Shown one piece after another: positions 1 through 64,000 of a stretch of DNA of 64,000 nt; the first letter of the stretch is position 1, and every line of letters begins with the position of its first letter. Source of the DNA: Afifellaceae bacterium. GTDB lineage: Bacteria; Pseudomonadota; Alphaproteobacteria; Rhizobiales; Afifellaceae. The notes under the pieces are model-generated. The model was given only the letters and a program-made list of their open reading frames with translations. It made no database searches and was not told the origin of the DNA. The DNA is taken from NCBI GenBank assembly GCA_028284625.1, contig JANQRH010000013.1, forward strand, positions 62,001 to 126,000, read 5' to 3'. Both the position numbers and the translations under genes were made by a program.

Positions 1-2
1 CA

Positions 3-266
3 TTGCTGCGCAAGGGCGGCGAAGCGGAGGCGCTCGCCGGCGCGACGCCCTATCTCAGGCTTTTCGGGTTGGCGGCCGGAGGAGGCTATCTCGCCAAGGG
101 CGCGCTTAACGCGCTTGGGGGGCCGAAGGAAGGCGACACACGACACGTCGCAGTTGCGCGGTTCTTTGCCGAGCAGATGCTGCCGGAGACCGCAGCACTC
201 CGCGCGCAAGTCATGACGGGCGCCGATGCCGTCCTCGCCGCCGATCCGGCGCTCTGGGCGGAGTGA
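3..266 (+). CDS. Acyl-CoA dehydrogenase, C-terminal fragment (5' truncated by window edge)
   Basis: Tail AGATPYLRLFGLAAGGGYLAKGAL...VARFFAEQMLPETAALRAQV resembles the C-terminal domain of AidB/ACAD-type enzymes; open to the window start. Confidence 0.7.
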   Translation: MLRKGGEAEALAGATPYLRLFGLAAGGGYLAKGALNALGGPKEGDTRHVAVARFFAEQMLPETAALRAQVMTGADAVLAADPALWAE

Positions 267-270
267 CCTC

Positions 271-1134
271 TTGAGCCTCAAGGGCAAGACGCTTTTCATC
301 ACCGGCGCCTCGCGCGGCATCGGGCTGGCGATTGCGCTCCGCGCCGCGAAAGACGGCGCCAACATCGCCATTGCCGCGAAGACGACCAAACCGCATCCCA
401 AGCTGGAAGGCACGATCTTCACTGCGGCTGAGGCGATTGAAAGCGCAGGCGGCCAGGCGCTGCCGCTTGCCGTCGACATCCGCGACGAAGAGGCCGTGCT
501 CGATGCCGCGAACAAGACGGCGGAGACTTTCGGCGGCATCGATATCGTTGTGAACAACGCGTCTGCGATCAGCCTCACCAAGACGCCCGACACGGCGATG
601 AAGCGCTTCGATCTGATGCATGAGATCAACGCGCGCGGCACGTATCTCGTAACCAAGGCTGCGCTGCCGCATCTGGAGAAGGCAGCCAACCCGCATGTGC
701 TGATGCTTTCGCCGCCGCTCGATATGCACGAGCGCTGGTTCGCACCGCATCTTGCCTATTCGCTGGCGAAGTTCGGCATGAGCCTCTGCGTGCTCGGCTT
801 CGCCGGTGAGTTCCGCGATCGCGGCATCGCCGTCAACGCGCTGTGGCCGCGCACCACCATCGCCACGGCGGCGATCAAGAACCTCCTCGGCGGCGACGCC
901 ATGATGCGGGCGTCGCGCACGCCTGAGATTCTCGCCGATGCGGCTTATCTCGTATTCCAGAAGCCGGCCCGGGATTTCACGGGGCATTTTCTGATCGACG
1001 ACACGTTCCTCGCCTCAGAAGGCGTCGGTGATCTCGATAGATATCGCGTCGACCCGAGCGTCGCGCTGCAGCCGGACTTCTTCGTGCCCGCGGACTCAAA
1101 GCCGCCTGTATCGCTCGGCCCGGTGAAAGACTGA
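271..1134 (+). CDS. SDR family oxidoreductase (HSDL2/AtuB-like)
   Basis: TGASRGIG cofactor motif, NNAS, YSLAK active site; likely TTG start at 271, 5 nt after the preceding stop. Confidence 0.85.
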   Translation: MSLKGKTLFITGASRGIGLAIALRAAKDGANIAIAAKTTKPHPKLEGTIFTAAEAIESAGGQALPLAVDIRDEEAVLDAANKTAETFGGIDIVVNNASAISLTKTPDTAMKRFDLMHEINARGTYLVTKAALPHLEKAANPHVLMLSPPLDMHERWFAPHLAYSLAKFGMSLCVLGFAGEFRDRGIAVNALWPRTTIATAAIKNLLGGDAMMRASRTPEILADAAYLVFQKPARDFTGHFLIDDTFLASEGVGDLDRYRVDPSVALQPDFFVPADSKPPVSLGPVKD

Positions 1135-1160
1135 GTTGTTCGGAAGCCTTGTCCCTAAGG

Positions 1161-2048
1161 CTACGGCGTTGCGATCGTGCGCAGTCTCGCCAGCAAAGCC
1201 GAAAGGTCGGGCGGCTCCCGCCCGGTGAACAGCCGAAACGCCTGAACGCCCTGGTGAAGGAACAGCTCATAGCCGCTGAGGAACGTCCCGCCGGCGGCTT
1301 CCGCATGCGCTTTGAACGGCGTGTGGCTCGGTGTGTAGACGGCGTCGAAAGCCCACCGCAGCCCGCCAAAGCAAGCCGGCGGCACGGGCGACCCCGGATG
1401 GCCGGCCATGCCGACAGGCGTGCAATTGATCACGGCCTCTGCACCGTCGACGGCCGCCGCAGGATCTTCGCTCACGACGATGTCCGTGCCGTCCGGCGCA
1501 GCAGCGCGGAGCGCCCGGGCCAAAGACTCAGCACGCGCCATATCGATGTCGCTAAGGCGCAACGCGGTCGCGCCGAGTTCGACTAGCGCGAACGCAATGG
1601 CGCGACCCACACCCCCGGCGCCGATCTGCGCCACGACGCCCGGCGGCTGAGCGCCGAATGCCTCGCGATACGTCGCAAGGAAGCCCGTATAGTCGGTGTT
1701 GTGTCCGGTCGCACCGCCGGCTTCGAAGACAATTGTGTTGATCGCACCCATGCGCCGGACAGCCGGGTCCCCGATCTCCACACGCGACGCGGCGCGATGT
1801 TTGTACGGATAGGTGATGTTCAGGCCACGAAATCCGCCATCGCGGCAGGCCTCGAAGATGCCGTCAAAACCTTCGCCGATCTCATCCGGCACAAGCAGGT
1901 CGTACGTGACGTTAAGCCCGCACAGGTCTCCGGCGATGCGATGCAAATGGGGCGCACGCGATCGCGCGATGTTGTCGCCGATCAGGCCGAGCCGGATCGG
2001 CGACGTGCCGACGCCAGACTCCGCTTTGCCGCGCGCCGCGGCCATCAT
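1161..2048 (-). CDS. Shikimate dehydrogenase family protein
   Basis: GLIGDNIARSRAPHLHR, NITYPYK, GAINTIV, GHNTDYTGF, GAGGVGRAIAFAL motifs. Confidence 0.85.
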   Translation of the reverse strand: MMAAARGKAESGVGTSPIRLGLIGDNIARSRAPHLHRIAGDLCGLNVTYDLLVPDEIGEGFDGIFEACRDGGFRGLNITYPYKHRAASRVEIGDPAVRRMGAINTIVFEAGGATGHNTDYTGFLATYREAFGAQPPGVVAQIGAGGVGRAIAFALVELGATALRLSDIDMARAESLARALRAAAPDGTDIVVSEDPAAAVDGAEAVINCTPVGMAGHPGSPVPPACFGGLRWAFDAVYTPSHTPFKAHAEAAGGTFLSGYELFLHQGVQAFRLFTGREPPDLSALLARLRTIATP

Positions 2049-2068
2049 GAGGATGGCACCGGCCCGCT

Positions 2069-4753
2069 CTAAAGCCAGCGCTCAACGGCGCGAAGGCTCT
2101 CGTCGTCCGTTGCGTGCTTGACCGAAAAACCGAGCGATTTCATCAGCGCAAGCATATCGCGATTGTCCGCCAGCACCGCGCCCTCGATGGTCTTCAGGCC
2201 GTGATAGCGCGCTGATTCCATCAGCCCTTTCATGAGCAGCGATCCGATGCCCTGCTTGCGGTGCCGGTCACTGACGACGATGGCGAATTCGCACGACTCC
2301 CCGTCGGGATTGATGACGTAGCGCGCCACCCCGATCTGTTCGTCCTTTCCGCCTTCGTTGACGACGGCGATCAGCGCCATCTCGCGGCTGTAGTCGATCT
2401 GCGTGAAGCGCACGAGCATTTCCGGCGTCAGCTCTTCGATGGAATGCATGAAGCGGAAGTAGCGCGCCTGCGGCGAGAGCCCCCGTACGAACGCCTGCTC
2501 GATCTCCGCGTCTTCCGGCCGGATAGGTCTGATGGTGAGCTGTGTGCCGTCCGGCAGCACGCTCGTTTCCGCCAGATGCGCCGGGTAGGGGTGGATCGCC
2601 ATATGCGCATAGGGCACCAGCGTCACAGGCGGCCGGTGCACCTTGATGCGGGCGTCAACGGCGATGATCTCGCTCTCGCTGGCGAAGAGCGGATTGATGT
2701 CGAGCTCCTCGACATGCGGCAGCTCGCAGGTGAGGTCCGACAGGCGCAGGAGCAGGTCCTCCATCGCCGTGCGGTCGATGGCGCGAAGATTACGGAACGG
2801 GCCCAAGAGCCGCGCGACCCGCGTGCGCCCGATGAGGCGGCTTGCGAGCACGCGGTTCAGCGGCGGGATGGCTACGCCGTAGTCGCGCAGCACCTCCGCC
2901 ATGGTGCCGCCGGCGCCGAACGAGATGGCCGGACCGAACACCGGATCGGATTTCACGCCGGCCATCAGCTCGCGCGTATCGTGGCCCGATGCCATGCGCT
3001 CGATCGTGACGCCGCGGATTTCGGCGTCGGGCCGCGCCTTGCGCGCATCTGCCACCATGCCCTCAAAGGCGACGCGCACGTCAGCGCCGCTCGCCAGATT
3101 TGTGCGCACGCCGCCGACATCGGATTTGTGCGTGATCTGCGGCGAGCTGATCTTCATGGCCACGGGAAAGCCGAGGGTCTGCGCAGCAACGAGCGCCTCC
3201 GCCGCGTTTTCCGCTTCGATGGTCTGGGTGCAATGGATGCCGAACGCGCTGAGCACCGCTTTCGATTCAATGTCGGAAAGCTGCGTGCGGCCATCGGCCA
3301 GCGCCGCTTCGATGATCATGCGCGCGCCCTCAACGTCCGGCGGCTTACGGTCATCGGAGAACGGGCCGGGCGTTTGCAGGAGAAGCTCCTGGTTGAGGCG
3401 ATGCCGCGCCAGATAGGAGAAGGCCTCCACCGCGCGCTCCGGTGTCGTGAAATCGGCGATGCCGTTCTCGGAGAGATAGGTGCGTGCGCCCGCCACGCTC
3501 GATTCGCCCATGAAGCAGGCAAGCACCGGTTTCGAGGTGTTCGTCTTCGCCGCCTCCACGATGGCGCGCGCCGCGTCGTCCGGCCCCGTCATTGCCTGCG
3601 GCGTGAGCATAACGATCAGTCCGTCGACGTTCTTGTCCTCCAGGCAGGCCGCAACTGCGGCGCCGTAGGTCTCCGCACTTGCGTCGCCCAGAATGTCGAC
3701 GGGATTGCCGTGCGACCAATAGGGCGGAAGCATCGCGTCGAGCGTGGCGAGGGTTTTCGGCTCAAGCTCGGTGAGCGAGATGCCGAGATCCTCCGCGCGG
3801 TCTGTGGCGAGCACGCCGACCCCACCGCCATTGGTGACGATCGCCAGCCGGCGACCGCGAGCGCGCTTGCCGGTTGAGAGCATCTCCGCTGCGGCGAAAA
3901 GCTGTCCGAACGTCATGGCGCGAACCACGCCGGCGCGCTCAAGCGCTGCGTCGAACACCTCGTCGGACCCGACCAAAGCGCCAGTATGCGTGCTCGCGGC
4001 TTGTGAGCCGCGTTCGTGCCGCCCGGCCTTCAACACGATCACCGGCTTGGCGCGCGCCGCCACGCGCAGGCCGCTGGTGAAGGCGCGCGCATCGTTGATG
4101 CCTTCGACGTAAAGCAGGATCGCGTCGGACTTGGGATCGCCGGCGAGATAATCGAGCAGATCCCCGAAACCGACATTGGTGGCGTTGCCGAGCGACACGA
4201 TGGTGGAGAAACCGAGGTGATGCTCGCTCGCCCAATCGGTGATCGCCGCACAGAGCGCGCCCGATTGCGAGACCAGCGCCAGCTTGCCCGCCGGTGCCGC
4301 CGCACCGAGAAACGTGGCGTTCAGCCCATGCACCGGGCGCATGATGCCGAGGCAGTTCGGCCCCACGAAGCGGATGCCGGCGTGACGCGCCGCGTCGGTG
4401 ATCTCCGCCTCCAGCCGCGCGCCTGCCTCACCCGTCTCGCCGAATCCGGCGGAAAGCACCAGCACGGAGCCGATACCCTTCTCGCCGCATTGGCGGATGA
4501 TCTCCGGCACCGTGCGCGCCGGCGTGGCGATCACGGCGAGGTCGGGGTCGCCGTCGACATCGAGGATGGACTTGAAGCATGGCCGGTCGCGCACGCGCTC
4601 ATGGCGCGGGTTCACCGGAATGACCGGGCCGGCAAAGCCGTGCTCGATCAGATTGTGGAACACCCGCCCGCCGACGCTTGTGAGGTCCTCGTTGGCCCCG
4701 AGCACCGCGACGCTCTCAGGGTTGAACATCTTTTCCAGACGATGCGGCTTCAT
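2069..4753 (-). CDS. Acetate-CoA ligase (ADP-forming)-like / GNAT acetyltransferase fusion (Pat/PatZ-type)
   Basis: CoA-binding (VAVLGANEDLTSVGG), succinyl-CoA ligase-like (SQSGALCAAITDW; STHTGALVGSD), ATP-grasp, and C-terminal GNAT (EFAIVVSDRHRKQGIGSLLMKGLM). Confidence 0.88.
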   Translation of the reverse strand: MKPHRLEKMFNPESVAVLGANEDLTSVGGRVFHNLIEHGFAGPVIPVNPRHERVRDRPCFKSILDVDGDPDLAVIATPARTVPEIIRQCGEKGIGSVLVLSAGFGETGEAGARLEAEITDAARHAGIRFVGPNCLGIMRPVHGLNATFLGAAAPAGKLALVSQSGALCAAITDWASEHHLGFSTIVSLGNATNVGFGDLLDYLAGDPKSDAILLYVEGINDARAFTSGLRVAARAKPVIVLKAGRHERGSQAASTHTGALVGSDEVFDAALERAGVVRAMTFGQLFAAAEMLSTGKRARGRRLAIVTNGGGVGVLATDRAEDLGISLTELEPKTLATLDAMLPPYWSHGNPVDILGDASAETYGAAVAACLEDKNVDGLIVMLTPQAMTGPDDAARAIVEAAKTNTSKPVLACFMGESSVAGARTYLSENGIADFTTPERAVEAFSYLARHRLNQELLLQTPGPFSDDRKPPDVEGARMIIEAALADGRTQLSDIESKAVLSAFGIHCTQTIEAENAAEALVAAQTLGFPVAMKISSPQITHKSDVGGVRTNLASGADVRVAFEGMVADARKARPDAEIRGVTIERMASGHDTRELMAGVKSDPVFGPAISFGAGGTMAEVLRDYGVAIPPLNRVLASRLIGRTRVARLLGPFRNLRAIDRTAMEDLLLRLSDLTCELPHVEELDINPLFASESEIIAVDARIKVHRPPVTLVPYAHMAIHPYPAHLAETSVLPDGTQLTIRPIRPEDAEIEQAFVRGLSPQARYFRFMHSIEELTPEMLVRFTQIDYSREMALIAVVNEGGKDEQIGVARYVINPDGESCEFAIVVSDRHRKQGIGSLLMKGLMESARYHGLKTIEGAVLADNRDMLALMKSLGFSVKHATDDESLRAVERWL

Positions 4754-4913
4754 CGCGTGCTCCGGAGTGACCGCAAGGATCCCGCTGCGCCCGGACTACA
4801 CCTGACGGGCGTTGAGCGTGTTGATGCAGATCAGCACCGCACGCGGCGTTTTCAACCGGCCTTTCGGCAGGTCAGCCATGCATCGGCTGGATGCGCGGAT
4901 GGGGACCCGGATA

Positions 4914-5957
4914 CTAGTCGAACGCCTTGCCGCGCGGGCTCGGTCGTTTCGCCTCCCGCCAGCGGCGCATGAGGTCGTCGAGCTCCTTGTCGGCGCCCTC
5001 CGGCAGCATGATGCGCGGGGTGACAAGGAGATCGCCGTGGCCACTGGCCTTCGGCAGGCCCTTGCCCTTCAGGCGCAGCACGCGGCCGCTGCTGGAATGC
5101 GGCTTGATGGTGACGTTCACCTTGCCCGACAGCGTCGGCACGGGAATCTTGGCGCCAAGCACCGCCTCGTCGAGGCTGACTGGCAGATCGAGGCGCAAAT
5201 CCGCGCCTTCCACCTTGAAGAGGGGATGCGGCACGAAGCGCACGCGGACCAGCGCATCGCCCGTCGCGCCGCCAGACGCCGGCGTCTGCCCCTGGCCTTT
5301 CAGGCGGATCACTTGCCCGTCGGCGACGCCCTTTGGGAGCGTCACCTGCACGGTCTTGCCATTGGGCAGCGTCACCTTTGGCTTGCGCCCGGCAGCAATA
5401 TCTTCCAGCCGCACGCCGACATCGGCGCGGAGGTCGGCGCCCTTGGCAGCGCTCCTTCCTGCCGTCGCTGTGCCCTGACCGCCGCCGGGCATGGCGCCGC
5501 CGAAGATGGAGCGCAAAATATCGTCTTCCGTCCCGCCGCCGGCTTGCTGCTGCCCTCCGCCTGGCGTCCGGGTGAAGCGGAAGGTGCGGGTGCCGCCCTG
5601 TTGGGCTCCACCGGGGCCGCCCGGGCCGCCGCCGGCGCCGCGGAACGCGGAGAAGATATCGGCGAAGGTGCTTGCGTCGACATTCTCAAAGCCGCCGCCC
5701 GGGCCGCCAAAGCCCCCAAAGCCTTGGAAGCGCTGCTTGCCGTCCGCGTCGATCTCGCCGCGGTCGAACTGCCCGCGCTTGTCCTTGTCGCCCAGAATCT
5801 CGTGCGCGGCGTTGATCTCAGCGAACTTCGCCTGCGCGCGCTTGTCGCCCGCATGGCGGTCGGGATGATAGTCCTTGGCGAGCTTGCGATAGGCGCGCTT
5901 GATCTCCGCCGCGTTGGCGGAGCGATCAACACCCAGCACCTCATAAGGATCGCGCAT
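4914..5957 (-). CDS. DnaJ C-terminal domain-containing J-protein (CbpA-like)
   Basis: N-terminal J domain with HPD (YHPDRHAGD), Gly/Phe-rich linker, DnaJ C-terminal region ([27 protein letters not shown]). Confidence 0.9.
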
Positions 5958-6052
5958 ATCGCCTCATACCCGAATTGAAAGCTGCGGCGCCGACGAACGG
6001 CACCGCCAAGCCACATCCGAATATGGTGAAAACCGGCGGAAATGCCAGCCCG

Positions 6053-6505
6053 TCAGCCCTCCTGGACGTCGGGCTCTGCGATCTTCAGGACGCTGCGGGT
6101 TTCATCGCGGCAGAGCGTCCCGGCATATTTATGGACGCCTGAAAGGCTCGTGACGGTGGTGGAGAACAGCCGGCATTCGTTCGACGCTTGGCTTCGGCTT
6201 GACGCCTCCAACGTCCCCGAGGACCCGGTCCGCGCATTGACCCACTCATCAGGCGCGCTGCCATCGGTCTGCCACAGCGCCGCGCGGGCGGCTTGGCCGA
6301 TCTTGGCGGCGTCGGAATAGGCCAGCGCCTCCGGCAGCGGCCGCTGGACCTCGACGGGCTCGGCGACCGAGCCCGTCGTCTCAGGCGCCGTCAGCGCGCC
6401 AATTGACGGAAGCGAGCAACCGGCGATTAAGAGGGGCGCGGCAAGTGGCATGACCCACCGCCTAGCCGCGCTGAGCCTTCGGCGGGTATAATTGGTACGC
6501 AACAC
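6053..6505 (-). CDS. Putative outer-membrane lipoprotein, RT0821/Lpp0805-like surface protein
   Basis: Lipobox-like LLIAGCS after a hydrophobic N-terminus; C-terminal SNECRLF...[15 protein letters not shown]; start codon uncertain. Confidence 0.6.
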
Positions 6506-6522
6506 GGGAATCTCAGAACCTG

Positions 6523-7173
6523 ATGACCGACGGCTACGAGACCGCCTTGGCGGAGGATGGCAACGCAAAGTTAACAAGCGGTGACCTGGCGGAGGCCAGG
6601 GAGCCGATTGCGCTGTTTTCTAAGTGGCTTGCGGAGGCAATCGAGAGCGAGCCGAACGATCCGACCGCCATGACTCTGGCGACGGTCGACGAAACCGGCT
6701 TGCCCGACGCCCGCATGGTTCTGTTGAAGGCGCACGACGCCGACGGCTTAGTGTTCTATACGAATCTCGGTAGCGAGAAGGGCCGCCAGCTCGCCGCGCA
6801 GCCGAAGGCCGCGCTGCTGTTTCATTGGAAATCGCTCAGGCGGCAGGTGCGAGTGCGCGGAACCGTCGACGCCGTCTCGGAGGAGGAGGCCGACGACTAT
6901 TTCGCCACCCGGCCACGCCTGGCGCGGCTTGGCGCGTGGGCGAGCCGGCAATCGGAGCCGCTGGAAAGCCGCTTCGCGCTGGAGCAGAGGGTCGCCCGCT
7001 ACGCCGCGCGATATCCCGCCGGCACAATACCGCGCCCGCCTTTCTGGTCAGGCTACCGATTGGTCCCGGCGGAGATGGAGTTCTGGCGCGACGGCGCCTT
7101 CCGACTGCACGACCGCATGCGCTTCACGCGTAGCGAAGACGGCGGGTGGACGAAGGCACGGCTTTATCCGTGA
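6523..7173 (+). CDS. pdxH: Pyridoxamine 5'-phosphate oxidase
   Basis: [64 protein letters not shown] and C-terminal [19 protein letters not shown]. Confidence 0.95.
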
Positions 7174-7193
7174 CTGCGTTGCCTCGATTTATT

Positions 7194-7294
7194 TGTCGTC
7201 ATTGCCGGGCTTGACCCGGCAATCCAATCCGCGGCCGTTTCGAGTGCGTTCGGCTCAGGTATGGATGCCCGGATCAGGTCCGGGCATGACGACA
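7194..7294. repeat. Palindromic dispersed repeat (Rhizobiales REP/RIME-like)
   Basis: TGTCGTCATTGCCGGGCTTGACCCGGCAAT...ATGCCCGGATCAGGTCCGGGCATGACGACA: inverted ends TGTCGTCAT/ATGACGACA, with an internal inverted repeat in each half; intergenic after pdxH. Confidence 0.8.
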
Positions 7295-7345
7295 GAATAG
7301 GCGTCGGGCTCTCAAGAGTTCGGCATCGGCGGGCAAACACAGAAC

Positions 7346-8515
7346 CTAAAGCTTCACCCACGCCGCGTTGCGGCCGCTCGACTTCAGGCACGCCTCAATG
7401 AAGGCCACGCCTTTGACGCCGTCCTCAACGGTCGGGAAGTGCACGGCCGCGTCCGGCTTGCCGCCGGCTCGTGCCGCGATGATCGCCTCCGCCGCTTCGG
7501 AATAGACGTTGGCGAAGCCCTCCAGATAGCCCTCCGGATGGCCGGGCGGCACGCGCGTCACGCGCCCCGCCGCCTCGCCGGCGCCAGCGCCGCTCCGCGT
7601 AATCAGCCGCTTCGGCTCGCCGAACGGCGCGAACCAGAGATAGTTCGGATCCTCCTGCGCCCATTCCAAGCCGCCTTTGTCGCCATAGACCTTGAGCGTC
7701 AGGTTGTTCTCGTTGCCGGGTGCCACCTGGCTCGCCCAGATCATCCCACGGCCGCCGTCGGGATAGCGCAGCATCACATGCACATTGTCGTCGAGCCGCC
7801 GGCCGGGAACGAACGTCGTCAGATCGGCCGACAGACTTTCCGCGTCGAGCCCCGACACGAAGCAGGCGAGGTTATAGGCATGCGTGCCGATATCGCCGAT
7901 GGCACCGCCGGCGCCGGAGCGCGCCGGGTCGGTGCGCCATTCCGCCTGCTTCAGGCCGGTATCCTCCATCTTGGTGGTCAGCCAGTCCTGCACGTAATTG
8001 GCGTGCACCAGGCGGATGGTGCCAAGCTCGCCGCCGGCCACCATCGCCCGCGCCTGGCGGATCATCGGATAGCCGGTGTAATTGTGCGTGAGGGCAAAGA
8101 CCCTGCCGCTCTTCTCCACGAGTGCGGCGAGCTTCTTGGCGTCGCGCAAAGTCGTCGTCATCGGCTTGTCGCAGATGACATGGATGCCTTTATTGAGGAA
8201 CGCCTTGGCGGCGGCAAAGTGCATGTGGTTGGGCGTGACGATGGCGACTGCTTCAATGCCGTCCTTGATGCGCGCCTCGCGCTTCGCCATCTCCTCGAAC
8301 GATCCGTAGGAGCGGTCCTCCTTCAGCCCAAGCTCAGCACCCGACGCCTTGGCACGCGCCGGGTCTGAGGAGAGGGCGCCGGCCACGAATTCGTAGCGAT
8401 CGTCGAGCCGCGCCGCGATGCGGTGTACCGCGCCGATGAAGGCGCCCTGGCCGCCGCCGACCATGCCGAGGCGTATGCGCCCCGAAAACCGCTCGCTGCG
8501 TCCTTCAATGGCCAT
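7346..8515 (-). CDS. Gfo/Idh/MocA family oxidoreductase
   Basis: [15 protein letters not shown] Rossmann motif, [29 protein letters not shown] (EKP-type motif as DKP). Confidence 0.9.
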
Positions 8516-8545
8516 GTCGTCCTCCCCCTGCTGTCGGCTAAGTGC

Positions 8546-9598
8546 CTATATGCCCAGCGCTTTCTTGTTCGCCTTCGTATCCATCGTGCCGCCGGCGAAG
8601 TCGTCGAAGGCGTGCTCGGTGACGCGGATGATATGGGCGGCGATGAACGGCGCGCCCTCCGCCGCACCTTGCTCCGGATGCTTGAGCGCGCACTCCCACT
8701 CCAGCACCGCCCAGGAATCGTAATCGTACTCGGCGAGCTTGGAGAACACGGCGCTGAAATCGACCTGTCCGTCGCCGAGCGAGCGGAAACGCCCAGCGCG
8801 CTTCACCCAGGATTGGAAGCCGGAATAGACGCCCTGCTTGCCGGTCGGATTGAACTCCGCATCCTTCACGTGAAAGGCGCAGATGCGCTCGTGGTAGAAG
8901 TCGATGAATTCGACATAATCGAGCTGCTGCAGCACGAAATGCGACGGGTCGTAATTGATCTGGCAGCGCGGATGGTTGTCGAGCCGCTCTAGGAACATTT
9001 CGAACGTCACGCCGTCCATCACATCTTCGCCCGGATGCAGCTCATACCCGACATCCACGCCGACTTTGTCATAAGCGTCGAGAATCGGCTTCCAGCGCTT
9101 CGCCAGCTCGTCGAAGGCGGTCTCAATCAGCCCCGGCGAGCGCGGCGGCCAGGGATAGAGGAAAGGCCAGGCGAGCGCGCCGGTGAACGAAACGCTGGCG
9201 TCCAGGCCGAGATTGCGCGACGCCTTGGCCGCCTTCTTCATCTGATCGACGGCCCACTTCTGGCGCGCCTTGGGATTGCCGTGCACCTTCTTCGGCGCAA
9301 AGGCATCGAAGGCGGCGTCAAAGGCGGGGTGAACGGCGACGAGCTGGCCCTGCAGATGCGTCGAGAGCTCGGTGATCTCAACGCCCGCATCGTGGCAGAT
9401 GCCCGCCACCTCGCTGCAATAGGTCTTCGAGGAGGCAGCCTTTTCAAGGTCGAAGAGCCGCCCGTCCCAGGAGGGAATCTGAATGCCCTTGTAGCCAACC
9501 GACGCGGCCCACTCGGCCATCGCTTTCAGTGAGTTGAACGGCGCTTTGTCGCCGGCGAACTGCGCGAGGAAGATCGCGGGTCCCTTCATCGTCTTCAT
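8546..9598 (-). CDS. Sugar phosphate isomerase/epimerase (xylose isomerase-like TIM barrel)
   Basis: Typical AP-endonuclease-2 fold motifs (YELHPGEDVMDG, NYDPSHFVLQQLDY, FHVKDAEFNPTGKQGVYSG); 30 nt upstream of the co-oriented Gfo/Idh/MocA gene. Confidence 0.88.
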   Translation of the reverse strand: MKTMKGPAIFLAQFAGDKAPFNSLKAMAEWAASVGYKGIQIPSWDGRLFDLEKAASSKTYCSEVAGICHDAGVEITELSTHLQGQLVAVHPAFDAAFDAFAPKKVHGNPKARQKWAVDQMKKAAKASRNLGLDASVSFTGALAWPFLYPWPPRSPGLIETAFDELAKRWKPILDAYDKVGVDVGYELHPGEDVMDGVTFEMFLERLDNHPRCQINYDPSHFVLQQLDYVEFIDFYHERICAFHVKDAEFNPTGKQGVYSGFQSWVKRAGRFRSLGDGQVDFSAVFSKLAEYDYDSWAVLEWECALKHPEQGAAEGAPFIAAHIIRVTEHAFDDFAGGTMDTKANKKALGI

Positions 9599-9827
9599 GT
9601 CGTGAATTCCCCTCCCTTTTCGGGATTATGATCGGCGGTCCGCAAATTAGGTGAGATGGCGCCGGAGGCCTCGCCCGCATGGACGGTTCCGGCATTTGTG
9701 GACCCCCTGGAACGAAATCGGACGCTATCTTTGGCCAGCCGGGACCGTCAAGTGCGATCACGGCGTCGAATTCACGGGAGCGGTTGCTTCTCAAATCGGG
9801 CCATTTGGCGCGCGCAACGGCGAAAAC

Positions 9828-9842
9828 TTAATCGATTGTTAA
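9828..9842 (+). promoter_or_regulatory. Candidate full CtrA binding site TTAA-N7-TTAA
   Basis: TTAATCGATTGTTAA matches the alphaproteobacterial CtrA consensus TTAA(N7)TTAA exactly; ~160 bp upstream of the RpfG-receiver/GGDEF-EAL start. Confidence 0.5.
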
Positions 9843-10001
9843 CGATATTCGAAGGGAGTTGCGTTTGACGCGCCGGATACGCTCGCCGGTGGCAAAGGAA
9901 ACGGAAAGCTAAAATTTGTGAGCGAGGTTCCCTTCGACGGTTCGCTGCGCCGCGTCCGGCCCCGTGTGGCCAATGCGCGGCGTGAACCCCCGGGAGGTCG
10001 A

Positions 10002-12146
10002 ATGCCGCTGGTCGTAATACTCGATGACCGCGAGACGAACCGGCACATCTATTCTCGATTGGCGGAATCCATCGAGTCGGGTGTGACGGTGAAGGCGTTC
10101 GCCGATCCGCTGACGGCGCTGAGCTGGCTTTCCGACAACACGCCCGACATCGTCATCACCGACTATAAGATGCCGCATCTCAACGGCTCGGAGTTCACGC
10201 AGCGCTTCCGCGAGCTGCCCGGCTGCGCCGATGTGCCGGTCGTTGTCATTACGGTCTATGACGAGCGCAGTTTCAGAATGGGCGCGCTGGAGGCCGGCGC
10301 CACCGACTTTCTGCACAGCCCGGTCGACCACAGCGAGTTCGTCACCCGCGCGCGCAATCTTCTGAAGCTGCGCAAACAGCAACAGCTCCTGCGCGTTCGC
10401 GCGCAGCGGCTTGAGCGCAAATTGCAGAAGAGCGAGCAGGCGCGCGAGGCCGCCTTGCGCGACAGCCACGAACGGCTGGCGCAGATCATCGACACCGTGC
10501 CGGCGATGGTCAGTGCTGCCGACCGCGACGGCCGCTGTGTCTTTTACAACGCCAGCCATGCTCAGGCGTATGGCATGGATCGCTCCGAAGGCGCCTGCGA
10601 CCAAGCCAGGAACGCAGCCGTCGATCGCAGCCGCAAGCTCGACCAGCTGGTGCTGGAAACCAAGAAGGCGCTGCCGAGCTTTGAGGAGGAGTTCGCCGGT
10701 CCTGAAGGCGACAAGCGCGTGCTCCTCACCACGAAGTCGCCGCTCCGCGATCTGAACGGCGAAATCGTCAGCGTGCTCACAACGTCTCTGGACATTACCG
10801 ACCGCAAACGCGCCGAGCGCCATCTTCTGCATCTGGCGCATCACGATTCGCTGACGGATCTCCCCAATCGCATGCTGCTTGCGCAGAAGCTCGGCATGGA
10901 GATGGAGTTCGCCCGCGCCGTTGAAGGGTGCTTTGCGCTGCACTTCATCGATCTCGACGATTTCAAGGGCATCAACGACGTGCTCGGTCACTCCGTCGGC
11001 GACCGGCTCTTGAGCGTGCTCGGCCAGGAGCTTCAGTCGGTGGTACGCGAGACCGATATCGTGGCGCGCCTGGGCGGCGACGAATTCGCCATCCTGCAGA
11101 CGCGCATCAACGGCGCCAGCGACGCCGCCGATCTCGCCCAGCGGATCGTTGAAGTCACGTCACGGCCCATCGATATCGACGGCAAGGAGATTCAGGCCAC
11201 CGCCAGCATCGGCATCACGCTGTTTCCCGCCGATGCCGACAGCGCCGACGAGCTTCTGAAGAATGCCGATCTGGCGATGTACGAAGCCAAGGCGGACGGC
11301 GGACGGAATTTTCGCTTCTACTCAAAAGAGATGCGTATCCACGCGCAGGATATCGGGCAGCTCGACGCCGATCTCCGGCGCGCCGTGGAGCATGAGCAGT
11401 TCCTCGTTCACTATCAGCCGCAGGTCGACACGAAGACCGGGCGCATCATCGGCGCGGAGGCGCTCGTCCGGTGGCGGCGCGACGGCGCGATCGTATTGCC
11501 AAGCAGTTTCCTGGCGCGCGCCGAAGCGAACGGCCTGATCATCCCCATCAACGAATGGGTCTTGCGTCAGGCCTGCAGTGACGCCCAGCGGTGGCGGCGC
11601 CTCGGCCTGCCGGCGGTGCGTATCGCGGTGAACATGTCGCCGGTGCAGTTTCGTCGACAGAACGTCGGCAAACTGGTCACCGACACATTGCAGGATACGG
11701 GCCTGGAGCCAGAACGGCTGGAGCTGGAGATCACAGAGAGCATCGTCATGGAGCACACCCATGCGCTCATCGGCGAGATGCGCTGGCTCCGCCGGCAGGG
11801 CGTCCAATTCTCCATCGACGATTTCGGCACCGGCTATTCCTCCTTCCGCTACATCAAGGCATTTCCCATCAGTCGCCTGAAGATCGACCAATCCTTCATC
11901 GCCAACATGCATCGCGACATGAGCGACGTGGCTATCGTCCAGTCGATCATCGGCCTGGCCAAGAACCTGAGCCTCGGCGTTCTTGCTGAAGGCGTGGAGA
12001 CGGAGGAGCAAAGAGCCTGGCTCGCCGAAGAAGGATGCAACGAGGCGCAGGGCTATCTCTTTAGTCCACCAGTTACGTCGGACGAGTTCGCCGAGCTCCT
12101 GCGGGCGCAAGAAGACGGGCAAGAGCAAATGGCGCGTTCGGCATGA
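10002..12146 (+). CDS. Response regulator with RpfG-like receiver, PAS, GGDEF and EAL domains
   Basis: REC: MPLVVILDDRETNRHIY..ADPLTALSWL..DIVITDYKMPHLNGSEF..VITVYDERSFRMGALEAGATDFL; PAS; RLGGDEFAIL; IIGAEALVRWRRD and DDFGTGYSS. Confidence 0.92.
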   Translation: MPLVVILDDRETNRHIYSRLAESIESGVTVKAFADPLTALSWLSDNTPDIVITDYKMPHLNGSEFTQRFRELPGCADVPVVVITVYDERSFRMGALEAGATDFLHSPVDHSEFVTRARNLLKLRKQQQLLRVRAQRLERKLQKSEQAREAALRDSHERLAQIIDTVPAMVSAADRDGRCVFYNASHAQAYGMDRSEGACDQARNAAVDRSRKLDQLVLETKKALPSFEEEFAGPEGDKRVLLTTKSPLRDLNGEIVSVLTTSLDITDRKRAERHLLHLAHHDSLTDLPNRMLLAQKLGMEMEFARAVEGCFALHFIDLDDFKGINDVLGHSVGDRLLSVLGQELQSVVRETDIVARLGGDEFAILQTRINGASDAADLAQRIVEVTSRPIDIDGKEIQATASIGITLFPADADSADELLKNADLAMYEAKADGGRNFRFYSKEMRIHAQDIGQLDADLRRAVEHEQFLVHYQPQVDTKTGRIIGAEALVRWRRDGAIVLPSSFLARAEANGLIIPINEWVLRQACSDAQRWRRLGLPAVRIAVNMSPVQFRRQNVGKLVTDTLQDTGLEPERLELEITESIVMEHTHALIGEMRWLRRQGVQFSIDDFGTGYSSFRYIKAFPISRLKIDQSFIANMHRDMSDVAIVQSIIGLAKNLSLGVLAEGVETEEQRAWLAEEGCNEAQGYLFSPPVTSDEFAELLRAQEDGQEQMARSA

Positions 12147-14809
12147 GCGACACGGCGACCAGCGGCATCACGCACGCACCGTTGAGCCTGCGCGGGGCCA
12201 TGCGCTTCGTGGCGAGCCGGTTCCGCGACCGGCCGGACACCGAACACCAGATGGTCATCAACCGGCTGGCGATCAGCACGCTGTTGATGATCTATCTCGC
12301 TATCTCCGGCCTTCTGCACACGCACGAAGTCGGCCAGGCGGTCATCGCCAATACCGTCTATGGCTGCATCTCGCTCGGCTTCTTCTTCCATCTCCTCGCC
12401 GTGCCCGGCACCTGCCATCCGCGCCGCATTGTCGGGATGTTTGTTGATATCGGCGCGCTGACCTACTGCCTGTCGGTCGGCGGCAGCACCACGGCCGTCC
12501 TCTTTCCGATCTACCTGTGGATCATCTTCGGCAACGGATTCCGGTTCGGCCTGAAATACATCTTCGCCGCCATGGGGCTGTCGCTCGTTGGCTTCGGCGC
12601 GCTTCTGATCGGTTCCGACTATTGGCGCAGCACCGGCCATCTTGGCGTCGGGCTGCTGTTCGGCCTCCTGGTGCTGCCGGCCTATGCCTCCACTTTGATC
12701 CGCAGCCTCAACATGGCGCGCCAGCAGGCTGAGGAGGCGAGCAAGGCCAAGACCCAGTTTCTGGCCAGCGTCAGCCATGAGCTGCGCACGCCGCTGAACG
12801 CGGTGATCGGCATGAGCGACCTGCTTCAGGATTCAAAGCTCAATGCGGAGCAGGGCGACATGGTCGGGACGATTTCCGGCTCTGCGCGGTCGCTGTTGTC
12901 GCTGATTGAGGGCATCCTGGACTTCTCGCGTATTGAAGCCGGGCGCATGCCGATCGAGAAGATCGACTTCGACCTGCATCAGACGCTGACGGCGGTGCGC
13001 AACATGGTGGCGCCGCAGGCGCGCGCAAAAGACCTACGTCTCGGCCTCCACGTGTCTCCGCGAACGCCTCATCTTCTGCGCGGTGACGGCCGGCACTTGC
13101 AGGAGATCCTCATCAACCTTGTCAGCAACGCGGTGAAGTTCACCGGTAGCGGACAGGTTGTCATCAGCGCCGATCTCGTCTCCGTCGAGGAGGGTGAAGC
13201 GCGCATCCGCTTTGAGGTGAGCGATACCGGTATCGGCATTTCGCCGGAGGCAACCGGCCGCATCTTTGAGCGCTTCACGCAGGCCGACGAGACCATCCTC
13301 AACAGGTTCGGCGGGACGGGCCTTGGCCTGGCGATCTGCCGGCAGCTTGCCGAGGCGCTCGGCGGCTCCATCGGCGTCGATAGCGTCGAGGGCGAGGGCA
13401 GCACCTTCTGGCTGGAGTTGGGCTTTGAGCCGCGCGCCGATGAAGCGCCGCCGCGTCTCGACGACCTCTCCGTCGTTCTTCTGACCAAGAACCCCGCAAC
13501 CATTGCAGCCGCCGGCACAGCCTTCGCCGATAGCGGCGCACAGGTTGCCGTTGCCGCCGATACGAACGAAGCGGCCGCACGCTCTGAGCATCATGCCTCC
13601 CACCGCGTGCTGCTTCTGGCGGATGAGGCCATCGACGGCATCGACGCCCTTGCCGCCGAGCTGACGCGGGAAGCAGGCAGCAAAGTATCGGCTGCACTCA
13701 TCTCAGACGCAGACCAGACCGCGTTGTCCAAGGACCGAGCGGCAATCTACTGCGCCGCGCTGCCGCATGAATTTGATCAGACCGCCGCGCTGGCGACCGC
13801 CAACCTCGCCATGGGCCGTGCGCTTGGCGCCGGAACGTTGGGCAGCGCCGTCGAAGCGAGCCGTGGCCGCGCTTTGTCGATCCTTGTGGCGGAGGACAAC
13901 GGGGTCAATCAGAAGGTCATCACCAAGATTCTGGAGCGCGCCGGCCACGAGGTGACGATCGTTGAGGATGGCGAGAAAGCTGTCGACCTGATGCTGGCTG
14001 AGCCGTTCGACATCGTACTGATGGACATCAACATGCCGGTGATGAACGGCATTGAGGCGACCAAGCTCTATCGCTTCGCGGCACTTGGCCGGGAGCATAT
14101 GCCGATCGTTGCGCTGACGGCAGACGCAACGCAAGAAGGACGCGACCGCTGTATCGCCGCCGGCATGGATGGCTGCGCCACCAAGCCGATCGATGCCGCC
14201 GAGCTCTTCGGCATCATCGACAACCTGGTGGATCGCACGGTCAAGGAAGGCGAGGGGGTCGCGGCCGTTGCCATCCCCGATGGCGACGAAATTGTTGCCG
14301 ACATCGCTTCCCATCCGCGCTTCAAGTCAGAGGCGCGCGCCATCGACATGACGACGATCGAACAACTGCGCAGCCTCGGCGGCGACGACTTCGTCGCCGA
14401 CCTTGCCGAGGTCTATGTGAAGGAAGGCGAGCGCATCCTGGAGGAGCTCCGCGGCAGCGTCAGCGACGGTGACCACGAGCTTTTCCGAGATCGGCTTCAC
14501 GCGCTTCGGAGCGGCGCTGCCAATATCGGGGCGCTCCCGCTCTATCAGATGTGCCTGGCGCTTCGCGGCATGACGGCCGACGCGTTCACCGAAGAGGGCC
14601 GTCAAAAAACCGAGGAGATCGGCAACGAGTTTGCGCGTTCGCGCCGTGAGCTCGACGAGGACGTCGCTTCGCGATCGGCATCACGCAAAGACGATGCGGA
14701 CAATAAGCCTCCCGAAAGCGGCCGTGCAGCCGCCGGCGACGCCGCCTCTATACGGCCGCTGCGAGCTGCTGCCGCCGGCCGTTCCAGCGTCGATTCTGCG
14801 CGATCGTAA
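12143..14809 (+). CDS. rpfC: RpfC-like hybrid sensor histidine kinase (TM - HisKA - HATPase - REC - HPt)
   Basis: Multi-TM N-terminus with RRIVGMFVD..PIYLWIIFGNGFRFGLKYI; H-box SVSHELRTPLNAVIG; REC VAEDNGVNQ..VLMDINMPVMNG; HPt RLHALRSGAANIG; ATGA overlap with the upstream regulator. Confidence 0.88.
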   Translation: MSDTATSGITHAPLSLRGAMRFVASRFRDRPDTEHQMVINRLAISTLLMIYLAISGLLHTHEVGQAVIANTVYGCISLGFFFHLLAVPGTCHPRRIVGMFVDIGALTYCLSVGGSTTAVLFPIYLWIIFGNGFRFGLKYIFAAMGLSLVGFGALLIGSDYWRSTGHLGVGLLFGLLVLPAYASTLIRSLNMARQQAEEASKAKTQFLASVSHELRTPLNAVIGMSDLLQDSKLNAEQGDMVGTISGSARSLLSLIEGILDFSRIEAGRMPIEKIDFDLHQTLTAVRNMVAPQARAKDLRLGLHVSPRTPHLLRGDGRHLQEILINLVSNAVKFTGSGQVVISADLVSVEEGEARIRFEVSDTGIGISPEATGRIFERFTQADETILNRFGGTGLGLAICRQLAEALGGSIGVDSVEGEGSTFWLELGFEPRADEAPPRLDDLSVVLLTKNPATIAAAGTAFADSGAQVAVAADTNEAAARSEHHASHRVLLLADEAIDGIDALAAELTREAGSKVSAALISDADQTALSKDRAAIYCAALPHEFDQTAALATANLAMGRALGAGTLGSAVEASRGRALSILVAEDNGVNQKVITKILERAGHEVTIVEDGEKAVDLMLAEPFDIVLMDINMPVMNGIEATKLYRFAALGREHMPIVALTADATQEGRDRCIAAGMDGCATKPIDAAELFGIIDNLVDRTVKEGEGVAAVAIPDGDEIVADIASHPRFKSEARAIDMTTIEQLRSLGGDDFVADLAEVYVKEGERILEELRGSVSDGDHELFRDRLHALRSGAANIGALPLYQMCLALRGMTADAFTEEGRQKTEEIGNEFARSRRELDEDVASRSASRKDDADNKPPESGRAAAGDAASIRPLRAAAAGRSSVDSARS

Positions 14810-15692
14810 GCCGTTCCATTCTGCGCAGGTCGTTTTCTGAGAGCGCCAGCGCCGCCTCGACCCAAATCTGCGAAATCTCGCGCAGCTCGTCATAGGAGAC
14901 CGGCGCGACGCAGCGCCCGGCGCGGAAGATGCCGCTTTGTGCGTTGTGGCGCTTGCCGTTCTTCTCGATGAACTCCCGCACCGCCTGCTCGCCCATATTC
15001 GGCTCCGCGAGCATATGCACGATGCCGAGCTCATGCAGCTCCTCGGCCGTGTAGATACGGCCGCTCAGGACCATCTTCTCTGCTTGTGCGGCGCCGAGCC
15101 GGCGCGCCAGGAAGCTGTAGGCTCCCATGCCCGGGAAGAGATTGAACAACACCTCCGGCAGGCCGAAGCGGGCGCCGCGCTCCGCCACGATCATGTCGCA
15201 TGACAGCGCCGCCTCGAAGCCGCCGCCGAGCGCGTCGCCCTGCACAAGCGCGATCGTGACGACGGGCAGGTTGAAGCTGACTGCGTTGTTGTAGAGCACG
15301 TCGATGCAGCTGCGCGCATAATGCGTCAGAGCCGCGCCGTCGCGGTCGCGGATCCTGTCGGCAAAGACGGTGAGGTCGCCACCGAGACTGAAGATGCCCG
15401 GGAGCTCCGACCCCAGCACATAATAGCGAAGCGGCGTGTCGGCGTTGGCGGCCATGCGAACAAGGCTGCGCTGCATGTCGGCCAAATCGGCGAGCAGATC
15501 CGGCGTGAAGCTCGGTCGCTCATGTGGCTGCATGCGGCACCAATAGACGCCATGCCGCGCCTCATATGCCACGTTGAGATTTTCGAATGAGGGTGTGTCC
15601 GCCTCCGGCCACCGAACCGCCGCCCCACGTGCCGACCCAAACAGGGGGGTGGCGAAGTCCACAGGGTGGACCGCCTTCGCAACGCTACTCAT
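14748..15692 (-). CDS. rpfF: RpfF-like DSF synthase (crotonase family)
   Basis: SLGGDLTVFADRIR, IALVQGDALGGGFEAALSCDMIVAERGARFGLPEVLFNLFPGMGAYSFLARRLGA, C-terminal ISQIWVEAALALSENDLRRMERLTIAQNRR closely match Xanthomonas RpfF as I remember it; convergent with and overlapping the rpfC 3' end. Confidence 0.9.
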   Translation of the reverse strand: MSSVAKAVHPVDFATPLFGSARGAAVRWPEADTPSFENLNVAYEARHGVYWCRMQPHERPSFTPDLLADLADMQRSLVRMAANADTPLRYYVLGSELPGIFSLGGDLTVFADRIRDRDGAALTHYARSCIDVLYNNAVSFNLPVVTIALVQGDALGGGFEAALSCDMIVAERGARFGLPEVLFNLFPGMGAYSFLARRLGAAQAEKMVLSGRIYTAEELHELGIVHMLAEPNMGEQAVREFIEKNGKRHNAQSGIFRAGRCVAPVSYDELREISQIWVEAALALSENDLRRMERLTIAQNRRWNGRRQQLAAAV

Positions 15693-16045
15693 TGCGCTTA
15701 CTCCGCCGCTTCAGGCATGGCGGCCTCTGCCACGCCTCCGCGTTGATTAAGGGATCATTTACCACGTCTAGTCACCACAATTTGACCGGCTTGGTTAACG
15801 CCAAGCCGACCGGCGGCGCCTCACCAAAGGCCTGTCGACCGCGACGGCGGTGGCACCGGAGCTGGTAGAAGCCGGCGTTCTGACGGGCACGCAGCGTCTT
15901 TCTCATGCTTGAGATGCTGCATCGCGATGCGCCGGCGCGCAATCCTAAATGTTAGTGAACACAATCTTAAATTGCGAAGCGTAACGCCGCTATCCAAAGT
16001 TCTCGAACATGATCGGCAGCGCGGATAAGGGCTTCCGTCGCCGGC

Positions 16046-17614
16046 TCACAATCCAACCGCACAGCCGTCTCTGCGGCTTTCGCTCGCTGCGATGTAGCCG
16101 CTGCCGTGTCTAAGAATGATCTGAGCGGCGCCCAAATCAAGGGGCGAAATCGCCGCCAGCCTGTGACCTCGTGCCGCGAGCCCGTCGCGGGCCGCCACCG
16201 GCATGGAATCCTCCATATGCACATCGCCGTCGCCATAGCGCCAGCGTGGCGCGTCAATCGCCGTTTGCGGGTTCTGCCCTGAAACCAGCATACGGCTTGC
16301 GACTTGCAGATGCCCCTGCGGCTGCATCGACCCACCCATCACACCGAAGGCGGCGACCGGCGCATCGTCTTTTGTGATGAAACCGGGAATGATGGTGTTG
16401 AAGGGACGCTTCTTCGGCCCCACGCGATTGGGATGGCCGGGTGTCGTGACAAAGCACGCACCGCGATTGTTGAGGGCGATGCCCGTGCCGGGCACCACAA
16501 TTCCGCAGCCGAAGCCGCCGTAATTCGACTGGATGAACGACACCATCATGCCGTCCGCATCCGCCGCCGCGAGATAGATGGTTGAGCTGGTGGCAAGCGG
16601 TTCCATCGTCGGCGTGCTGGCGCTGTCGCCGCGCACGGAGCGCGCGAGATCATCGAGCCGCGCCGGGTCGAGGAGGTCGTCGGGCGTGACCTCCATGTAG
16701 TCCGGATCGGCGACATGCGTTTCGGCGTCGCGCGCGCCGAGCTTGAGTGCCTCAATCTGCAAATGCAGCATCTCTGGACTGTCGGGCGGCAACCCGGCAA
16801 TGTCGCAGCGCTCAAGGATACCAAGCGCAATCAGTGCCGCGATGCCCTGGCCATTGGGCGGCGTCTCGCGAATGCGGTGGCCAGCGAAATCGACATGGAT
16901 CGGCGTCACCCAGTCGCTTTGATGCGCCGCCAGGTCCTCCGCTGTCAGCAGCCCGCCATCCGCCGCCGACGCCTTCACCAAAGCATCGCCGAGGGCGCCG
17001 TGATAAAGGCTCTCGCCGCGCGTCTCGGCGATCTCCGCCAACGTCTCTGCTTGGTGGGGCGGACGGAAATGCTCTCCCGCTTGCGGCGCGCGCCCGTGCG
17101 GCAGGAACGTCTCGGCGAATCCTGTCTGCCGCTCAAGCCGCGACACCTGCTTCTCCCAAATCTGCGCAATGACGGGCGACACGAGAAAGCCGTCGCTGGC
17201 ATAGCGGATCGCCGGCTCAAACAATGCATCGAAGGGGAGGGCACCGTAGCGCTCGCTGAGCGTCACCCAGGCGGATACGGCGCCGGGGATTGTCGCGGCG
17301 TTCCAGCCTTCTTCGGGCATTTCGGGGCCGGCGAAGCGATCCGGCGTCCATCCGGCGGGCGAGCGTCCCGAGCCGTTCAGCGCGACGAGCGCTTCGCCGT
17401 CCCAGATGATGGCGAAGGCGTCGCTGCCAAGGCCGTTATTGACCGGCTCGACAATGGTGAGTGCAATCGCCGTCGCCAGCGCTGCGTCCACGGCGTTGCC
17501 GCCGCGATGGAGCATGGCGAGCCCGGCTTGCGCGGCAAGCGGCTGAGTCGTGGCTACGCAATTGCGCGCCAGAACCGGCATACGAAACGACGGGTAGGGG
17601 AACGCCCAGTCCAT
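16046..17614 (-). CDS. Gamma-glutamyltransferase family protein (YwrD/HpxW-like subgroup)
   Basis: HRGGNAVDAALATAIALTIVEPVNNGLGSDAFAI; catalytic-Thr region SSTIYLAAADADGMMVSFIQSNYGGFGCGIVVPGTGIALNNRG. Confidence 0.9.
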   Translation of the reverse strand: MDWAFPYPSFRMPVLARNCVATTQPLAAQAGLAMLHRGGNAVDAALATAIALTIVEPVNNGLGSDAFAIIWDGEALVALNGSGRSPAGWTPDRFAGPEMPEEGWNAATIPGAVSAWVTLSERYGALPFDALFEPAIRYASDGFLVSPVIAQIWEKQVSRLERQTGFAETFLPHGRAPQAGEHFRPPHQAETLAEIAETRGESLYHGALGDALVKASAADGGLLTAEDLAAHQSDWVTPIHVDFAGHRIRETPPNGQGIAALIALGILERCDIAGLPPDSPEMLHLQIEALKLGARDAETHVADPDYMEVTPDDLLDPARLDDLARSVRGDSASTPTMEPLATSSTIYLAAADADGMMVSFIQSNYGGFGCGIVVPGTGIALNNRGACFVTTPGHPNRVGPKKRPFNTIIPGFITKDDAPVAAFGVMGGSMQPQGHLQVASRMLVSGQNPQTAIDAPRWRYGDGDVHMEDSMPVAARDGLAARGHRLAAISPLDLGAAQIILRHGSGYIAASESRRDGCAVGL

Positions 17615-17756
17615 TTTGTCTCCGTGGGGTCAGCCGCGGGCCCGCCCATCTCATTAGGGCAAAGCCTCCGCGGGGCCAACGTTGCACCATGGCCGCGACC
17701 GCCCGCCCCTGATAAGAGACCGCCGATTGGTCGACGGCGCGGGTGAATCCTAGACG

Positions 17757-18629
17757 ATGTCGGAGCCACTTTTACTCGGCGTGGATGGCGGCGGCACGGA
17801 GTGCCGCGCGCGTCTTTGCGATCGCGCCGGCAATGTGCTCGGCAACGGCCTCGGCGGCCCGGCGAACGCGCGGCTTGGCTCAGCGTTTGTGATGGGCTCC
17901 ATCCTGACGGCAAGCCGGCAGGCCGCTGCGGCCGCCGGGCTCGCTGAGGCCGATCTGAAGCGGGCGCATGCAGGCTTCGGGCTCGCAGGCGCCAACCTGC
18001 CGAGCGCCTGTGACGCGCTTCTGGCCGAGCCGCATCCCTTCGCCTCCGTTCACATTGAGACCGATGCCTACGTCGCCTGGCTCGGCGCGTTTGAAGGCGA
18101 GGATGGCGCCATCCTGATCATGGGGACGGGCTCTTGCGGCCTTGCCGTTGTCGGCGGCCAGAAATTTGACGTCGGCGGGTGGGGCGCGGAGGTCTCAGAC
18201 GAGGCAAGCGGCCAGTGGATCGGTCGCGAAGCCGTCCGCCGCTCGCTCTGGGCCTATGACGGACGCGCTGCCCCTTCGCCGCTATCCGATGAGGTGCTGG
18301 CGCGTCTCGGCGGCAGCGGCGAGACGGTGGTCGCGTTCGCCACCACGGCACGACCGGCCGACTTTGCCGCTTTGGTGCCGCTTGTGATGGAACACGCTGA
18401 GGCGGGCGAACCGCTGGCCGTGGCGCTGATGAATCAGGCGGCGGCCGATGCGGTGTGGTTCATCGAGCGGCTCCTGGAAGTCGGCGCGCCTGCCGTGGCC
18501 CTGATTGGCGGTCTGTCCGGACCGCTATCGGCCTGGCTGCCAGAGCGCATTCGCCCGCATCTCGTCGTCCCGCGCCACGATGCGACTCACGGCGGCGTTC
18601 TATTGGCGCGGCGGGGATTGGCGGACTGA
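17757..18629 (+). CDS. BadF/BadG/BcrA/BcrD ATPase family; N-acetylglucosamine kinase-like
   Basis: LLGVDGGGTECRARL phosphate-1 motif; GTGSCGLAV; GGWGAEVSDEASGQWIGREAVRRSLWAYDGR. Confidence 0.85.
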   Translation: MSEPLLLGVDGGGTECRARLCDRAGNVLGNGLGGPANARLGSAFVMGSILTASRQAAAAAGLAEADLKRAHAGFGLAGANLPSACDALLAEPHPFASVHIETDAYVAWLGAFEGEDGAILIMGTGSCGLAVVGGQKFDVGGWGAEVSDEASGQWIGREAVRRSLWAYDGRAAPSPLSDEVLARLGGSGETVVAFATTARPADFAALVPLVMEHAEAGEPLAVALMNQAAADAVWFIERLLEVGAPAVALIGGLSGPLSAWLPERIRPHLVVPRHDATHGGVLLARRGLAD

Positions 18630-18643
18630 TCGGCGCGGCCGAT

Positions 18644-20131
18644 CTAACGGAACGCCGGTTCGTCGAAGCCGCGCAATTTGCGTGAATGTAGCCGGTCGAC
18701 GCCCTGCTCACGCAGGAGCCGCATTGTCTCCAGGCCCACCTTGAGATGCTGGCTCACGCGCTCGCGGTAGAACGCGTTGGCCATGCCGGAGAGTTTGAGC
18801 TCGCCATGCAGCGGCTTGTCGGAAACGCAGAGCAGCGTGCCGTATGGGACGCGGAAGCGTAGGCCATTCGCCGCCACGGTTGCCGATTCCATGTCCACTG
18901 CAATGGCGCGCGACTGGTTGAGCCGATTGAAGAGCTCGTCGAAGCGGAGCTCCCAATTGCGGTTGTCGGTGGTGGCGACCGTGCCGGTGCGAAGCCGCGT
19001 CTTCAATTCGTGGCCGCGCAATCCGGTGACCTTGGCGGTCGCCTCCTGGAGCGCCACCTGCAATTCGGCGATCGGCGGCACCGGCACCCACATCGGCAGG
19101 TCCTGATCGAGCACGTGGTCGTCGCGCACATAGCCATGCGCCAGCACGTAATCGCCCAGAAGCTGGCTGCGTCGAAGGCCGGCGCAATGGCCGAGCATCA
19201 GCCAGCAATGCGGCCGCGTCACCGCCAGATGGTCGGTGATCGTCTTGGCGTTGGCCGGCCCGACGCCGATATTGACCAGCGTGATGCCGTCGAGGTCGTC
19301 GCGCGTTAGATGGTAGGCCGGCATCTGCGGCAGGTAGCGCGGTGATTCCGGCTCCGGCGCACCGGCCGAACGCGGCTCGGAAGGGAAGACGAGGTTCCCC
19401 GGCGCCACGAAGCTCGTATAGCCGTCCTTGCCGACCTGCTCGCGGCCGAACGCGATGAACTCGTCGACATAGCGCTGATAGTTGGTGAGGAGCACGAAGC
19501 TCTGGAAATGCTCCGCTGACGTGCCGGTGTAATGCTGCAAACGGGCGAGCGAGTAGTCGACACGCTCCGCCGTGAAGAGCGCAAGCGGCCGCGGCTGACC
19601 CGGCGCGCCGACGAACGATCCGTTGGCAATGCCGTCATCCGTGGCACTGAGGTCGGGCAGCGCGAAATAGCTTTGCAGCGCACGCACATCCTCTTCCGTG
19701 ATGTCGGTGACGCTCTCTTCAACGACGAAGGGCAGGGGGATCTGCCGGTCGCTGACGCCGACATGGACGGGCACTTCGTGGTGGCCCAGCACGAAGGCGA
19801 TTTGGTCCCGATAATAGCGGTCGAAAAGGTCCGGCCGGGTGAGCGTCGTGCCGTAGACGCCAGGCTCAAGAAGCACGCCGTAGGATAGCCGCGCATCGAC
19901 ATGCAGGTCGGAGCGCCGCACCGGAACGGCGACATAGGGATAGGCCGCATCGATGCGTTCAAGTTTTTTGCCCTTGGCGCCGGCCGCGAAGGCATCGCGG
20001 ATCTTGGCCGCGTTGCCGTCATAGATCTCGGTGATCCGCTCCACCGCCTTGTGCGGGTCGTCGAACGGCTGCAGGTCGCGCGCAAAAGGTCCCGCGAGGG
20101 ACTTGGACGTCGTGGCGCGCTTGCTGGTCAT
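18644..20131 (-). CDS. amn: AMP nucleosidase
   Basis: N-terminal AMN domain; MPAYHLTRDDLDGITLVNIGVGPANAKTITDHLAVTRPHCWLMLGHCAGLRRSQLLGDYVLAHGYVRDDHVLD. Confidence 0.92.
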   Translation of the reverse strand: MTSKRATTSKSLAGPFARDLQPFDDPHKAVERITEIYDGNAAKIRDAFAAGAKGKKLERIDAAYPYVAVPVRRSDLHVDARLSYGVLLEPGVYGTTLTRPDLFDRYYRDQIAFVLGHHEVPVHVGVSDRQIPLPFVVEESVTDITEEDVRALQSYFALPDLSATDDGIANGSFVGAPGQPRPLALFTAERVDYSLARLQHYTGTSAEHFQSFVLLTNYQRYVDEFIAFGREQVGKDGYTSFVAPGNLVFPSEPRSAGAPEPESPRYLPQMPAYHLTRDDLDGITLVNIGVGPANAKTITDHLAVTRPHCWLMLGHCAGLRRSQLLGDYVLAHGYVRDDHVLDQDLPMWVPVPPIAELQVALQEATAKVTGLRGHELKTRLRTGTVATTDNRNWELRFDELFNRLNQSRAIAVDMESATVAANGLRFRVPYGTLLCVSDKPLHGELKLSGMANAFYRERVSQHLKVGLETMRLLREQGVDRLHSRKLRGFDEPAFR

Positions 20132-20219
20132 GCTGGCTGTTTATGCCACCTCATGTGTGGAATGCGACGTTGCACAAATCCATCGCGGAGGAAAGCCGCC
20201 GCGGCAGTCGATGATCATG

Positions 20220-21218
20220 CTAGTCGCTGCTGACCGCCACCGGCCGGCCCTCTTTGCGCGACTGCGTCGCCGCATCGGCGAGGCGTTGCGCCTGTAGACC
20301 GTCGCGGCCGCTTGGCGACGGTGCCTTGCCGCTAGAGACCGCCTCCACGAACGCCGCCAACTCGCGCCGATACGCGAGCGCATAGCGCTCCAAGAAGAAG
20401 TGCAGCGCCGGATCTTTTTGAAAGCCGCTCCCTCCGGCGACTTCCACCGTCGATTCCAGCACATTGTCGGCCCGCAGCATGCCGCCCGATCCGTGCACCT
20501 CGATGCGCTGGTCGTAGCCATAGGTCGCGCGTCGCGAATTGGATATCTGTACGAGTTTGCCCGAAGCCGTGCGCATGATCACAAGCGCGGTGTCGACGTC
20601 GCCAGCTTCGCCCACCGCCGGGTCGACAAGCGCAGAACCATAGGCGGTGACTTCCACCGGCTCTTCGCCCCCGAGGAGGAAGCGCGCCAGATCGAAATCG
20701 TGGATCATCATGTCGCGATAGAGCCCGCCGGACCGCTCCACATAGGACAGCGGCGGCGGCTCCGGGTCACGCGAGATGATGGTCACGATCTCCACTGCTC
20801 CGATCGCCCCGTCTGTAATCCGCTGCTGAAGCGCTGCGAAGTTGGGGTCGAAGCGACGGTTGAAGCCGATCATCAGCGGCGTGCCGGCCGCTTCGACGAC
20901 TTTGAGGCAACTCGCCACGCGCGACGCGTCAAGGTCCACGGGCTTCTCGCAAAGCACCGCCTTGCCGGCCCGCGCGCCGCTTTCGATCAGATCGGCATGC
21001 ATGTCGGTCGGCGTGCCGATCAAAATGGCGTCGATGTCGCCCGCCTCGATGATGGCTTTCAGATCGCGGACCTCTGCCCCGGTCGCCTCCGCCAGCCGGG
21101 CCGCCGTCGCCTGATCGACATCGGCCACAGCGACCAGTTTGGCCTTCTTGGAGGCTGCGATATTGCCGCCGTGAATCTGACCGATACGGCCGGCACCCAG
21201 AACGCCGAAACGAAGCAT
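20220..21218 (-). CDS. iolG: Inositol 2-dehydrogenase
   Basis: MLRFGVLGAGRIGQIHGGNIA; CEKPVDLD; IGFNRRFDPNF; GGLYRDMMIHDFDLARFLLG; divergent from iolC. Confidence 0.9.
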   Translation of the reverse strand: MLRFGVLGAGRIGQIHGGNIAASKKAKLVAVADVDQATAARLAEATGAEVRDLKAIIEAGDIDAILIGTPTDMHADLIESGARAGKAVLCEKPVDLDASRVASCLKVVEAAGTPLMIGFNRRFDPNFAALQQRITDGAIGAVEIVTIISRDPEPPPLSYVERSGGLYRDMMIHDFDLARFLLGGEEPVEVTAYGSALVDPAVGEAGDVDTALVIMRTASGKLVQISNSRRATYGYDQRIEVHGSGGMLRADNVLESTVEVAGGSGFQKDPALHFFLERYALAYRRELAAFVEAVSSGKAPSPSGRDGLQAQRLADAATQSRKEGRPVAVSSD

Positions 21219-21296
21219 CTTAAGAACTCCTCCCCATCGCCATTTGGTCACGCGCGCGACTGGACCGGACGGGGCGCGGCGTGAGATGAATGGCCC

Positions 21297-23234
21297 ATGC
21301 CTATAGCCACATCCTCCGGGCCAGCGCCAGAGCTTGACGTGATCACCATCGGCCGCTCGTCGGTCGATCTCTACGGGCAACAGATCGGTTCACGGCTGGA
21401 GGATGTCGCCAGTTTCGCCAAATCGGTCGGCGGCTCGCCCACGAATATCGCCATCGGTGCGGCGCGGCTCGGTCTGAAAAGCGCCGTCATCACCGGCGTC
21501 GGCGATGAGCAATTCGGTCGCTTCATCCGCGAGCAGCTTGAGCGCGAAGGCGTGGCGCTCACCGGCGTGAAAGTCGATCCGGAGCGCCTGACCGCGCTTG
21601 CCATTCTGTCGGTGGAGGACGACCGCACGTTTCCACTCCTCTTCTACCGCGAGAATTGCGCCGACATGGCGCTCAGCGAAGCCGACATCGATCCCGACTT
21701 CATCCGCTCCGCCAGCGCCGTCGTCGTCACCGGCACGCATTTCTCCAAGCCCGGCCCGGAGGCGGCGCAAAAGAAAGCGATCCGCATCGCCCGCGAGGCC
21801 GGGCGCCGTGTGGCTTTCGATGTCGACTATCGTCCCAATTTGTGGGGCCTCGCCGGACACGCCGCTGGCGAGGAGCGCTATATCGCGTCAGACCGCGTGT
21901 CGGAGCATCTGCAAGCTGTGCTGCCCGATTGCGATCTGATCGTCGGCACGCAGGAAGAACTTCACATCGCCTCCGGCGAGGAGGACGACCTGGCGGCGCT
22001 GAAGCGCATTCGCTCATTGAGCGCCGCGACGATCGTGTTGAAGCGCGGGCCCATGGGATGCGTCGTCTTTCCCGGCGACATCCCCGACAGCGTGGATGAC
22101 GGGATCGTCGGCCAGGGCTTTCCGATCGAGGTCTTTAACGTGCTCGGCGCCGGCGATGCCTTCATGGGTGGCTTCCTGCGCGGTTGGCTCCGCGACGAGC
22201 CACACGCCACCTCCGCGACTTGGGCCAATGCGTGTGGCGCGTTCGCAGTGTCGCGGCTCTTATGCTCACCGGAATATCCGACCTGGACGGAGCTGCAGGC
22301 CTTCCTGGTGAAGGGCGTCACACATCACGCGCTCCGCCGCGACACGGAGCTCAACCACATCCACTGGGCGACGACGCGCCGCCGCCAGCCGGATTCGCTG
22401 TGCGCGCTGGCCATCGATCATCGCGCACAGCTTGTGGCGATGGCTGATGAGGTGGGCGCACCGCATGATCGCATCGGCGCCTTCAAGCAACTGGCCGTGA
22501 AGGCCGCGGCCCGTGTCGCCCAAGGCCGGCCGGGCTTCGGCCTGCTTCTCGACGAGACCTATGGCCGCGAGGCGCTCTTTGATGCGGCTGAGCATCCGTT
22601 CTGGATCGGCCGTCCGGTGGAGTTGCCCGGGTCGCGGCCGTTGCGCTTTGAGGGCGGGGCGGATGTCGGTTCACGATTGGTCGAGTGGCCGACCCATCAC
22701 ACCGTCAAGTGCCTCGCCTTCTACCACCCAGACGACGCGTCGGCGCTGAAGGATGAGCAAACGCGGGCGCTCTCCGGCCTTTACGACGCCACGCGGCGGC
22801 TTGGCCTGGAGCTATTGATTGAGATCATAGCCGGCCGCGACGGTCCGGTGTCCGATGACACAATCGCCCGCGCGCTCGGCGAGCTTTACGTCGCCGGCAT
22901 CCGGCCCGATTGGTGGAAGTTGGAGCCGCAGGCCTCAGCTGTTGCCTGGGAGGCAATCGGCAACGTGATTGCCGACAACGATCCCTGGTGCCGCGGTGTC
23001 GTGATGCTTGGGCTGGACGCGCCGGAGGAAGACCTGGCGTGCGCGCTCCAGGCAGCCGCCAAGGCGCCGGTCGTACGCGGCTTCGCCGTCGGGCGCACCA
23101 TCTTCGCACCCGCGGCCAAGGACTGGCTCGCCGGCAGAATCGACGACGCGGCGGCGATTGACGACATGGCGTCGCGTTATGGCCGGCTCGTCGGGATGTG
23201 GGAAAACGCAAGAAACGATTCTGCGGAGGGATAG
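21297..23234 (+). CDS. iolC: 5-dehydro-2-deoxygluconokinase fused to DUF2090 (aldolase-like) domain
   Basis: PfkB kinase motifs (KSVGGSPTNIAIGAARLG; FNVLGAGDAFMGGFLRG), then C-terminal LCALAIDHRAQLVAMADEVGA... region typical of IolC-DUF2090. Confidence 0.93.
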   Translation: MPIATSSGPAPELDVITIGRSSVDLYGQQIGSRLEDVASFAKSVGGSPTNIAIGAARLGLKSAVITGVGDEQFGRFIREQLEREGVALTGVKVDPERLTALAILSVEDDRTFPLLFYRENCADMALSEADIDPDFIRSASAVVVTGTHFSKPGPEAAQKKAIRIAREAGRRVAFDVDYRPNLWGLAGHAAGEERYIASDRVSEHLQAVLPDCDLIVGTQEELHIASGEEDDLAALKRIRSLSAATIVLKRGPMGCVVFPGDIPDSVDDGIVGQGFPIEVFNVLGAGDAFMGGFLRGWLRDEPHATSATWANACGAFAVSRLLCSPEYPTWTELQAFLVKGVTHHALRRDTELNHIHWATTRRRQPDSLCALAIDHRAQLVAMADEVGAPHDRIGAFKQLAVKAAARVAQGRPGFGLLLDETYGREALFDAAEHPFWIGRPVELPGSRPLRFEGGADVGSRLVEWPTHHTVKCLAFYHPDDASALKDEQTRALSGLYDATRRLGLELLIEIIAGRDGPVSDDTIARALGELYVAGIRPDWWKLEPQASAVAWEAIGNVIADNDPWCRGVVMLGLDAPEEDLACALQAAAKAPVVRGFAVGRTIFAPAAKDWLAGRIDDAAAIDDMASRYGRLVGMWENARNDSAEG

Positions 23235-24038
23235 GTGTCGAACTTGAAGATCAGACCAACCGCGCCGAACGGCGGCAGCCGCACGATCCACGTGACGCCT
23301 GATAGTGCGGGTTGGACCTATGTCGGCTTCGACCTCCATCGCCTCGCGGCGGGCGAGACCGTCCGTGCCGAGACCGGCGACCGCGAAGTCTGCCTCGTCC
23401 TGGTCACCGGTATTGCCGAGATCACCGGCGGCGGTCAGGATTTCGGCCGCATCGGCGAACGCATGAGCCCGTTTGAGGGCAAGCCATGGTCCGTCTACGT
23501 GCCGGCTGGCGCCGATTGGGCCGTGACGGCGGAGACGGATACGGAGCTTGCGATCTGCTCCGCACCCGGCGCGGCGGGGCACTATGAGGCGCGGCTGATC
23601 GGCCCCGATACGCTGCATCAGGAGACGCGCGGCACCGGCTCCAACACGCGTCATGTCACCAACATTCTGCCGGAATGGGAGCCGGCGGAGAGCCTGCTCG
23701 TGGTGGAGGTGATCACGCCGGGCGGCAACACCTCATCCTACCCGCCGCATAAGCACGACACCGACAATCTGCCGGAGGAATCGGTGCTGGAGGAGGTCTA
23801 CTATCACCGGCTTAACCCGCCGCAGGGTTACGCCTTCCAGCGCATCTATACCGACGATCGTACGCTAGACGAGGCAGTGACGGTTGAGGATGGCGACATG
23901 ACCCTGGTGCCGCGCGGCTACCACCCCTGCGCCGCGATCCACGGCTACGATCTCTATTATCTCAACGTGATGGCCGGCCCGAAGCGCACCTGGAAGTTCC
24001 GCAACGAGCCGGCGCATGAGTGGCTGGTGACGGCCTGA
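23235..24038 (+). CDS. iolB: 5-deoxy-glucuronate isomerase
   Basis: GSNTRHVTNILPEW, TPGGNTSSYPPHKHDT, EEVYYHRLNPPQGYAFQRIYTDDRTLDEA; GTG start directly after the iolC stop. Confidence 0.95.
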   Translation: MSNLKIRPTAPNGGSRTIHVTPDSAGWTYVGFDLHRLAAGETVRAETGDREVCLVLVTGIAEITGGGQDFGRIGERMSPFEGKPWSVYVPAGADWAVTAETDTELAICSAPGAAGHYEARLIGPDTLHQETRGTGSNTRHVTNILPEWEPAESLLVVEVITPGGNTSSYPPHKHDTDNLPEESVLEEVYYHRLNPPQGYAFQRIYTDDRTLDEAVTVEDGDMTLVPRGYHPCAAIHGYDLYYLNVMAGPKRTWKFRNEPAHEWLVTA

Positions 24039-24045
24039 GAGCGAT

Positions 24046-24528
24046 TCACTCCGCCGCTTGTTGCGTGTCCGTGTAGCCGTCGAGCGTGCCGGTGATCGTG
24101 TAGCGCAGGATCGCCACCACTTGCTCAGGCGTTTCCGCGACGGCCAACGCTGCAGCATCGACCTCCTTCAAAGCATGCTGGTGCTCGGCGGAATGCACCA
24201 CGATGATCAGTTTGCCGAGTGCTGCGGCATATCCAGCGTCAAAGGCTGCGTTCCACTGCTTGTATTTCTCGCCGAAGCGCACCACGACGATATCGGCCCG
24301 CTGGATGAGCGTGCGCGTGCGGATCGCGTTGACCTTGGCGCCCTTGTGATCGTGCCAGAACTTGTCGGCCTCCGCGCCGAGGATCGCCACGCCGCAATCG
24401 TCTGACGCTTCGTGGTGCGTCACCGGCGCGGTGAAGGTGACGTCGAGACCGGCTGAAGCCGCGCCGGTCGCAATCCGCTCGCGCCAGTCTGTGTGGATCT
24501 CGCCGGAGAGATAGACGCTCCAGGCCAT
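24046..24528 (-). CDS. YtoQ family protein
   Basis: WSVYLSGEIHTDWRERI...RTRTLIQRADIVVVRFGEKYKQWNAAFDAGYAAALGKLIIVVH. Confidence 0.85.
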   Translation of the reverse strand: MAWSVYLSGEIHTDWRERIATGAASAGLDVTFTAPVTHHEASDDCGVAILGAEADKFWHDHKGAKVNAIRTRTLIQRADIVVVRFGEKYKQWNAAFDAGYAAALGKLIIVVHSAEHQHALKEVDAAALAVAETPEQVVAILRYTITGTLDGYTDTQQAAE

Positions 24529-24664
24529 GTCGTGCTCCCTCTATGATGCCCCGTACGGTTGCTGTCGGTCTGGTGGAGACCGGGTTGAAACCGCGCCGGG
24601 GCGTGCTAAGCGCGAGTGTAATGCGCAGGAAAGCTCAGAGCCAGCAGGCCAGCATGAGGGAGGT

Positions 24665-25486
24665 ATGATGAGCGACCAATTCAAAGGCAAGGTCGGGATC
24701 GTCACGGGCGGAACCCAGGGATTGGGCGAAGCCATCGCGCGGCTCTTCGCCGAGCGCGGCGCCGCAGGCCTGGTGATCGTCGGACGCAACGAAGAGCGCG
24801 GCAAGGCCGTGGCCGATGACATCTCAAAGAGCGGCTGCCCGACGCATTTCGTCGCCGCCGACCTGGCGGACATCGCCGCCTGCCGCAAAATCGTCCCCGC
24901 GGCGGAGGAAGCTTTCGACCGCGTCGATGTTCTGGTCAATGCCGCCGCTATCACCGACCGCGGGACCATACTCGACACCAGCCCGGAGCTGTTCGACGCC
25001 TTGTTCAACGTCAATGTGCGCGCGCCGTTCTTCCTCATGCAGGACGCCGCCAAGGCGATGATCAAGCGCGGTATTTCAGGCACGATCGTCAACATCCTCT
25101 CCGTCGCCGCGCATGGCGGCATGCCCTCAATCATCGCCTATAGCGGGACGAAGGGCGCGCTCGCGATCCTGACCAAGAGCGCGGCCTTCTCGCTCATGCG
25201 CAACAACATCCGCATCAACGGCCTCAACATCGGCTGGATGGACACGCCGGGCGAAGATCGCATCCAGCGCCTCTATCACGATGGCGGCGACGACTGGCTC
25301 GCCAAGGCGGAAGCCGAGGCGCCCTTCAAGCGGATATTGAAGCCGCAGGAGGTGGCGCGCGCGGTCGCGTTCGCGGCAAGCGAGGAGTCCGGCATGATGA
25401 CCGGGTCGCTCATCGACTTCGAGCAACAGATTCAGGGTTGCGCGGAAGGCGCCGTCTGGCCGAGCGCCGCAATGACGCTCGACTGA
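24665..25486 (+). CDS. SDR family oxidoreductase
   Basis: GKVGIVTGGTQGLGEAIARLFAERGA; AYSGTKGAL active site; start preceded by GGAGG. Confidence 0.88.
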   Translation: MMSDQFKGKVGIVTGGTQGLGEAIARLFAERGAAGLVIVGRNEERGKAVADDISKSGCPTHFVAADLADIAACRKIVPAAEEAFDRVDVLVNAAAITDRGTILDTSPELFDALFNVNVRAPFFLMQDAAKAMIKRGISGTIVNILSVAAHGGMPSIIAYSGTKGALAILTKSAAFSLMRNNIRINGLNIGWMDTPGEDRIQRLYHDGGDDWLAKAEAEAPFKRILKPQEVARAVAFAASEESGMMTGSLIDFEQQIQGCAEGAVWPSAAMTLD

Positions 25487-25508
25487 TTGGATGGGTGCGC
25501 TCGCCTTA

Positions 25509-25690
25509 GAGCCTGTTTGAAAAGCCAACCTCACGGCGCGCGGCCGGATAATCAGACGTTGGCTTGCGCCAAAATGGTCGGTTCCGGCTCTAAGATCAAA
25601 AGACCAAGAGCCCGGAACCGGCCTTTTCCGGGCAGGCGGTCGTCTGATTGGCCATCGACAAGGGCGTGGCCGGCATTCTCAAACGGGCTC
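25509..25690. mobile_element. MITE-like non-autonomous element (182 bp, IS5/IS1031-like ends, TTA target duplication)
   Basis: TIR GAGCCTGTTTGAAAAgCC vs GAGCCCGTTTGAGAAtgCC (right end reverse-complemented); flanked by TTA at 25506-25508 and 25691-25693; no ORF; internal inverted repeat GGTTCCGGCTCT/AGAGCCCGGAACC. Confidence 0.6.
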
Positions 25691-26212
25691 TTAAAGCTTG
25701 GCGAGCGCCAGCCGCGTCACCTGAGCGGTTGGGCCGCCCGGCCGCACCTTGTCGGTGACCGTAATGGCGAGCTGGCCATTGCCGGCGTTGCGGATGGTCA
25801 TCGTCGCTTTGGTGTCGCCGTTCACCGGCTGCGGCCAGGTGATGGTCAAGACGACGGAATCGCCGCGCCGCCGACCCGACAGGCTGGCCGGTCCGATGGA
25901 GGATCCGACATAGACGCCGCTATAGCGGCCCGATGCAGGATCGAAGCTGATATTGGCGCGAATCTGCTTGGAAAAGACGAAAGCGCCGCACTTGCCGCTC
26001 ATGGTGACGGCGTTGGCCGACGGCTGGCCGGTCAAGGTGCAGCGCACGCGATTGGGTCGTTCGCTGGCGTTGCGCAAGACCTCGCCGGAGCCGGAGAACG
26101 ACCCGGCAAATCTCTCAAAGAAACGCGCCTCAGACGCGTTTGCCGTTCCGATAAAGAGCCCCCCAACAAGCGCCAGGCCGGCAAGCGCGGCGCTGATGGA
26201 ATGTAAGTGCAT
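25691..26212 (-). CDS. Secreted/periplasmic hypothetical protein
   Basis: N-terminal signal peptide MHLHSISAALAGLALVGGLFIGTANA; no confident family. Confidence 0.65.
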   Translation of the reverse strand: MHLHSISAALAGLALVGGLFIGTANASEARFFERFAGSFSGSGEVLRNASERPNRVRCTLTGQPSANAVTMSGKCGAFVFSKQIRANISFDPASGRYSGVYVGSSIGPASLSGRRRGDSVVLTITWPQPVNGDTKATMTIRNAGNGQLAITVTDKVRPGGPTAQVTRLALAKL

Positions 26213-26356
26213 CTCAAATGCCTCCGAAGTGATGTGTCGCCTCCTAGCGCAACCGCCGGCCAAAGACCGGGCTCATCGCCGATTAGGCTAAATGCGTAAG
26301 GAAGGATGCGCCGCCGTTAACCGCGCCAACGCGGCGGCAATGCGGTCGCGATGCGG

Positions 26357-27682
26357 CTATTGTGAGCCGAGCGCCGCGCGGATCGCCTGGTTGCCGCGCG
26401 CCACAGCATTGGCAAGCGCCTGACGCGCGCTCTGCTGCCCCGCGAGCATCGCCTCGAACTCATCGTTCTGGATATTGCGCAGTTCCGGTAGGTTAATGGC
26501 GCGGATGCCGCGCGAATTCTGCGTCGGCTCCTTGCCGATCATCTGCAGGATCGGCTGCTCGCGCCCCGGGCCCGCATCGTAGAAGCCTGCCGCCTTGGTC
26601 GCCTCATAGGCCGCCATGGTGACCGGAAGATAGCCGGAGGCCTGATGCAGCGCCGACTGCACGTCCGGCTGAGACAGATAATCGAAGAAGGCGGCGACGC
26701 CCGCGTAGTCGGTCTCTGCGTGTCCGGCGAAGACCCACAAACTGGCGCCGCCGGGGACGGTGTTTTGCGGCGCGCCTTCGGCAGCCGGCTCGTAAGGCAG
26801 CGGGCCCGTCCCGAAGTCGACGCCCGACGCCGCGATATCGCCGAGCCCGCCTGAGGATTCCGTCAGGAGGCCGCATTCGCCCGACATGAAGAGGTTCTTG
26901 GCCTCCGACGTGCGGCCGCCGTAACGAAACACACCATCGCGCGCCAGACTGGCGATCTCCTGCATGTGCTTCACGTAGAGCGGCTGATCGATCATCAGCT
27001 CAATGTCCAGACCGGCGAGCCCGTTTTCCTTCGTCGCGTAGGGCAGGTTGTTCCACGCCGCATAATTCTCCAGATGGATCCAGGTGAACCAGGTCGAGGT
27101 GTAGCCACACGACGCGGCGCGCGCGCCGACGATGCGACGCGCGTGCCGCCACACCTCCGGCCAGGTCTGAGGCGGCATATCGGGGTCGAGCCCGGCGCGC
27201 GCGTAGACCGCCTTGTTGTAATAGAGGATCGGCGAGGAGCTGTTATACGGGAAGGACAGCATCTGCCCGTCGGGTCTTGAGTAATAGGCGACGATGCCGG
27301 GCAGGTACTGGCTCTTGTCGAAGGCGCCGCCGCCCATCTCAAGAACCTCCGAGACCGGCACGATGGCGTGGTCGGCGTTCATCATCACGCCGGTTCCGAC
27401 ATCGAAGACCTGGATGATGTGCGGTTGGTCGCCGGACTCGAAGGCCGCAAGGCCGGCCTCAAGCACCTCCGCATAGGTTCCCTTGAAGACCGGGACGACG
27501 CGATAGTCGGATTGAGAGCGGTTGAAATCGTCGGCGAGATTGCTCAGCACCTGATTGCGCGCGCCAGTCATGGCGTGCCACCACTCAATCTCAGTGTCCG
27601 CCAAAGCGACGCTCGCAAAGTTCGCTGCGAGCGCGGCGGCGGCAAATGAGGTGAGCAAACGGTTTCGCTGAAGGCCTTGCAT
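26357..27682 (-). CDS. ugpB: Extracellular solute-binding protein, UgpB-like (sn-glycerol-3-phosphate ABC transporter)
   Basis: Signal peptide; ADTEIEWWHAMTGARNQVLSNLADDFNRSQSDYRVVPVFKGTYAEVLEAGLAAF; SFPYNSSSPILYYNKAVYARAGLDPD. Confidence 0.9.
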   Translation of the reverse strand: MQGLQRNRLLTSFAAAALAANFASVALADTEIEWWHAMTGARNQVLSNLADDFNRSQSDYRVVPVFKGTYAEVLEAGLAAFESGDQPHIIQVFDVGTGVMMNADHAIVPVSEVLEMGGGAFDKSQYLPGIVAYYSRPDGQMLSFPYNSSSPILYYNKAVYARAGLDPDMPPQTWPEVWRHARRIVGARAASCGYTSTWFTWIHLENYAAWNNLPYATKENGLAGLDIELMIDQPLYVKHMQEIASLARDGVFRYGGRTSEAKNLFMSGECGLLTESSGGLGDIAASGVDFGTGPLPYEPAAEGAPQNTVPGGASLWVFAGHAETDYAGVAAFFDYLSQPDVQSALHQASGYLPVTMAAYEATKAAGFYDAGPGREQPILQMIGKEPTQNSRGIRAINLPELRNIQNDEFEAMLAGQQSARQALANAVARGNQAIRAALGSQ

Positions 27683-27811
27683 CAGCTAAGCATACGCCCC
27701 CCGCGCCAGCGGTCCATGACAGGTTTGTGACGATCTTATGTCGTTTCGAATGCCAGCGATAGGTTGCATCCGGCGCCCGAAGCACAATCGTGGGGGATCG
27801 CTCGGAGGGAA

Positions 27812-28717
27812 ATGCAGGTGATCACGGTCTTCGGCTCCATCAACCTCGATCTAATCGGACGCGTGGATCGCCTGCCGCGACCTGGCGAAACCGTGCCCGG
27901 CGACGCCTTTGCCACCGCGCCGGGCGGCAAGGGCGCCAACCAGGCGCTGGCTGCCGTGCGCGCCGGTGCGGCCGTGCAGATGGTCGGCGCGGTCGGTGAC
28001 GGCGCCTTTAGAGACGAGGCGCTGGCGCTGCTTCGCGCCGATGGCGTCGATCTTGAACGCGTGCGCGTTGCGGGCGGCGCCACCGGCGTCGCGCTCATCC
28101 TTGTCGATCAGGCGGGTGAGAACGTCATCGCGGTCATTCCAGGCGCCAACGGCACACTCACACCGGACGACGCGGCGGCGCTCACCTTTACGGCCGAGGA
28201 CGTCCTGCTGCTTCAGCTTGAGGTGCCCGTCGCCGCGATCGAGATGGCGGCGAAGCGCGCCCGCGATGGCGGAGCGGCGGTGCTTCTCAACCTGGCGCCG
28301 TTTCGCACCGATGCGCTTCATCTGGTGCAGCACGCCACGCATCTCATCGTCAACGAGACGGAATGCGCGGGCGCAGCGGATGCGCTGGGGGTCGCCGAGG
28401 GGACATTGGAAGACCGCGCCAAAGCGCTTGCCGCCGACCAGGCCGTCAGCGTGATTGTCACGCTGGGCAAGGACGGCGTGATGGCGATTGCCGATGGCGC
28501 CATGGAGCGTGTTGCGGCGCCTCAGGTTGAAGCCATCGACACGGTCGGGGCAGGCGACACGTTCTGCGGTTACTTCGCCGCCGGTCTTCTGGAGGGGCTG
28601 GCGCAGGCCGACGCTTTGGAGCTTGCTGCAACAGCGGGAAGCCTCGCCTGCACAAAGGCCGGCGCACAGCCCTCCATCCCGCTTCGTCGTGACGTCGCGT
28701 CTATGCTTGACCGATAG
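27812..28717 (+). CDS. rbsK: Ribokinase (PfkB family)
   Basis: VFGSINLDLIGRVDRLPRPGETVPGDAFATAPGGKGANQALAAVRAGA; IDTVGAGDTFCGYFAAGL. Confidence 0.88.
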   Translation: MQVITVFGSINLDLIGRVDRLPRPGETVPGDAFATAPGGKGANQALAAVRAGAAVQMVGAVGDGAFRDEALALLRADGVDLERVRVAGGATGVALILVDQAGENVIAVIPGANGTLTPDDAAALTFTAEDVLLLQLEVPVAAIEMAAKRARDGGAAVLLNLAPFRTDALHLVQHATHLIVNETECAGAADALGVAEGTLEDRAKALAADQAVSVIVTLGKDGVMAIADGAMERVAAPQVEAIDTVGAGDTFCGYFAAGLLEGLAQADALELAATAGSLACTKAGAQPSIPLRRDVASMLDR

Positions 28718-28829
28718 TCCGGTTCGCATCTCTGTTCGGCTTTTGAGGCAAATCAACGCGCGGCGTGGCGCAATACCGACGCGTTCAGATGACCGACACG
28801 AGAACCGGGCTGCGCTGACGCCCAGTACG

Positions 28830-29996
28830 ATGTCCGCTGAGAAATCCGCACCGCGACTGCACCATCTGGATCATCTGCGCGCTGCTCTGGTCATCCTCGT
28901 GGTGCTGCATCACGTCGCGCTCGTCTATGGCGCCGCCGCGCCGTTCTATTACCAGGAGCCGCCCTTCGACGACCCTGTTGCGTTTATGGGTTTGGCGGTC
29001 TTTGTGCTTCTGAATCAGTCCTGGTTCATGGGCGCGCTTTTCTTGTTAGCGGGCTACTTCACGCCGGCATCGTTCGACAGCAAAGGCCCGGCGCAGTTTC
29101 TCAAGGGTCGTCTCGTCCGCCTCGGCATTCCGATCCTGGTGGGCATCTTCGTGCTTGAGCCGATCGCGCGGCTCGGCTTCTTCCTCATGCCGGCAAGCAT
29201 GACCGGGATAACGGACGAGCCCGATTGGTCGACCTACCCGCACCTACTCGGCCTTGGGCCGCTTTGGTTCATCGCCATGCTGTTGGCTTTCGACTTCGGC
29301 TACGCCGCGTGGCGGGCCGTGACAAAACCGCCATCCACGGCCGCGCACGACAGCATGCGTCCTGGCTTAGTTACGGTCTGCGCGTTTGTTCTGGGACTGG
29401 CGGCGGCGAGCTATCTCCTGCGCATCGTGGTTCCGCTGGGTGAGGAGGTTCGTTTGATCGCGCCGTTCCTGAACTTCCCGACGATCGCCTACCTCCCGCA
29501 ATATCTGAGCTTCTTCGTGCTCGGCATTGCCGCCTACCGGCTCAACTGGCTCAACGATCTGCCCCAGGCAGTCGGGCTTGCGGGCTTCGCGGTCGCCTTG
29601 GCCGCGGCGGTGCTGTTGCTTCCGCTCGCGCTGAGCGGTGAATTCCTGAATCTGATATTCGCCGAGAACGGAGGCTTCACCGGCCGCGGGCATTGGCAGT
29701 CGGCAATCTATGCGTTGTGGGATTCAACGATGGCGGTCGGCCTGTCGCTTGGCGCAATCGTGCTCTTCCGCCGGTTCTTCGATCAAAGCGGGCGGCTCGG
29801 CGCGTTCCTGTCGCAGCACAGCTACGCGGTCTACGTCATCCACGCCCCGATCCTTGTGTTCGGCGCCTATGCGATGCGTACTGTCGAGCTGCCGGCGTTG
29901 GCAAAATTCTGTCTGGCCGCGATCGTGCTGACCCCGCTCTGCTTTGCGGCGGCGTTCGTCATCCGGAAGCTGCCCTTGGCAAAGCGCGTCTTCTGA
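28830..29996 (+). CDS. Acyltransferase 3 / OpgC-like membrane acyltransferase
   Basis: LDHLRAALVILVVLHHVALVYG; multi-TM; FLSQHSYAVYVIHAPILV near C-terminus. Confidence 0.82.
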   Translation: MSAEKSAPRLHHLDHLRAALVILVVLHHVALVYGAAAPFYYQEPPFDDPVAFMGLAVFVLLNQSWFMGALFLLAGYFTPASFDSKGPAQFLKGRLVRLGIPILVGIFVLEPIARLGFFLMPASMTGITDEPDWSTYPHLLGLGPLWFIAMLLAFDFGYAAWRAVTKPPSTAAHDSMRPGLVTVCAFVLGLAAASYLLRIVVPLGEEVRLIAPFLNFPTIAYLPQYLSFFVLGIAAYRLNWLNDLPQAVGLAGFAVALAAAVLLLPLALSGEFLNLIFAENGGFTGRGHWQSAIYALWDSTMAVGLSLGAIVLFRRFFDQSGRLGAFLSQHSYAVYVIHAPILVFGAYAMRTVELPALAKFCLAAIVLTPLCFAAAFVIRKLPLAKRVF

Positions 29997-30003
29997 ACAC
30001 CGA

Positions 30004-31806
30004 TCAGCCCGTGAACGGGAATATCAGCGCAATCAGCGGCGTTCCGACCACCACGACGAGGATGGAGAGCGGCAGACCGAGCCGCCAATAATCGCTGAAC
30101 CGATAGCCGCCAGGGCCCATCACCAGCGTGTTCGACTGGTGGCCGATCGGCGTGAGAAAATCCGACGCCGCGCCGAGCGCTACCGCCATCAGGAACGGAT
30201 CGGGATTGTAGCCGAGGCCATTGGCGAACTGCGCGGCGATCGGCGCCATCACGAGCACGGTCGCTGCGTTGTTGAGGAAGGGCGTGACCGCCATGCCGGC
30301 AATCAGGATGAGCGCCAGCGCACCGTGCGGCGGCAGAGCGGACCCGGCGGCGGAGAGCCACATCGCGATCAAATCGGTGGCGCCGGTCGATTGCATGGCG
30401 GCGCTGATGGGGATGAGCGAGCCGATCAGGATGAGGAGAGGCCAGTCCATGACGTCATACGCTTGGCGTAGGCTGATCGACTTCAACACGACGAGAAGCA
30501 CCGCCGCGCCGAAGAACCCGAAGGCCACCGGCACGATCTGCGTTGCTACCAAGGCCATCGCCGCTGCGAGCACGAGGATCGGAAGATAGCGCCGGCGGTC
30601 CTGTCCAAGCCGGATGTCGCGATCCGCAAGCGGCAGGCATCGCAACTCGCCGAGCGCCTCCGGCATCTGCTTGAGATTACCCTGCAGCACGACCACATCG
30701 CCCGCCTGGAACCGGATGGTGCGCAGGCGTCGCGTCAGGCGCTGGCCGCTGCGGCTGACAGCGAGCACGCCGACCTGATAGCGCTCCGCAAGCTGCGCCT
30801 GCCCGGGCGTGCGCTCCACCAGCGGGGATCCGGCCATGACCACCGCTTCCATGACGCCGAAATCGTCGCCGGCGCTGGCAGCCTTTCCAGACTCCGGCTC
30901 CGTTGCATCATCATTGTCGCTGCCGGCGAGCTTCAGCTTGGCCTGCGCGACGATCTGCTCCAGCGCTGAGGACTCGCCCTCAAGAAGCAGCGTGTCACCC
31001 GCTTCCAACGTCCAGCTCGGCGAGGGTGTGACGCGGCGAAAGCGCTCGCGGATGATCGTGACGACCTGAACCTCGCCCTCGCCGATCAACTCGAGATCGG
31101 CGACGGTCTTGCCGACATAGGGCGAGTCGTCCGTGAGCAGCGCCTCCGTCGTGTAGCTGTGGATGCTGAAAGCCGCATCGACGGAGGCAGCACCCTTGCG
31201 GTCGCCGGGCAGGAGGCGATAGCCGAATGTGAGAAACACGACACCGGCGGCGGCGATGCAAAAGCCGACCGGTGTGAAGTCGAACATGCGGAACGGCGCG
31301 CCGAGCAAGTCCTCCCGCATTTGCGAGACAATCACATTGGGCGAGGTACCAACCAGCGTCATGGTGCCGCCCATCAGCGAGCCGAAGGCCATCGGCATGA
31401 GCAGGAACGACGGCGATGTGTTGGTGCGTCGCGCCAATTGAAAGGCGACAGGCATCAACATGGCGAGTGCGCCGATATTCTTGACGAAAGCCGCCATCAG
31501 CGTCACCGCGGTGACGAGAACAAAGATCACCGCTTGCGGCGAGGTAAGGTAGGGCCCGAGCTGGCGCAGCACCTGCTCCACGATCCCCGAACGCGCGACC
31601 GCCGAGCTGACCAGAAGCGCCGACGCGACAATGATGACGATGTCGTCGCTATAGCCGAAGAAGGCCTCTTTGGCGGGGACGATCCCGACCACGACCGCGA
31701 CAGCGAGCGCGCAAAGCGCCACCAGGTCGTAGCGGTAACGGCCCCACACGAAGAAACCCATCATGCCGAGGATGACGGCAAACGCGAGGCCCTGCTGAAG
31801 CGTCAT
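30004..31806 (-). CDS. SLC13/DASS family permease with TrkA-C (RCK_C) domains
   Basis: Multi-TM protein with two central RCK_C-like segments (SPYVGKTVADLELIGEGEVQVVTIIR; VVMAGSPLVERTPGQAQLAERYQVGVLAVSRSG); GSLMGGTMTLVGTSPNVIVS. Confidence 0.88.
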   Translation of the reverse strand: MTLQQGLAFAVILGMMGFFVWGRYRYDLVALCALAVAVVVGIVPAKEAFFGYSDDIVIIVASALLVSSAVARSGIVEQVLRQLGPYLTSPQAVIFVLVTAVTLMAAFVKNIGALAMLMPVAFQLARRTNTSPSFLLMPMAFGSLMGGTMTLVGTSPNVIVSQMREDLLGAPFRMFDFTPVGFCIAAAGVVFLTFGYRLLPGDRKGAASVDAAFSIHSYTTEALLTDDSPYVGKTVADLELIGEGEVQVVTIIRERFRRVTPSPSWTLEAGDTLLLEGESSALEQIVAQAKLKLAGSDNDDATEPESGKAASAGDDFGVMEAVVMAGSPLVERTPGQAQLAERYQVGVLAVSRSGQRLTRRLRTIRFQAGDVVVLQGNLKQMPEALGELRCLPLADRDIRLGQDRRRYLPILVLAAAMALVATQIVPVAFGFFGAAVLLVVLKSISLRQAYDVMDWPLLILIGSLIPISAAMQSTGATDLIAMWLSAAGSALPPHGALALILIAGMAVTPFLNNAATVLVMAPIAAQFANGLGYNPDPFLMAVALGAASDFLTPIGHQSNTLVMGPGGYRFSDYWRLGLPLSILVVVVGTPLIALIFPFTG

Positions 31807-31824
31807 AGGAATGGTCCGCCGAGC

Positions 31825-32343
31825 TTAGCCGCGCTTGCCGGCGGCATCGGCAGCCTTTGCTTCGCGCTTCGGGTCGCTCGCGGCCGCATCGTAAGCGTCG
31901 TCCTTGTCCGGCGCTTCGCGGCTGCGATGTGGCTCCGATATCGTGCGGATCGCCTCCTGCAGCTGCTCCGGCCCGGTGATGCCCTTTGCCAGATCGCTCA
32001 AGGTCACGATGCCGACAACCTTGCCGCTATCGTCGAGGACCGGCATGCGGCGGATCTGGTGCTCGCGCATCTCCGCCACGACCGCTTCGAGCGCGTCGTC
32101 ATCCCGGCAGGTGTGAAGCGCCTTCGACATGACATCTTGTACGATCGCCTCGGCTGGATGCCGGCCTTCGACCACCACACGCAGAATGACGTCGCGGTCG
32201 GTCAGGACGCCGACAAGCCCGTTCTCGTCGCCGACCAAAACGGCGCCGACATCGAACTCCGCCATCTGCGTCGCGGCTTCCTGCACCGTCGCGGTCGGAG
32301 CGACGGGATCAATGCCGCGCGTCATCACCTCAGCCACTCTCAT
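31825..32343 (-). CDS. CBS-domain pair protein
   Basis: VAEVMTRGIDPVAPTATVQEAATQMAEFDVGAVLVGDENGLVGVLTDRDVILRVV; second CBS QIRRMPVLDDSGKVVGIVTLSDLAKG. Confidence 0.92.
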   Translation of the reverse strand: MRVAEVMTRGIDPVAPTATVQEAATQMAEFDVGAVLVGDENGLVGVLTDRDVILRVVVEGRHPAEAIVQDVMSKALHTCRDDDALEAVVAEMREHQIRRMPVLDDSGKVVGIVTLSDLAKGITGPEQLQEAIRTISEPHRSREAPDKDDAYDAAASDPKREAKAADAAGKRG

Positions 32344-32383
32344 CCGACCGCCGCACCTTAGAATTGTCTACCGGGAAACCGCC

Positions 32384-32552
32384 TAGTGTCCCGAATCTGA
32401 CGTTCGCATCATTGTTCAGCCCGCTCCGAACGAACGTCAGATTCGATAGGGACACCAGGCAAAATATTGAGTTGAGTGCGGTTTTTGGGGTTTGAAGTTC
32501 CACTGATGAGCCCGCCGGAGCAATGGTAGGAACTTCAAACCCACCACACTGG
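32384..32552. repeat. Double-hairpin intergenic repeat, copy 1
   Basis: TAGTGTCCCGAATCTGACGTTCG/CGAACGTCAGATTCGATAGGGACACCA, then GAGTGCGGTTTTTGGGGTTTGAAGTTCC/GGAACTTCAAACCCACCACACTGG; same architecture as 50354-50517. Confidence 0.8.
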
Positions 32553-32633
32553 TATAACTGCGTCCGCTATGGTTCCGCCGGGCGAGAGCGCGCCGCAGCA
32601 TAGCGGCGACGTTCGACGGACGGAAGCACGGAA

Positions 32634-33155
32634 TCAGGCGTTGAGGAGATCGTCCAGGCCGAGGGGCTCTGTGACCATTGCCAGCGTGCCGCTGGCGTCG
32701 CGCGGCCAGGCCTCGCGCGGCCTATCGCAATAGAGCTCCACGCCATTCTGGTCGGGATCACGCAGATAAAGCGCCTCGGAGACGCCGTGGTCGCTGGCGC
32801 CATCCAGCTCAATGCCGGCCTTGATGAGCCGGCGAAGCGCATCGCCCAGAGCCGCACGCGTGGGGTAGAGGATGGCGAGATGATAGAGCCCGGTCGTGCC
32901 CGGCGCGGGCGGCTGGCCGCCGGCGCTTTCCCATGTGTTGAGCGCGATGTGGTGGTGGTATCCGCCGGCGGAGATGAACGCCGCCTGCGATCCGTAGCGT
33001 TGCATCACCTGAAAGCCGAGCACGCCGCAATAGAAGCCAAGCGCACGCTCAATATCGGCAACCTTCAAGTGGATGTGGCCGATACGCACATCCGGGGCGA
33101 TCGGCGCGGCTAGGTCGGTCGTCGCGACTTCCGGCGCGTCGGGTTTATCGAGCAT
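32634..33155 (-). CDS. VOC family protein (glyoxalase/extradiol dioxygenase-like)
   Basis: RIGHIHLKVADIERALGFYCGVLGFQVMQRYG..ISAGGYHHHIALNTW..LYLRDPDQNGVELYCDRP. Confidence 0.92.
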   Translation of the reverse strand: MLDKPDAPEVATTDLAAPIAPDVRIGHIHLKVADIERALGFYCGVLGFQVMQRYGSQAAFISAGGYHHHIALNTWESAGGQPPAPGTTGLYHLAILYPTRAALGDALRRLIKAGIELDGASDHGVSEALYLRDPDQNGVELYCDRPREAWPRDASGTLAMVTEPLGLDDLLNA

Positions 33156-33199
33156 TGGTCCTACCTAGTGGTCGGGGCTCAGGCCGGCAAGGCGCGGCA

Positions 33200-34426
33200 C
33201 TATTCGGCGCGAGCCGCGACAGGCTCCGTTGCCGGGCCGCGCGTCAGGATGAAGAAGCCGATGGCGCTGCCGAAGACGACCGCCCCGAGCAACGCCGTAA
33301 CGCCGAGCACAAGCGGAAAGCCGTTGATCCCATGCAGGAGCGCGATCATGGGAACCGCCAGGCCGCTCACGCCGAAACCGAGAAAATAGCGCAAGCCAAA
33401 CGCCTTGGCTCTGAGATGCGGGGCGACGTAGCGCGCGATCATGGCGTCGTTGATCACCACCTGGCCGTAGATGGACGCCATGGCGAGCACCATACCGATG
33501 ATCATGGGAATGCCGAGCGCAAACGCGGCAATGGCCAGGCCGACCGGTTGCAGTAGCGATAGTCCGACGAACAGTTTTGGCAGCTCGATCCGGTCGACGA
33601 GGCGGCCCATGGTGAGCTGCGTCAGCGCACCGAGGATGAAGACCGACGTGGCCAGCATGCCGATTGAGGATAGCGGCAGATCGAAACCGAGGCGCTCATC
33701 GAACACCTTTGGCAGCGCGATCGTCACGACATTGAAGGTGATGCCGCCGGCGATCACGGCCACCAGATAAAGCGTCGCGATCGCTGCGGGGCGAGCGATC
33801 GGCAGCGTCTTTGCAGTCTCGCCGGGCGGCTTATGCGCTGCGTTTCGCTCGCTTGGAACCTGCGCAATGAACAGAACGCCGATGGCGATGGAAATGGCGC
33901 CGGGAAGGGCGAAAGCGGCGCGCCATCCAAGCTCCGCCGCGATAAGCGCCGTGACGCCGGAGGCGAGTGCCGCGCCGATGTTTCCCCACACGCCGTTTTT
34001 GCCGAGTTCGCGTCCGAGCCTCGTGGCATTGCTGACCAGCATCGCGGACCCGACCGGGTGATAGATCGCCGCGAAGCAGCCGAGAATCAGAAGCAGCAGC
34101 GCAAAGACGAGTGGCGTCGTCGCGAATGCCAGGCCGACGCACGACACGCCCGAGCCCAGGAAGAAAGCAGCAAGCAGATTGCGCCGTCCGACCCGGTCCG
34201 CGACCCAACCGATCGGCAGAGACAGGAGGCCAAAGGCGAGAAAGGTGCCGGTCGCCAGCCCGATCAACTCGCCATAGGCGAGCCCGCGCTCCGCCGCGAT
34301 CGCGATCACCGCGGTCGGATAGATCAGGACGACGAAATGCACAAAGGCATGCGCGATGTTGACGAAGCGGATCGTGCGGGTGGCGATGATGTCGGGATTC
34401 ATGGCGATCCGATTCATCTGGGGCAT
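33200..34426 (-). CDS. MFS transporter
   Basis: 12-TM-type hydrophobic pattern; GWVADRVGRRNLLAAFFLGSG loop 2-3 motif; start chosen among ATGs at 34426/34417/34402. Confidence 0.85.
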   Translation of the reverse strand: MPQMNRIAMNPDIIATRTIRFVNIAHAFVHFVVLIYPTAVIAIAAERGLAYGELIGLATGTFLAFGLLSLPIGWVADRVGRRNLLAAFFLGSGVSCVGLAFATTPLVFALLLLILGCFAAIYHPVGSAMLVSNATRLGRELGKNGVWGNIGAALASGVTALIAAELGWRAAFALPGAISIAIGVLFIAQVPSERNAAHKPPGETAKTLPIARPAAIATLYLVAVIAGGITFNVVTIALPKVFDERLGFDLPLSSIGMLATSVFILGALTQLTMGRLVDRIELPKLFVGLSLLQPVGLAIAAFALGIPMIIGMVLAMASIYGQVVINDAMIARYVAPHLRAKAFGLRYFLGFGVSGLAVPMIALLHGINGFPLVLGVTALLGAVVFGSAIGFFILTRGPATEPVAARAE

Positions 34427-34429
34427 AGC

Positions 34430-34457
34430 TTCGCTATTCCCATTAGGGAATAGCGAA
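34430..34457. promoter_or_regulatory. Perfect 28-nt palindrome/hairpin immediately upstream of the MFS start codon
   Basis: TTCGCTATTCCC-ATTA-GGGAATAGCGAA: 12-bp perfect arms and 4-nt loop, 3 nt before the ATG at 34426 (minus strand). Confidence 0.6.
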
Positions 34458-34466
34458 CGCGCGCGG

Positions 34467-35357
34467 TCAAAGCAACTTTGCGGCAAACTTGACGCGCATC
34501 TCCGTCGTCTCTCCTGGCTGAAGCACGCGCAGATCGTTGGCTTCCGGGCCACCCGGTTTGGCGAAGGCGTTGACTTCGTGCGTCACCGGCTCAAAGCAGA
34601 AGAAGTCGCAATCCCTGTCGGGCGAGAAGACGTGGTAATAACGCGTCGCCCGATCCGCCTCGATATCGAGAGCCACGCCGCGATCGGGCCATTCGATGCG
34701 GGCGCTTCCGTCCCATCCGGCAAATCCGTTGTCGATGAGATCGTCGGGCAGGCCGCGCGCTTTGGAATAGTCCCATCGCTCCGGAACTGGCTCCGGCTCG
34801 CGCGTCTCAGGCGCGTCTGGCGGCTGCTCAAGCCAGGCGCCTTTGGCCCTGGCCTCAAGCGTGACACCCGGCGACCGCACGAACCACGGATGCAGGCCGA
34901 GGCCGTAGGGGAGAGGCTCTGCGCCGCGATGTGTCACGGAAAGCGCGATGTCCAGCGCGGCGTCGGTCAGGCGAAACACCTGTTCCGCCTCGTAGTCGAA
35001 GGGCGGGATGGTGCGGCTCCGCAGCGTCAGCACAACGCGGTCGCTTGTGTGCGCCGCAACCTCCCATGGCGCCTGCCACCCGTCACCGTGCAGCGGAAAG
35101 GGCTCAAGCGGGTCGTTGGGTGCGATCGGATGAAAACGACCGTTGAACGAGATGCCGCCGCCTGACAGACGGCCGAACCACGGCACCATCGGGCTGCACG
35201 CCATGGCCCGCGGGTTCTCTGTCTTGCCGTCCCAGGGCCGCAGGATCGGCACCGACGTTTCGCCTTGCTTCAGGTGGAAGGCGGCAACGGCACCGCCGAT
35301 TGCAGGCAAGAGGTCCACCCGCGCGGCATCCGACTCCATGATAATGCGGCCGTCCAT
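34467..35357 (-). CDS. Aldose 1-epimerase family protein
   Basis: MVPWFGRLSGGGISFNGRFHPIAPNDPLEPFPLHGDGWQAPWEV; PYGLGLHPWFVRSPG; CFEPVTHEVNAF. Confidence 0.9.
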   Translation of the reverse strand: MDGRIIMESDAARVDLLPAIGGAVAAFHLKQGETSVPILRPWDGKTENPRAMACSPMVPWFGRLSGGGISFNGRFHPIAPNDPLEPFPLHGDGWQAPWEVAAHTSDRVVLTLRSRTIPPFDYEAEQVFRLTDAALDIALSVTHRGAEPLPYGLGLHPWFVRSPGVTLEARAKGAWLEQPPDAPETREPEPVPERWDYSKARGLPDDLIDNGFAGWDGSARIEWPDRGVALDIEADRATRYYHVFSPDRDCDFFCFEPVTHEVNAFAKPGGPEANDLRVLQPGETTEMRVKFAAKLL

Positions 35358-35521
35358 CTCGCCTCCCACGAAACGCCCTTGACGAAGGATTAGCCCGCCG
35401 CGATAGATCATACAAATTGCGGGCCGTGAGCGTGGCCTGTGATCGCTTCTACGGCCGCGCGGGTTCTCCACGGGCCGCCGGATCGAGGGGCCGAGGCCGG
35501 CGGGGTCTCCGGGGAGTTGGG

Positions 35522-36511
35522 ATGCGTCTCATCCAGTTTGTCGAACGCGACGGCGCGCGCGCCGTGGGCGCCATCTTGGATGGCGCGACGCCAAGGCTCG
35601 TGGAAGGTGCGGAAAGCGTTCGCGATCTCGCCCTTGAGGCGCATCGCGAAGGCCGCACGCTGGCTGCGACCGTGGAAGCGCATGGGCTGGGCGAGGCGGT
35701 GGACTACGATGCCATCATGGCGGAGAAGCGCATATGCCTGCCGCTTGATCATCCTGAGCCGTCGCGCTGCGTGGTGGCGCTGACCGGCCTGACGCATCTC
35801 GGGAGCGCGCAATCGCGCGACGACATGCACGCCAAGCTGCAATCCGACGACCTCACCGATTCCATGAAGATGTTCAAGCTCGGCTTGGAGGGCGGCAGGC
35901 CCGCGGCCGGCGCGATCGGCGTGCAGCCGGAATGGGCCTACAAGGGCGACGGTTCGTGGCTTGTTGCGCCCGAAGAGCCGCTTGAGCTGCCGGGCCATGC
36001 CGATGACGGTGGCGAGGAGGGCGAGGTCGCCGGCCTTTACGTGATTGGCGATGACGGCGCGGTGCTGCGCGTCGGCTTTGCACTCGGCAACGAGTATTCC
36101 GACCATGTCATGGAGCGGAAGAACTACCTCTTTCTCGCGCATTCCAAGCTCCGGCAATCGTCGTTCGGTCCGGAGCTTCTTGTCGGCGATTTGCCGGAGG
36201 CTGTGTCCGGCACCATCCGTATCGTCCGCGATGGGGCCGACCTGTGGCAGGGCGAGCTTCTCTCCGGCGAAGCCAATATGTGCCACTCCATCGCCAACCT
36301 TGAGCAGCATCACTTCAAATATGCCGGCTTCCGTCGCCCCGGCGACGTGCATGTCTACTTCTATGGCGCAAGCGGACTGAGCTGCTCCGATGGCGTCACG
36401 GCCAAGCCCGGCGATGTGTTTGAAGTGGCCTGTCCGGAATTCGGCCGGCCGCTGCGCAATCCACTGGTCGCCGGCCCGCCCGACGCGGCGCTGTCGGTGA
36501 CGAAACTCTGA
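35522..36511 (+). CDS. Fumarylacetoacetate hydrolase-fold protein, AraD1 family
   Basis: MRLIQFVERDGARAVGAILDG..; ALTGLTHLGSAQSRDDMH; GVQPEWAYKGDG; GNEYSDHVMERKNYLFLAHSKLRQSSFGPELLVGDLP. Confidence 0.85.
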   Translation: MRLIQFVERDGARAVGAILDGATPRLVEGAESVRDLALEAHREGRTLAATVEAHGLGEAVDYDAIMAEKRICLPLDHPEPSRCVVALTGLTHLGSAQSRDDMHAKLQSDDLTDSMKMFKLGLEGGRPAAGAIGVQPEWAYKGDGSWLVAPEEPLELPGHADDGGEEGEVAGLYVIGDDGAVLRVGFALGNEYSDHVMERKNYLFLAHSKLRQSSFGPELLVGDLPEAVSGTIRIVRDGADLWQGELLSGEANMCHSIANLEQHHFKYAGFRRPGDVHVYFYGASGLSCSDGVTAKPGDVFEVACPEFGRPLRNPLVAGPPDAALSVTKL

Positions 36512-36534
36512 TTGGTACTGACACGGGGACATAA

Positions 36535-37977
36535 ATGAGCGAGCTGCACCGTAACCTCGTCGCCGGCGAATGGGTCGAAGGCGACGAGGTCTCTGACAAC
36601 ATCAACCCGTCCAACACAGACGAGGTGGTCGGCCGCTATGCGCGCGCCTCCAAGGCCGATGCTGAGCGCGCCGTCGCCGCCGCCAAGGCCGCACTTCCCG
36701 CCTGGTCGCGCTCTGGCATTCAGCAGCGCTACGACATCCTCAAAGCCGCGTCGGATGAAATTCTCGCCCGCAAGGCCGAGCTCGGCCGACTTCTGTCGCA
36801 AGAGGAGGGCAAGACGCTCGCCGAAGGCATCGGCGAGACCGTTCGCGCTGGGCAGATCTTTGCGTTCTTCGCCGGCGAGGCGCTGCGAATTTCCGGCGAG
36901 CTCATCCCCAGCGTCCGTCCCGGCGTGGAGGTGACGACACAACGCGAACCCGTCGGGGTCGTCGGGGTGATCACGCCGTGGAACTTCCCGATCGCCATCC
37001 CCGCCTGGAAGATCGCGCCGGCCTTGGCCTACGGCAACACAGTGGTCTTCAAGCCGGCCGACCTCGTGCCGGGCTGCGGCTGGGCGCTGGCCGATATTTT
37101 GGCGCGCGCCGGTCTGCCGGAAGGCGTGCTGAATCTCGCCATGGGGCGCGGCTCTGTCGTCGGGCAGACGATCCTCGATAGTCCTGACGTGGACGCGATT
37201 TCCTTCACCGGCTCCGTGGAGACCGGCAAGCGTGTCGCCGCTGCTTCCGCTGAGAACATGCGCCGCTTCCAGCTAGAGATGGGCGGTAAGAACCCGCTGG
37301 TCGTGGTCGATGACGCCGATCTGGCGAATGCGGTGGAATGCGCCGCCAATGGCGCGTTCTTCTCCACCGGCCAGCGCTGCACCGCGTCGTCTCGACTGAT
37401 CGTGACGGAGGGCATCCACGACCGCTTCGTCGATGCGTTGGTTGAACGCATGCAGGCGCTCAACGTCGATGATGCGCTGAAAGATGGCACGCATATCGGG
37501 CCGGTCGTCGACGCCTCGCAGCTCAAGCAGGACGAGGACTACATCGATATTGGCCGCAAGGAGGGCGCCAAGCTCGCCTGGGGTGGCGAACGGCTGAACC
37601 GCGGCACGCCCGGCTTCTACCTGCAACCTGCGCTCTTCACCGAGACGACCAACACTATGCGCATCAACCGTGAAGAGATTTTCGGGCCGGTGGCGACAGT
37701 GATCAGGGTGAAGGATTACGACGAGGCGCTTGCCGTCGCCAACGACACGCCCTTCGGGCTGTCATCGGGCATCTGCACCACGAACCTGAAGATCGCCACG
37801 CACTTCCGCGACAACTCTGAGGCCGGCATGGTGATGGTGAACCTGCCGACGGCAGGGGTCGATTATCACGTGCCTTTCGGCGGCCGCAAAGGCTCCTCCT
37901 ACGGTCCGCGTGAACAAGGTCGCTACGCAGTGGAGTTCTACACCGCGGTCAAGACCAGCTACACCCTGCCGGTTTAG
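36535..37977 (+). CDS. Aldehyde dehydrogenase (alpha-ketoglutarate semialdehyde dehydrogenase-like)
   Basis: GVITPWNFPIAIPAWKIAPALAYGNTVVFKPADLVP; FTGSVETGKRVAA; LEMGGKNPLVV; FFSTGQRCTASSR. Confidence 0.9.
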   Translation: MSELHRNLVAGEWVEGDEVSDNINPSNTDEVVGRYARASKADAERAVAAAKAALPAWSRSGIQQRYDILKAASDEILARKAELGRLLSQEEGKTLAEGIGETVRAGQIFAFFAGEALRISGELIPSVRPGVEVTTQREPVGVVGVITPWNFPIAIPAWKIAPALAYGNTVVFKPADLVPGCGWALADILARAGLPEGVLNLAMGRGSVVGQTILDSPDVDAISFTGSVETGKRVAAASAENMRRFQLEMGGKNPLVVVDDADLANAVECAANGAFFSTGQRCTASSRLIVTEGIHDRFVDALVERMQALNVDDALKDGTHIGPVVDASQLKQDEDYIDIGRKEGAKLAWGGERLNRGTPGFYLQPALFTETTNTMRINREEIFGPVATVIRVKDYDEALAVANDTPFGLSSGICTTNLKIATHFRDNSEAGMVMVNLPTAGVDYHVPFGGRKGSSYGPREQGRYAVEFYTAVKTSYTLPV

Positions 37978-37985
37978 CTTCAGGT

Positions 37986-38897
37986 ATGGCAATGGCGGCG
38001 GGCGCGCTTATCGGGGTCGACTGGGGCACGACGAGCCTGCGCGCCTTCTTGCTCGATGGCGACGGCGCCATTCTCGATCGCCGCGAGGGGCCGCACGGCA
38101 TCATGAACGTCAAGGACGGCGGCTTTGCGGGCGTGCTGTCTGAAACGATCGGGCCATGGCTCAGCGCCGGCGCGCCACCCGTGCTATTATCCGGGATGAT
38201 CGGCAGCCAACAGGGCTGGGTCGAGGCGCCTTATGTCGAAGTGCCGGCGGGGATTGCCGATCTCGCTTCGGCTCTCGTCACCGTGCCCTTCGATGATGCC
38301 AGTGTGCGGCTGGTCGCCGGCCTCAAGGACACGTCCGGGACGATGGCCGATGTGGTGCGGGCAGAAGAGGTGCAGGTGCTTGGCGCCATGACGCGACTCA
38401 GCATCGACAAGGGTCGCTTCCTGCTGCCCGGCACGCATTCCAAGTGGATTGAGGCCGAAGGTGGCCGCATCGCGCGCTTCGCGACCTACATGACCGGCGA
38501 GGTCTACGACGTGATGCGCAGCCACACGCTTCTCGGCCGGATGATGCAAGACGGCGAGATGGACGTCGAGGCCTTTCACCAAGGGGTCAGCGCCGGGGCG
38601 GAGGAGGGCACGCCGGGCGCGCTGCTTCATCGCTTCTTCGGCGTACGCACGGCCGGCCTGTTCGGACGCTGCGCGCCATCCGGTCTGGCCGATCTGTTGA
38701 GCGGGCTCCTGATCGGCGCGGAGCTTGCCGATCAGCTCCGCGTTGACCGCGGCGACGTCCATATCGTTGCATCGGCGTCACTCGCCAAACGCTACGAGCT
38801 GGCGGCGTCGCATCTCGGGCTGAAGGCCCATTCCGTCTCCGCCGATTGCGTCGCCGATGGGCACGTCGCCATCGCCAAGCTGGCCGGCATAATCTGA
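37986..38897 (+). CDS. dgoK: 2-dehydro-3-deoxygalactonokinase
   Basis: ALIGVDWGTTSLRAFLLDGDGAILDRREGPHGIM; LLSGMIGSQQGWVEAPY; LPGTHSKWI; adjacent to dgoA. Confidence 0.92.
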   Translation: MAMAAGALIGVDWGTTSLRAFLLDGDGAILDRREGPHGIMNVKDGGFAGVLSETIGPWLSAGAPPVLLSGMIGSQQGWVEAPYVEVPAGIADLASALVTVPFDDASVRLVAGLKDTSGTMADVVRAEEVQVLGAMTRLSIDKGRFLLPGTHSKWIEAEGGRIARFATYMTGEVYDVMRSHTLLGRMMQDGEMDVEAFHQGVSAGAEEGTPGALLHRFFGVRTAGLFGRCAPSGLADLLSGLLIGAELADQLRVDRGDVHIVASASLAKRYELAASHLGLKAHSVSADCVADGHVAIAKLAGII

Positions 38898-38910
38898 GGT
38901 TTCGCACGGC

Positions 38911-39540
38911 ATGAAAGACCTCTCCGAAGCCATGGCCGAACTGCCGCTTGTCGCCATCCTGCGCGGCCTCAATCCGCATGAAGCGGAAGCCGTTGGCGGC
39001 GCGCTGGTGGAGGCGGGGTTTCGACTGATCGAGGTGCCGCTCAATTCGCCCGACCCGCTGCGCTCCATCGAGATCCTCGCCAAGCGCTTTGGCGATGACG
39101 CGCTGATCGGCGCCGGCACCGTGATGTCTCCACAGGAGGCGCGCGCGACGTTGGCGGCCGGAGGACGGCTTGTGGTGACGCCGCATGTTGACCCGGAGGT
39201 GATCGGCGCGGCCAAAGCATCGGGCGCTTGGTGCGTGCCCGGCATTGCCACGCCGAGCGAGGCTTTTGCGGCGCTGAGGTCGCGGGCCGATGCGCTGAAA
39301 CTCTTTCCGGCCGAGGTGCTGCCGCCGTCCTTCGTCAAGGCGGTGAAGGCGGTGATTCCTCCCGACGTGCCGCTCCTGCCGGTCGGCGGCATCAATCCGC
39401 AGACGATGAGCGACTACGTGGCGGCCGGCGCTGCCGGTTTTGGTATCGGCTCAGCACTTTATGCGCCGGGCGTCACGGCAGACGAGATCAGCCGCCGTGC
39501 CCAGGCTTTCGTCGTTGCGTGGCGCGCCATCGGCCACTGA
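38911..39540 (+). CDS. dgoA: 2-dehydro-3-deoxy-6-phosphogalactonate aldolase
   Basis: LPLVAILRGLNPHEAEAVGGALVEAGFRLIEVPLNSPDP; IGAGTVMSPQEA; KLFPAEVLPPSFVKAVKAVIP; LPVGGINPQTM. Confidence 0.93.
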   Translation: MKDLSEAMAELPLVAILRGLNPHEAEAVGGALVEAGFRLIEVPLNSPDPLRSIEILAKRFGDDALIGAGTVMSPQEARATLAAGGRLVVTPHVDPEVIGAAKASGAWCVPGIATPSEAFAALRSRADALKLFPAEVLPPSFVKAVKAVIPPDVPLLPVGGINPQTMSDYVAAGAAGFGIGSALYAPGVTADEISRRAQAFVVAWRAIGH

Positions 39541-39634
39541 TTCCGCCGAGGTCCGGCGCCAAGCGGCCATCATGGACCGGACACGATAGAGTGCTTAGAC
39601 TTTCAACTCGCCGAGCAAGCATTGTAGTCGCCCG

Positions 39635-39736
39635 ATAGAGCGTCAAAGAGGTTTGTTGAATCGCCCCGACGCTCTATCTCTTTGTTGAAGCATGATCTTT
39701 TCCGAAAACCGGTGACCACTTTTCGGGATCATGCTT
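39635..39736. repeat. Two-hairpin intergenic repeat of a type common in Rhizobiales
   Basis: GATAGAGCGTC...GACGCTCTATC perfect 11-bp inverted repeat (starting at 39634), then AGCATGATCTTTTCCGAAAACCGGTGACCACTTTTCGGGATCATGCT. Confidence 0.75.
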
Positions 39737-39756
39737 AGCAGCGCCGGAGGTGGAAG

Positions 39757-42700
39757 GTGCCCAGCAGGTTCGACGAAGAGAAGGCTCGCCGCATTGCCGA
39801 TGCGGTCAAGATCGTCGCCACCGATCCGGACGGCGAGATGCTGTCGTGCTTCACCGAGCTTCTGTTTGCGCACGCCGCCGGCGAGGACATCGTTGAGTAT
39901 GGGTCCGATGCGCTCGCCGCGATCAGCCGCGAGGCCTTCGCGTTCTTCCGCCGGCGACCTGAGCCGAGCGCGGTGCGCGTCGGCGATATCGCCGGAACCG
40001 ACCTCAAGGGCCGCTCGCACACCGCCATTGAGCTGAGCACCGCCAACCGGCCCTTCATTTTCGATTCCGTTCTTGGCGAGCTGCAAGCGCTTGGGCACAT
40101 GGCACATCTTGTTGTGCATCCCATCATCGAGGTGGAACGCGACGAGGCCGGCGACGTCACGGCCATCGGTCCGTCGTCATCCGGCGACCGCCCGCGCGAA
40201 AGCTTCGTGCATGTGCATGTGGTGCTTATCCGCGACGAGGCGACCAAGGCGGAGCTCGTCGATAAGCTGACGGGGCTGCTCCGTGAAGTGAAGCTCGCCA
40301 CCGAAGATTGGCGCGCCATGCGCGTGAAGCTTCACAGCGCCATCAACGATTTCAGCATCGATCATCCGACGCTGGATGAGGCTGTCACCGACGAGACGAT
40401 CGCTTTCCTGCAATGGCTGGAGGAGGACAATTTCGTTTTCCTCGGCATGCGCGAATTTGCCTATAGCGGCGGCCCGGACGATCTCGTCGAGACGCCGAAG
40501 CAGGGCCTCGGACTGTTGCGCGACCCCGACGTGACGGTGCTGAGGCGCGGCTCGGAGGCGGTGACCATGACGCCGGAAATCCGCGCTTTCCTCGTCGCTA
40601 ACGATCCAATCATCGTCACCAAGGCCAACGTCAAGTCGCGCGTCCACCGCCGCGACTACATGGACTATATCGGCATCAAGATATTCCAAGACGGCAAGGT
40701 CACCGGCGAGTTGCGCATCGTTGGCCTTTTCACGTCGACCGCCTTCACGCGCTCCGTGCAGCGCATTCCGCTGATCCGTCGCCAGGTCGATGAGATTTTG
40801 CGTTGCGCCGGCCTCGATCCCGTCAGCCATTCCGGCAAGGCGTTGCTCAACGCCCTGGAGCATTATCCGCGCACCGAGCTGTTCCAGGCCGACATTCAAT
40901 ATCTCTACGAATCGGCCATGGCCATCCTGCGGCTGGAGGAACGGCCGCGCGTGCGGGCATTGCCGCGGCGTGACCGCTTCGACCGTTTTGTCTCAGTCCT
41001 CGTCTTCGTGCCGCGCGACCGCTATTCCTCCGACCTTCGCGAGCGGATCGGCCTGGCGCTGTCGGAAATGTATGACGGTCGGCTGTCGGCCTTCTTCCCC
41101 GACTTCTCCCTGACGCATCTGACGCGCGTGCAGTTCATCGTCGGGCGCAATCCGGGCGAAGGGCCGGACCCGGCACAGGACGAGCTGGAGCAGCGCATCC
41201 GCGCATTGGTGCGCAACTTCGACGACGATCTCGCGGAAGCGCTTTCCGCCGCTTTTCCGCCGGACCAAGCAAGCCAGCTACAGGCAACCTATGCCGGCGC
41301 CTTCACGACCGACTATCGTGCCGCTTTCACGGCTCAGGACGCACTGCGCGACATGGAGGTCGCCGAGCAGCTGAGCGCTGACGACATTGAGGTCTGTTTC
41401 TTCCGGCGCCCCGGCATGCCGGAAGCCCGGACGATCATGAGCTTCCATCATTTGGGCGACCCGATCCCGTTGTCGCGGCGCGTGCCGCTTTTAGAGTTCC
41501 TCGGCTTCTCCGTGATCAACGAGCGCACCTACCGCATCCGCCGCGTCGGCGCAGAGCATCTTTATCTGCACGACATGACGCTCGTGCGCGCCGACGATGC
41601 GCCGTTCGACGTTGATGCCGCCGAGCGCCTCCACGACACCGTGCTCGCAGTGTGGGGCGGCAAGGCGGAAAGCGACGGCTTCAACATGCTGGTGCTGACC
41701 GCCGGGCTGACCTGGCGTCGCGCAGCGCTGCTGCGTGCCGTGGCGCGTTACCTCCGGCAGACCGATCTTCGCTATTCCATCGACTATCTGGCCGGCGCGC
41801 TGCAGCGTTATCCGGCCATTGCCCAGCTTCTCGTGGAGCGCTTCTTTGCGCGCTTCGATCCGACGACCAAGCAGCGCGACAAGACCGAGCAGCGGCTGAA
41901 GAAGGCATTCGAGGCAGCGCTGGAAGAGGTGGCGAGCCTCGACGACGACACCATCCTGCGCGCCTACGGCAGCGTCATTGACGCCACGCAGCGCACCGAC
42001 TTCTTTGCAATCGCCGAGGCAGACGAGCCGGCGGCCGTGACGCTGAAGATCGATCCGCAAGACCTGCCCTTCGTGCCGCTGCCGCGCCCATTCCGCGAAA
42101 TCTTCGTGCATTCGCCGGAAGTGGAGGGCGTGCATCTGCGCTTCGGTCCGGTGGCGCGCGGGGGCCTGCGCTGGTCCGACCGGCCGCAGGATTTCCGCAC
42201 TGAGGTGCTCGGCCTCGTCAAGGCGCAGCAGGTGAAGAACGCCGTCATCGTGCCGGTCGGCGCTAAAGGCGGTTTCGTGCCGCAACGCCTTCCGGTCGGC
42301 AGCCGCGATGTCGTGTTCGAGGCCGGGCGCCAGGCCTATATGGCCTTCATCGATCGGCTGCTCTCCGTCACTGACGACATTGAGGGCGACGACATCGTAT
42401 CGCCAGAAGATGTCGTCGTGCACGACGGTATCGACGCCTATCTCGTCGTCGCCGCCGACAAGGGAACCGCGACCTTCTCCGACACGGCGAACGGCATCGC
42501 CCTTGAGCGTGGCTTCTGGCTGGGCGACGCGTTCGCCTCCGGCGGCTCTGCCGGCTACGACCACAAAGAGATGGGCATCACCGCGCGCGGCGCCTGGGAG
42601 GCCGTGAAGCGCCATTTCCGTGAGATGGACGTCGATATCCAAACGCAGCCCTTCACGACGGTGGGTGTCGGCGACATGTCGGGCGACGTTTTTGGCAACG

Positions 42701-44535
42701 GCATGTTGCTCTCGCCTGCGACCAAACTCGTGGCGGCGTTCGATCACCGCGACATTTTCCTCGATCCCAACCCCGACCCGGAGGTCTCGTTCGCGGAGCG
42801 CAAACGGCTTTTCGAGAAGCCGCGCTCAAGTTGGCAGGACTACGACCGCTCGCGGCTGTCGGCCGGCGGCGGCGTGTTCTCGCGCGCGGAAAAGGAGATC
42901 ACGCTGACGCCGGAGGTGCGAAAAGCGCTGAAGGCCGGCAAGACGCGCATGCGCCCGAACGAGCTGATCACCGCGATCCTGAAAGCGCCGGTCGACCTTT
43001 TGTGGTTCGGTGGCATCGGCACCTATGTGCGCGGGCCGGCGGAGGCCAACGCCGAGGTTGGCGACAAGGCCAATGATTCCATCCGCATCACGGCCTTGGA
43101 GGTCGGCGCGAAGGTGGTAGGCGAGGGCGCCAATCTTGGCATGACGCAGAAGGCGCGGATCGCCTACGGCCTCGCCGGCGGCCGCTGCAATTCCGACGCA
43201 ATCGATAATTCCGCTGGCGTCAACACCTCCGACGTTGAGGTCAACATCAAGATCGCGCTGACGCCCGCATTGAAAGCCAGCAAGCTGTCTGAGGACGCGC
43301 GCCTTGAGCTGCTTGGTGAGATGACGGGCGATGTGGCGTCGCTCGTGCTCCGCAACAACTACCAGCAGACGCTGGCCATCTCGCTTGAGGAGCTGCGCGG
43401 CCACGACAATCTCGGCAATCAGATGCGCCTGATGGACGAGCTTGAGGAGCGCGGGCTGCTTGACCGCGACGTAGAGGATCTGCCGTCAAACGCGATTCTT
43501 GAGGAGCGCGCCGATGCCGGAAAAGGGCTGACGCGCGCGGAGATTGGCACGCTGCTCGCTTTCGCCAAGATCGCACTCTTCAATGATCTCGTCGATAGCC
43601 CCGTGCCGGATAATCCCTATCTCGCGCGCGAGCTTCACCGCTATTTCCCGCCGCAAATGCGCGAGCGCTTCGCCGGCGAAATCGAAGCGCATCGCCTGCG
43701 CCGCGAGATCATCGCCACGCAGCTTTCCAACTCTGTAATCAATCGCGGCGGGCCGACGCTGCTTGTTGCGGCGCGCGACCGCACCGGTGATTCCGTCGCC
43801 GACCTGACCCATGCTTATGCCGCGGTGCGCGACAGTTTTGCGCTGCAGGAGCTGCATGCGGAGATCGACGCGCTCGACACAAAGATCGACGGCCGGTTGC
43901 AGCTTGAACTCTACGCCATCGCCCAGGATCTGCTTGTCGACCGCATTGCCTGGTTCACCAGCAACCTCGACCCGACCGTCGGCCTCAGCGATATCGTCGC
44001 GCATTACGGCGCTGCCTTGAAGGAGTTCGCCGGAGCACTTCCGTCGCTCGTGCCGAAGGACAAAGCCAAGGCCATGCGCGAGACGGAGCGGCGCCTGAAG
44101 AGCGGCGGCGTTCCGGAGGACCTCGCGGCGCGGCTGACGCTCCTGCCGACGCTGGCGCGCTCCAGCGATGTCGTGCTGATCGCCGACCGCACCGAACGCA
44201 GCCTCCAGGAGGCGGCGCAGTCTTTCTTCGCTATCTCCAACCGCTTCGGCTTTGGCCGCATCGACGCCATGACCGAGGAGGTGGAGACGAGCGGCTATTA
44301 CGAAGGGCTGGCGCTTCAGAAGGCGCGCGACAGCCTGGAGACCGCGCATCGCGATCTCGCCCGCAGCCTCATCGCCAATGGCGGCGCCATCGACGTTGCC
44401 GCCTGGGAAGCGGCGTCCGGCGAACGCATCACGGCGACCGCCCTGCAAGTGGACAAGATTCTCTCAGACCGGCGGCCGTCCATGGCCAAGGTCAGCGTCG
44501 CCGCGAGCCTCTTATCGGAGCTGGCGCGGGGGTAG
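39757..44535 (+). CDS. NAD-specific glutamate dehydrogenase (large, ~1590 aa)
   Basis: 1592-aa ORF; FRPVARGGLRWSDR-type motif (RFGPVARGGLRWSDRPQDFRTEVLGLVKAQQVKNAVIVPVGAKGGF), GVGDMSGDVFGNGML, NCSD-like CNSDAIDNSAGVNTSDVEVNIKI. Confidence 0.96.
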   Translation: MPSRFDEEKARRIADAVKIVATDPDGEMLSCFTELLFAHAAGEDIVEYGSDALAAISREAFAFFRRRPEPSAVRVGDIAGTDLKGRSHTAIELSTANRPFIFDSVLGELQALGHMAHLVVHPIIEVERDEAGDVTAIGPSSSGDRPRESFVHVHVVLIRDEATKAELVDKLTGLLREVKLATEDWRAMRVKLHSAINDFSIDHPTLDEAVTDETIAFLQWLEEDNFVFLGMREFAYSGGPDDLVETPKQGLGLLRDPDVTVLRRGSEAVTMTPEIRAFLVANDPIIVTKANVKSRVHRRDYMDYIGIKIFQDGKVTGELRIVGLFTSTAFTRSVQRIPLIRRQVDEILRCAGLDPVSHSGKALLNALEHYPRTELFQADIQYLYESAMAILRLEERPRVRALPRRDRFDRFVSVLVFVPRDRYSSDLRERIGLALSEMYDGRLSAFFPDFSLTHLTRVQFIVGRNPGEGPDPAQDELEQRIRALVRNFDDDLAEALSAAFPPDQASQLQATYAGAFTTDYRAAFTAQDALRDMEVAEQLSADDIEVCFFRRPGMPEARTIMSFHHLGDPIPLSRRVPLLEFLGFSVINERTYRIRRVGAEHLYLHDMTLVRADDAPFDVDAAERLHDTVLAVWGGKAESDGFNMLVLTAGLTWRRAALLRAVARYLRQTDLRYSIDYLAGALQRYPAIAQLLVERFFARFDPTTKQRDKTEQRLKKAFEAALEEVASLDDDTILRAYGSVIDATQRTDFFAIAEADEPAAVTLKIDPQDLPFVPLPRPFREIFVHSPEVEGVHLRFGPVARGGLRWSDRPQDFRTEVLGLVKAQQVKNAVIVPVGAKGGFVPQRLPVGSRDVVFEAGRQAYMAFIDRLLSVTDDIEGDDIVSPEDVVVHDGIDAYLVVAADKGTATFSDTANGIALERGFWLGDAFASGGSAGYDHKEMGITARGAWEAVKRHFREMDVDIQTQPFTTVGVGDMSGDVFGNGMLLSPATKLVAAFDHRDIFLDPNPDPEVSFAERKRLFEKPRSSWQDYDRSRLSAGGGVFSRAEKEITLTPEVRKALKAGKTRMRPNELITAILKAPVDLLWFGGIGTYVRGPAEANAEVGDKANDSIRITALEVGAKVVGEGANLGMTQKARIAYGLAGGRCNSDAIDNSAGVNTSDVEVNIKIALTPALKASKLSEDARLELLGEMTGDVASLVLRNNYQQTLAISLEELRGHDNLGNQMRLMDELEERGLLDRDVEDLPSNAILEERADAGKGLTRAEIGTLLAFAKIALFNDLVDSPVPDNPYLARELHRYFPPQMRERFAGEIEAHRLRREIIATQLSNSVINRGGPTLLVAARDRTGDSVADLTHAYAAVRDSFALQELHAEIDALDTKIDGRLQLELYAIAQDLLVDRIAWFTSNLDPTVGLSDIVAHYGAALKEFAGALPSLVPKDKAKAMRETERRLKSGGVPEDLAARLTLLPTLARSSDVVLIADRTERSLQEAAQSFFAISNRFGFGRIDAMTEEVETSGYYEGLALQKARDSLETAHRDLARSLIANGGAIDVAAWEAASGERITATALQVDKILSDRRPSMAKVSVAASLLSELARG

Positions 44536-44565
44536 GGCGCGACTCTAGGAACGACCGGCCCGCCC

Positions 44566-45291
44566 TTACCGCAGACCCTCGCCGTAGCGGGCGCGTTGCA
44601 GCGATTCCTCCGTGATGTCGAGGACGGTGTGCATCGCCTTGCGCGCCGCCGTCGGATTGCGGTCGCGGACCGCCCTGAACACGGCCAGGTGCTTGTCCAG
44701 CGCAAACGGGCTGCCGACTTCAGGATGCGAGCTGACGTTGATGGATCCGCGCAGCGCCTCTTCGATGCACGCGCCGAGGCCGGAAAGAAGCGTGTTGCCG
44801 CTGGCTGCAAGCAGCAGGCGATGGAAAATCACATCCGCCTCGATCGTGGCGGGCGTATGCATGCCGTTGCCCTCCGCCATCGCCGTGACCGCCGCCTCCA
44901 GCCTGTCGATCATCGCCGGCGATGCGTTGACGGCGGCGAGTGCCGCCGTCTCCGGTTCCACGATGCGGCGCACGGCAAAAAGCTCGCGCAGGAACACGGG
45001 CCGCGAGACCACCTGCTGCCGCAGGCGCAGAATATCGGCGTCGAGGAAGTTCCAGTCGTGCTTCTCGCGCACGAACGTGCCGAGCTTTGGCCGCGAGCGC
45101 ACAAGCCCGCGCGCCCCGAGCATCTGCAGCGCCTCGCGCAGGCACGTGCGGCTGACGCCGAACTCGTTGAGCAGTGTGGCTTCGTTGGGCAGCGGCGTTG
45201 CAGGCGGGTATTCGCCGCTTAGGATGCGCAGCGTCAGCGTTTCCGCCACCATCGTCTTTCCACGCGCGACCGGCTTCACCGCTGTTGGCAT
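44566..45291 (-). CDS. FadR/GntR (FCD) family transcriptional regulator
   Basis: LRILSGEYPPATPLPNEATLLNEFGVSRTCLREALQMLGARGLVRSRPKLGTFV wHTH, then FCD domain (ELFAVRRIVEPETAALAA..DVIFHRLLLAASGN). Confidence 0.93.
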   Translation of the reverse strand: MPTAVKPVARGKTMVAETLTLRILSGEYPPATPLPNEATLLNEFGVSRTCLREALQMLGARGLVRSRPKLGTFVREKHDWNFLDADILRLRQQVVSRPVFLRELFAVRRIVEPETAALAAVNASPAMIDRLEAAVTAMAEGNGMHTPATIEADVIFHRLLLAASGNTLLSGLGACIEEALRGSINVSSHPEVGSPFALDKHLAVFRAVRDRNPTAARKAMHTVLDITEESLQRARYGEGLR

Positions 45292-45469
45292 GAGGGCCTG
45301 GCTCCGAAAGCTGGAGATATCATTCCACAATTTGGATCAAGTCATACGAGGATGCTGGCCTCTTCACAACGGCGGGGAGGCCGCCAGATCGCGGTTGCCA
45401 CGACGAATCGAGCTTTCTAGAACCGAGAGGCCGGCGTGCGGGATCCGAGCCCAAGGGCAGCAGTCATCA

Positions 45470-46240
45470 ATGAGTGAACCGAACGACGCCATCTATCCGA
45501 GCCTGCAAGGGCGCACGGTCTTCGTGTCGGGCGGGGCAAGCGGCATCGGCGAAGCGATGGTGCGCGCATTTGTCGGTCAAGGTGCGAAGGTGGGCTTCGT
45601 CGATATCCTCGAACAGGAAGGGACGGCGCTTGCCGAAGAGTTGACCGATTCCGGCGCAGAGGTGCGCTTCCTCACCGAGGACATCACCGATATCTCTGCT
45701 CTGCAGGATGCGATCCTGGGTGTCGGCGAGGTCTTCGGCACCATCACCGTGCTGGTCAACAACGCCGCCAACGACACGCGCCACGATTGGCAGAGCGAAA
45801 CCCCGCGGAGTTGGGACGACCGCATCGCGGTGAACCTGAAACATCAGTTCTTCGCTATCCAGGCTGTCGCGCCTGGCATGATCGAAGCAGGCGGCGGCTC
45901 CATCATCAATCTTGGCTCGATCTCGTGGCGACTGGGCATGGGCGGCATGCCCGCATACACGGCCTCAAAGGCGGGTATTGAAGCGCTGACGCGCTCATAT
46001 GCGCGCGACCTTGGCAAGCACCGTATTCGCGTCAACGCGGTTCTACCGGGCTGGGTGATGACACAGCGGCAGCTCGATCTTTGGGTCGACGAGAACACCG
46101 AACGCGTGCTTGCCGAACGGCAGTGCCTACCTGATAAACTCAAGCCGGACGACATTGCGCGTCTGGTCCTGTTCCTTGCTTCAGATGAGAGCGCCATGTG
46201 CACCTCGCAGAACTTCATCGTCGACGGCGGGTGGGTGTAA
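45470..46240 (+). CDS. SDR family oxidoreductase (sugar/polyol dehydrogenase-like)
   Basis: GRTVFVSGGASGIGEAMVRAF; NNAANDTRH; AYTASKAGIEAL; stop overlaps next start (TAATG). Confidence 0.9.
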   Translation: MSEPNDAIYPSLQGRTVFVSGGASGIGEAMVRAFVGQGAKVGFVDILEQEGTALAEELTDSGAEVRFLTEDITDISALQDAILGVGEVFGTITVLVNNAANDTRHDWQSETPRSWDDRIAVNLKHQFFAIQAVAPGMIEAGGGSIINLGSISWRLGMGGMPAYTASKAGIEALTRSYARDLGKHRIRVNAVLPGWVMTQRQLDLWVDENTERVLAERQCLPDKLKPDDIARLVLFLASDESAMCTSQNFIVDGGWV

Positions 46241-47025
46241 TGGTGGCGGCACAAGCGCTTGATACGACGAGCGAAACGGCCGCAGCGCCGGTCCTGGAGC
46301 TCAAGGGAATCTCCAAGAATTTCGGCGCTATCCAGGCGCTGCAGGACGTCTCGCTCACTATGGGCCGGGCGGAAGTCGTCGGCCTGATGGGGGACAACGG
46401 CGCCGGCAAGTCGACGCTGGTCAAGATCATTGCCGGCAATTTCGCGCCGTCGGCCGGGACAATGGTCATCGACGGCGAGGAAGTTCACTTCCACAAACCG
46501 ATCGAGGCACGCGAGCACGGCGTTGAGATCGTCTACCAGGACCTGGCGCTCTGCGACAACCTCAGCGCCGCCGCCAACGTCTTTCTCTCCCGCGAGATTC
46601 GCAAGGGCATCGGTCCGTTCAGAGTGCTCGATTATTCCACGATGTACAAGCGTGCCGCCGAGCTCTTCATGGAGCTGAAATCGGAGACGCGGCCGCGCGA
46701 TCTCGTCAAGCAGATGTCGGGCGGTCAGCGCCAGGCCGTGGCGATTGCCCGCACGCGGCTCTCCGATCCGAAGATCGTGCTGATGGACGAGCCGACCGCC
46801 GCCATCAGCGTGCGTCAGGTCGCCGAGGTGCTTAACCTCATCCGCCACATGCGCGATCAGGGCGACGCGGTGATCCTCATCTCGCATCGTATGCCCGATG
46901 TGTTCGCCGTGGCGGACCGCATCGTCGTACTGAGGCGCGGCCGCAAGGTCGCCGACAAGTCGATCACCGAATCCTCGCCGGAGGAGGTGACCGGCCTGAT
47001 AACTGGCGCGATCGAGACGGCCTAG
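46240..47025 (+). CDS. Sugar ABC transporter ATP-binding protein (single ABC domain)
   Basis: Walker A GDNGAGKST, signature MSGGQRQ, Walker B IVLMDEPTAA, H-loop ISHR. Confidence 0.92.
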   Translation: MVAAQALDTTSETAAAPVLELKGISKNFGAIQALQDVSLTMGRAEVVGLMGDNGAGKSTLVKIIAGNFAPSAGTMVIDGEEVHFHKPIEAREHGVEIVYQDLALCDNLSAAANVFLSREIRKGIGPFRVLDYSTMYKRAAELFMELKSETRPRDLVKQMSGGQRQAVAIARTRLSDPKIVLMDEPTAAISVRQVAEVLNLIRHMRDQGDAVILISHRMPDVFAVADRIVVLRRGRKVADKSITESSPEEVTGLITGAIETA

Positions 47026-47081
47026 CGCGCGGCCCGACACGACCGGGAGGGCCCGCAGGCAGAAAGCTTGGGAGGCCCGTC

Positions 47082-47576
47082 ATGTCCAGCGAGACGTTCC
47101 GCTTCGACGAAGAGTGGATCATTCCGAACGCGACGCCGTCGGAGGTCTACGAAGTCATCGCCAACGGGGAGCTTCTGCCGCAATGGTGGAAGGGCGTCTA
47201 TCTTGAGGCAGAACCGTTTGAGCCTGGTGCGGAGCCACGCGTCGGCGCCAAGCTTCGCGCCAAGGCGCGCGGCTTCCTGCCCTACCGATTGAACTTCGTG
47301 CTTGAGACCGTCGAGCTGGTGCCCGACCAGCTCGTCGCGGTGAAGGTGATCGGCGACTTTGACGGGCGCTGGCGCGCGACGCTCTCACCAAGAGACGGCG
47401 GCACCCACGTCAATCTGATCTGGGAGACGACGCTGAAACGACCGTGGATGCGCCGCCTGGCGCCAATACTGCGCCCGGTCTTTGCCTGGAACCATTACTG
47501 GACAACGCCGCGCGGCGAGGCTGGGTTGAAAGCCTATCTGGAGGAACGCCGCCGGTCTCACTCCTCGATGGAGTAG
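47082..47576 (+). CDS. SRPBCC family protein
   Basis: EEWIIPNATPSEVYEVIANGELLPQWWKGVYLEAEPFEPG.. START/polyketide-cyclase-like pattern. Confidence 0.78.
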   Translation: MSSETFRFDEEWIIPNATPSEVYEVIANGELLPQWWKGVYLEAEPFEPGAEPRVGAKLRAKARGFLPYRLNFVLETVELVPDQLVAVKVIGDFDGRWRATLSPRDGGTHVNLIWETTLKRPWMRRLAPILRPVFAWNHYWTTPRGEAGLKAYLEERRRSHSSME

Positions 47577-48457
47577 CCCGCCTCGCCAAGCGCTTCCACC
47601 AGCGCGTCGTGGCCGATCTTGGCGTATTCCAGCGGATTGGCCTTGGCCGGATCCTGCTCCGCCTCCACGACGAACCAGCCCTCATAGCCGATCTCCGCGC
47701 AAAGCGCCGCGACCGCCTTGAAGTCGATCATGCCGTCGCCGGGCACCGTGAACACGCCGGCGAGCACCGCATCGAGGAACGATTGGTGCTCGCGGTCAAT
47801 GCTCTTCAGAACATCCTCACGAACGTCCTTCGTGTGCACGTGATTGACCCGCGCGCCGTAGCGCTTCGCCATCCGGAGACCGTCGCCGCCCGCAAAGGCG
47901 ATATGGCCGGTGTCGAACAACAGCCCCACCGCTTCGCCTGAAAAATTCATCAGTCGGTCGACGTCGTCCTCCGTCTCCACCGCCGTTCCCATGTGATGAT
48001 GGAAGGAAAGCGGCACGCCTTCTTCATGACAATGCTCCGCGAAGGCGGTGAGCTTGCGGCCGTAGGCGCGCATCTGTTCGTCGTCGAGCCGCGGGCGTTG
48101 GGCGAGTGGCACTTCGCGCCGGTTCTGGATCGTGCCTGTCGTCTCGCCGTAGACAAAGACGGCCGCATCATTCTCGCGGAACAGTTCAAGCTGAGCCGCG
48201 GCGCGGTCCTTTTCTTGAGCGAGATCGTTCTCCAGCATCCGGCCGGAATACCAGCCGGAGACGAGCTTGATGTCATGTTCCGCAAGCACGGCCTTCAGTT
48301 CGGCCGGATTGGTCGGGAACTTGCCTCCGGTCTCCGTGCCTGAGAATCCGGCTTCGCGGCTTTCTTTCAGGCAGGTCTCCAGCGGCGTATCGCCGCCAAG
48401 CTCCGGCAGGTCGTCATTCGACCAGGCGATGGGCGCAACGCCCAGACGTGCTTTCAT
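47558..48457 (-). CDS. iolE: Myo-inosose-2 dehydratase
   Basis: LGVAPIAWSNDDLPELGGDTPLETCLKESREAGFSGTETGGKFP; HHHMGTAVETEDDVDRLM; VNHVHTKDVR. Confidence 0.93.
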   Translation of the reverse strand: MKARLGVAPIAWSNDDLPELGGDTPLETCLKESREAGFSGTETGGKFPTNPAELKAVLAEHDIKLVSGWYSGRMLENDLAQEKDRAAAQLELFRENDAAVFVYGETTGTIQNRREVPLAQRPRLDDEQMRAYGRKLTAFAEHCHEEGVPLSFHHHMGTAVETEDDVDRLMNFSGEAVGLLFDTGHIAFAGGDGLRMAKRYGARVNHVHTKDVREDVLKSIDREHQSFLDAVLAGVFTVPGDGMIDFKAVAALCAEIGYEGWFVVEAEQDPAKANPLEYAKIGHDALVEALGEAGYSIEE

Positions 48458-48478
48458 GTCTTCCCCCAGGGGCCTTTA

Positions 48479-50320
48479 CTAAACGCCGACGCGCTGCTTC
48501 TTGCGGCCATCGGAATGGTCGGCGCGCGCCTTGTTGACCGCATCGCGCTCGCTCACCTCCGGCACGCCGACATCCCACCAGGCGTCGCCCGGCGTCCAGG
48601 TATAGGCGTCGGATTTCACGACAAGAACGGTCGTGCGGTCATTGCCCTTGGCCCAGCGGAACGCGTCTTCCAGATCGGTGAGGCTTTCCACCTTGCGTGA
48701 ATAGGCGCCCATGGAGGCCGCATGCGCGGCGAAATCCACGTCGACCTTGTTGACGATCTTGCAATCCTCGATCTGGTTGTTGAACGACGGCACGCCCTTG
48801 AAATTCTGCAGCCGGTTGATGACGGCGAACCCGCCATTGTCGCAGACGACGACGATCAGCTTATGGCCGGTCAAGACCGTCGAATAGATGTCGGAGTTCA
48901 TCATCAGGTAGGAGCCGTCGCCGACAAAGACGATCACGTCGCGGCCTTCATCCGCCATCTTGGCGCCCCAGCCACCGGCGATCTCGTAGCCCATGCAGGA
49001 GAAGCCGAACTCGCAGTCGAACGTGCCCGGCGTCTTGATCTGCCAGTTCTTGCAGAGCTCGCCCGGGAAGCCGCCGGCCGCTGTCAGCGCGAGGTCGGTG
49101 GCGTCGGCGGCGCGGTTCACCGCACCCACGACCTGCGCGTAGCTCGGTACGTCCGTGTTGGTCGGCTTGGTCGCCGCCGCCACCATGTCGTTCCATTGCG
49201 CGTATTCAGCTTGCGCGCGCAGCATCCACGATTCTTCCGCCGACCAGTCGCCGAGCGCGGCGGAGAGCTCCGCGAGACCTTCGCGCGCATCGGCGACTAC
49301 GGAGAGCGAGCGATGCTTGGTGGCGTCGAAGCGCGCAGCGTTGATGGCGACGAAGCGTGCCTCCGGCGAGAACACAGACCACGAGCCGGTAGTGAAATCC
49401 TGCAGCCGCGTGCCGACTGCGACCACCACATCGGCCTCGCCCGCGAGCGCGTTTGCGGAGGCCGCCCCGATCACCCCGATCGGCCCGGCATTTTGCGGAT
49501 GGTCGTGGACGATTGCGCCGCGCCCGGCGATCGTCTCCGTGACCGGAACGCCGTGTGTCCTGGCGAACTCCGTCAGCGCCTCTTCGGCGGCCGAATAGCG
49601 CACGCCACCGCCGGCGATCAGAACCGGTTTCTCCGCCGATTTGAGCAGCTCGGCAGCACGCGCGATCTCGCCGCTGTCCGGCCGCGGCCGGCGGATATGA
49701 TGGACGCGCGGCTCAAAGAACGCCTCCGGATAATCAAAGGCGATTTCCTGCGTGTCCTGGCAAAGACCGATGAAGGCCGGACCGCAATCGGCCGGGTCGA
49801 GCATGCACGCCACCGCCTGCGGCAGCGAGGAGATGATCTGCTCCGGATGCGTGATGCGATCCCAGTAGCGCGTCACCGCACGGAAGGCGTCGTTCACCGT
49901 GGTGGTAGGATTGTTGTAGTGCTCCACCTGCTGCAGCACCGGGTCGGGCCGGCGATTGGCGAAGACGTCGCCGGAGATGATCAGGATCGGCAGACGGTTG
50001 GCCATGGCCACACCCGCCGCCGTCACCATGTTGGCGGCACCCGGGCCGATGGAGCTGGTGGCCACCATGATCTGCCGCCGGCGCTTGGCCTTGGCGAAAC
50101 CGATAGCTGCCAGCGCCATGGATTGCTCGTTCTGGCCACGCCATGTGGGAAGGTCGTCCTGAACCGCCTCGAGCGCCTCCGAAAGGCAGGTGACGTTGCC
50201 GTGGCCGAAGATGGCGAAGACGCCCGGAAAGAGCGGCACAATCTTGCCGTCGATCTCAGTCTTCTGGTTGACGAGGTAGCGCACCAGGGCCTGCGCCATT
50301 GTCAGCCGGATGGTTGTCAT
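48479..50320 (-). CDS. iolD: 3D-(3,5/4)-trihydroxycyclohexane-1,2-dione acylhydrolase (decyclizing)
   Basis: ThDP-dependent fold; TIRLTMAQALVRYLVNQKTEIDG..FPGVFAIFGHGNVTCLSEALE; GYEIAGGWGAKMADEGRDVIVFVGDGSYLMMNSDIYSTV. Confidence 0.95.
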   Translation of the reverse strand: MTTIRLTMAQALVRYLVNQKTEIDGKIVPLFPGVFAIFGHGNVTCLSEALEAVQDDLPTWRGQNEQSMALAAIGFAKAKRRRQIMVATSSIGPGAANMVTAAGVAMANRLPILIISGDVFANRRPDPVLQQVEHYNNPTTTVNDAFRAVTRYWDRITHPEQIISSLPQAVACMLDPADCGPAFIGLCQDTQEIAFDYPEAFFEPRVHHIRRPRPDSGEIARAAELLKSAEKPVLIAGGGVRYSAAEEALTEFARTHGVPVTETIAGRGAIVHDHPQNAGPIGVIGAASANALAGEADVVVAVGTRLQDFTTGSWSVFSPEARFVAINAARFDATKHRSLSVVADAREGLAELSAALGDWSAEESWMLRAQAEYAQWNDMVAAATKPTNTDVPSYAQVVGAVNRAADATDLALTAAGGFPGELCKNWQIKTPGTFDCEFGFSCMGYEIAGGWGAKMADEGRDVIVFVGDGSYLMMNSDIYSTVLTGHKLIVVVCDNGGFAVINRLQNFKGVPSFNNQIEDCKIVNKVDVDFAAHAASMGAYSRKVESLTDLEDAFRWAKGNDRTTVLVVKSDAYTWTPGDAWWDVGVPEVSERDAVNKARADHSDGRKKQRVGV

Positions 50321-50353
50321 CCTCTCCTCCCGCGATCCGATTTTTGTTCGTTC

Positions 50354-50517
50354 TAGTGCCCCGAATCTGAAGTTCGGGGGAGCCGCAGCATGCTCAGAAC
50401 GAACTTCAGATTCGAAAAGGACACTAGGTCAATTTCTTATTCTAGTGTGGTTTTGGATTTGAAGCTCCTGAAGGCCCCCCTGCAAAAAGAGCAGGAGCTT
50501 CAAATCCACCACACTAG
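50354..50517. repeat. Double-hairpin intergenic repeat, copy 2
   Basis: TAGTGCCCCGAATCTGAAGTTCG/CGAACTTCAGATTCGAAAAGGACACTA, then TAGTGTGGTTTTGGATTTGAAGCTCCTG/CAGGAGCTTCAAATCCACCACACTA. Confidence 0.8.
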
Positions 50518-50593
50518 CCAAACCCGCCGCGTTTCGCGAGATGGTTCCCGGCCAAACTTCTGCTATGGCGTGCGGCGACGGGAGAGGGCGCAA

Positions 50594-51715
50594 ATGGGCG
50601 TGAAACGGCTCGGCATCGGTCTGGTGGGAAGTGGCTTCATGGGCCGCTCGCACGCCTTTGCCTTCAATGCGGTGGGCCAGGTCTTCGACCTACCGTTCCG
50701 GCCGGCGCTTGCTGTGCTCGCCGATCGCGACGAAGCGATTGCGGCGGAGGCCGCCGGCGCCCTCGGCTTTGAGCGCGCGGTCGGCGATTGGCGGCGGTTG
50801 GTCGACGATGCAAGCGTCGATCTCGTGGCGATCGCCGCGCCCAACAGATTCCACAAACCGATCGCGCTGGCGGCGTTTGAGGCGGGCAAGCACGTCTATT
50901 GCGAGAAGCCGCTCGCCACGTCGCTCGCAGATGCGCGCGCCATGGTCGAGGCTGCCGAGCGTTCCGGCCGCGTCGGCCTGGTCGGCTTCAACTATCTGAA
51001 GAACCCGATCATCGCGCTTGCCCGAGAGATGATCGAAGCAGGCGAGATCGGCGCACTTGTCGCCTTCCGCGGCATCCACGCGGAAGATTACATGATAGAT
51101 CCCGACGCGCCGCACAGCTTCCGCACCGAGCCGGAGGGCGGCGGCGTCCTCATGGATCTCGGCAGCCACATCGTATCGCTCGCCCGCCATCTGGTCGGTC
51201 CGATCGAGGAGGTGTCGGCGATGGCGGCAACGGTGCACGAAAGCCGTCCAGCCGATGGCGCACGCCGGACCGTGCCGGTTGAGGACCACGGACATCTCGT
51301 CGCGCGCTTTCAGAACGGCGCGCTCGGTGCGCTGAGCGCCAACTGGCTGGCGCCGGGGCGGAAGATGCAGCTTGAATTTGAGCTCACCGGCACGCGCGGC
51401 ACGATCGCCTTCACCCAGGAGCGCTTCAACGAACTGCGCGTCTACGCTGCCGGAGACCCGCCCGGCCGTGGCGGCTTCAAGACGATCGTCGCCGGCCCCG
51501 ATACGCCGCCTTACGGCCGCTTCTGCCCGGCGCCGGGCCACCAGCTCGGCTTCAACGACCTGAAGACCATCGAGGTCGCGCATCTCATCGCCGCCATCGC
51601 CGGCGAGGAAGCGCCGAGCCCCGACTTCCGAGAGGGCTACGAGGTCCAGCGTACGGTGACCGCCGCCCTGCGCTCAGCCAAGGAGCGGAACTGGGTGCGT
51701 GTCGACGGCGTGTGA
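50594..51715 (+). CDS. Gfo/Idh/MocA family oxidoreductase
   Basis: IGLVGSGFMGRSHAFAF; KHVYCEKPLATSLADA; FNYLKNPI; LMDLGSHIVSLARHLVG. Confidence 0.9.
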   Translation: MGVKRLGIGLVGSGFMGRSHAFAFNAVGQVFDLPFRPALAVLADRDEAIAAEAAGALGFERAVGDWRRLVDDASVDLVAIAAPNRFHKPIALAAFEAGKHVYCEKPLATSLADARAMVEAAERSGRVGLVGFNYLKNPIIALAREMIEAGEIGALVAFRGIHAEDYMIDPDAPHSFRTEPEGGGVLMDLGSHIVSLARHLVGPIEEVSAMAATVHESRPADGARRTVPVEDHGHLVARFQNGALGALSANWLAPGRKMQLEFELTGTRGTIAFTQERFNELRVYAAGDPPGRGGFKTIVAGPDTPPYGRFCPAPGHQLGFNDLKTIEVAHLIAAIAGEEAPSPDFREGYEVQRTVTAALRSAKERNWVRVDGV

Positions 51716-51725
51716 CGCCCGTTCG

Positions 51726-53600
51726 CTACTCCACGGGTCGAAAAGTCAACTCCGTCCCCGGCAATGAGCCATAGGTGAACGGCTGCTGTTGGTTGTTGGT
51801 CGCAGCCATGACGGTGTCGCGCACCTTGGCGAACATCAGCCGGATGTCGAGCCCCGGCTCGCCGAGATGCTGCACGAACGCCGAAACAAACGGGCTGTTA
51901 TCGCCTTCGCCGTCGAGCGCCACCTGTCCGTCACGCGCCGCATAGGCGACCAGCGTCCCACCCGTCGGCTCAATGCGCGCCAGGCCACGGCCGATTGAGC
52001 GCGTCGTGACGGTGCGCTGCATCTGCGCGGCGAAGGGATTGTCGCGGCAGGCGTCGAGGATGACGAGCCGCAGCGTGTCGGCGCCGCCCGCTGCCTCCAG
52101 CACATCGTCGAGTGACACGGTCTCCAGCCGCACATGCCGGTCCTGCTTAAGCTGCGCGTCGACCGGCACGAGATAGTTTTCGCCATCCATCTCCATGCCG
52201 TGGCCGGCGAAGTAGATGACCGCCCAATCGGCGCTTTGCGCACGACCGGTGAAGTCGATCAGCGCCCGCTCCATGGCCTGCTTCGACAGGTCATTGAGGA
52301 GCTCAACCTCGGCAAAGCCGAGCCGGCGGAACGCATCGGCCACGGTCTGTGCGTCGCGTTTCGGGTTCGGCAGCTTGGATACGGAATGATAGTTGGAGTT
52401 GCCGATCACCAGCGCGACGCGCCGATCCGGCAGGACGACGGGATCCGGCTGATCGGGCCCTTGCTCCAGCACCGCCAGCTGCTCGCGGGCCGTGCGGTGC
52501 GCCCACTCGCCGTTCTCGTATTTCTGCGGCACCGCAAGCGCGGCTCGAAACTCCGCGATGGCGCGTTCGGTGTCGCCCTTCTGCTGATAGGCAAGCGCGC
52601 GGCTCGTATAGGCGGCGGTGTATTCCGGGTCGGCGCGGATGGCCTGCCCGAAATCGGCGATCGCCTGATCGTAATCACCCTTGTCGACATAGACATTGCC
52701 GCGGTTGCGATAGGCGGTGGCGTGATCGGGATCGAGCTCCAGCGCCTTGTCGTAGTCGGCAATCGCCAGGTCGTATTCGCCCTTGTAGCGATAGGCGAGG
52801 CCGCGATTGTTGAAGGCTGTTGCGTAATCGGGATCGAGGCGGAGCGCCTCGTTGTAGTCGGCGATGGCGCGGTCGTATTCGCCCTTGCGCCGATAGGCGA
52901 GGCCGCGATTGCTGAAGGCTGACGCATAGTCCGGATCGAGTTCCAGCGCCTTGTCGTAATCCGCGATCGCTAGGTCGTATTCGCCTTTGTAGCGATAGGC
53001 TACACCACGATTGTTGTAGGCGGTGGCGTAATCCAGCTTGATCCGGATGGCCTCGCTGTAATCCGCGATCGCCTGGTCGTAATCGCCCTTCAGCCGGTAG
53101 GCGATGCCGCGATTGTTGAAGGCGGTACTGTAATCCGGTTTAAGGCGAATGGCCTCGCTGTAATCTGCGATCGCCTGGTCGTAGTCACCCTTGTAGCGAT
53201 AGGCACGGCCACGATTGTGGTAGGCGGTGCTGTAGTCGGGCTTGAGGCGGAGGGCCTCGCTATAGTCGGCGATCGCCTGATCGTAATTACGCTTGTAACG
53301 ATATGCGAGGCCGCGATTGTTGAAGGCCGTGTGATAGTCGGGTCGCAGCCGGATCGCCTCGTTGTATTCCGCGATTGCCCGGTCGTAATCGCCGCTGCGT
53401 CGGTAGCCGCGGCCACGATAATTGTGGGCCGTGGCGCGGTCGTAGGCGTTGAGCGCAGTGTCGCCGAGAACGCGCGTGCAACCGTCGATGGCCGTCTGCG
53501 CCTTGCTTGACTTGCAATCGCTCCAATCGGCGTCGCTTGCGGCGTGCGCATTGGTAGCAAGCAGCACGGCTGCAAAAAGAAGCGGAAGCTTGAGGCGCAT
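51726..53600 (-). CDS. Secreted TPR-repeat protein with C-terminal caspase-like (peptidase C14) domain
   Basis: Signal peptide MRLKLPLLFAAVLLATNAHA; about 9 tandem 34-aa TPRs; RVALVIGNSNY, YFAGHGMEMDGENYLVP (His), LVILDACRDNPF (Cys). Confidence 0.92.
   Translation of the reverse strand: MRLKLPLLFAAVLLATNAHAASDADWSDCKSSKAQTAIDGCTRVLGDTALNAYDRATAHNYRGRGYRRSGDYDRAIAEYNEAIRLRPDYHTAFNNRGLAYRYKRNYDQAIADYSEALRLKPDYSTAYHNRGRAYRYKGDYDQAIADYSEAIRLKPDYSTAFNNRGIAYRLKGDYDQAIADYSEAIRIKLDYATAYNNRGVAYRYKGEYDLAIADYDKALELDPDYASAFSNRGLAYRRKGEYDRAIADYNEALRLDPDYATAFNNRGLAYRYKGEYDLAIADYDKALELDPDHATAYRNRGNVYVDKGDYDQAIADFGQAIRADPEYTAAYTSRALAYQQKGDTERAIAEFRAALAVPQKYENGEWAHRTAREQLAVLEQGPDQPDPVVLPDRRVALVIGNSNYHSVSKLPNPKRDAQTVADAFRRLGFAEVELLNDLSKQAMERALIDFTGRAQSADWAVIYFAGHGMEMDGENYLVPVDAQLKQDRHVRLETVSLDDVLEAAGGADTLRLVILDACRDNPFAAQMQRTVTTRSIGRGLARIEPTGGTLVAYAARDGQVALDGEGDNSPFVSAFVQHLGEPGLDIRLMFAKVRDTVMAATNNQQQPFTYGSLPGTELTFRPVE
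52580..53430. repeat. In-frame ~102-bp tandem repeat array encoding TPRs
   Basis: Repeated (A/T)AxxNRGxAYRxKGxYDxAIADYxxALxLxPDY units at 34-codon spacing. Confidence 0.8.
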
Positions 53601-53738
53601 GGTCGTTCCCCCACGGCTGGCGCTAGCGCCGAGTCTGACGCAAATCGCCCGCGGAGCCAACCGCCACGCCGCAAGCGAGCGCACCCTCAGCCGTTCACAG
53701 TGCCGTTAACGAACGAGTATGGCAGAGCGCTTTCACAA

Positions 53739-54515
53739 TCACCGCAATTGGGCAAGGATCGCCGCGTGCAGCTCTGGTGTTGCAGCGGCGATGATTGTCC
53801 CGTCGGAGTGGAGCCCCAGCCGCTCGCCCTGCCAGTCAGTGACGATTCCGCCGGCCGCCTCGATCACCGGCGCGACCGGCAAGTAGTCATAAGGCTGCAG
53901 GCCCATCTCCACGACCGCATCGATCTTGCCGGCGGCAAGAAGCGCGTATGAATAGCAATCCGTGAAGAAGCGAAAGATGTGGCCCATGCCCATCAGTCGC
54001 GCCAGCCGCTGCGGCTCTTCGGTGACGAGTTGATTGGCTTCGTTGACGAAGATCCGGGCGTCATCCGCCTTTGTGATCTGCCGGCAGCCGATCGCCGCGC
54101 CGCTAAGGTTGGCACCGCCGCCGCGGCAGCCGGCGTAGCTTTCGCCAAGCGCCGGCATGCGGATCACGCCGGCGACCGGCTCGCCCGCCTCCAACACGCC
54201 GATGAGCATGCCGAAAAGCGGCACGCCGCAAATGAAGGACTTTGTGCCGTCGATCGGGTCGATGATCCACGTGAATTCTGAGTCCGTCTCTTGCCGCCCG
54301 TACTCCTCGCCGAAGATGCCGTGGTCGGGAAAGCGATCTGCAAGCTCCGCGCGGATGCGCTTCTCCGTCTCGCGGTCCGCGATCGTGACCGGGCTCTCGT
54401 CGGGTTTGTCCTCCACAGCGAGGTCTGAGCGAAAGTGCTTCAGCGCGGTCGGTTCCGCCGCAGCGCCGATATCCAGCGCGGCGTTCATGAGGTCGTTTGG
54501 GGTAATGTGCGGCAT
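53739..54515 (-). CDS. hisN: Histidinol-phosphatase, inositol monophosphatase family
   Basis: GEEYGRQ, WIIDPIDGTKSFICGVPLFG, VEMGLQPYDYLPVAPVIEAAGGIVTDWQGERL. Confidence 0.85.
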   Translation of the reverse strand: MPHITPNDLMNAALDIGAAAEPTALKHFRSDLAVEDKPDESPVTIADRETEKRIRAELADRFPDHGIFGEEYGRQETDSEFTWIIDPIDGTKSFICGVPLFGMLIGVLEAGEPVAGVIRMPALGESYAGCRGGGANLSGAAIGCRQITKADDARIFVNEANQLVTEEPQRLARLMGMGHIFRFFTDCYSYALLAAGKIDAVVEMGLQPYDYLPVAPVIEAAGGIVTDWQGERLGLHSDGTIIAAATPELHAAILAQLR

Positions 54516-54568
54516 TGGGAGGCTCGGTCTGGTTCGCGTCCTCGCTACCATGCCGCGCCGCCCTTGTC

Positions 54569-55489
54569 TCAGGTGTCGCGCAGCGTCTCCAGCGCAGTGC
54601 TGAAGGCCGGGCTCGCCATCCGCGCGCTGGCGCGCGATAGAGTCCGCTCCGCGTAGTCGAGGAGACCCGGCACGCTATTGTCCTGTGCTTCCCGCACCAG
54701 CGACCACAATCCCGCCAGTACTTCGCAGACTGCCTTGGTGAGCATCATCCGCGCCGCCTCGGCCGCATTCGGCGCCCGCTCAAAGTAAGCGGCGAGCAGC
54801 TCGTGGTCGGCCGCCTCGTCGAGGCTGGATTCGATGGAGAAATAGGCGAGATCCCACAAGGGGTCGTTCATCGCAGAATATTCCCAGTCGATCAGCCAGA
54901 CGCGTGCGCCGGTATCGATCAAATTGGGGCCGGTGGGATCGCAATGACACGGGCGGAGCGGGGCGGGACGCGCGTCGAGTGCGGTCCTGATCCTCTGCAT
55001 TTGTGACAAGGCGCGACGATGCCCATCCGATAGCGGTGCGCCGTTTTGCTCAAGCTCTGCTGCATAGGCCTCCATCGTCTCAAAGGCCCGAAATCGCCCG
55101 GCGAAAGCTGCTCCGCTCGCGTGCAGTCGGGCAAGAGTCGCCGCCACCCGCCGCAGCGCGCTCGCGTCGCCTTGAAGATGCGCCGGCGTGACAAGCATGC
55201 CCTCCACGAAGCGCGTGAGCATGGTGCCGTCGGTGGCGAAATGGACGATCTCAGGCGTCAGGCCGGAAGCGGCGGCGGCGCGCGCATTCGCCTCCTCCAC
55301 GCCCCGGTCGACGAGAGCGTCTGAGCCGTCGCCGGGAACGCGCAGGCAGAGCACCTCGCCGTCCAGCTCCACCTTGAAGACCCGATTGGACAGTCCGCCG
55401 AGCTGCGTGAGAAGCGCGCGCTCCACGCGCCCGGCATCGAAGCCGGGAAGCGCGGTAAGCCGCGATCGTGCGTCTTGGGCGTCACTCAC
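54569..55489 (-). CDS. Phosphotransferase (choline/thiamine kinase-like, APH fold)
   Basis: LTQLGGLSNRVFKVELDGEVLCLRVPG; PCHCDPTGPNLIDTGARVWLIDWEYSAMNDPLWDLAYF. Confidence 0.85.
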   Translation of the reverse strand: MSDAQDARSRLTALPGFDAGRVERALLTQLGGLSNRVFKVELDGEVLCLRVPGDGSDALVDRGVEEANARAAAASGLTPEIVHFATDGTMLTRFVEGMLVTPAHLQGDASALRRVAATLARLHASGAAFAGRFRAFETMEAYAAELEQNGAPLSDGHRRALSQMQRIRTALDARPAPLRPCHCDPTGPNLIDTGARVWLIDWEYSAMNDPLWDLAYFSIESSLDEAADHELLAAYFERAPNAAEAARMMLTKAVCEVLAGLWSLVREAQDNSVPGLLDYAERTLSRASARMASPAFSTALETLRDT

Positions 55490-55638
55490 CGCGCGGTTCT
55501 TAAGCGTGCTTCAAGCATGGGCCGAACGCCCTGATCCCGGACAACATGATCATGACCTAGCACTTTCCCAGGGCGAGGTGAGGTGCCGTTCGATCCGCGT
55601 GACAAGATTGTGCCGCGCTCTGCGGCGTTGCGTATCCG

Positions 55639-58600
55639 GTGCTCTCGCGCCGCACCGCGCTTCAGGCTAATCTCGCCCGCGCCATGACGACCGCCGCGGA
55701 CCCCCATGCCTCCGCCGAGACGCACGAGAACGGCGTTGCCCTTCGTCCGTTCGCCGCCGATTACGCCCCGCCCGACGAAACGCTGATCCCGGAGCTGATC
55801 GTCGAGACGGCGCACGATCAGGCGGTCGAGGCCCGTATCGCGGCGCGCGCCCGCCGCTACATCCAGGCCATCCGCGATGCGCGCGGCGGCATCGGCGGGC
55901 TTGAAGATTTCATGCACGAATACACGCTCTCCACACGCGAGGGCCTGGCGCTGATGTCGCTTGCCGAGGCACTTCTCAGGGTGCCCGACGCCGCCACGCA
56001 AGACCGGCTGATTGAGGACAAGCTCGGCGCCGGCGATTGGGAACACGCCGATGCGCGCGACAGTGAAAGCTGGCTGGTCTCCGCCACGACCTGGGCGCTC
56101 GGCCTGACGGTGCGGCTCGTCCATCCGAGCGAGACCCCGGAAGGCATCATTGCCCGCATCGCGCAGCGGTTGGGCACGCCGACCGTGCGCACAGCCGCGC
56201 GCCAGGCGATGCGCCTGCTCGGGCATCAATTCGTGCTCGGCGAGACGATTGAGGACGCGTTGAAACGTGCCGCTGACGCGCGCGCCAAGACCTATCGCCA
56301 TTCCTTCGACATGCTGGGGGAGGGCGCCCGCACTGCGCCTGACGCGGAGCGTTATTTCAACGCCTATGCCGATGCGATCGAAGTGATCGGGCAAAGCGCA
56401 TCGGGCGCCCTTCCGGCGCGCTCCGGCATTTCCGTGAAGCTTTCTGCGCTGCATCCGCGCTATCAGGCGCGGCAACGCGACCGTGTGCTCAAGGAGCTGA
56501 CGCCGCGGCTCATCGCGCTCTGCCAGGCCGCCAAGGCGCACGACCTCAATCTGACGGTGGACGCGGAGGAGGCCGACCGCCTCGAGCTGTCGCTCGATGT
56601 TTTCGCCAAGCTGGTGACCGAGCCGAGTCTTGCAGGTTGGGACGGCCTGGGCCTGGCCGTGCAATCTTATCTGAAGCGCGCGCCGCGGGTAATCGATTGG
56701 CTCGCCGAGGCGTCGGCGGCCGCCAATCGCCGGCTGATGGTGCGTCTGGTCAAGGGCGCCTATTGGGACACGGAGATCAAGCACGCGCAGGAGAGCGGCG
56801 TCGACGACTTCCCGGTGTTCACGCGCAAGCCGGCCACGGACGTCTGCTATCTGGCCTGCGCCAAGCGCCTCATTGCGGCGCGCCCGCTTCTCTATCCGCA
56901 ATTTGCCACGCACAACGCGCTGACCGTCTCTGCCATCATCGAGATGGCCGGCGACACGGATTTTGAGTTTCAACGCCTGCACGGCATGAGCGAGGCGCTT
57001 TATGCCGAAGTGCATGAGCGCGAGAATTTCGACTGCCGCATCTACGCGCCGGTCGGCAGCCACAAGGAGCTTCTCGCCTATCTTGTGCGCCGCTTGCTGG
57101 AGAACGGCGCCAATTCCTCCTTCGTCAACGCTGTCAACGATCCCGACGAGCCGATCGAGCACCTTCTGGAGCCGCCCGAAGCGAGCTTTGCTGGCGGTGC
57201 CGCGGCGCGCCATCCCAAGATCGCGATGCCGTCGCAGCTATTCGGTGCGCGCGGCAACTCGCGTGGCATCGAGTTCGGCAGCCGTGCGGAATTGGAAGCG
57301 CTGGCGAGCGGCATGGCGGACGTCGCATTGCCGATCGCCGACGCCGCGCCGCTGATCGATGGTCGGCCGCATGACGGATGGCGGCACGCAAAGCACGCCC
57401 CAGCCGATCCGGATGTGGTGGTGGGCACTGTGGCGGAAGCCGACGCAGCGGCGGTCCGGCATGCGGTAGGCGCCGCCTGCGATGGGTTCTGGTCCTGGAG
57501 TGAGACGCCGGCAGAAGACCGCGCCGCGGCACTTGAGCAGGCCGCCGATCTATTGGAGACGCGCCGCGACCGCTTCATGGCGCTGCTGGCCCATGAGGCC
57601 GGCAAGACGGTGGATGACGGGATTGCCGAGATCCGCGAAGCGGTCGATTTCCTCCGCTACTACGCCTCGGAATCGCGCCGTCTTTTCGGAACCGAAACAA
57701 TCCTGCCCGGGCCCACCGGTGAAGAGAACCGCTATCGCATGCGCGGCCGCGGCGCCTTCGTTTGCATCTCGCCGTGGAACTTCCCACTGGCCATCTTCAC
57801 CGGCCAGGTGGCTGCGGCTCTGGCCGCCGGCAACAGCGTGATCGCCAAGCCGGCCGAGCAGACGCCGCTCATCGCCCATGAGATGGTGCGGCTCCTGCAC
57901 GAGGCGGGGGTGCCCACGACCGCGCTCCACTTGATCACCGGCGACGGCGAGGTCGGTGCGGCTCTTGTGGCCGACCCCAGCATCGCCGGCGTTGCCTTCA
58001 CCGGCTCCACCGAGGTGGGCCGTCTCATCAACCGCGCGCTTGCCGCCAAGGATGGGCCGATCGTGCCGCTGATTGCTGAGACCGGCGGCATCAACGCCAT
58101 GATCGCCGATGCCACGGCTCTGCCTGAGCAGGTCACCGACGACGTGATCACATCCGCCTTCCGCTCCGCCGGTCAGCGCTGCTCGGCCGCGCGCATCCTG
58201 TTCGTGCAGGACGACGTTGCCGACACGATGACGGCCATGATCGCCGGTGCCGCCGCCGAGCTTCGCCTCGGCGACCCGGCCGATCACGCCACCGATGTCG
58301 GCCCGGTCATCGACGCGGCCGCCAAAGCGGACCTTGAGGCGCACATCGAGACGATACGGCGCGACCAGACCATCCGCTTCGCCGGCGATGCGCCGAAGCA
58401 GGGCTCCTTCGTTGCGCCGCATATCGTGGAGTTGGAGAGCGCCGACGCACTCGACCGCGAAGTGTTCGGCCCGATTCTGCACGTCGTTCGCTGGCCGGCC
58501 GGCCACATCGACGATGTGATCGACTGGATCAGGAGCAGCGGCTTCGGCCTGACTTTCGGCATCCACACCCGTGTCGGCGGCCGGGCGGAGCGTGTGGCGC

Positions 58601-58821
58601 GCGCCTTGCAGGTCGGCAATGTCTATGTGAACCGCAACACGATCGGCGCCATCGTCGGCTCGCAGCCCTTCGGCGGCATGGGGCTTTCCGGCACCGGGCC
58701 GAAGGCGGGGGGACCCAACTATCTTCAGCGCTTTGCGCTTGAGCAGGTCGTCTCCACCGATACGACCGCAGCCGGCGGCAATGCCAGCCTAGTCACGATG
58801 GAGGATGCCGGCGGCGATTAG
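55639..58821 (+). CDS. putA: Bifunctional proline dehydrogenase / L-glutamate gamma-semialdehyde dehydrogenase
   Basis: PRODH: SVKLSALHPRYQ, DAEEADRLELSLD, VKGAYWDTEIKHAQ; ALDH: CISPWNFPLAIFTGQVAAALAAGNSVIAKPAEQTPLIA, FRSAGQRCSAARI. Confidence 0.95.
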   Translation: MLSRRTALQANLARAMTTAADPHASAETHENGVALRPFAADYAPPDETLIPELIVETAHDQAVEARIAARARRYIQAIRDARGGIGGLEDFMHEYTLSTREGLALMSLAEALLRVPDAATQDRLIEDKLGAGDWEHADARDSESWLVSATTWALGLTVRLVHPSETPEGIIARIAQRLGTPTVRTAARQAMRLLGHQFVLGETIEDALKRAADARAKTYRHSFDMLGEGARTAPDAERYFNAYADAIEVIGQSASGALPARSGISVKLSALHPRYQARQRDRVLKELTPRLIALCQAAKAHDLNLTVDAEEADRLELSLDVFAKLVTEPSLAGWDGLGLAVQSYLKRAPRVIDWLAEASAAANRRLMVRLVKGAYWDTEIKHAQESGVDDFPVFTRKPATDVCYLACAKRLIAARPLLYPQFATHNALTVSAIIEMAGDTDFEFQRLHGMSEALYAEVHERENFDCRIYAPVGSHKELLAYLVRRLLENGANSSFVNAVNDPDEPIEHLLEPPEASFAGGAAARHPKIAMPSQLFGARGNSRGIEFGSRAELEALASGMADVALPIADAAPLIDGRPHDGWRHAKHAPADPDVVVGTVAEADAAAVRHAVGAACDGFWSWSETPAEDRAAALEQAADLLETRRDRFMALLAHEAGKTVDDGIAEIREAVDFLRYYASESRRLFGTETILPGPTGEENRYRMRGRGAFVCISPWNFPLAIFTGQVAAALAAGNSVIAKPAEQTPLIAHEMVRLLHEAGVPTTALHLITGDGEVGAALVADPSIAGVAFTGSTEVGRLINRALAAKDGPIVPLIAETGGINAMIADATALPEQVTDDVITSAFRSAGQRCSAARILFVQDDVADTMTAMIAGAAAELRLGDPADHATDVGPVIDAAAKADLEAHIETIRRDQTIRFAGDAPKQGSFVAPHIVELESADALDREVFGPILHVVRWPAGHIDDVIDWIRSSGFGLTFGIHTRVGGRAERVARALQVGNVYVNRNTIGAIVGSQPFGGMGLSGTGPKAGGPNYLQRFALEQVVSTDTTAAGGNASLVTMEDAGGD

Positions 58822-58845
58822 CGTTGGCGCAAAAGGGATACCGGC

Positions 58846-59304
58846 TCAGACCAGGCTGAAGAAGACAGCGGAGCCGCCGATGATCGCCGCGATGATCTGC
58901 GCCACCGCCGCGACACCCTGCCAGATGAGCAACCGCCGCGTGCCGGCAAAGCGCCGGGCGATCGGCTGGCCAGCGCCCCCGGAAGGGGTGAGGCGGAGCG
59001 CCAGCAGCGCCGAATCGAAGGCCGCCACGTCAAGGTGGCCGGCCGTTGCGTCGTCGGCCAGACGCCTCAGAAGCGTGGCGTTGAGATTGACGCGCGACGC
59101 CAGATAGATCTCCACCATCCCGATCAGCGCGACCACGATCGCTGTCGGCACCGTCGCCTGCGACGCCGGGAACACCGGGAGAAGCAGGACCGCGACGGCA
59201 ATGGCCGTCACCGCCAGCGACAGACGGTTGACGATCTGCCCCTGATCGAGGAGGTCGGCAGCCGCCGCCAGCATGTAGGCGGCTCTTTGGTGTGCGTTCG
59301 TCAT
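58846..59304 (-). CDS. Small membrane protein of unknown function
   Basis: Three predicted TM stretches (LSLAVTAIAVAVLLLPVF; VPTAIVVALIGMVEIYLA; LLIWQGVAAVAQIIAAIIGGSAVFF). Confidence 0.6.
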   Translation of the reverse strand: MTNAHQRAAYMLAAAADLLDQGQIVNRLSLAVTAIAVAVLLLPVFPASQATVPTAIVVALIGMVEIYLASRVNLNATLLRRLADDATAGHLDVAAFDSALLALRLTPSGGAGQPIARRFAGTRRLLIWQGVAAVAQIIAAIIGGSAVFFSLV

Positions 59305-59445
59305 TGTCCTGCCGGGAGCAATCCTTGCCTTGCGCCGCTCCGTCAAGCCCGGCCGCGACAGGTTGCGGCGACCTGGGCGTGCTTACCGGCGGCGACGAGG
59401 TCTGATAGGGGACGGGGGAGGAACAGCAAGAACGGACGGGGTGAA

Positions 59446-60617
59446 ATGAAGTTTAGCGAGGGGGCGTTCGACCCGCTGCCGAATGACGCGGCCGACGCGA
59501 TCCTGGTCGGTCGTGTCTGGGACCAGCATGTCGACGGCCCCTGCGTGGTCTCCGTACGCGGCGATCGGGTCGTCGACATAACGTCGGCCGCGCCGACCAT
59601 GCGCGACCTTTGCGAGGCGGACGATCCCGCAGCTTCTGCCCGCACTGCCGATGGCCGCGACATCGGGCCGCTCGCCGACATCCTCGCCAATACGCCGCGC
59701 GAGAGCCGTGACCCCACCAAGCCGTGGCTCTTGGCGCCGATCGACCTCCAGGCAATCAAAGCCGCCGGCGTCACTTTCGTTGTCTCCATGCTTGAGCGCG
59801 TCATCGAGGAGCAGGCGCGCGGCGACCCCAGCCGGGCCGAGGCGATCCGCACCGAAATCAGCGCCACGATCGGCGACGACTTCCGCGGCCTGCAGCCGGG
59901 CTCGGAGCAGGCGATGGCGCTGAAAGCGCTGCTCATCGAAAAGGGCATGTGGTCGCAATATCTGGAGGTCGGCATCGGCCCCGACGCGGAAATCTTCACC
60001 AAGGCGCAGCCCATGTCGGCGGTGGGCCATCTCGCTGAGGCCGGCGTGCATCCCAAATCGAGCTGGAGCAATCCGGAGCCGGAGGTGGCGGTCGTGGTAT
60101 CGAGCGCCGGTGCGATCGTCGGCGCAACGCTCGGCAATGACGTGAACCTGCGCGATTTTGAAGGCCGCTCTGCGCTGCTTCTTTCCAAGGCCAAGGACAA
60201 CAATGCCAGCGCCGCCATCGGGCCTTTCATCCGTTTGTTCGATGGAGGCTTCACGCTTGACGATGTGCGGCAAGGCCAGCTCAGCCTGATTGTGGAGGGC
60301 GGTGACGGCTTCCGCCTTGAAGGCGCCAGCGACATCGGACAGATCAGCCGCGACCCGGAAGACCTGGTTGGCCAGACGATCGGGCCGAACCATCAATATC
60401 CCGACGGGTTCGTGCTTTATCTCGGCACAATGTTTGCGCCGACGGACGACCGCGATCGCCCCGGCGAAGGTTTTACGCACAAGGTCGGCGACGTGGTGAC
60501 GATCGAGTCGCCCAGGCTCGGCCGGCTCGTAAATGTGATGGTGGAATCGCCCGACGCCGAACCCTGGACGTTCGGCACGGCCGCGCTCATGCGCAACTTG
60601 GCGAAGCGTGGGTTGCT

Positions 60618-60621
<4 letters not shown>
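59446..60621 (+). CDS. Fumarylacetoacetate hydrolase family protein
   Basis: FTKAQPMSAVGHLAEAGVHPKSSWSNPEPEVAVVVSSAGAIVGATLGNDVNLRDFEGRSALLLSKAKDNNASAAIGPFIRLFD. Confidence 0.88.
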
Positions 60622-61532
<911 letters not shown>

Positions 61533-61547
61533 AGCGACCGGCTAGGC

Positions 61548-62435
61548 ATGCCCAAAGTCCTGGTGATCGGCGACGTGACGACCGACATCGTCGTCAAGCC
61601 GACCGGCCCGATCGCCGTTGGCGCCGACACAAACGCCATGATCCGTGCGCTGCCCGGCGGCTCCGGAGCCAACCAGGCGGCGTGGCTGGCCGACGCCGGA
61701 ATTGATGTGCGCTTGGCCGGCCGCGTGGGCGCAGCGGATCGCGCAGAGCAGATGGCGGACTTTGCCGAGCATGGCATCGACGCGCGCCTCGGCGTCGACG
61801 ACACGCGCCCGACCGGCCAGCTAGTGACGCTCGTCGCCGCCGACGGTGAGCGAAGCTTTCTGACCGACCGCGGCGCCAACGAGAATCTCTGCGAGGCCGA
61901 TCTTTCGGACGCGCTGCTGGATGGCATCGATCTCCTCAGCGTGTCCGGATACGCGCTCTTCAAGGACGGTCCGCGGGCAGCCGTGCTGTCGCTGTTGGAG
62001 AGCGCCAAGGATCGAGAAGTCCCCATCGCGGTCGATCCGGGCTCCTACTCGTTTTTGCGCGACGTGGGTGCGAGCGCCTTTATCGAGTGGACCGCCGGCG
62101 CGAAGTTCTGTTTTCCGAACGAGGAAGAGGCCGCCGTCCTCACCGGCATGGAGGCGCTGGAAGCGCAGCTCGATCTGTTGGCGCGGCATTACCGGATCGT
62201 CGTTATCAAGCGCGGCGCCGCCGGAGCAGTTGCGCTTGACGCGGAGAGCGGTGATCGCGCAGAAGCCGTAGCGCTTGCCGCTGACGTGGTCGATACGACC
62301 GGCGCCGGCGACGCCTTCGTCGCAGGCTTTCTCGCCGCTCACCTGGCGGGGGAGGGGTTGGAGGCGGCTGTAGACGCGGGCGTCGCCTATGGCGCGCGCG
62401 CCGTCACACAGCTGGGCGGACGGCCCGGCCGTTAG
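61548..62435 (+). CDS. PfkB family carbohydrate kinase (likely pseudouridine kinase by context)
   Basis: VIGDVTTDIVV; LPGGSGANQAAWLADAG; DTTGAGDAFVAGFLAAHLAG; 15 nt after psuG. Confidence 0.88.
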   Translation: MPKVLVIGDVTTDIVVKPTGPIAVGADTNAMIRALPGGSGANQAAWLADAGIDVRLAGRVGAADRAEQMADFAEHGIDARLGVDDTRPTGQLVTLVAADGERSFLTDRGANENLCEADLSDALLDGIDLLSVSGYALFKDGPRAAVLSLLESAKDREVPIAVDPGSYSFLRDVGASAFIEWTAGAKFCFPNEEEAAVLTGMEALEAQLDLLARHYRIVVIKRGAAGAVALDAESGDRAEAVALAADVVDTTGAGDAFVAGFLAAHLAGEGLEAAVDAGVAYGARAVTQLGGRPGR

Positions 62436-63438
62436 CAGCCGATTCGTACGCCGCCTCGCACACAGCATAGGTCTTCAGATTGTCGCGGCCCGAGGTCGCC
62501 GCTTCGCGCCCTTCCTGAATGCAGGCGAGCATGTGCGCACAGGTCTGGAAGACGCTCTCCTCCACCATATGCCAGGGCGGCTTGGCCCAGGCGAGCATCG
62601 GAATGTCGAAGTCGCTGCCATTCATCTCATCGCCTTGCGTCAGCTCCATCCGGTAGCCCGGCTTGGTGACGAGCGCGCCGCGCGGCCCTTCGATCTCCAG
62701 GAGCGTCTCGGGGAAGGGGTCAGGCAGCGTCTTCGACTCGTATGTGGCCTCGACAAGGGACACGGCGCCGGACGTATGGCGCAGCATCATCGTGGCCGTA
62801 TCCTCCGCCTTGACCTTGGGATTGCGCCTTTGCGTTTCGCACGAGACATGCGCGACCTCGCCGAGCATGAACCGCGCGACATCCACGACGTGAACGCCGA
62901 GGTCGAGAATGGCGAAGCGCTCCTCGTCGTAGAAATAGGGTTGGCCGGAATAGACATCGTAATGCGTGCGAAAGCTGATGCGCGCCCAGGACGGTTCTCC
63001 GATCGCATCGGACTCCAACAGCGCCTTCACGCGCCTGAGCGGCGCTTGAAAGCGGAAATTCTCATGGACGGCGAGAAAGAGCCCGGCCTCCTCGGCGGCC
63101 GCGACCATGGCGGCGCAATCGGCGAATGTCGGCGCAAAAGGCTTTTGCACGATGGCCGGCACGTTGTGGCGGAACGCCAGCTCCGCCAGCGCACGGTGCG
63201 TGTTCATCCGCGTCACGATATCGACCAGGCCGAGCGCCTGTTCGCGGAACATGGTCTCCGCGTCCGTGTAGACATGCGGCACGGCGAAAGCCTCCGCCGC
63301 CGCCTGTGCCTTGGCGGGATCGCTGTCGCACACCGCCACCAGGTCCGCCCCGTTCGGCGCCAGATCTCGCCAGGAATTGAGATGGTTGCCGGAGAAAAAA
63401 CCGCATCCGATGACACCAATCGAAATCCGCTCGGCCAT
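62404..63438 (-). CDS. Gfo/Idh/MocA family oxidoreductase
   Basis: IGVIGCGFFSGNHLNSWRDLAPNGADLVAVCD; VPAIVQKPFAPT; LDLGVHVVDVARFMLGEV. Confidence 0.9.
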   Translation of the reverse strand: MAERISIGVIGCGFFSGNHLNSWRDLAPNGADLVAVCDSDPAKAQAAAEAFAVPHVYTDAETMFREQALGLVDIVTRMNTHRALAELAFRHNVPAIVQKPFAPTFADCAAMVAAAEEAGLFLAVHENFRFQAPLRRVKALLESDAIGEPSWARISFRTHYDVYSGQPYFYDEERFAILDLGVHVVDVARFMLGEVAHVSCETQRRNPKVKAEDTATMMLRHTSGAVSLVEATYESKTLPDPFPETLLEIEGPRGALVTKPGYRMELTQGDEMNGSDFDIPMLAWAKPPWHMVEESVFQTCAHMLACIQEGREAATSGRDNLKTYAVCEAAYESAANGRAVRPAV

Positions 63439-63572
63439 GCGTTTGCCCCTCGTGGTTCAGACTTGTCCTATCACAAGGGCCGGCGGCGTGGCGCGCTCCC
63501 GCGATCGCCGCTTTTCAGCACGGAGTTGCTGGTTTAAGTGGCGGTCGACGGCAATTGCCGAGGTGCCCGGAC

Positions 63573-64000
63573 ATGTCCCTCAAGCTCGTAGGCCTCGATG
63601 CCGACGACACGCTTTGGCACACCGAATCCGTCTTTCGTTTGACCCACGAGCGGTTCAACGAATTGCTGGCTCCGTTTGCCGATGCGGCCACGCTTGAAGC
63701 AAAGCTGGCAGAAACCGAGCGCCGCAACATCCAGATCTTCGGCTACGGCGCCAAGGGCTTCACGCTCTCCATGATGGAGACGGCGCTGGAGGTCAGCGAC
63801 AGAAACGTCAGCGCCGATGTGCTCGGAGAGATTCTCGCTGCGGGCCGGGAGATGATGACGCATCCGGTCGAGCCGCTGCCGGGCGTGCACGAGACGCTCA
63901 CCGCCCTTGCCGCCGACCATCGGCTGATCCTTATCACCAAGGGCGATCTCTTCCATCAGGAGAGCAAGCTGGCGGCCTCCGGCCTGGGCGCATTTTTCTC
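63573..64000 (+). CDS. HAD family hydrolase (3' truncated by window edge)
   Basis: LVGLDADDTLWHTESVF HAD motif I; LPGVHETLTALAADHRLILITKGD motif II; no stop before window end. Confidence 0.85.
   Translation, partial: MSLKLVGLDADDTLWHTESVFRLTHERFNELLAPFADAATLEAKLAETERRNIQIFGYGAKGFTLSMMETALEVSDRNVSADVLGEILAAGREMMTHPVEPLPGVHETLTALAADHRLILITKGDLFHQESKLAASGLGAFF

Follow-up and report, generated by a model that had tools for sequence, protein, structure and literature searches.

The 64,000-nucleotide stretch of Afifellaceae DNA analysed here (the window) contains two copies of an intergenic repeat that folds into two hairpins, and between the copies several stem pairs differ on both sides with pairing retained. 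Such changes raise the question of whether the hairpins are selected for their structure or are the ends of a mobile element, copied as a pair. Both copies named in the original prediction are present (Table 1), but copy 2 begins one base further upstream than proposed, at 50353 rather than 50354. The three pair changes are also found as described, with GACGTTCG/CGAACGTC in copy 1 versus GAAGTTCG/CGAACTTC in copy 2, and GGGTTTGAAGTTCC/GGAACTTCAAACCC versus GGATTTGAAGCTCC/GGAGCTTCAAATCC. The first had been read as C-G to A-T; most copies of the family carry A-T here, and this one of the three changes arose on the side of copy 1, from A-T to C-G.

Table 1. Features of the double-hairpin element and its neighbours, in positions of the window.
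Feature	Position	Strand	Remarks
Copy 2, full element with its two CTAG flanks	50353..50517	+	A-to-B orientation; 165 bp
Left CTAG, target-site duplication	50353..50356	.	single CTAG at congener empty site L146; 94-copy comparison
Hairpin A, outer to inner CTAG	50353..50427	+	bulge on linker-side arm
Linker GTCAATTTCTTATT	50428..50441	+	14 nt
Hairpin B	50442..50517	+	diverged inverted version of hairpin A
Right CTAG, target-site duplication	50514..50517	.	empty site and 94-copy comparison
Copy 1, other copy within the window	32383..32552	+	between CBS-domain gene and VOC-family gene
iolD (context, outside the element)	48479..50320	-	TIGR04377, 862 bits versus cut-off 715
Divergent Gfo/Idh/MocA-type dehydrogenase gene (context)	50594..51715	+	levoglucosan dehydrogenase model 318 bits, below cut-off 650

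Each hairpin consists of a lower stem of ~9 bp that starts with CTAG, a bulge of ~4 nt on the linker-facing arm and, above it, an upper stem of 14-16 bp with a ~24-nt loop. Between the inner CTAGs lies a linker with the family consensus CAA..TTATG(A/T)TTC. The whole element is at the same time one large imperfect inverted repeat, in which hairpin A resembles the reverse complement of hairpin B, and its loops, which had been called unrelated, are diverged yet homologous. Over 94 copies the length is near-constant (161-181 bp, median 168), and the stems differ greatly between subfamilies. The element has no coding capacity (stops in all six frames in 66 of 94 copies). The fold of copy 2 lies far above chance, with z = -8.5 as RNA and z ~ -10.4 as DNA on both strands; an Rfam scan at the locus returned nothing close to threshold. 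Of the 94 long copies, 38 carry GANTC where the linker ends, compared with ~3.5 expected; the motif also occurs in the stem of hairpin A and is not placed in the apical loop.

Other palindromic sequences were seen in or beside some copies. In Stappia sediminis (L142, ~1594-1855, G050:C13), a different palindromic element of ~240 bp, with ends GGTCTGGACC and CTAG on both sides, lies within the linker of one copy, and a 14-nt remnant, GGTCTGGACCCTAG, is present in that of L052, as if after excision or deletion. One hairpin of L079 (1245-1500, G215) is enlarged to ~160 nt, and a normal copy adjoins it. Another palindromic repeat, CCATTCTGATTCAATCAGAATGG, which carries GANTC, adjoins or replaces an element copy in the left flank of L121 (G001) and in L148.

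The genomic setting of copy 2 is largely as proposed: iolD is confirmed by its model, and the divergent gene matches Gfo/Idh/MocA-type models but reaches no equivalog cut-off. Copy 2 lies 32 bp from the start codon of iolD and 76 bp from the start of the dehydrogenase gene; a scan for sigma-70 promoters and terminators found none. In the congener, both flanks of copy 2 align around an empty site, and thus the element is dispensable for the iolD/dehydrogenase arrangement. From its position between these two genes, we suggest that such elements may alter regulation where they insert. Further along, at 51726-53684, translation inspected by eye gives a reading frame with seven tandem 102-bp (34-amino-acid) TPR-like repeats (52552-53463) and, after them, a caspase-like domain.

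Insertion at CTAG and distribution of the copies

Empty sites were compared for L146, L105, L010, L011, L008 and L006, with L108-L110 left out. At the congener site that corresponds to copy 2 (L146), CCGATTTTCCCCTTTACTAGCTAAACCCGC contains one CTAG, compared with a CTAG on both sides when the site is filled; the congener site of L105 likewise has one CTAG. For L010, the empty site reads TTAG then CTAG, L011 gives nearly the empty-site pattern with the CTAG one base short, and at L008 a remnant of the element remains at the congener site. Across 94 copies, the left and right sides agree over four bases (identities of 0.95, 0.80, 0.71 and 0.91) and drop almost to background outside them, which sets the length of the duplication at four bases. 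The window holds far fewer CTAG sites than expected (27, versus 207 on composition and 72 under a second-order model), and the targeting of CTAG is thus strict. As a guide to the target, the inner tetranucleotide was dropped, since by eye the inner and outer sequences often differ (L003, L010, L032 and L037).

The copies also bear signs of recent activity. In Parvularculaceae OFTM380 (G778), ~20 copies with 98-100% identity occupy different CTAG sites, although many of them lie at contig ends, so that some may be the two ends of one copy. This genome also contains two tandem copies with one common CTAG, together with single-hairpin derivatives, and two copies of the congener G001 that lie at contig ends share 98% identity across 162 nt. 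The burst, the tandem copies and the near-identical pair point to recent transposition. With the empty sites and the 4-bp CTAG duplication, they bear out the earlier suggestion of a mobile element with ends that are copied together, as well as the target-site duplication that was to be looked for.

A search by BLAST and by a covariance model built from 29 copies found 17 full copies in the home genome (two of them in the window), ~37 in the congener (Afifellaceae MAG PL25a_bin.15, G001) and more than a dozen in Stappia sediminis (G050). Of 398 genomes sampled from the order, 73 gave a match to the covariance model, spread over 33 of 141 genera; for the class the figure was 19 of 385. Nine further genomes sampled from the home family, all from outside the home genus, gave none. 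DNA-pattern matches were obtained in Bradyrhizobium, Afipia, Novosphingobium, Sphingobium, Magnetospira, Parvularculaceae, Roseibium, Nitratireductor and others. The distribution of the element is patchy across many alphaproteobacteria. Among plasmids, the long form matched only in Roseibium/Labrenzia, and a shorter two-hairpin form (see below) gave no match. Internal deletion derivatives, in which the 5' arm of hairpin A is joined to the 3' arm of hairpin B, were seen in G001 (L157, L158) and G778 (L396-L398); in these, one hairpin is left between two CTAG or near-CTAG sites.

Search for the mover

We consider the feature, with good though not full confidence, to be a non-autonomous mobile DNA element of ~165 bp whose ends work as hairpins and which is moved by an enzyme encoded elsewhere. 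The data show that insertion takes place at CTAG with duplication of CTAG, and that both ends are DNA hairpins, in halves that are inverted, diverged and joined by the conserved linker. In the mechanism that we propose, the enzyme would recognize the hairpin ends, and probably the linker too, and would make a cut at CTAG that is staggered by 4 nt. It would be uncommon for a DNA transposase to have ends that are set by their pairing and not by their sequence.

Searches with transposase models did not bear out the suggested cognate RAYT or IS enzyme, as both Y1/RAYT and IS630 are absent from the home genome and from many other carriers. For Y1/RAYT (PF01797), there was no match in the home genome (G000), G050, G089, G152, G178, G039, G145, G364 or other carriers; for IS630 (DDE_3), there was none in G000, G001, G050, G089, G152, G178, G098 or G204. 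DDE_3, DDE_Tnp_1, DDE_Tnp_1_2 and DDE_5 had no match in G000 or G098, and the sole DDE_Tnp_1_2 match in G001 was sub-threshold. IS4/IS5 (two models) and IS701 likewise found no support as the resident mover: the home genome had no match to them, and several other carriers lack each of them. In the named genomes, the genes that recur beside copies were only clustered reading frames, unrelated or frame-shifted, with no transposase among them; in G001, what lies between two copies separated by 0.94 kb is a membrane-protein reading frame and no transposase. Single-hairpin copies from Parvularculaceae and Magnetospira were considered as ends of a larger element; read with short flanks, they look more like deletion derivatives. 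No autonomous partner element was found, and the two halves of the element are diverged inverted versions of each other. The mover may have been lost after the burst, or may be of a family outside the models used.

These searches bear on a rival explanation, in which the repeat is a MITE that belongs to an ordinary DDE insertion sequence (IS630, IS5 or IS701 type), with an autonomous partner that is gone from the sampled genomes or escaped the models. The element is non-coding, is dispersed in multiple copies and has a target-site duplication, as MITEs do. A CTAG duplication would fit the targets of IS5/IS701-type (YTAR) or IS630-type (TA within CTAG) elements, which counts for a MITE, and transposases are commonly lost once a burst is over. 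However, the DDE models had no match in G000 or G098 and only the sub-threshold match in G001, which nevertheless carries 98%-identical copies, and the terminal sequence past CTAG varies between subfamilies, unlike the fixed ends of insertion sequences. We therefore regard a DDE-derived MITE as rather unlikely.

Paired changes in the stems

Three pairs between two copies are weak evidence for covariation, which is confirmed by 29 copies from three genomes. In an alignment of these copies built without reference to structure, 14 of 43 pairs are changed on both sides, with 75 double-changed cells compared with 22.6 +/- 3.3 in shuffles. When the partner was slid by one to three columns as a control, only 1-13 double-changed cells were left and the signal was lost. 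With more copies the covariation thus did not fall to the chance level that would have spoken against the original prediction. An alignment of 78 diverse copies, fitted to the structure in a way that favours pairing, has 96% Watson-Crick pair cells and at least three Watson-Crick types at 26 of 43 pairs. Across 39 disjoint nearest-neighbour contrasts, which take away most of the effect of relatedness, we counted 130 double Watson-Crick changes versus ~40 expected with independent arms (summed over five bins).

The behaviour of copies that have stayed in place is different. Seven insertions are common to the home genome and G001; their stems diverge by 2.8%, compared with 6.3% for the loops (p = 0.01) and ~6% for the flanks (L009/L121 subtracted because of a non-orthologous left flank). 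All 17 changed pairs in these insertions are one-sided, with no double change in place, indicating that inserted copies mostly decay; the slower change of stems than of loops indicates that some constraint or repair also acts in place. The hairpin constraint is present at the level of the family and is weak in any single inserted copy, and the original interpretation is supported in part. If the ends of the mobile element act as hairpins or cruciforms and not as fixed sequences, lineages that keep moving would keep their pairing while the stem sequence drifts, and compensatory changes would result; after insertion, copies would decay slowly.

Paired changes can also be supplied by template switching, in which one arm is copied onto the other during replication. 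At the first of the quoted pairs, copy 1 has C/G, its orthologue L121 in G001 has C/T and the family has A/T; in this single case, it looks as though the second arm of copy 1 was altered in place to match the first, consistent with template switching. Such quasi-palindrome correction could in principle account for the covariation by itself, with no selection on structure and with a mobility independent of the hairpins, and the equal numbers of G-U and A-C leftovers described below would agree with this. Yet the in-place case is the only one, and the two hairpins, their bulges, the length and the linker are kept through near-complete turnover of the stems in many genera, so that copying from arm to arm is insufficient alone. 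Template switching as the sole cause is unlikely, and we think it probable that it supplies some of the paired changes in a mobile element with hairpin ends.

One-sided changes in the nearest-neighbour contrasts are split almost evenly, with 37 G-U and 33 A-C. As selection on RNA from one strand should favour G-U, the constraint or process acts most likely at the level of DNA rather than RNA; selection on RNA, as the structure probing first put forward implied, is unsupported by this balance. A structured RNA element (a 5' leader, mRNA stabilizer or small RNA) that is kept for useful hairpins in the transcript would explain the very stable fold, the slower change of stems than of loops in orthologous copies and the position of copy 2 in a divergent promoter region near the iolD start. 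In addition to the even G-U/A-C counts, such an element is at odds with the occurrence of copies in both orientations, the absence of copy 2 from the orthologous place in the congener, the missing Rfam match and the lack of double changes in place, and we judge it improbable.

Relation to known small elements

To our knowledge, REPINs leave no 4-bp duplication. The least probable reading is that the repeat is of REPIN type, with a RAYT (Y1) transposase as its mover: inverted hairpin pairs with a tetranucleotide foot, compensatory changes and tandem clusters are shared with REPINs (PMC3116915), but the hairpins here are much longer than REP units of 20-40 bp, CTAG is not among the GTAG/CGTC tags (PMC3733652), CTAG is duplicated, and the home genome and many other carriers have no resident Y1 transposase. 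The TA-target MITEs Correia/NEMIS, ERIC and RUP are likewise small, non-coding and palindromic with a TA-containing target duplication, but they form one end-to-end stem (PMC2229807), in contrast to the two separate hairpins of the element, for which no insertion sequence with matching ends was found.

The layout is closest to that of the CcrM-associated intergenic repeats (CIR) of Caulobacter and Brucella (Chen and Shapiro 2003), which are ~110 bp long with two arms and a linker (PMC2229807). Both are intergenic and alphaproteobacterial, with two long inverted repeats as arms joined by a linker, TA termini and GANTC (PMC2229807). They differ in length, at ~110 bp versus 161-181 bp, and in the placement of GANTC, which is at the terminal loop in CIR versus the linker end and the hairpin A stem in the element. 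RIME1, the Rhizobium-specific intergenic mosaic element credited to Osteras et al. 1995, reportedly has ~108 bp and two large palindromes. Two-hairpin repeats of 106-114 bp from Stappia and Parvularculaceae have the size and layout of both CIR and RIME1; the long form differs from RIME1 in length. Among these, the 114-bp repeats of Stappia (L151-L154) have a linker, e.g., CTCAAGATATTGATTCTGGAG, that matches the long-form linker CTAG-CAAGATATTGAATC-TAG. On descriptions of layout and size, we treat the long form as a longer variant of the CIR/RIME kind; because its length and GANTC placement depart from those of CIR, we do not file it as a member.

A 2007 review gave the target duplication of CIR as unknown and called for more information on how these repeats move (PMC2229807). 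The CTAG duplication, the empty sites, the fresh burst and the tandem copies that share a CTAG are direct handles on the movement of this two-hairpin architecture, and the target site, the empty sites and the activity are newly shown here for this longer variant. It is conceivable, and we put it forward tentatively, that the element and probably CIR and RIME form a superfamily moved in trans by an undescribed structure-reading transposase that cuts CTAG with a 4-nt stagger, perhaps with replication timing through CcrM/GANTC.

The two forms also meet in G778, where L393 and L394 (3071-3176 in each) contain a CTAG-bounded, RIME-like two-hairpin repeat of 106 bp, and at both places a solo hairpin of the long family is inserted at the first CTAG.
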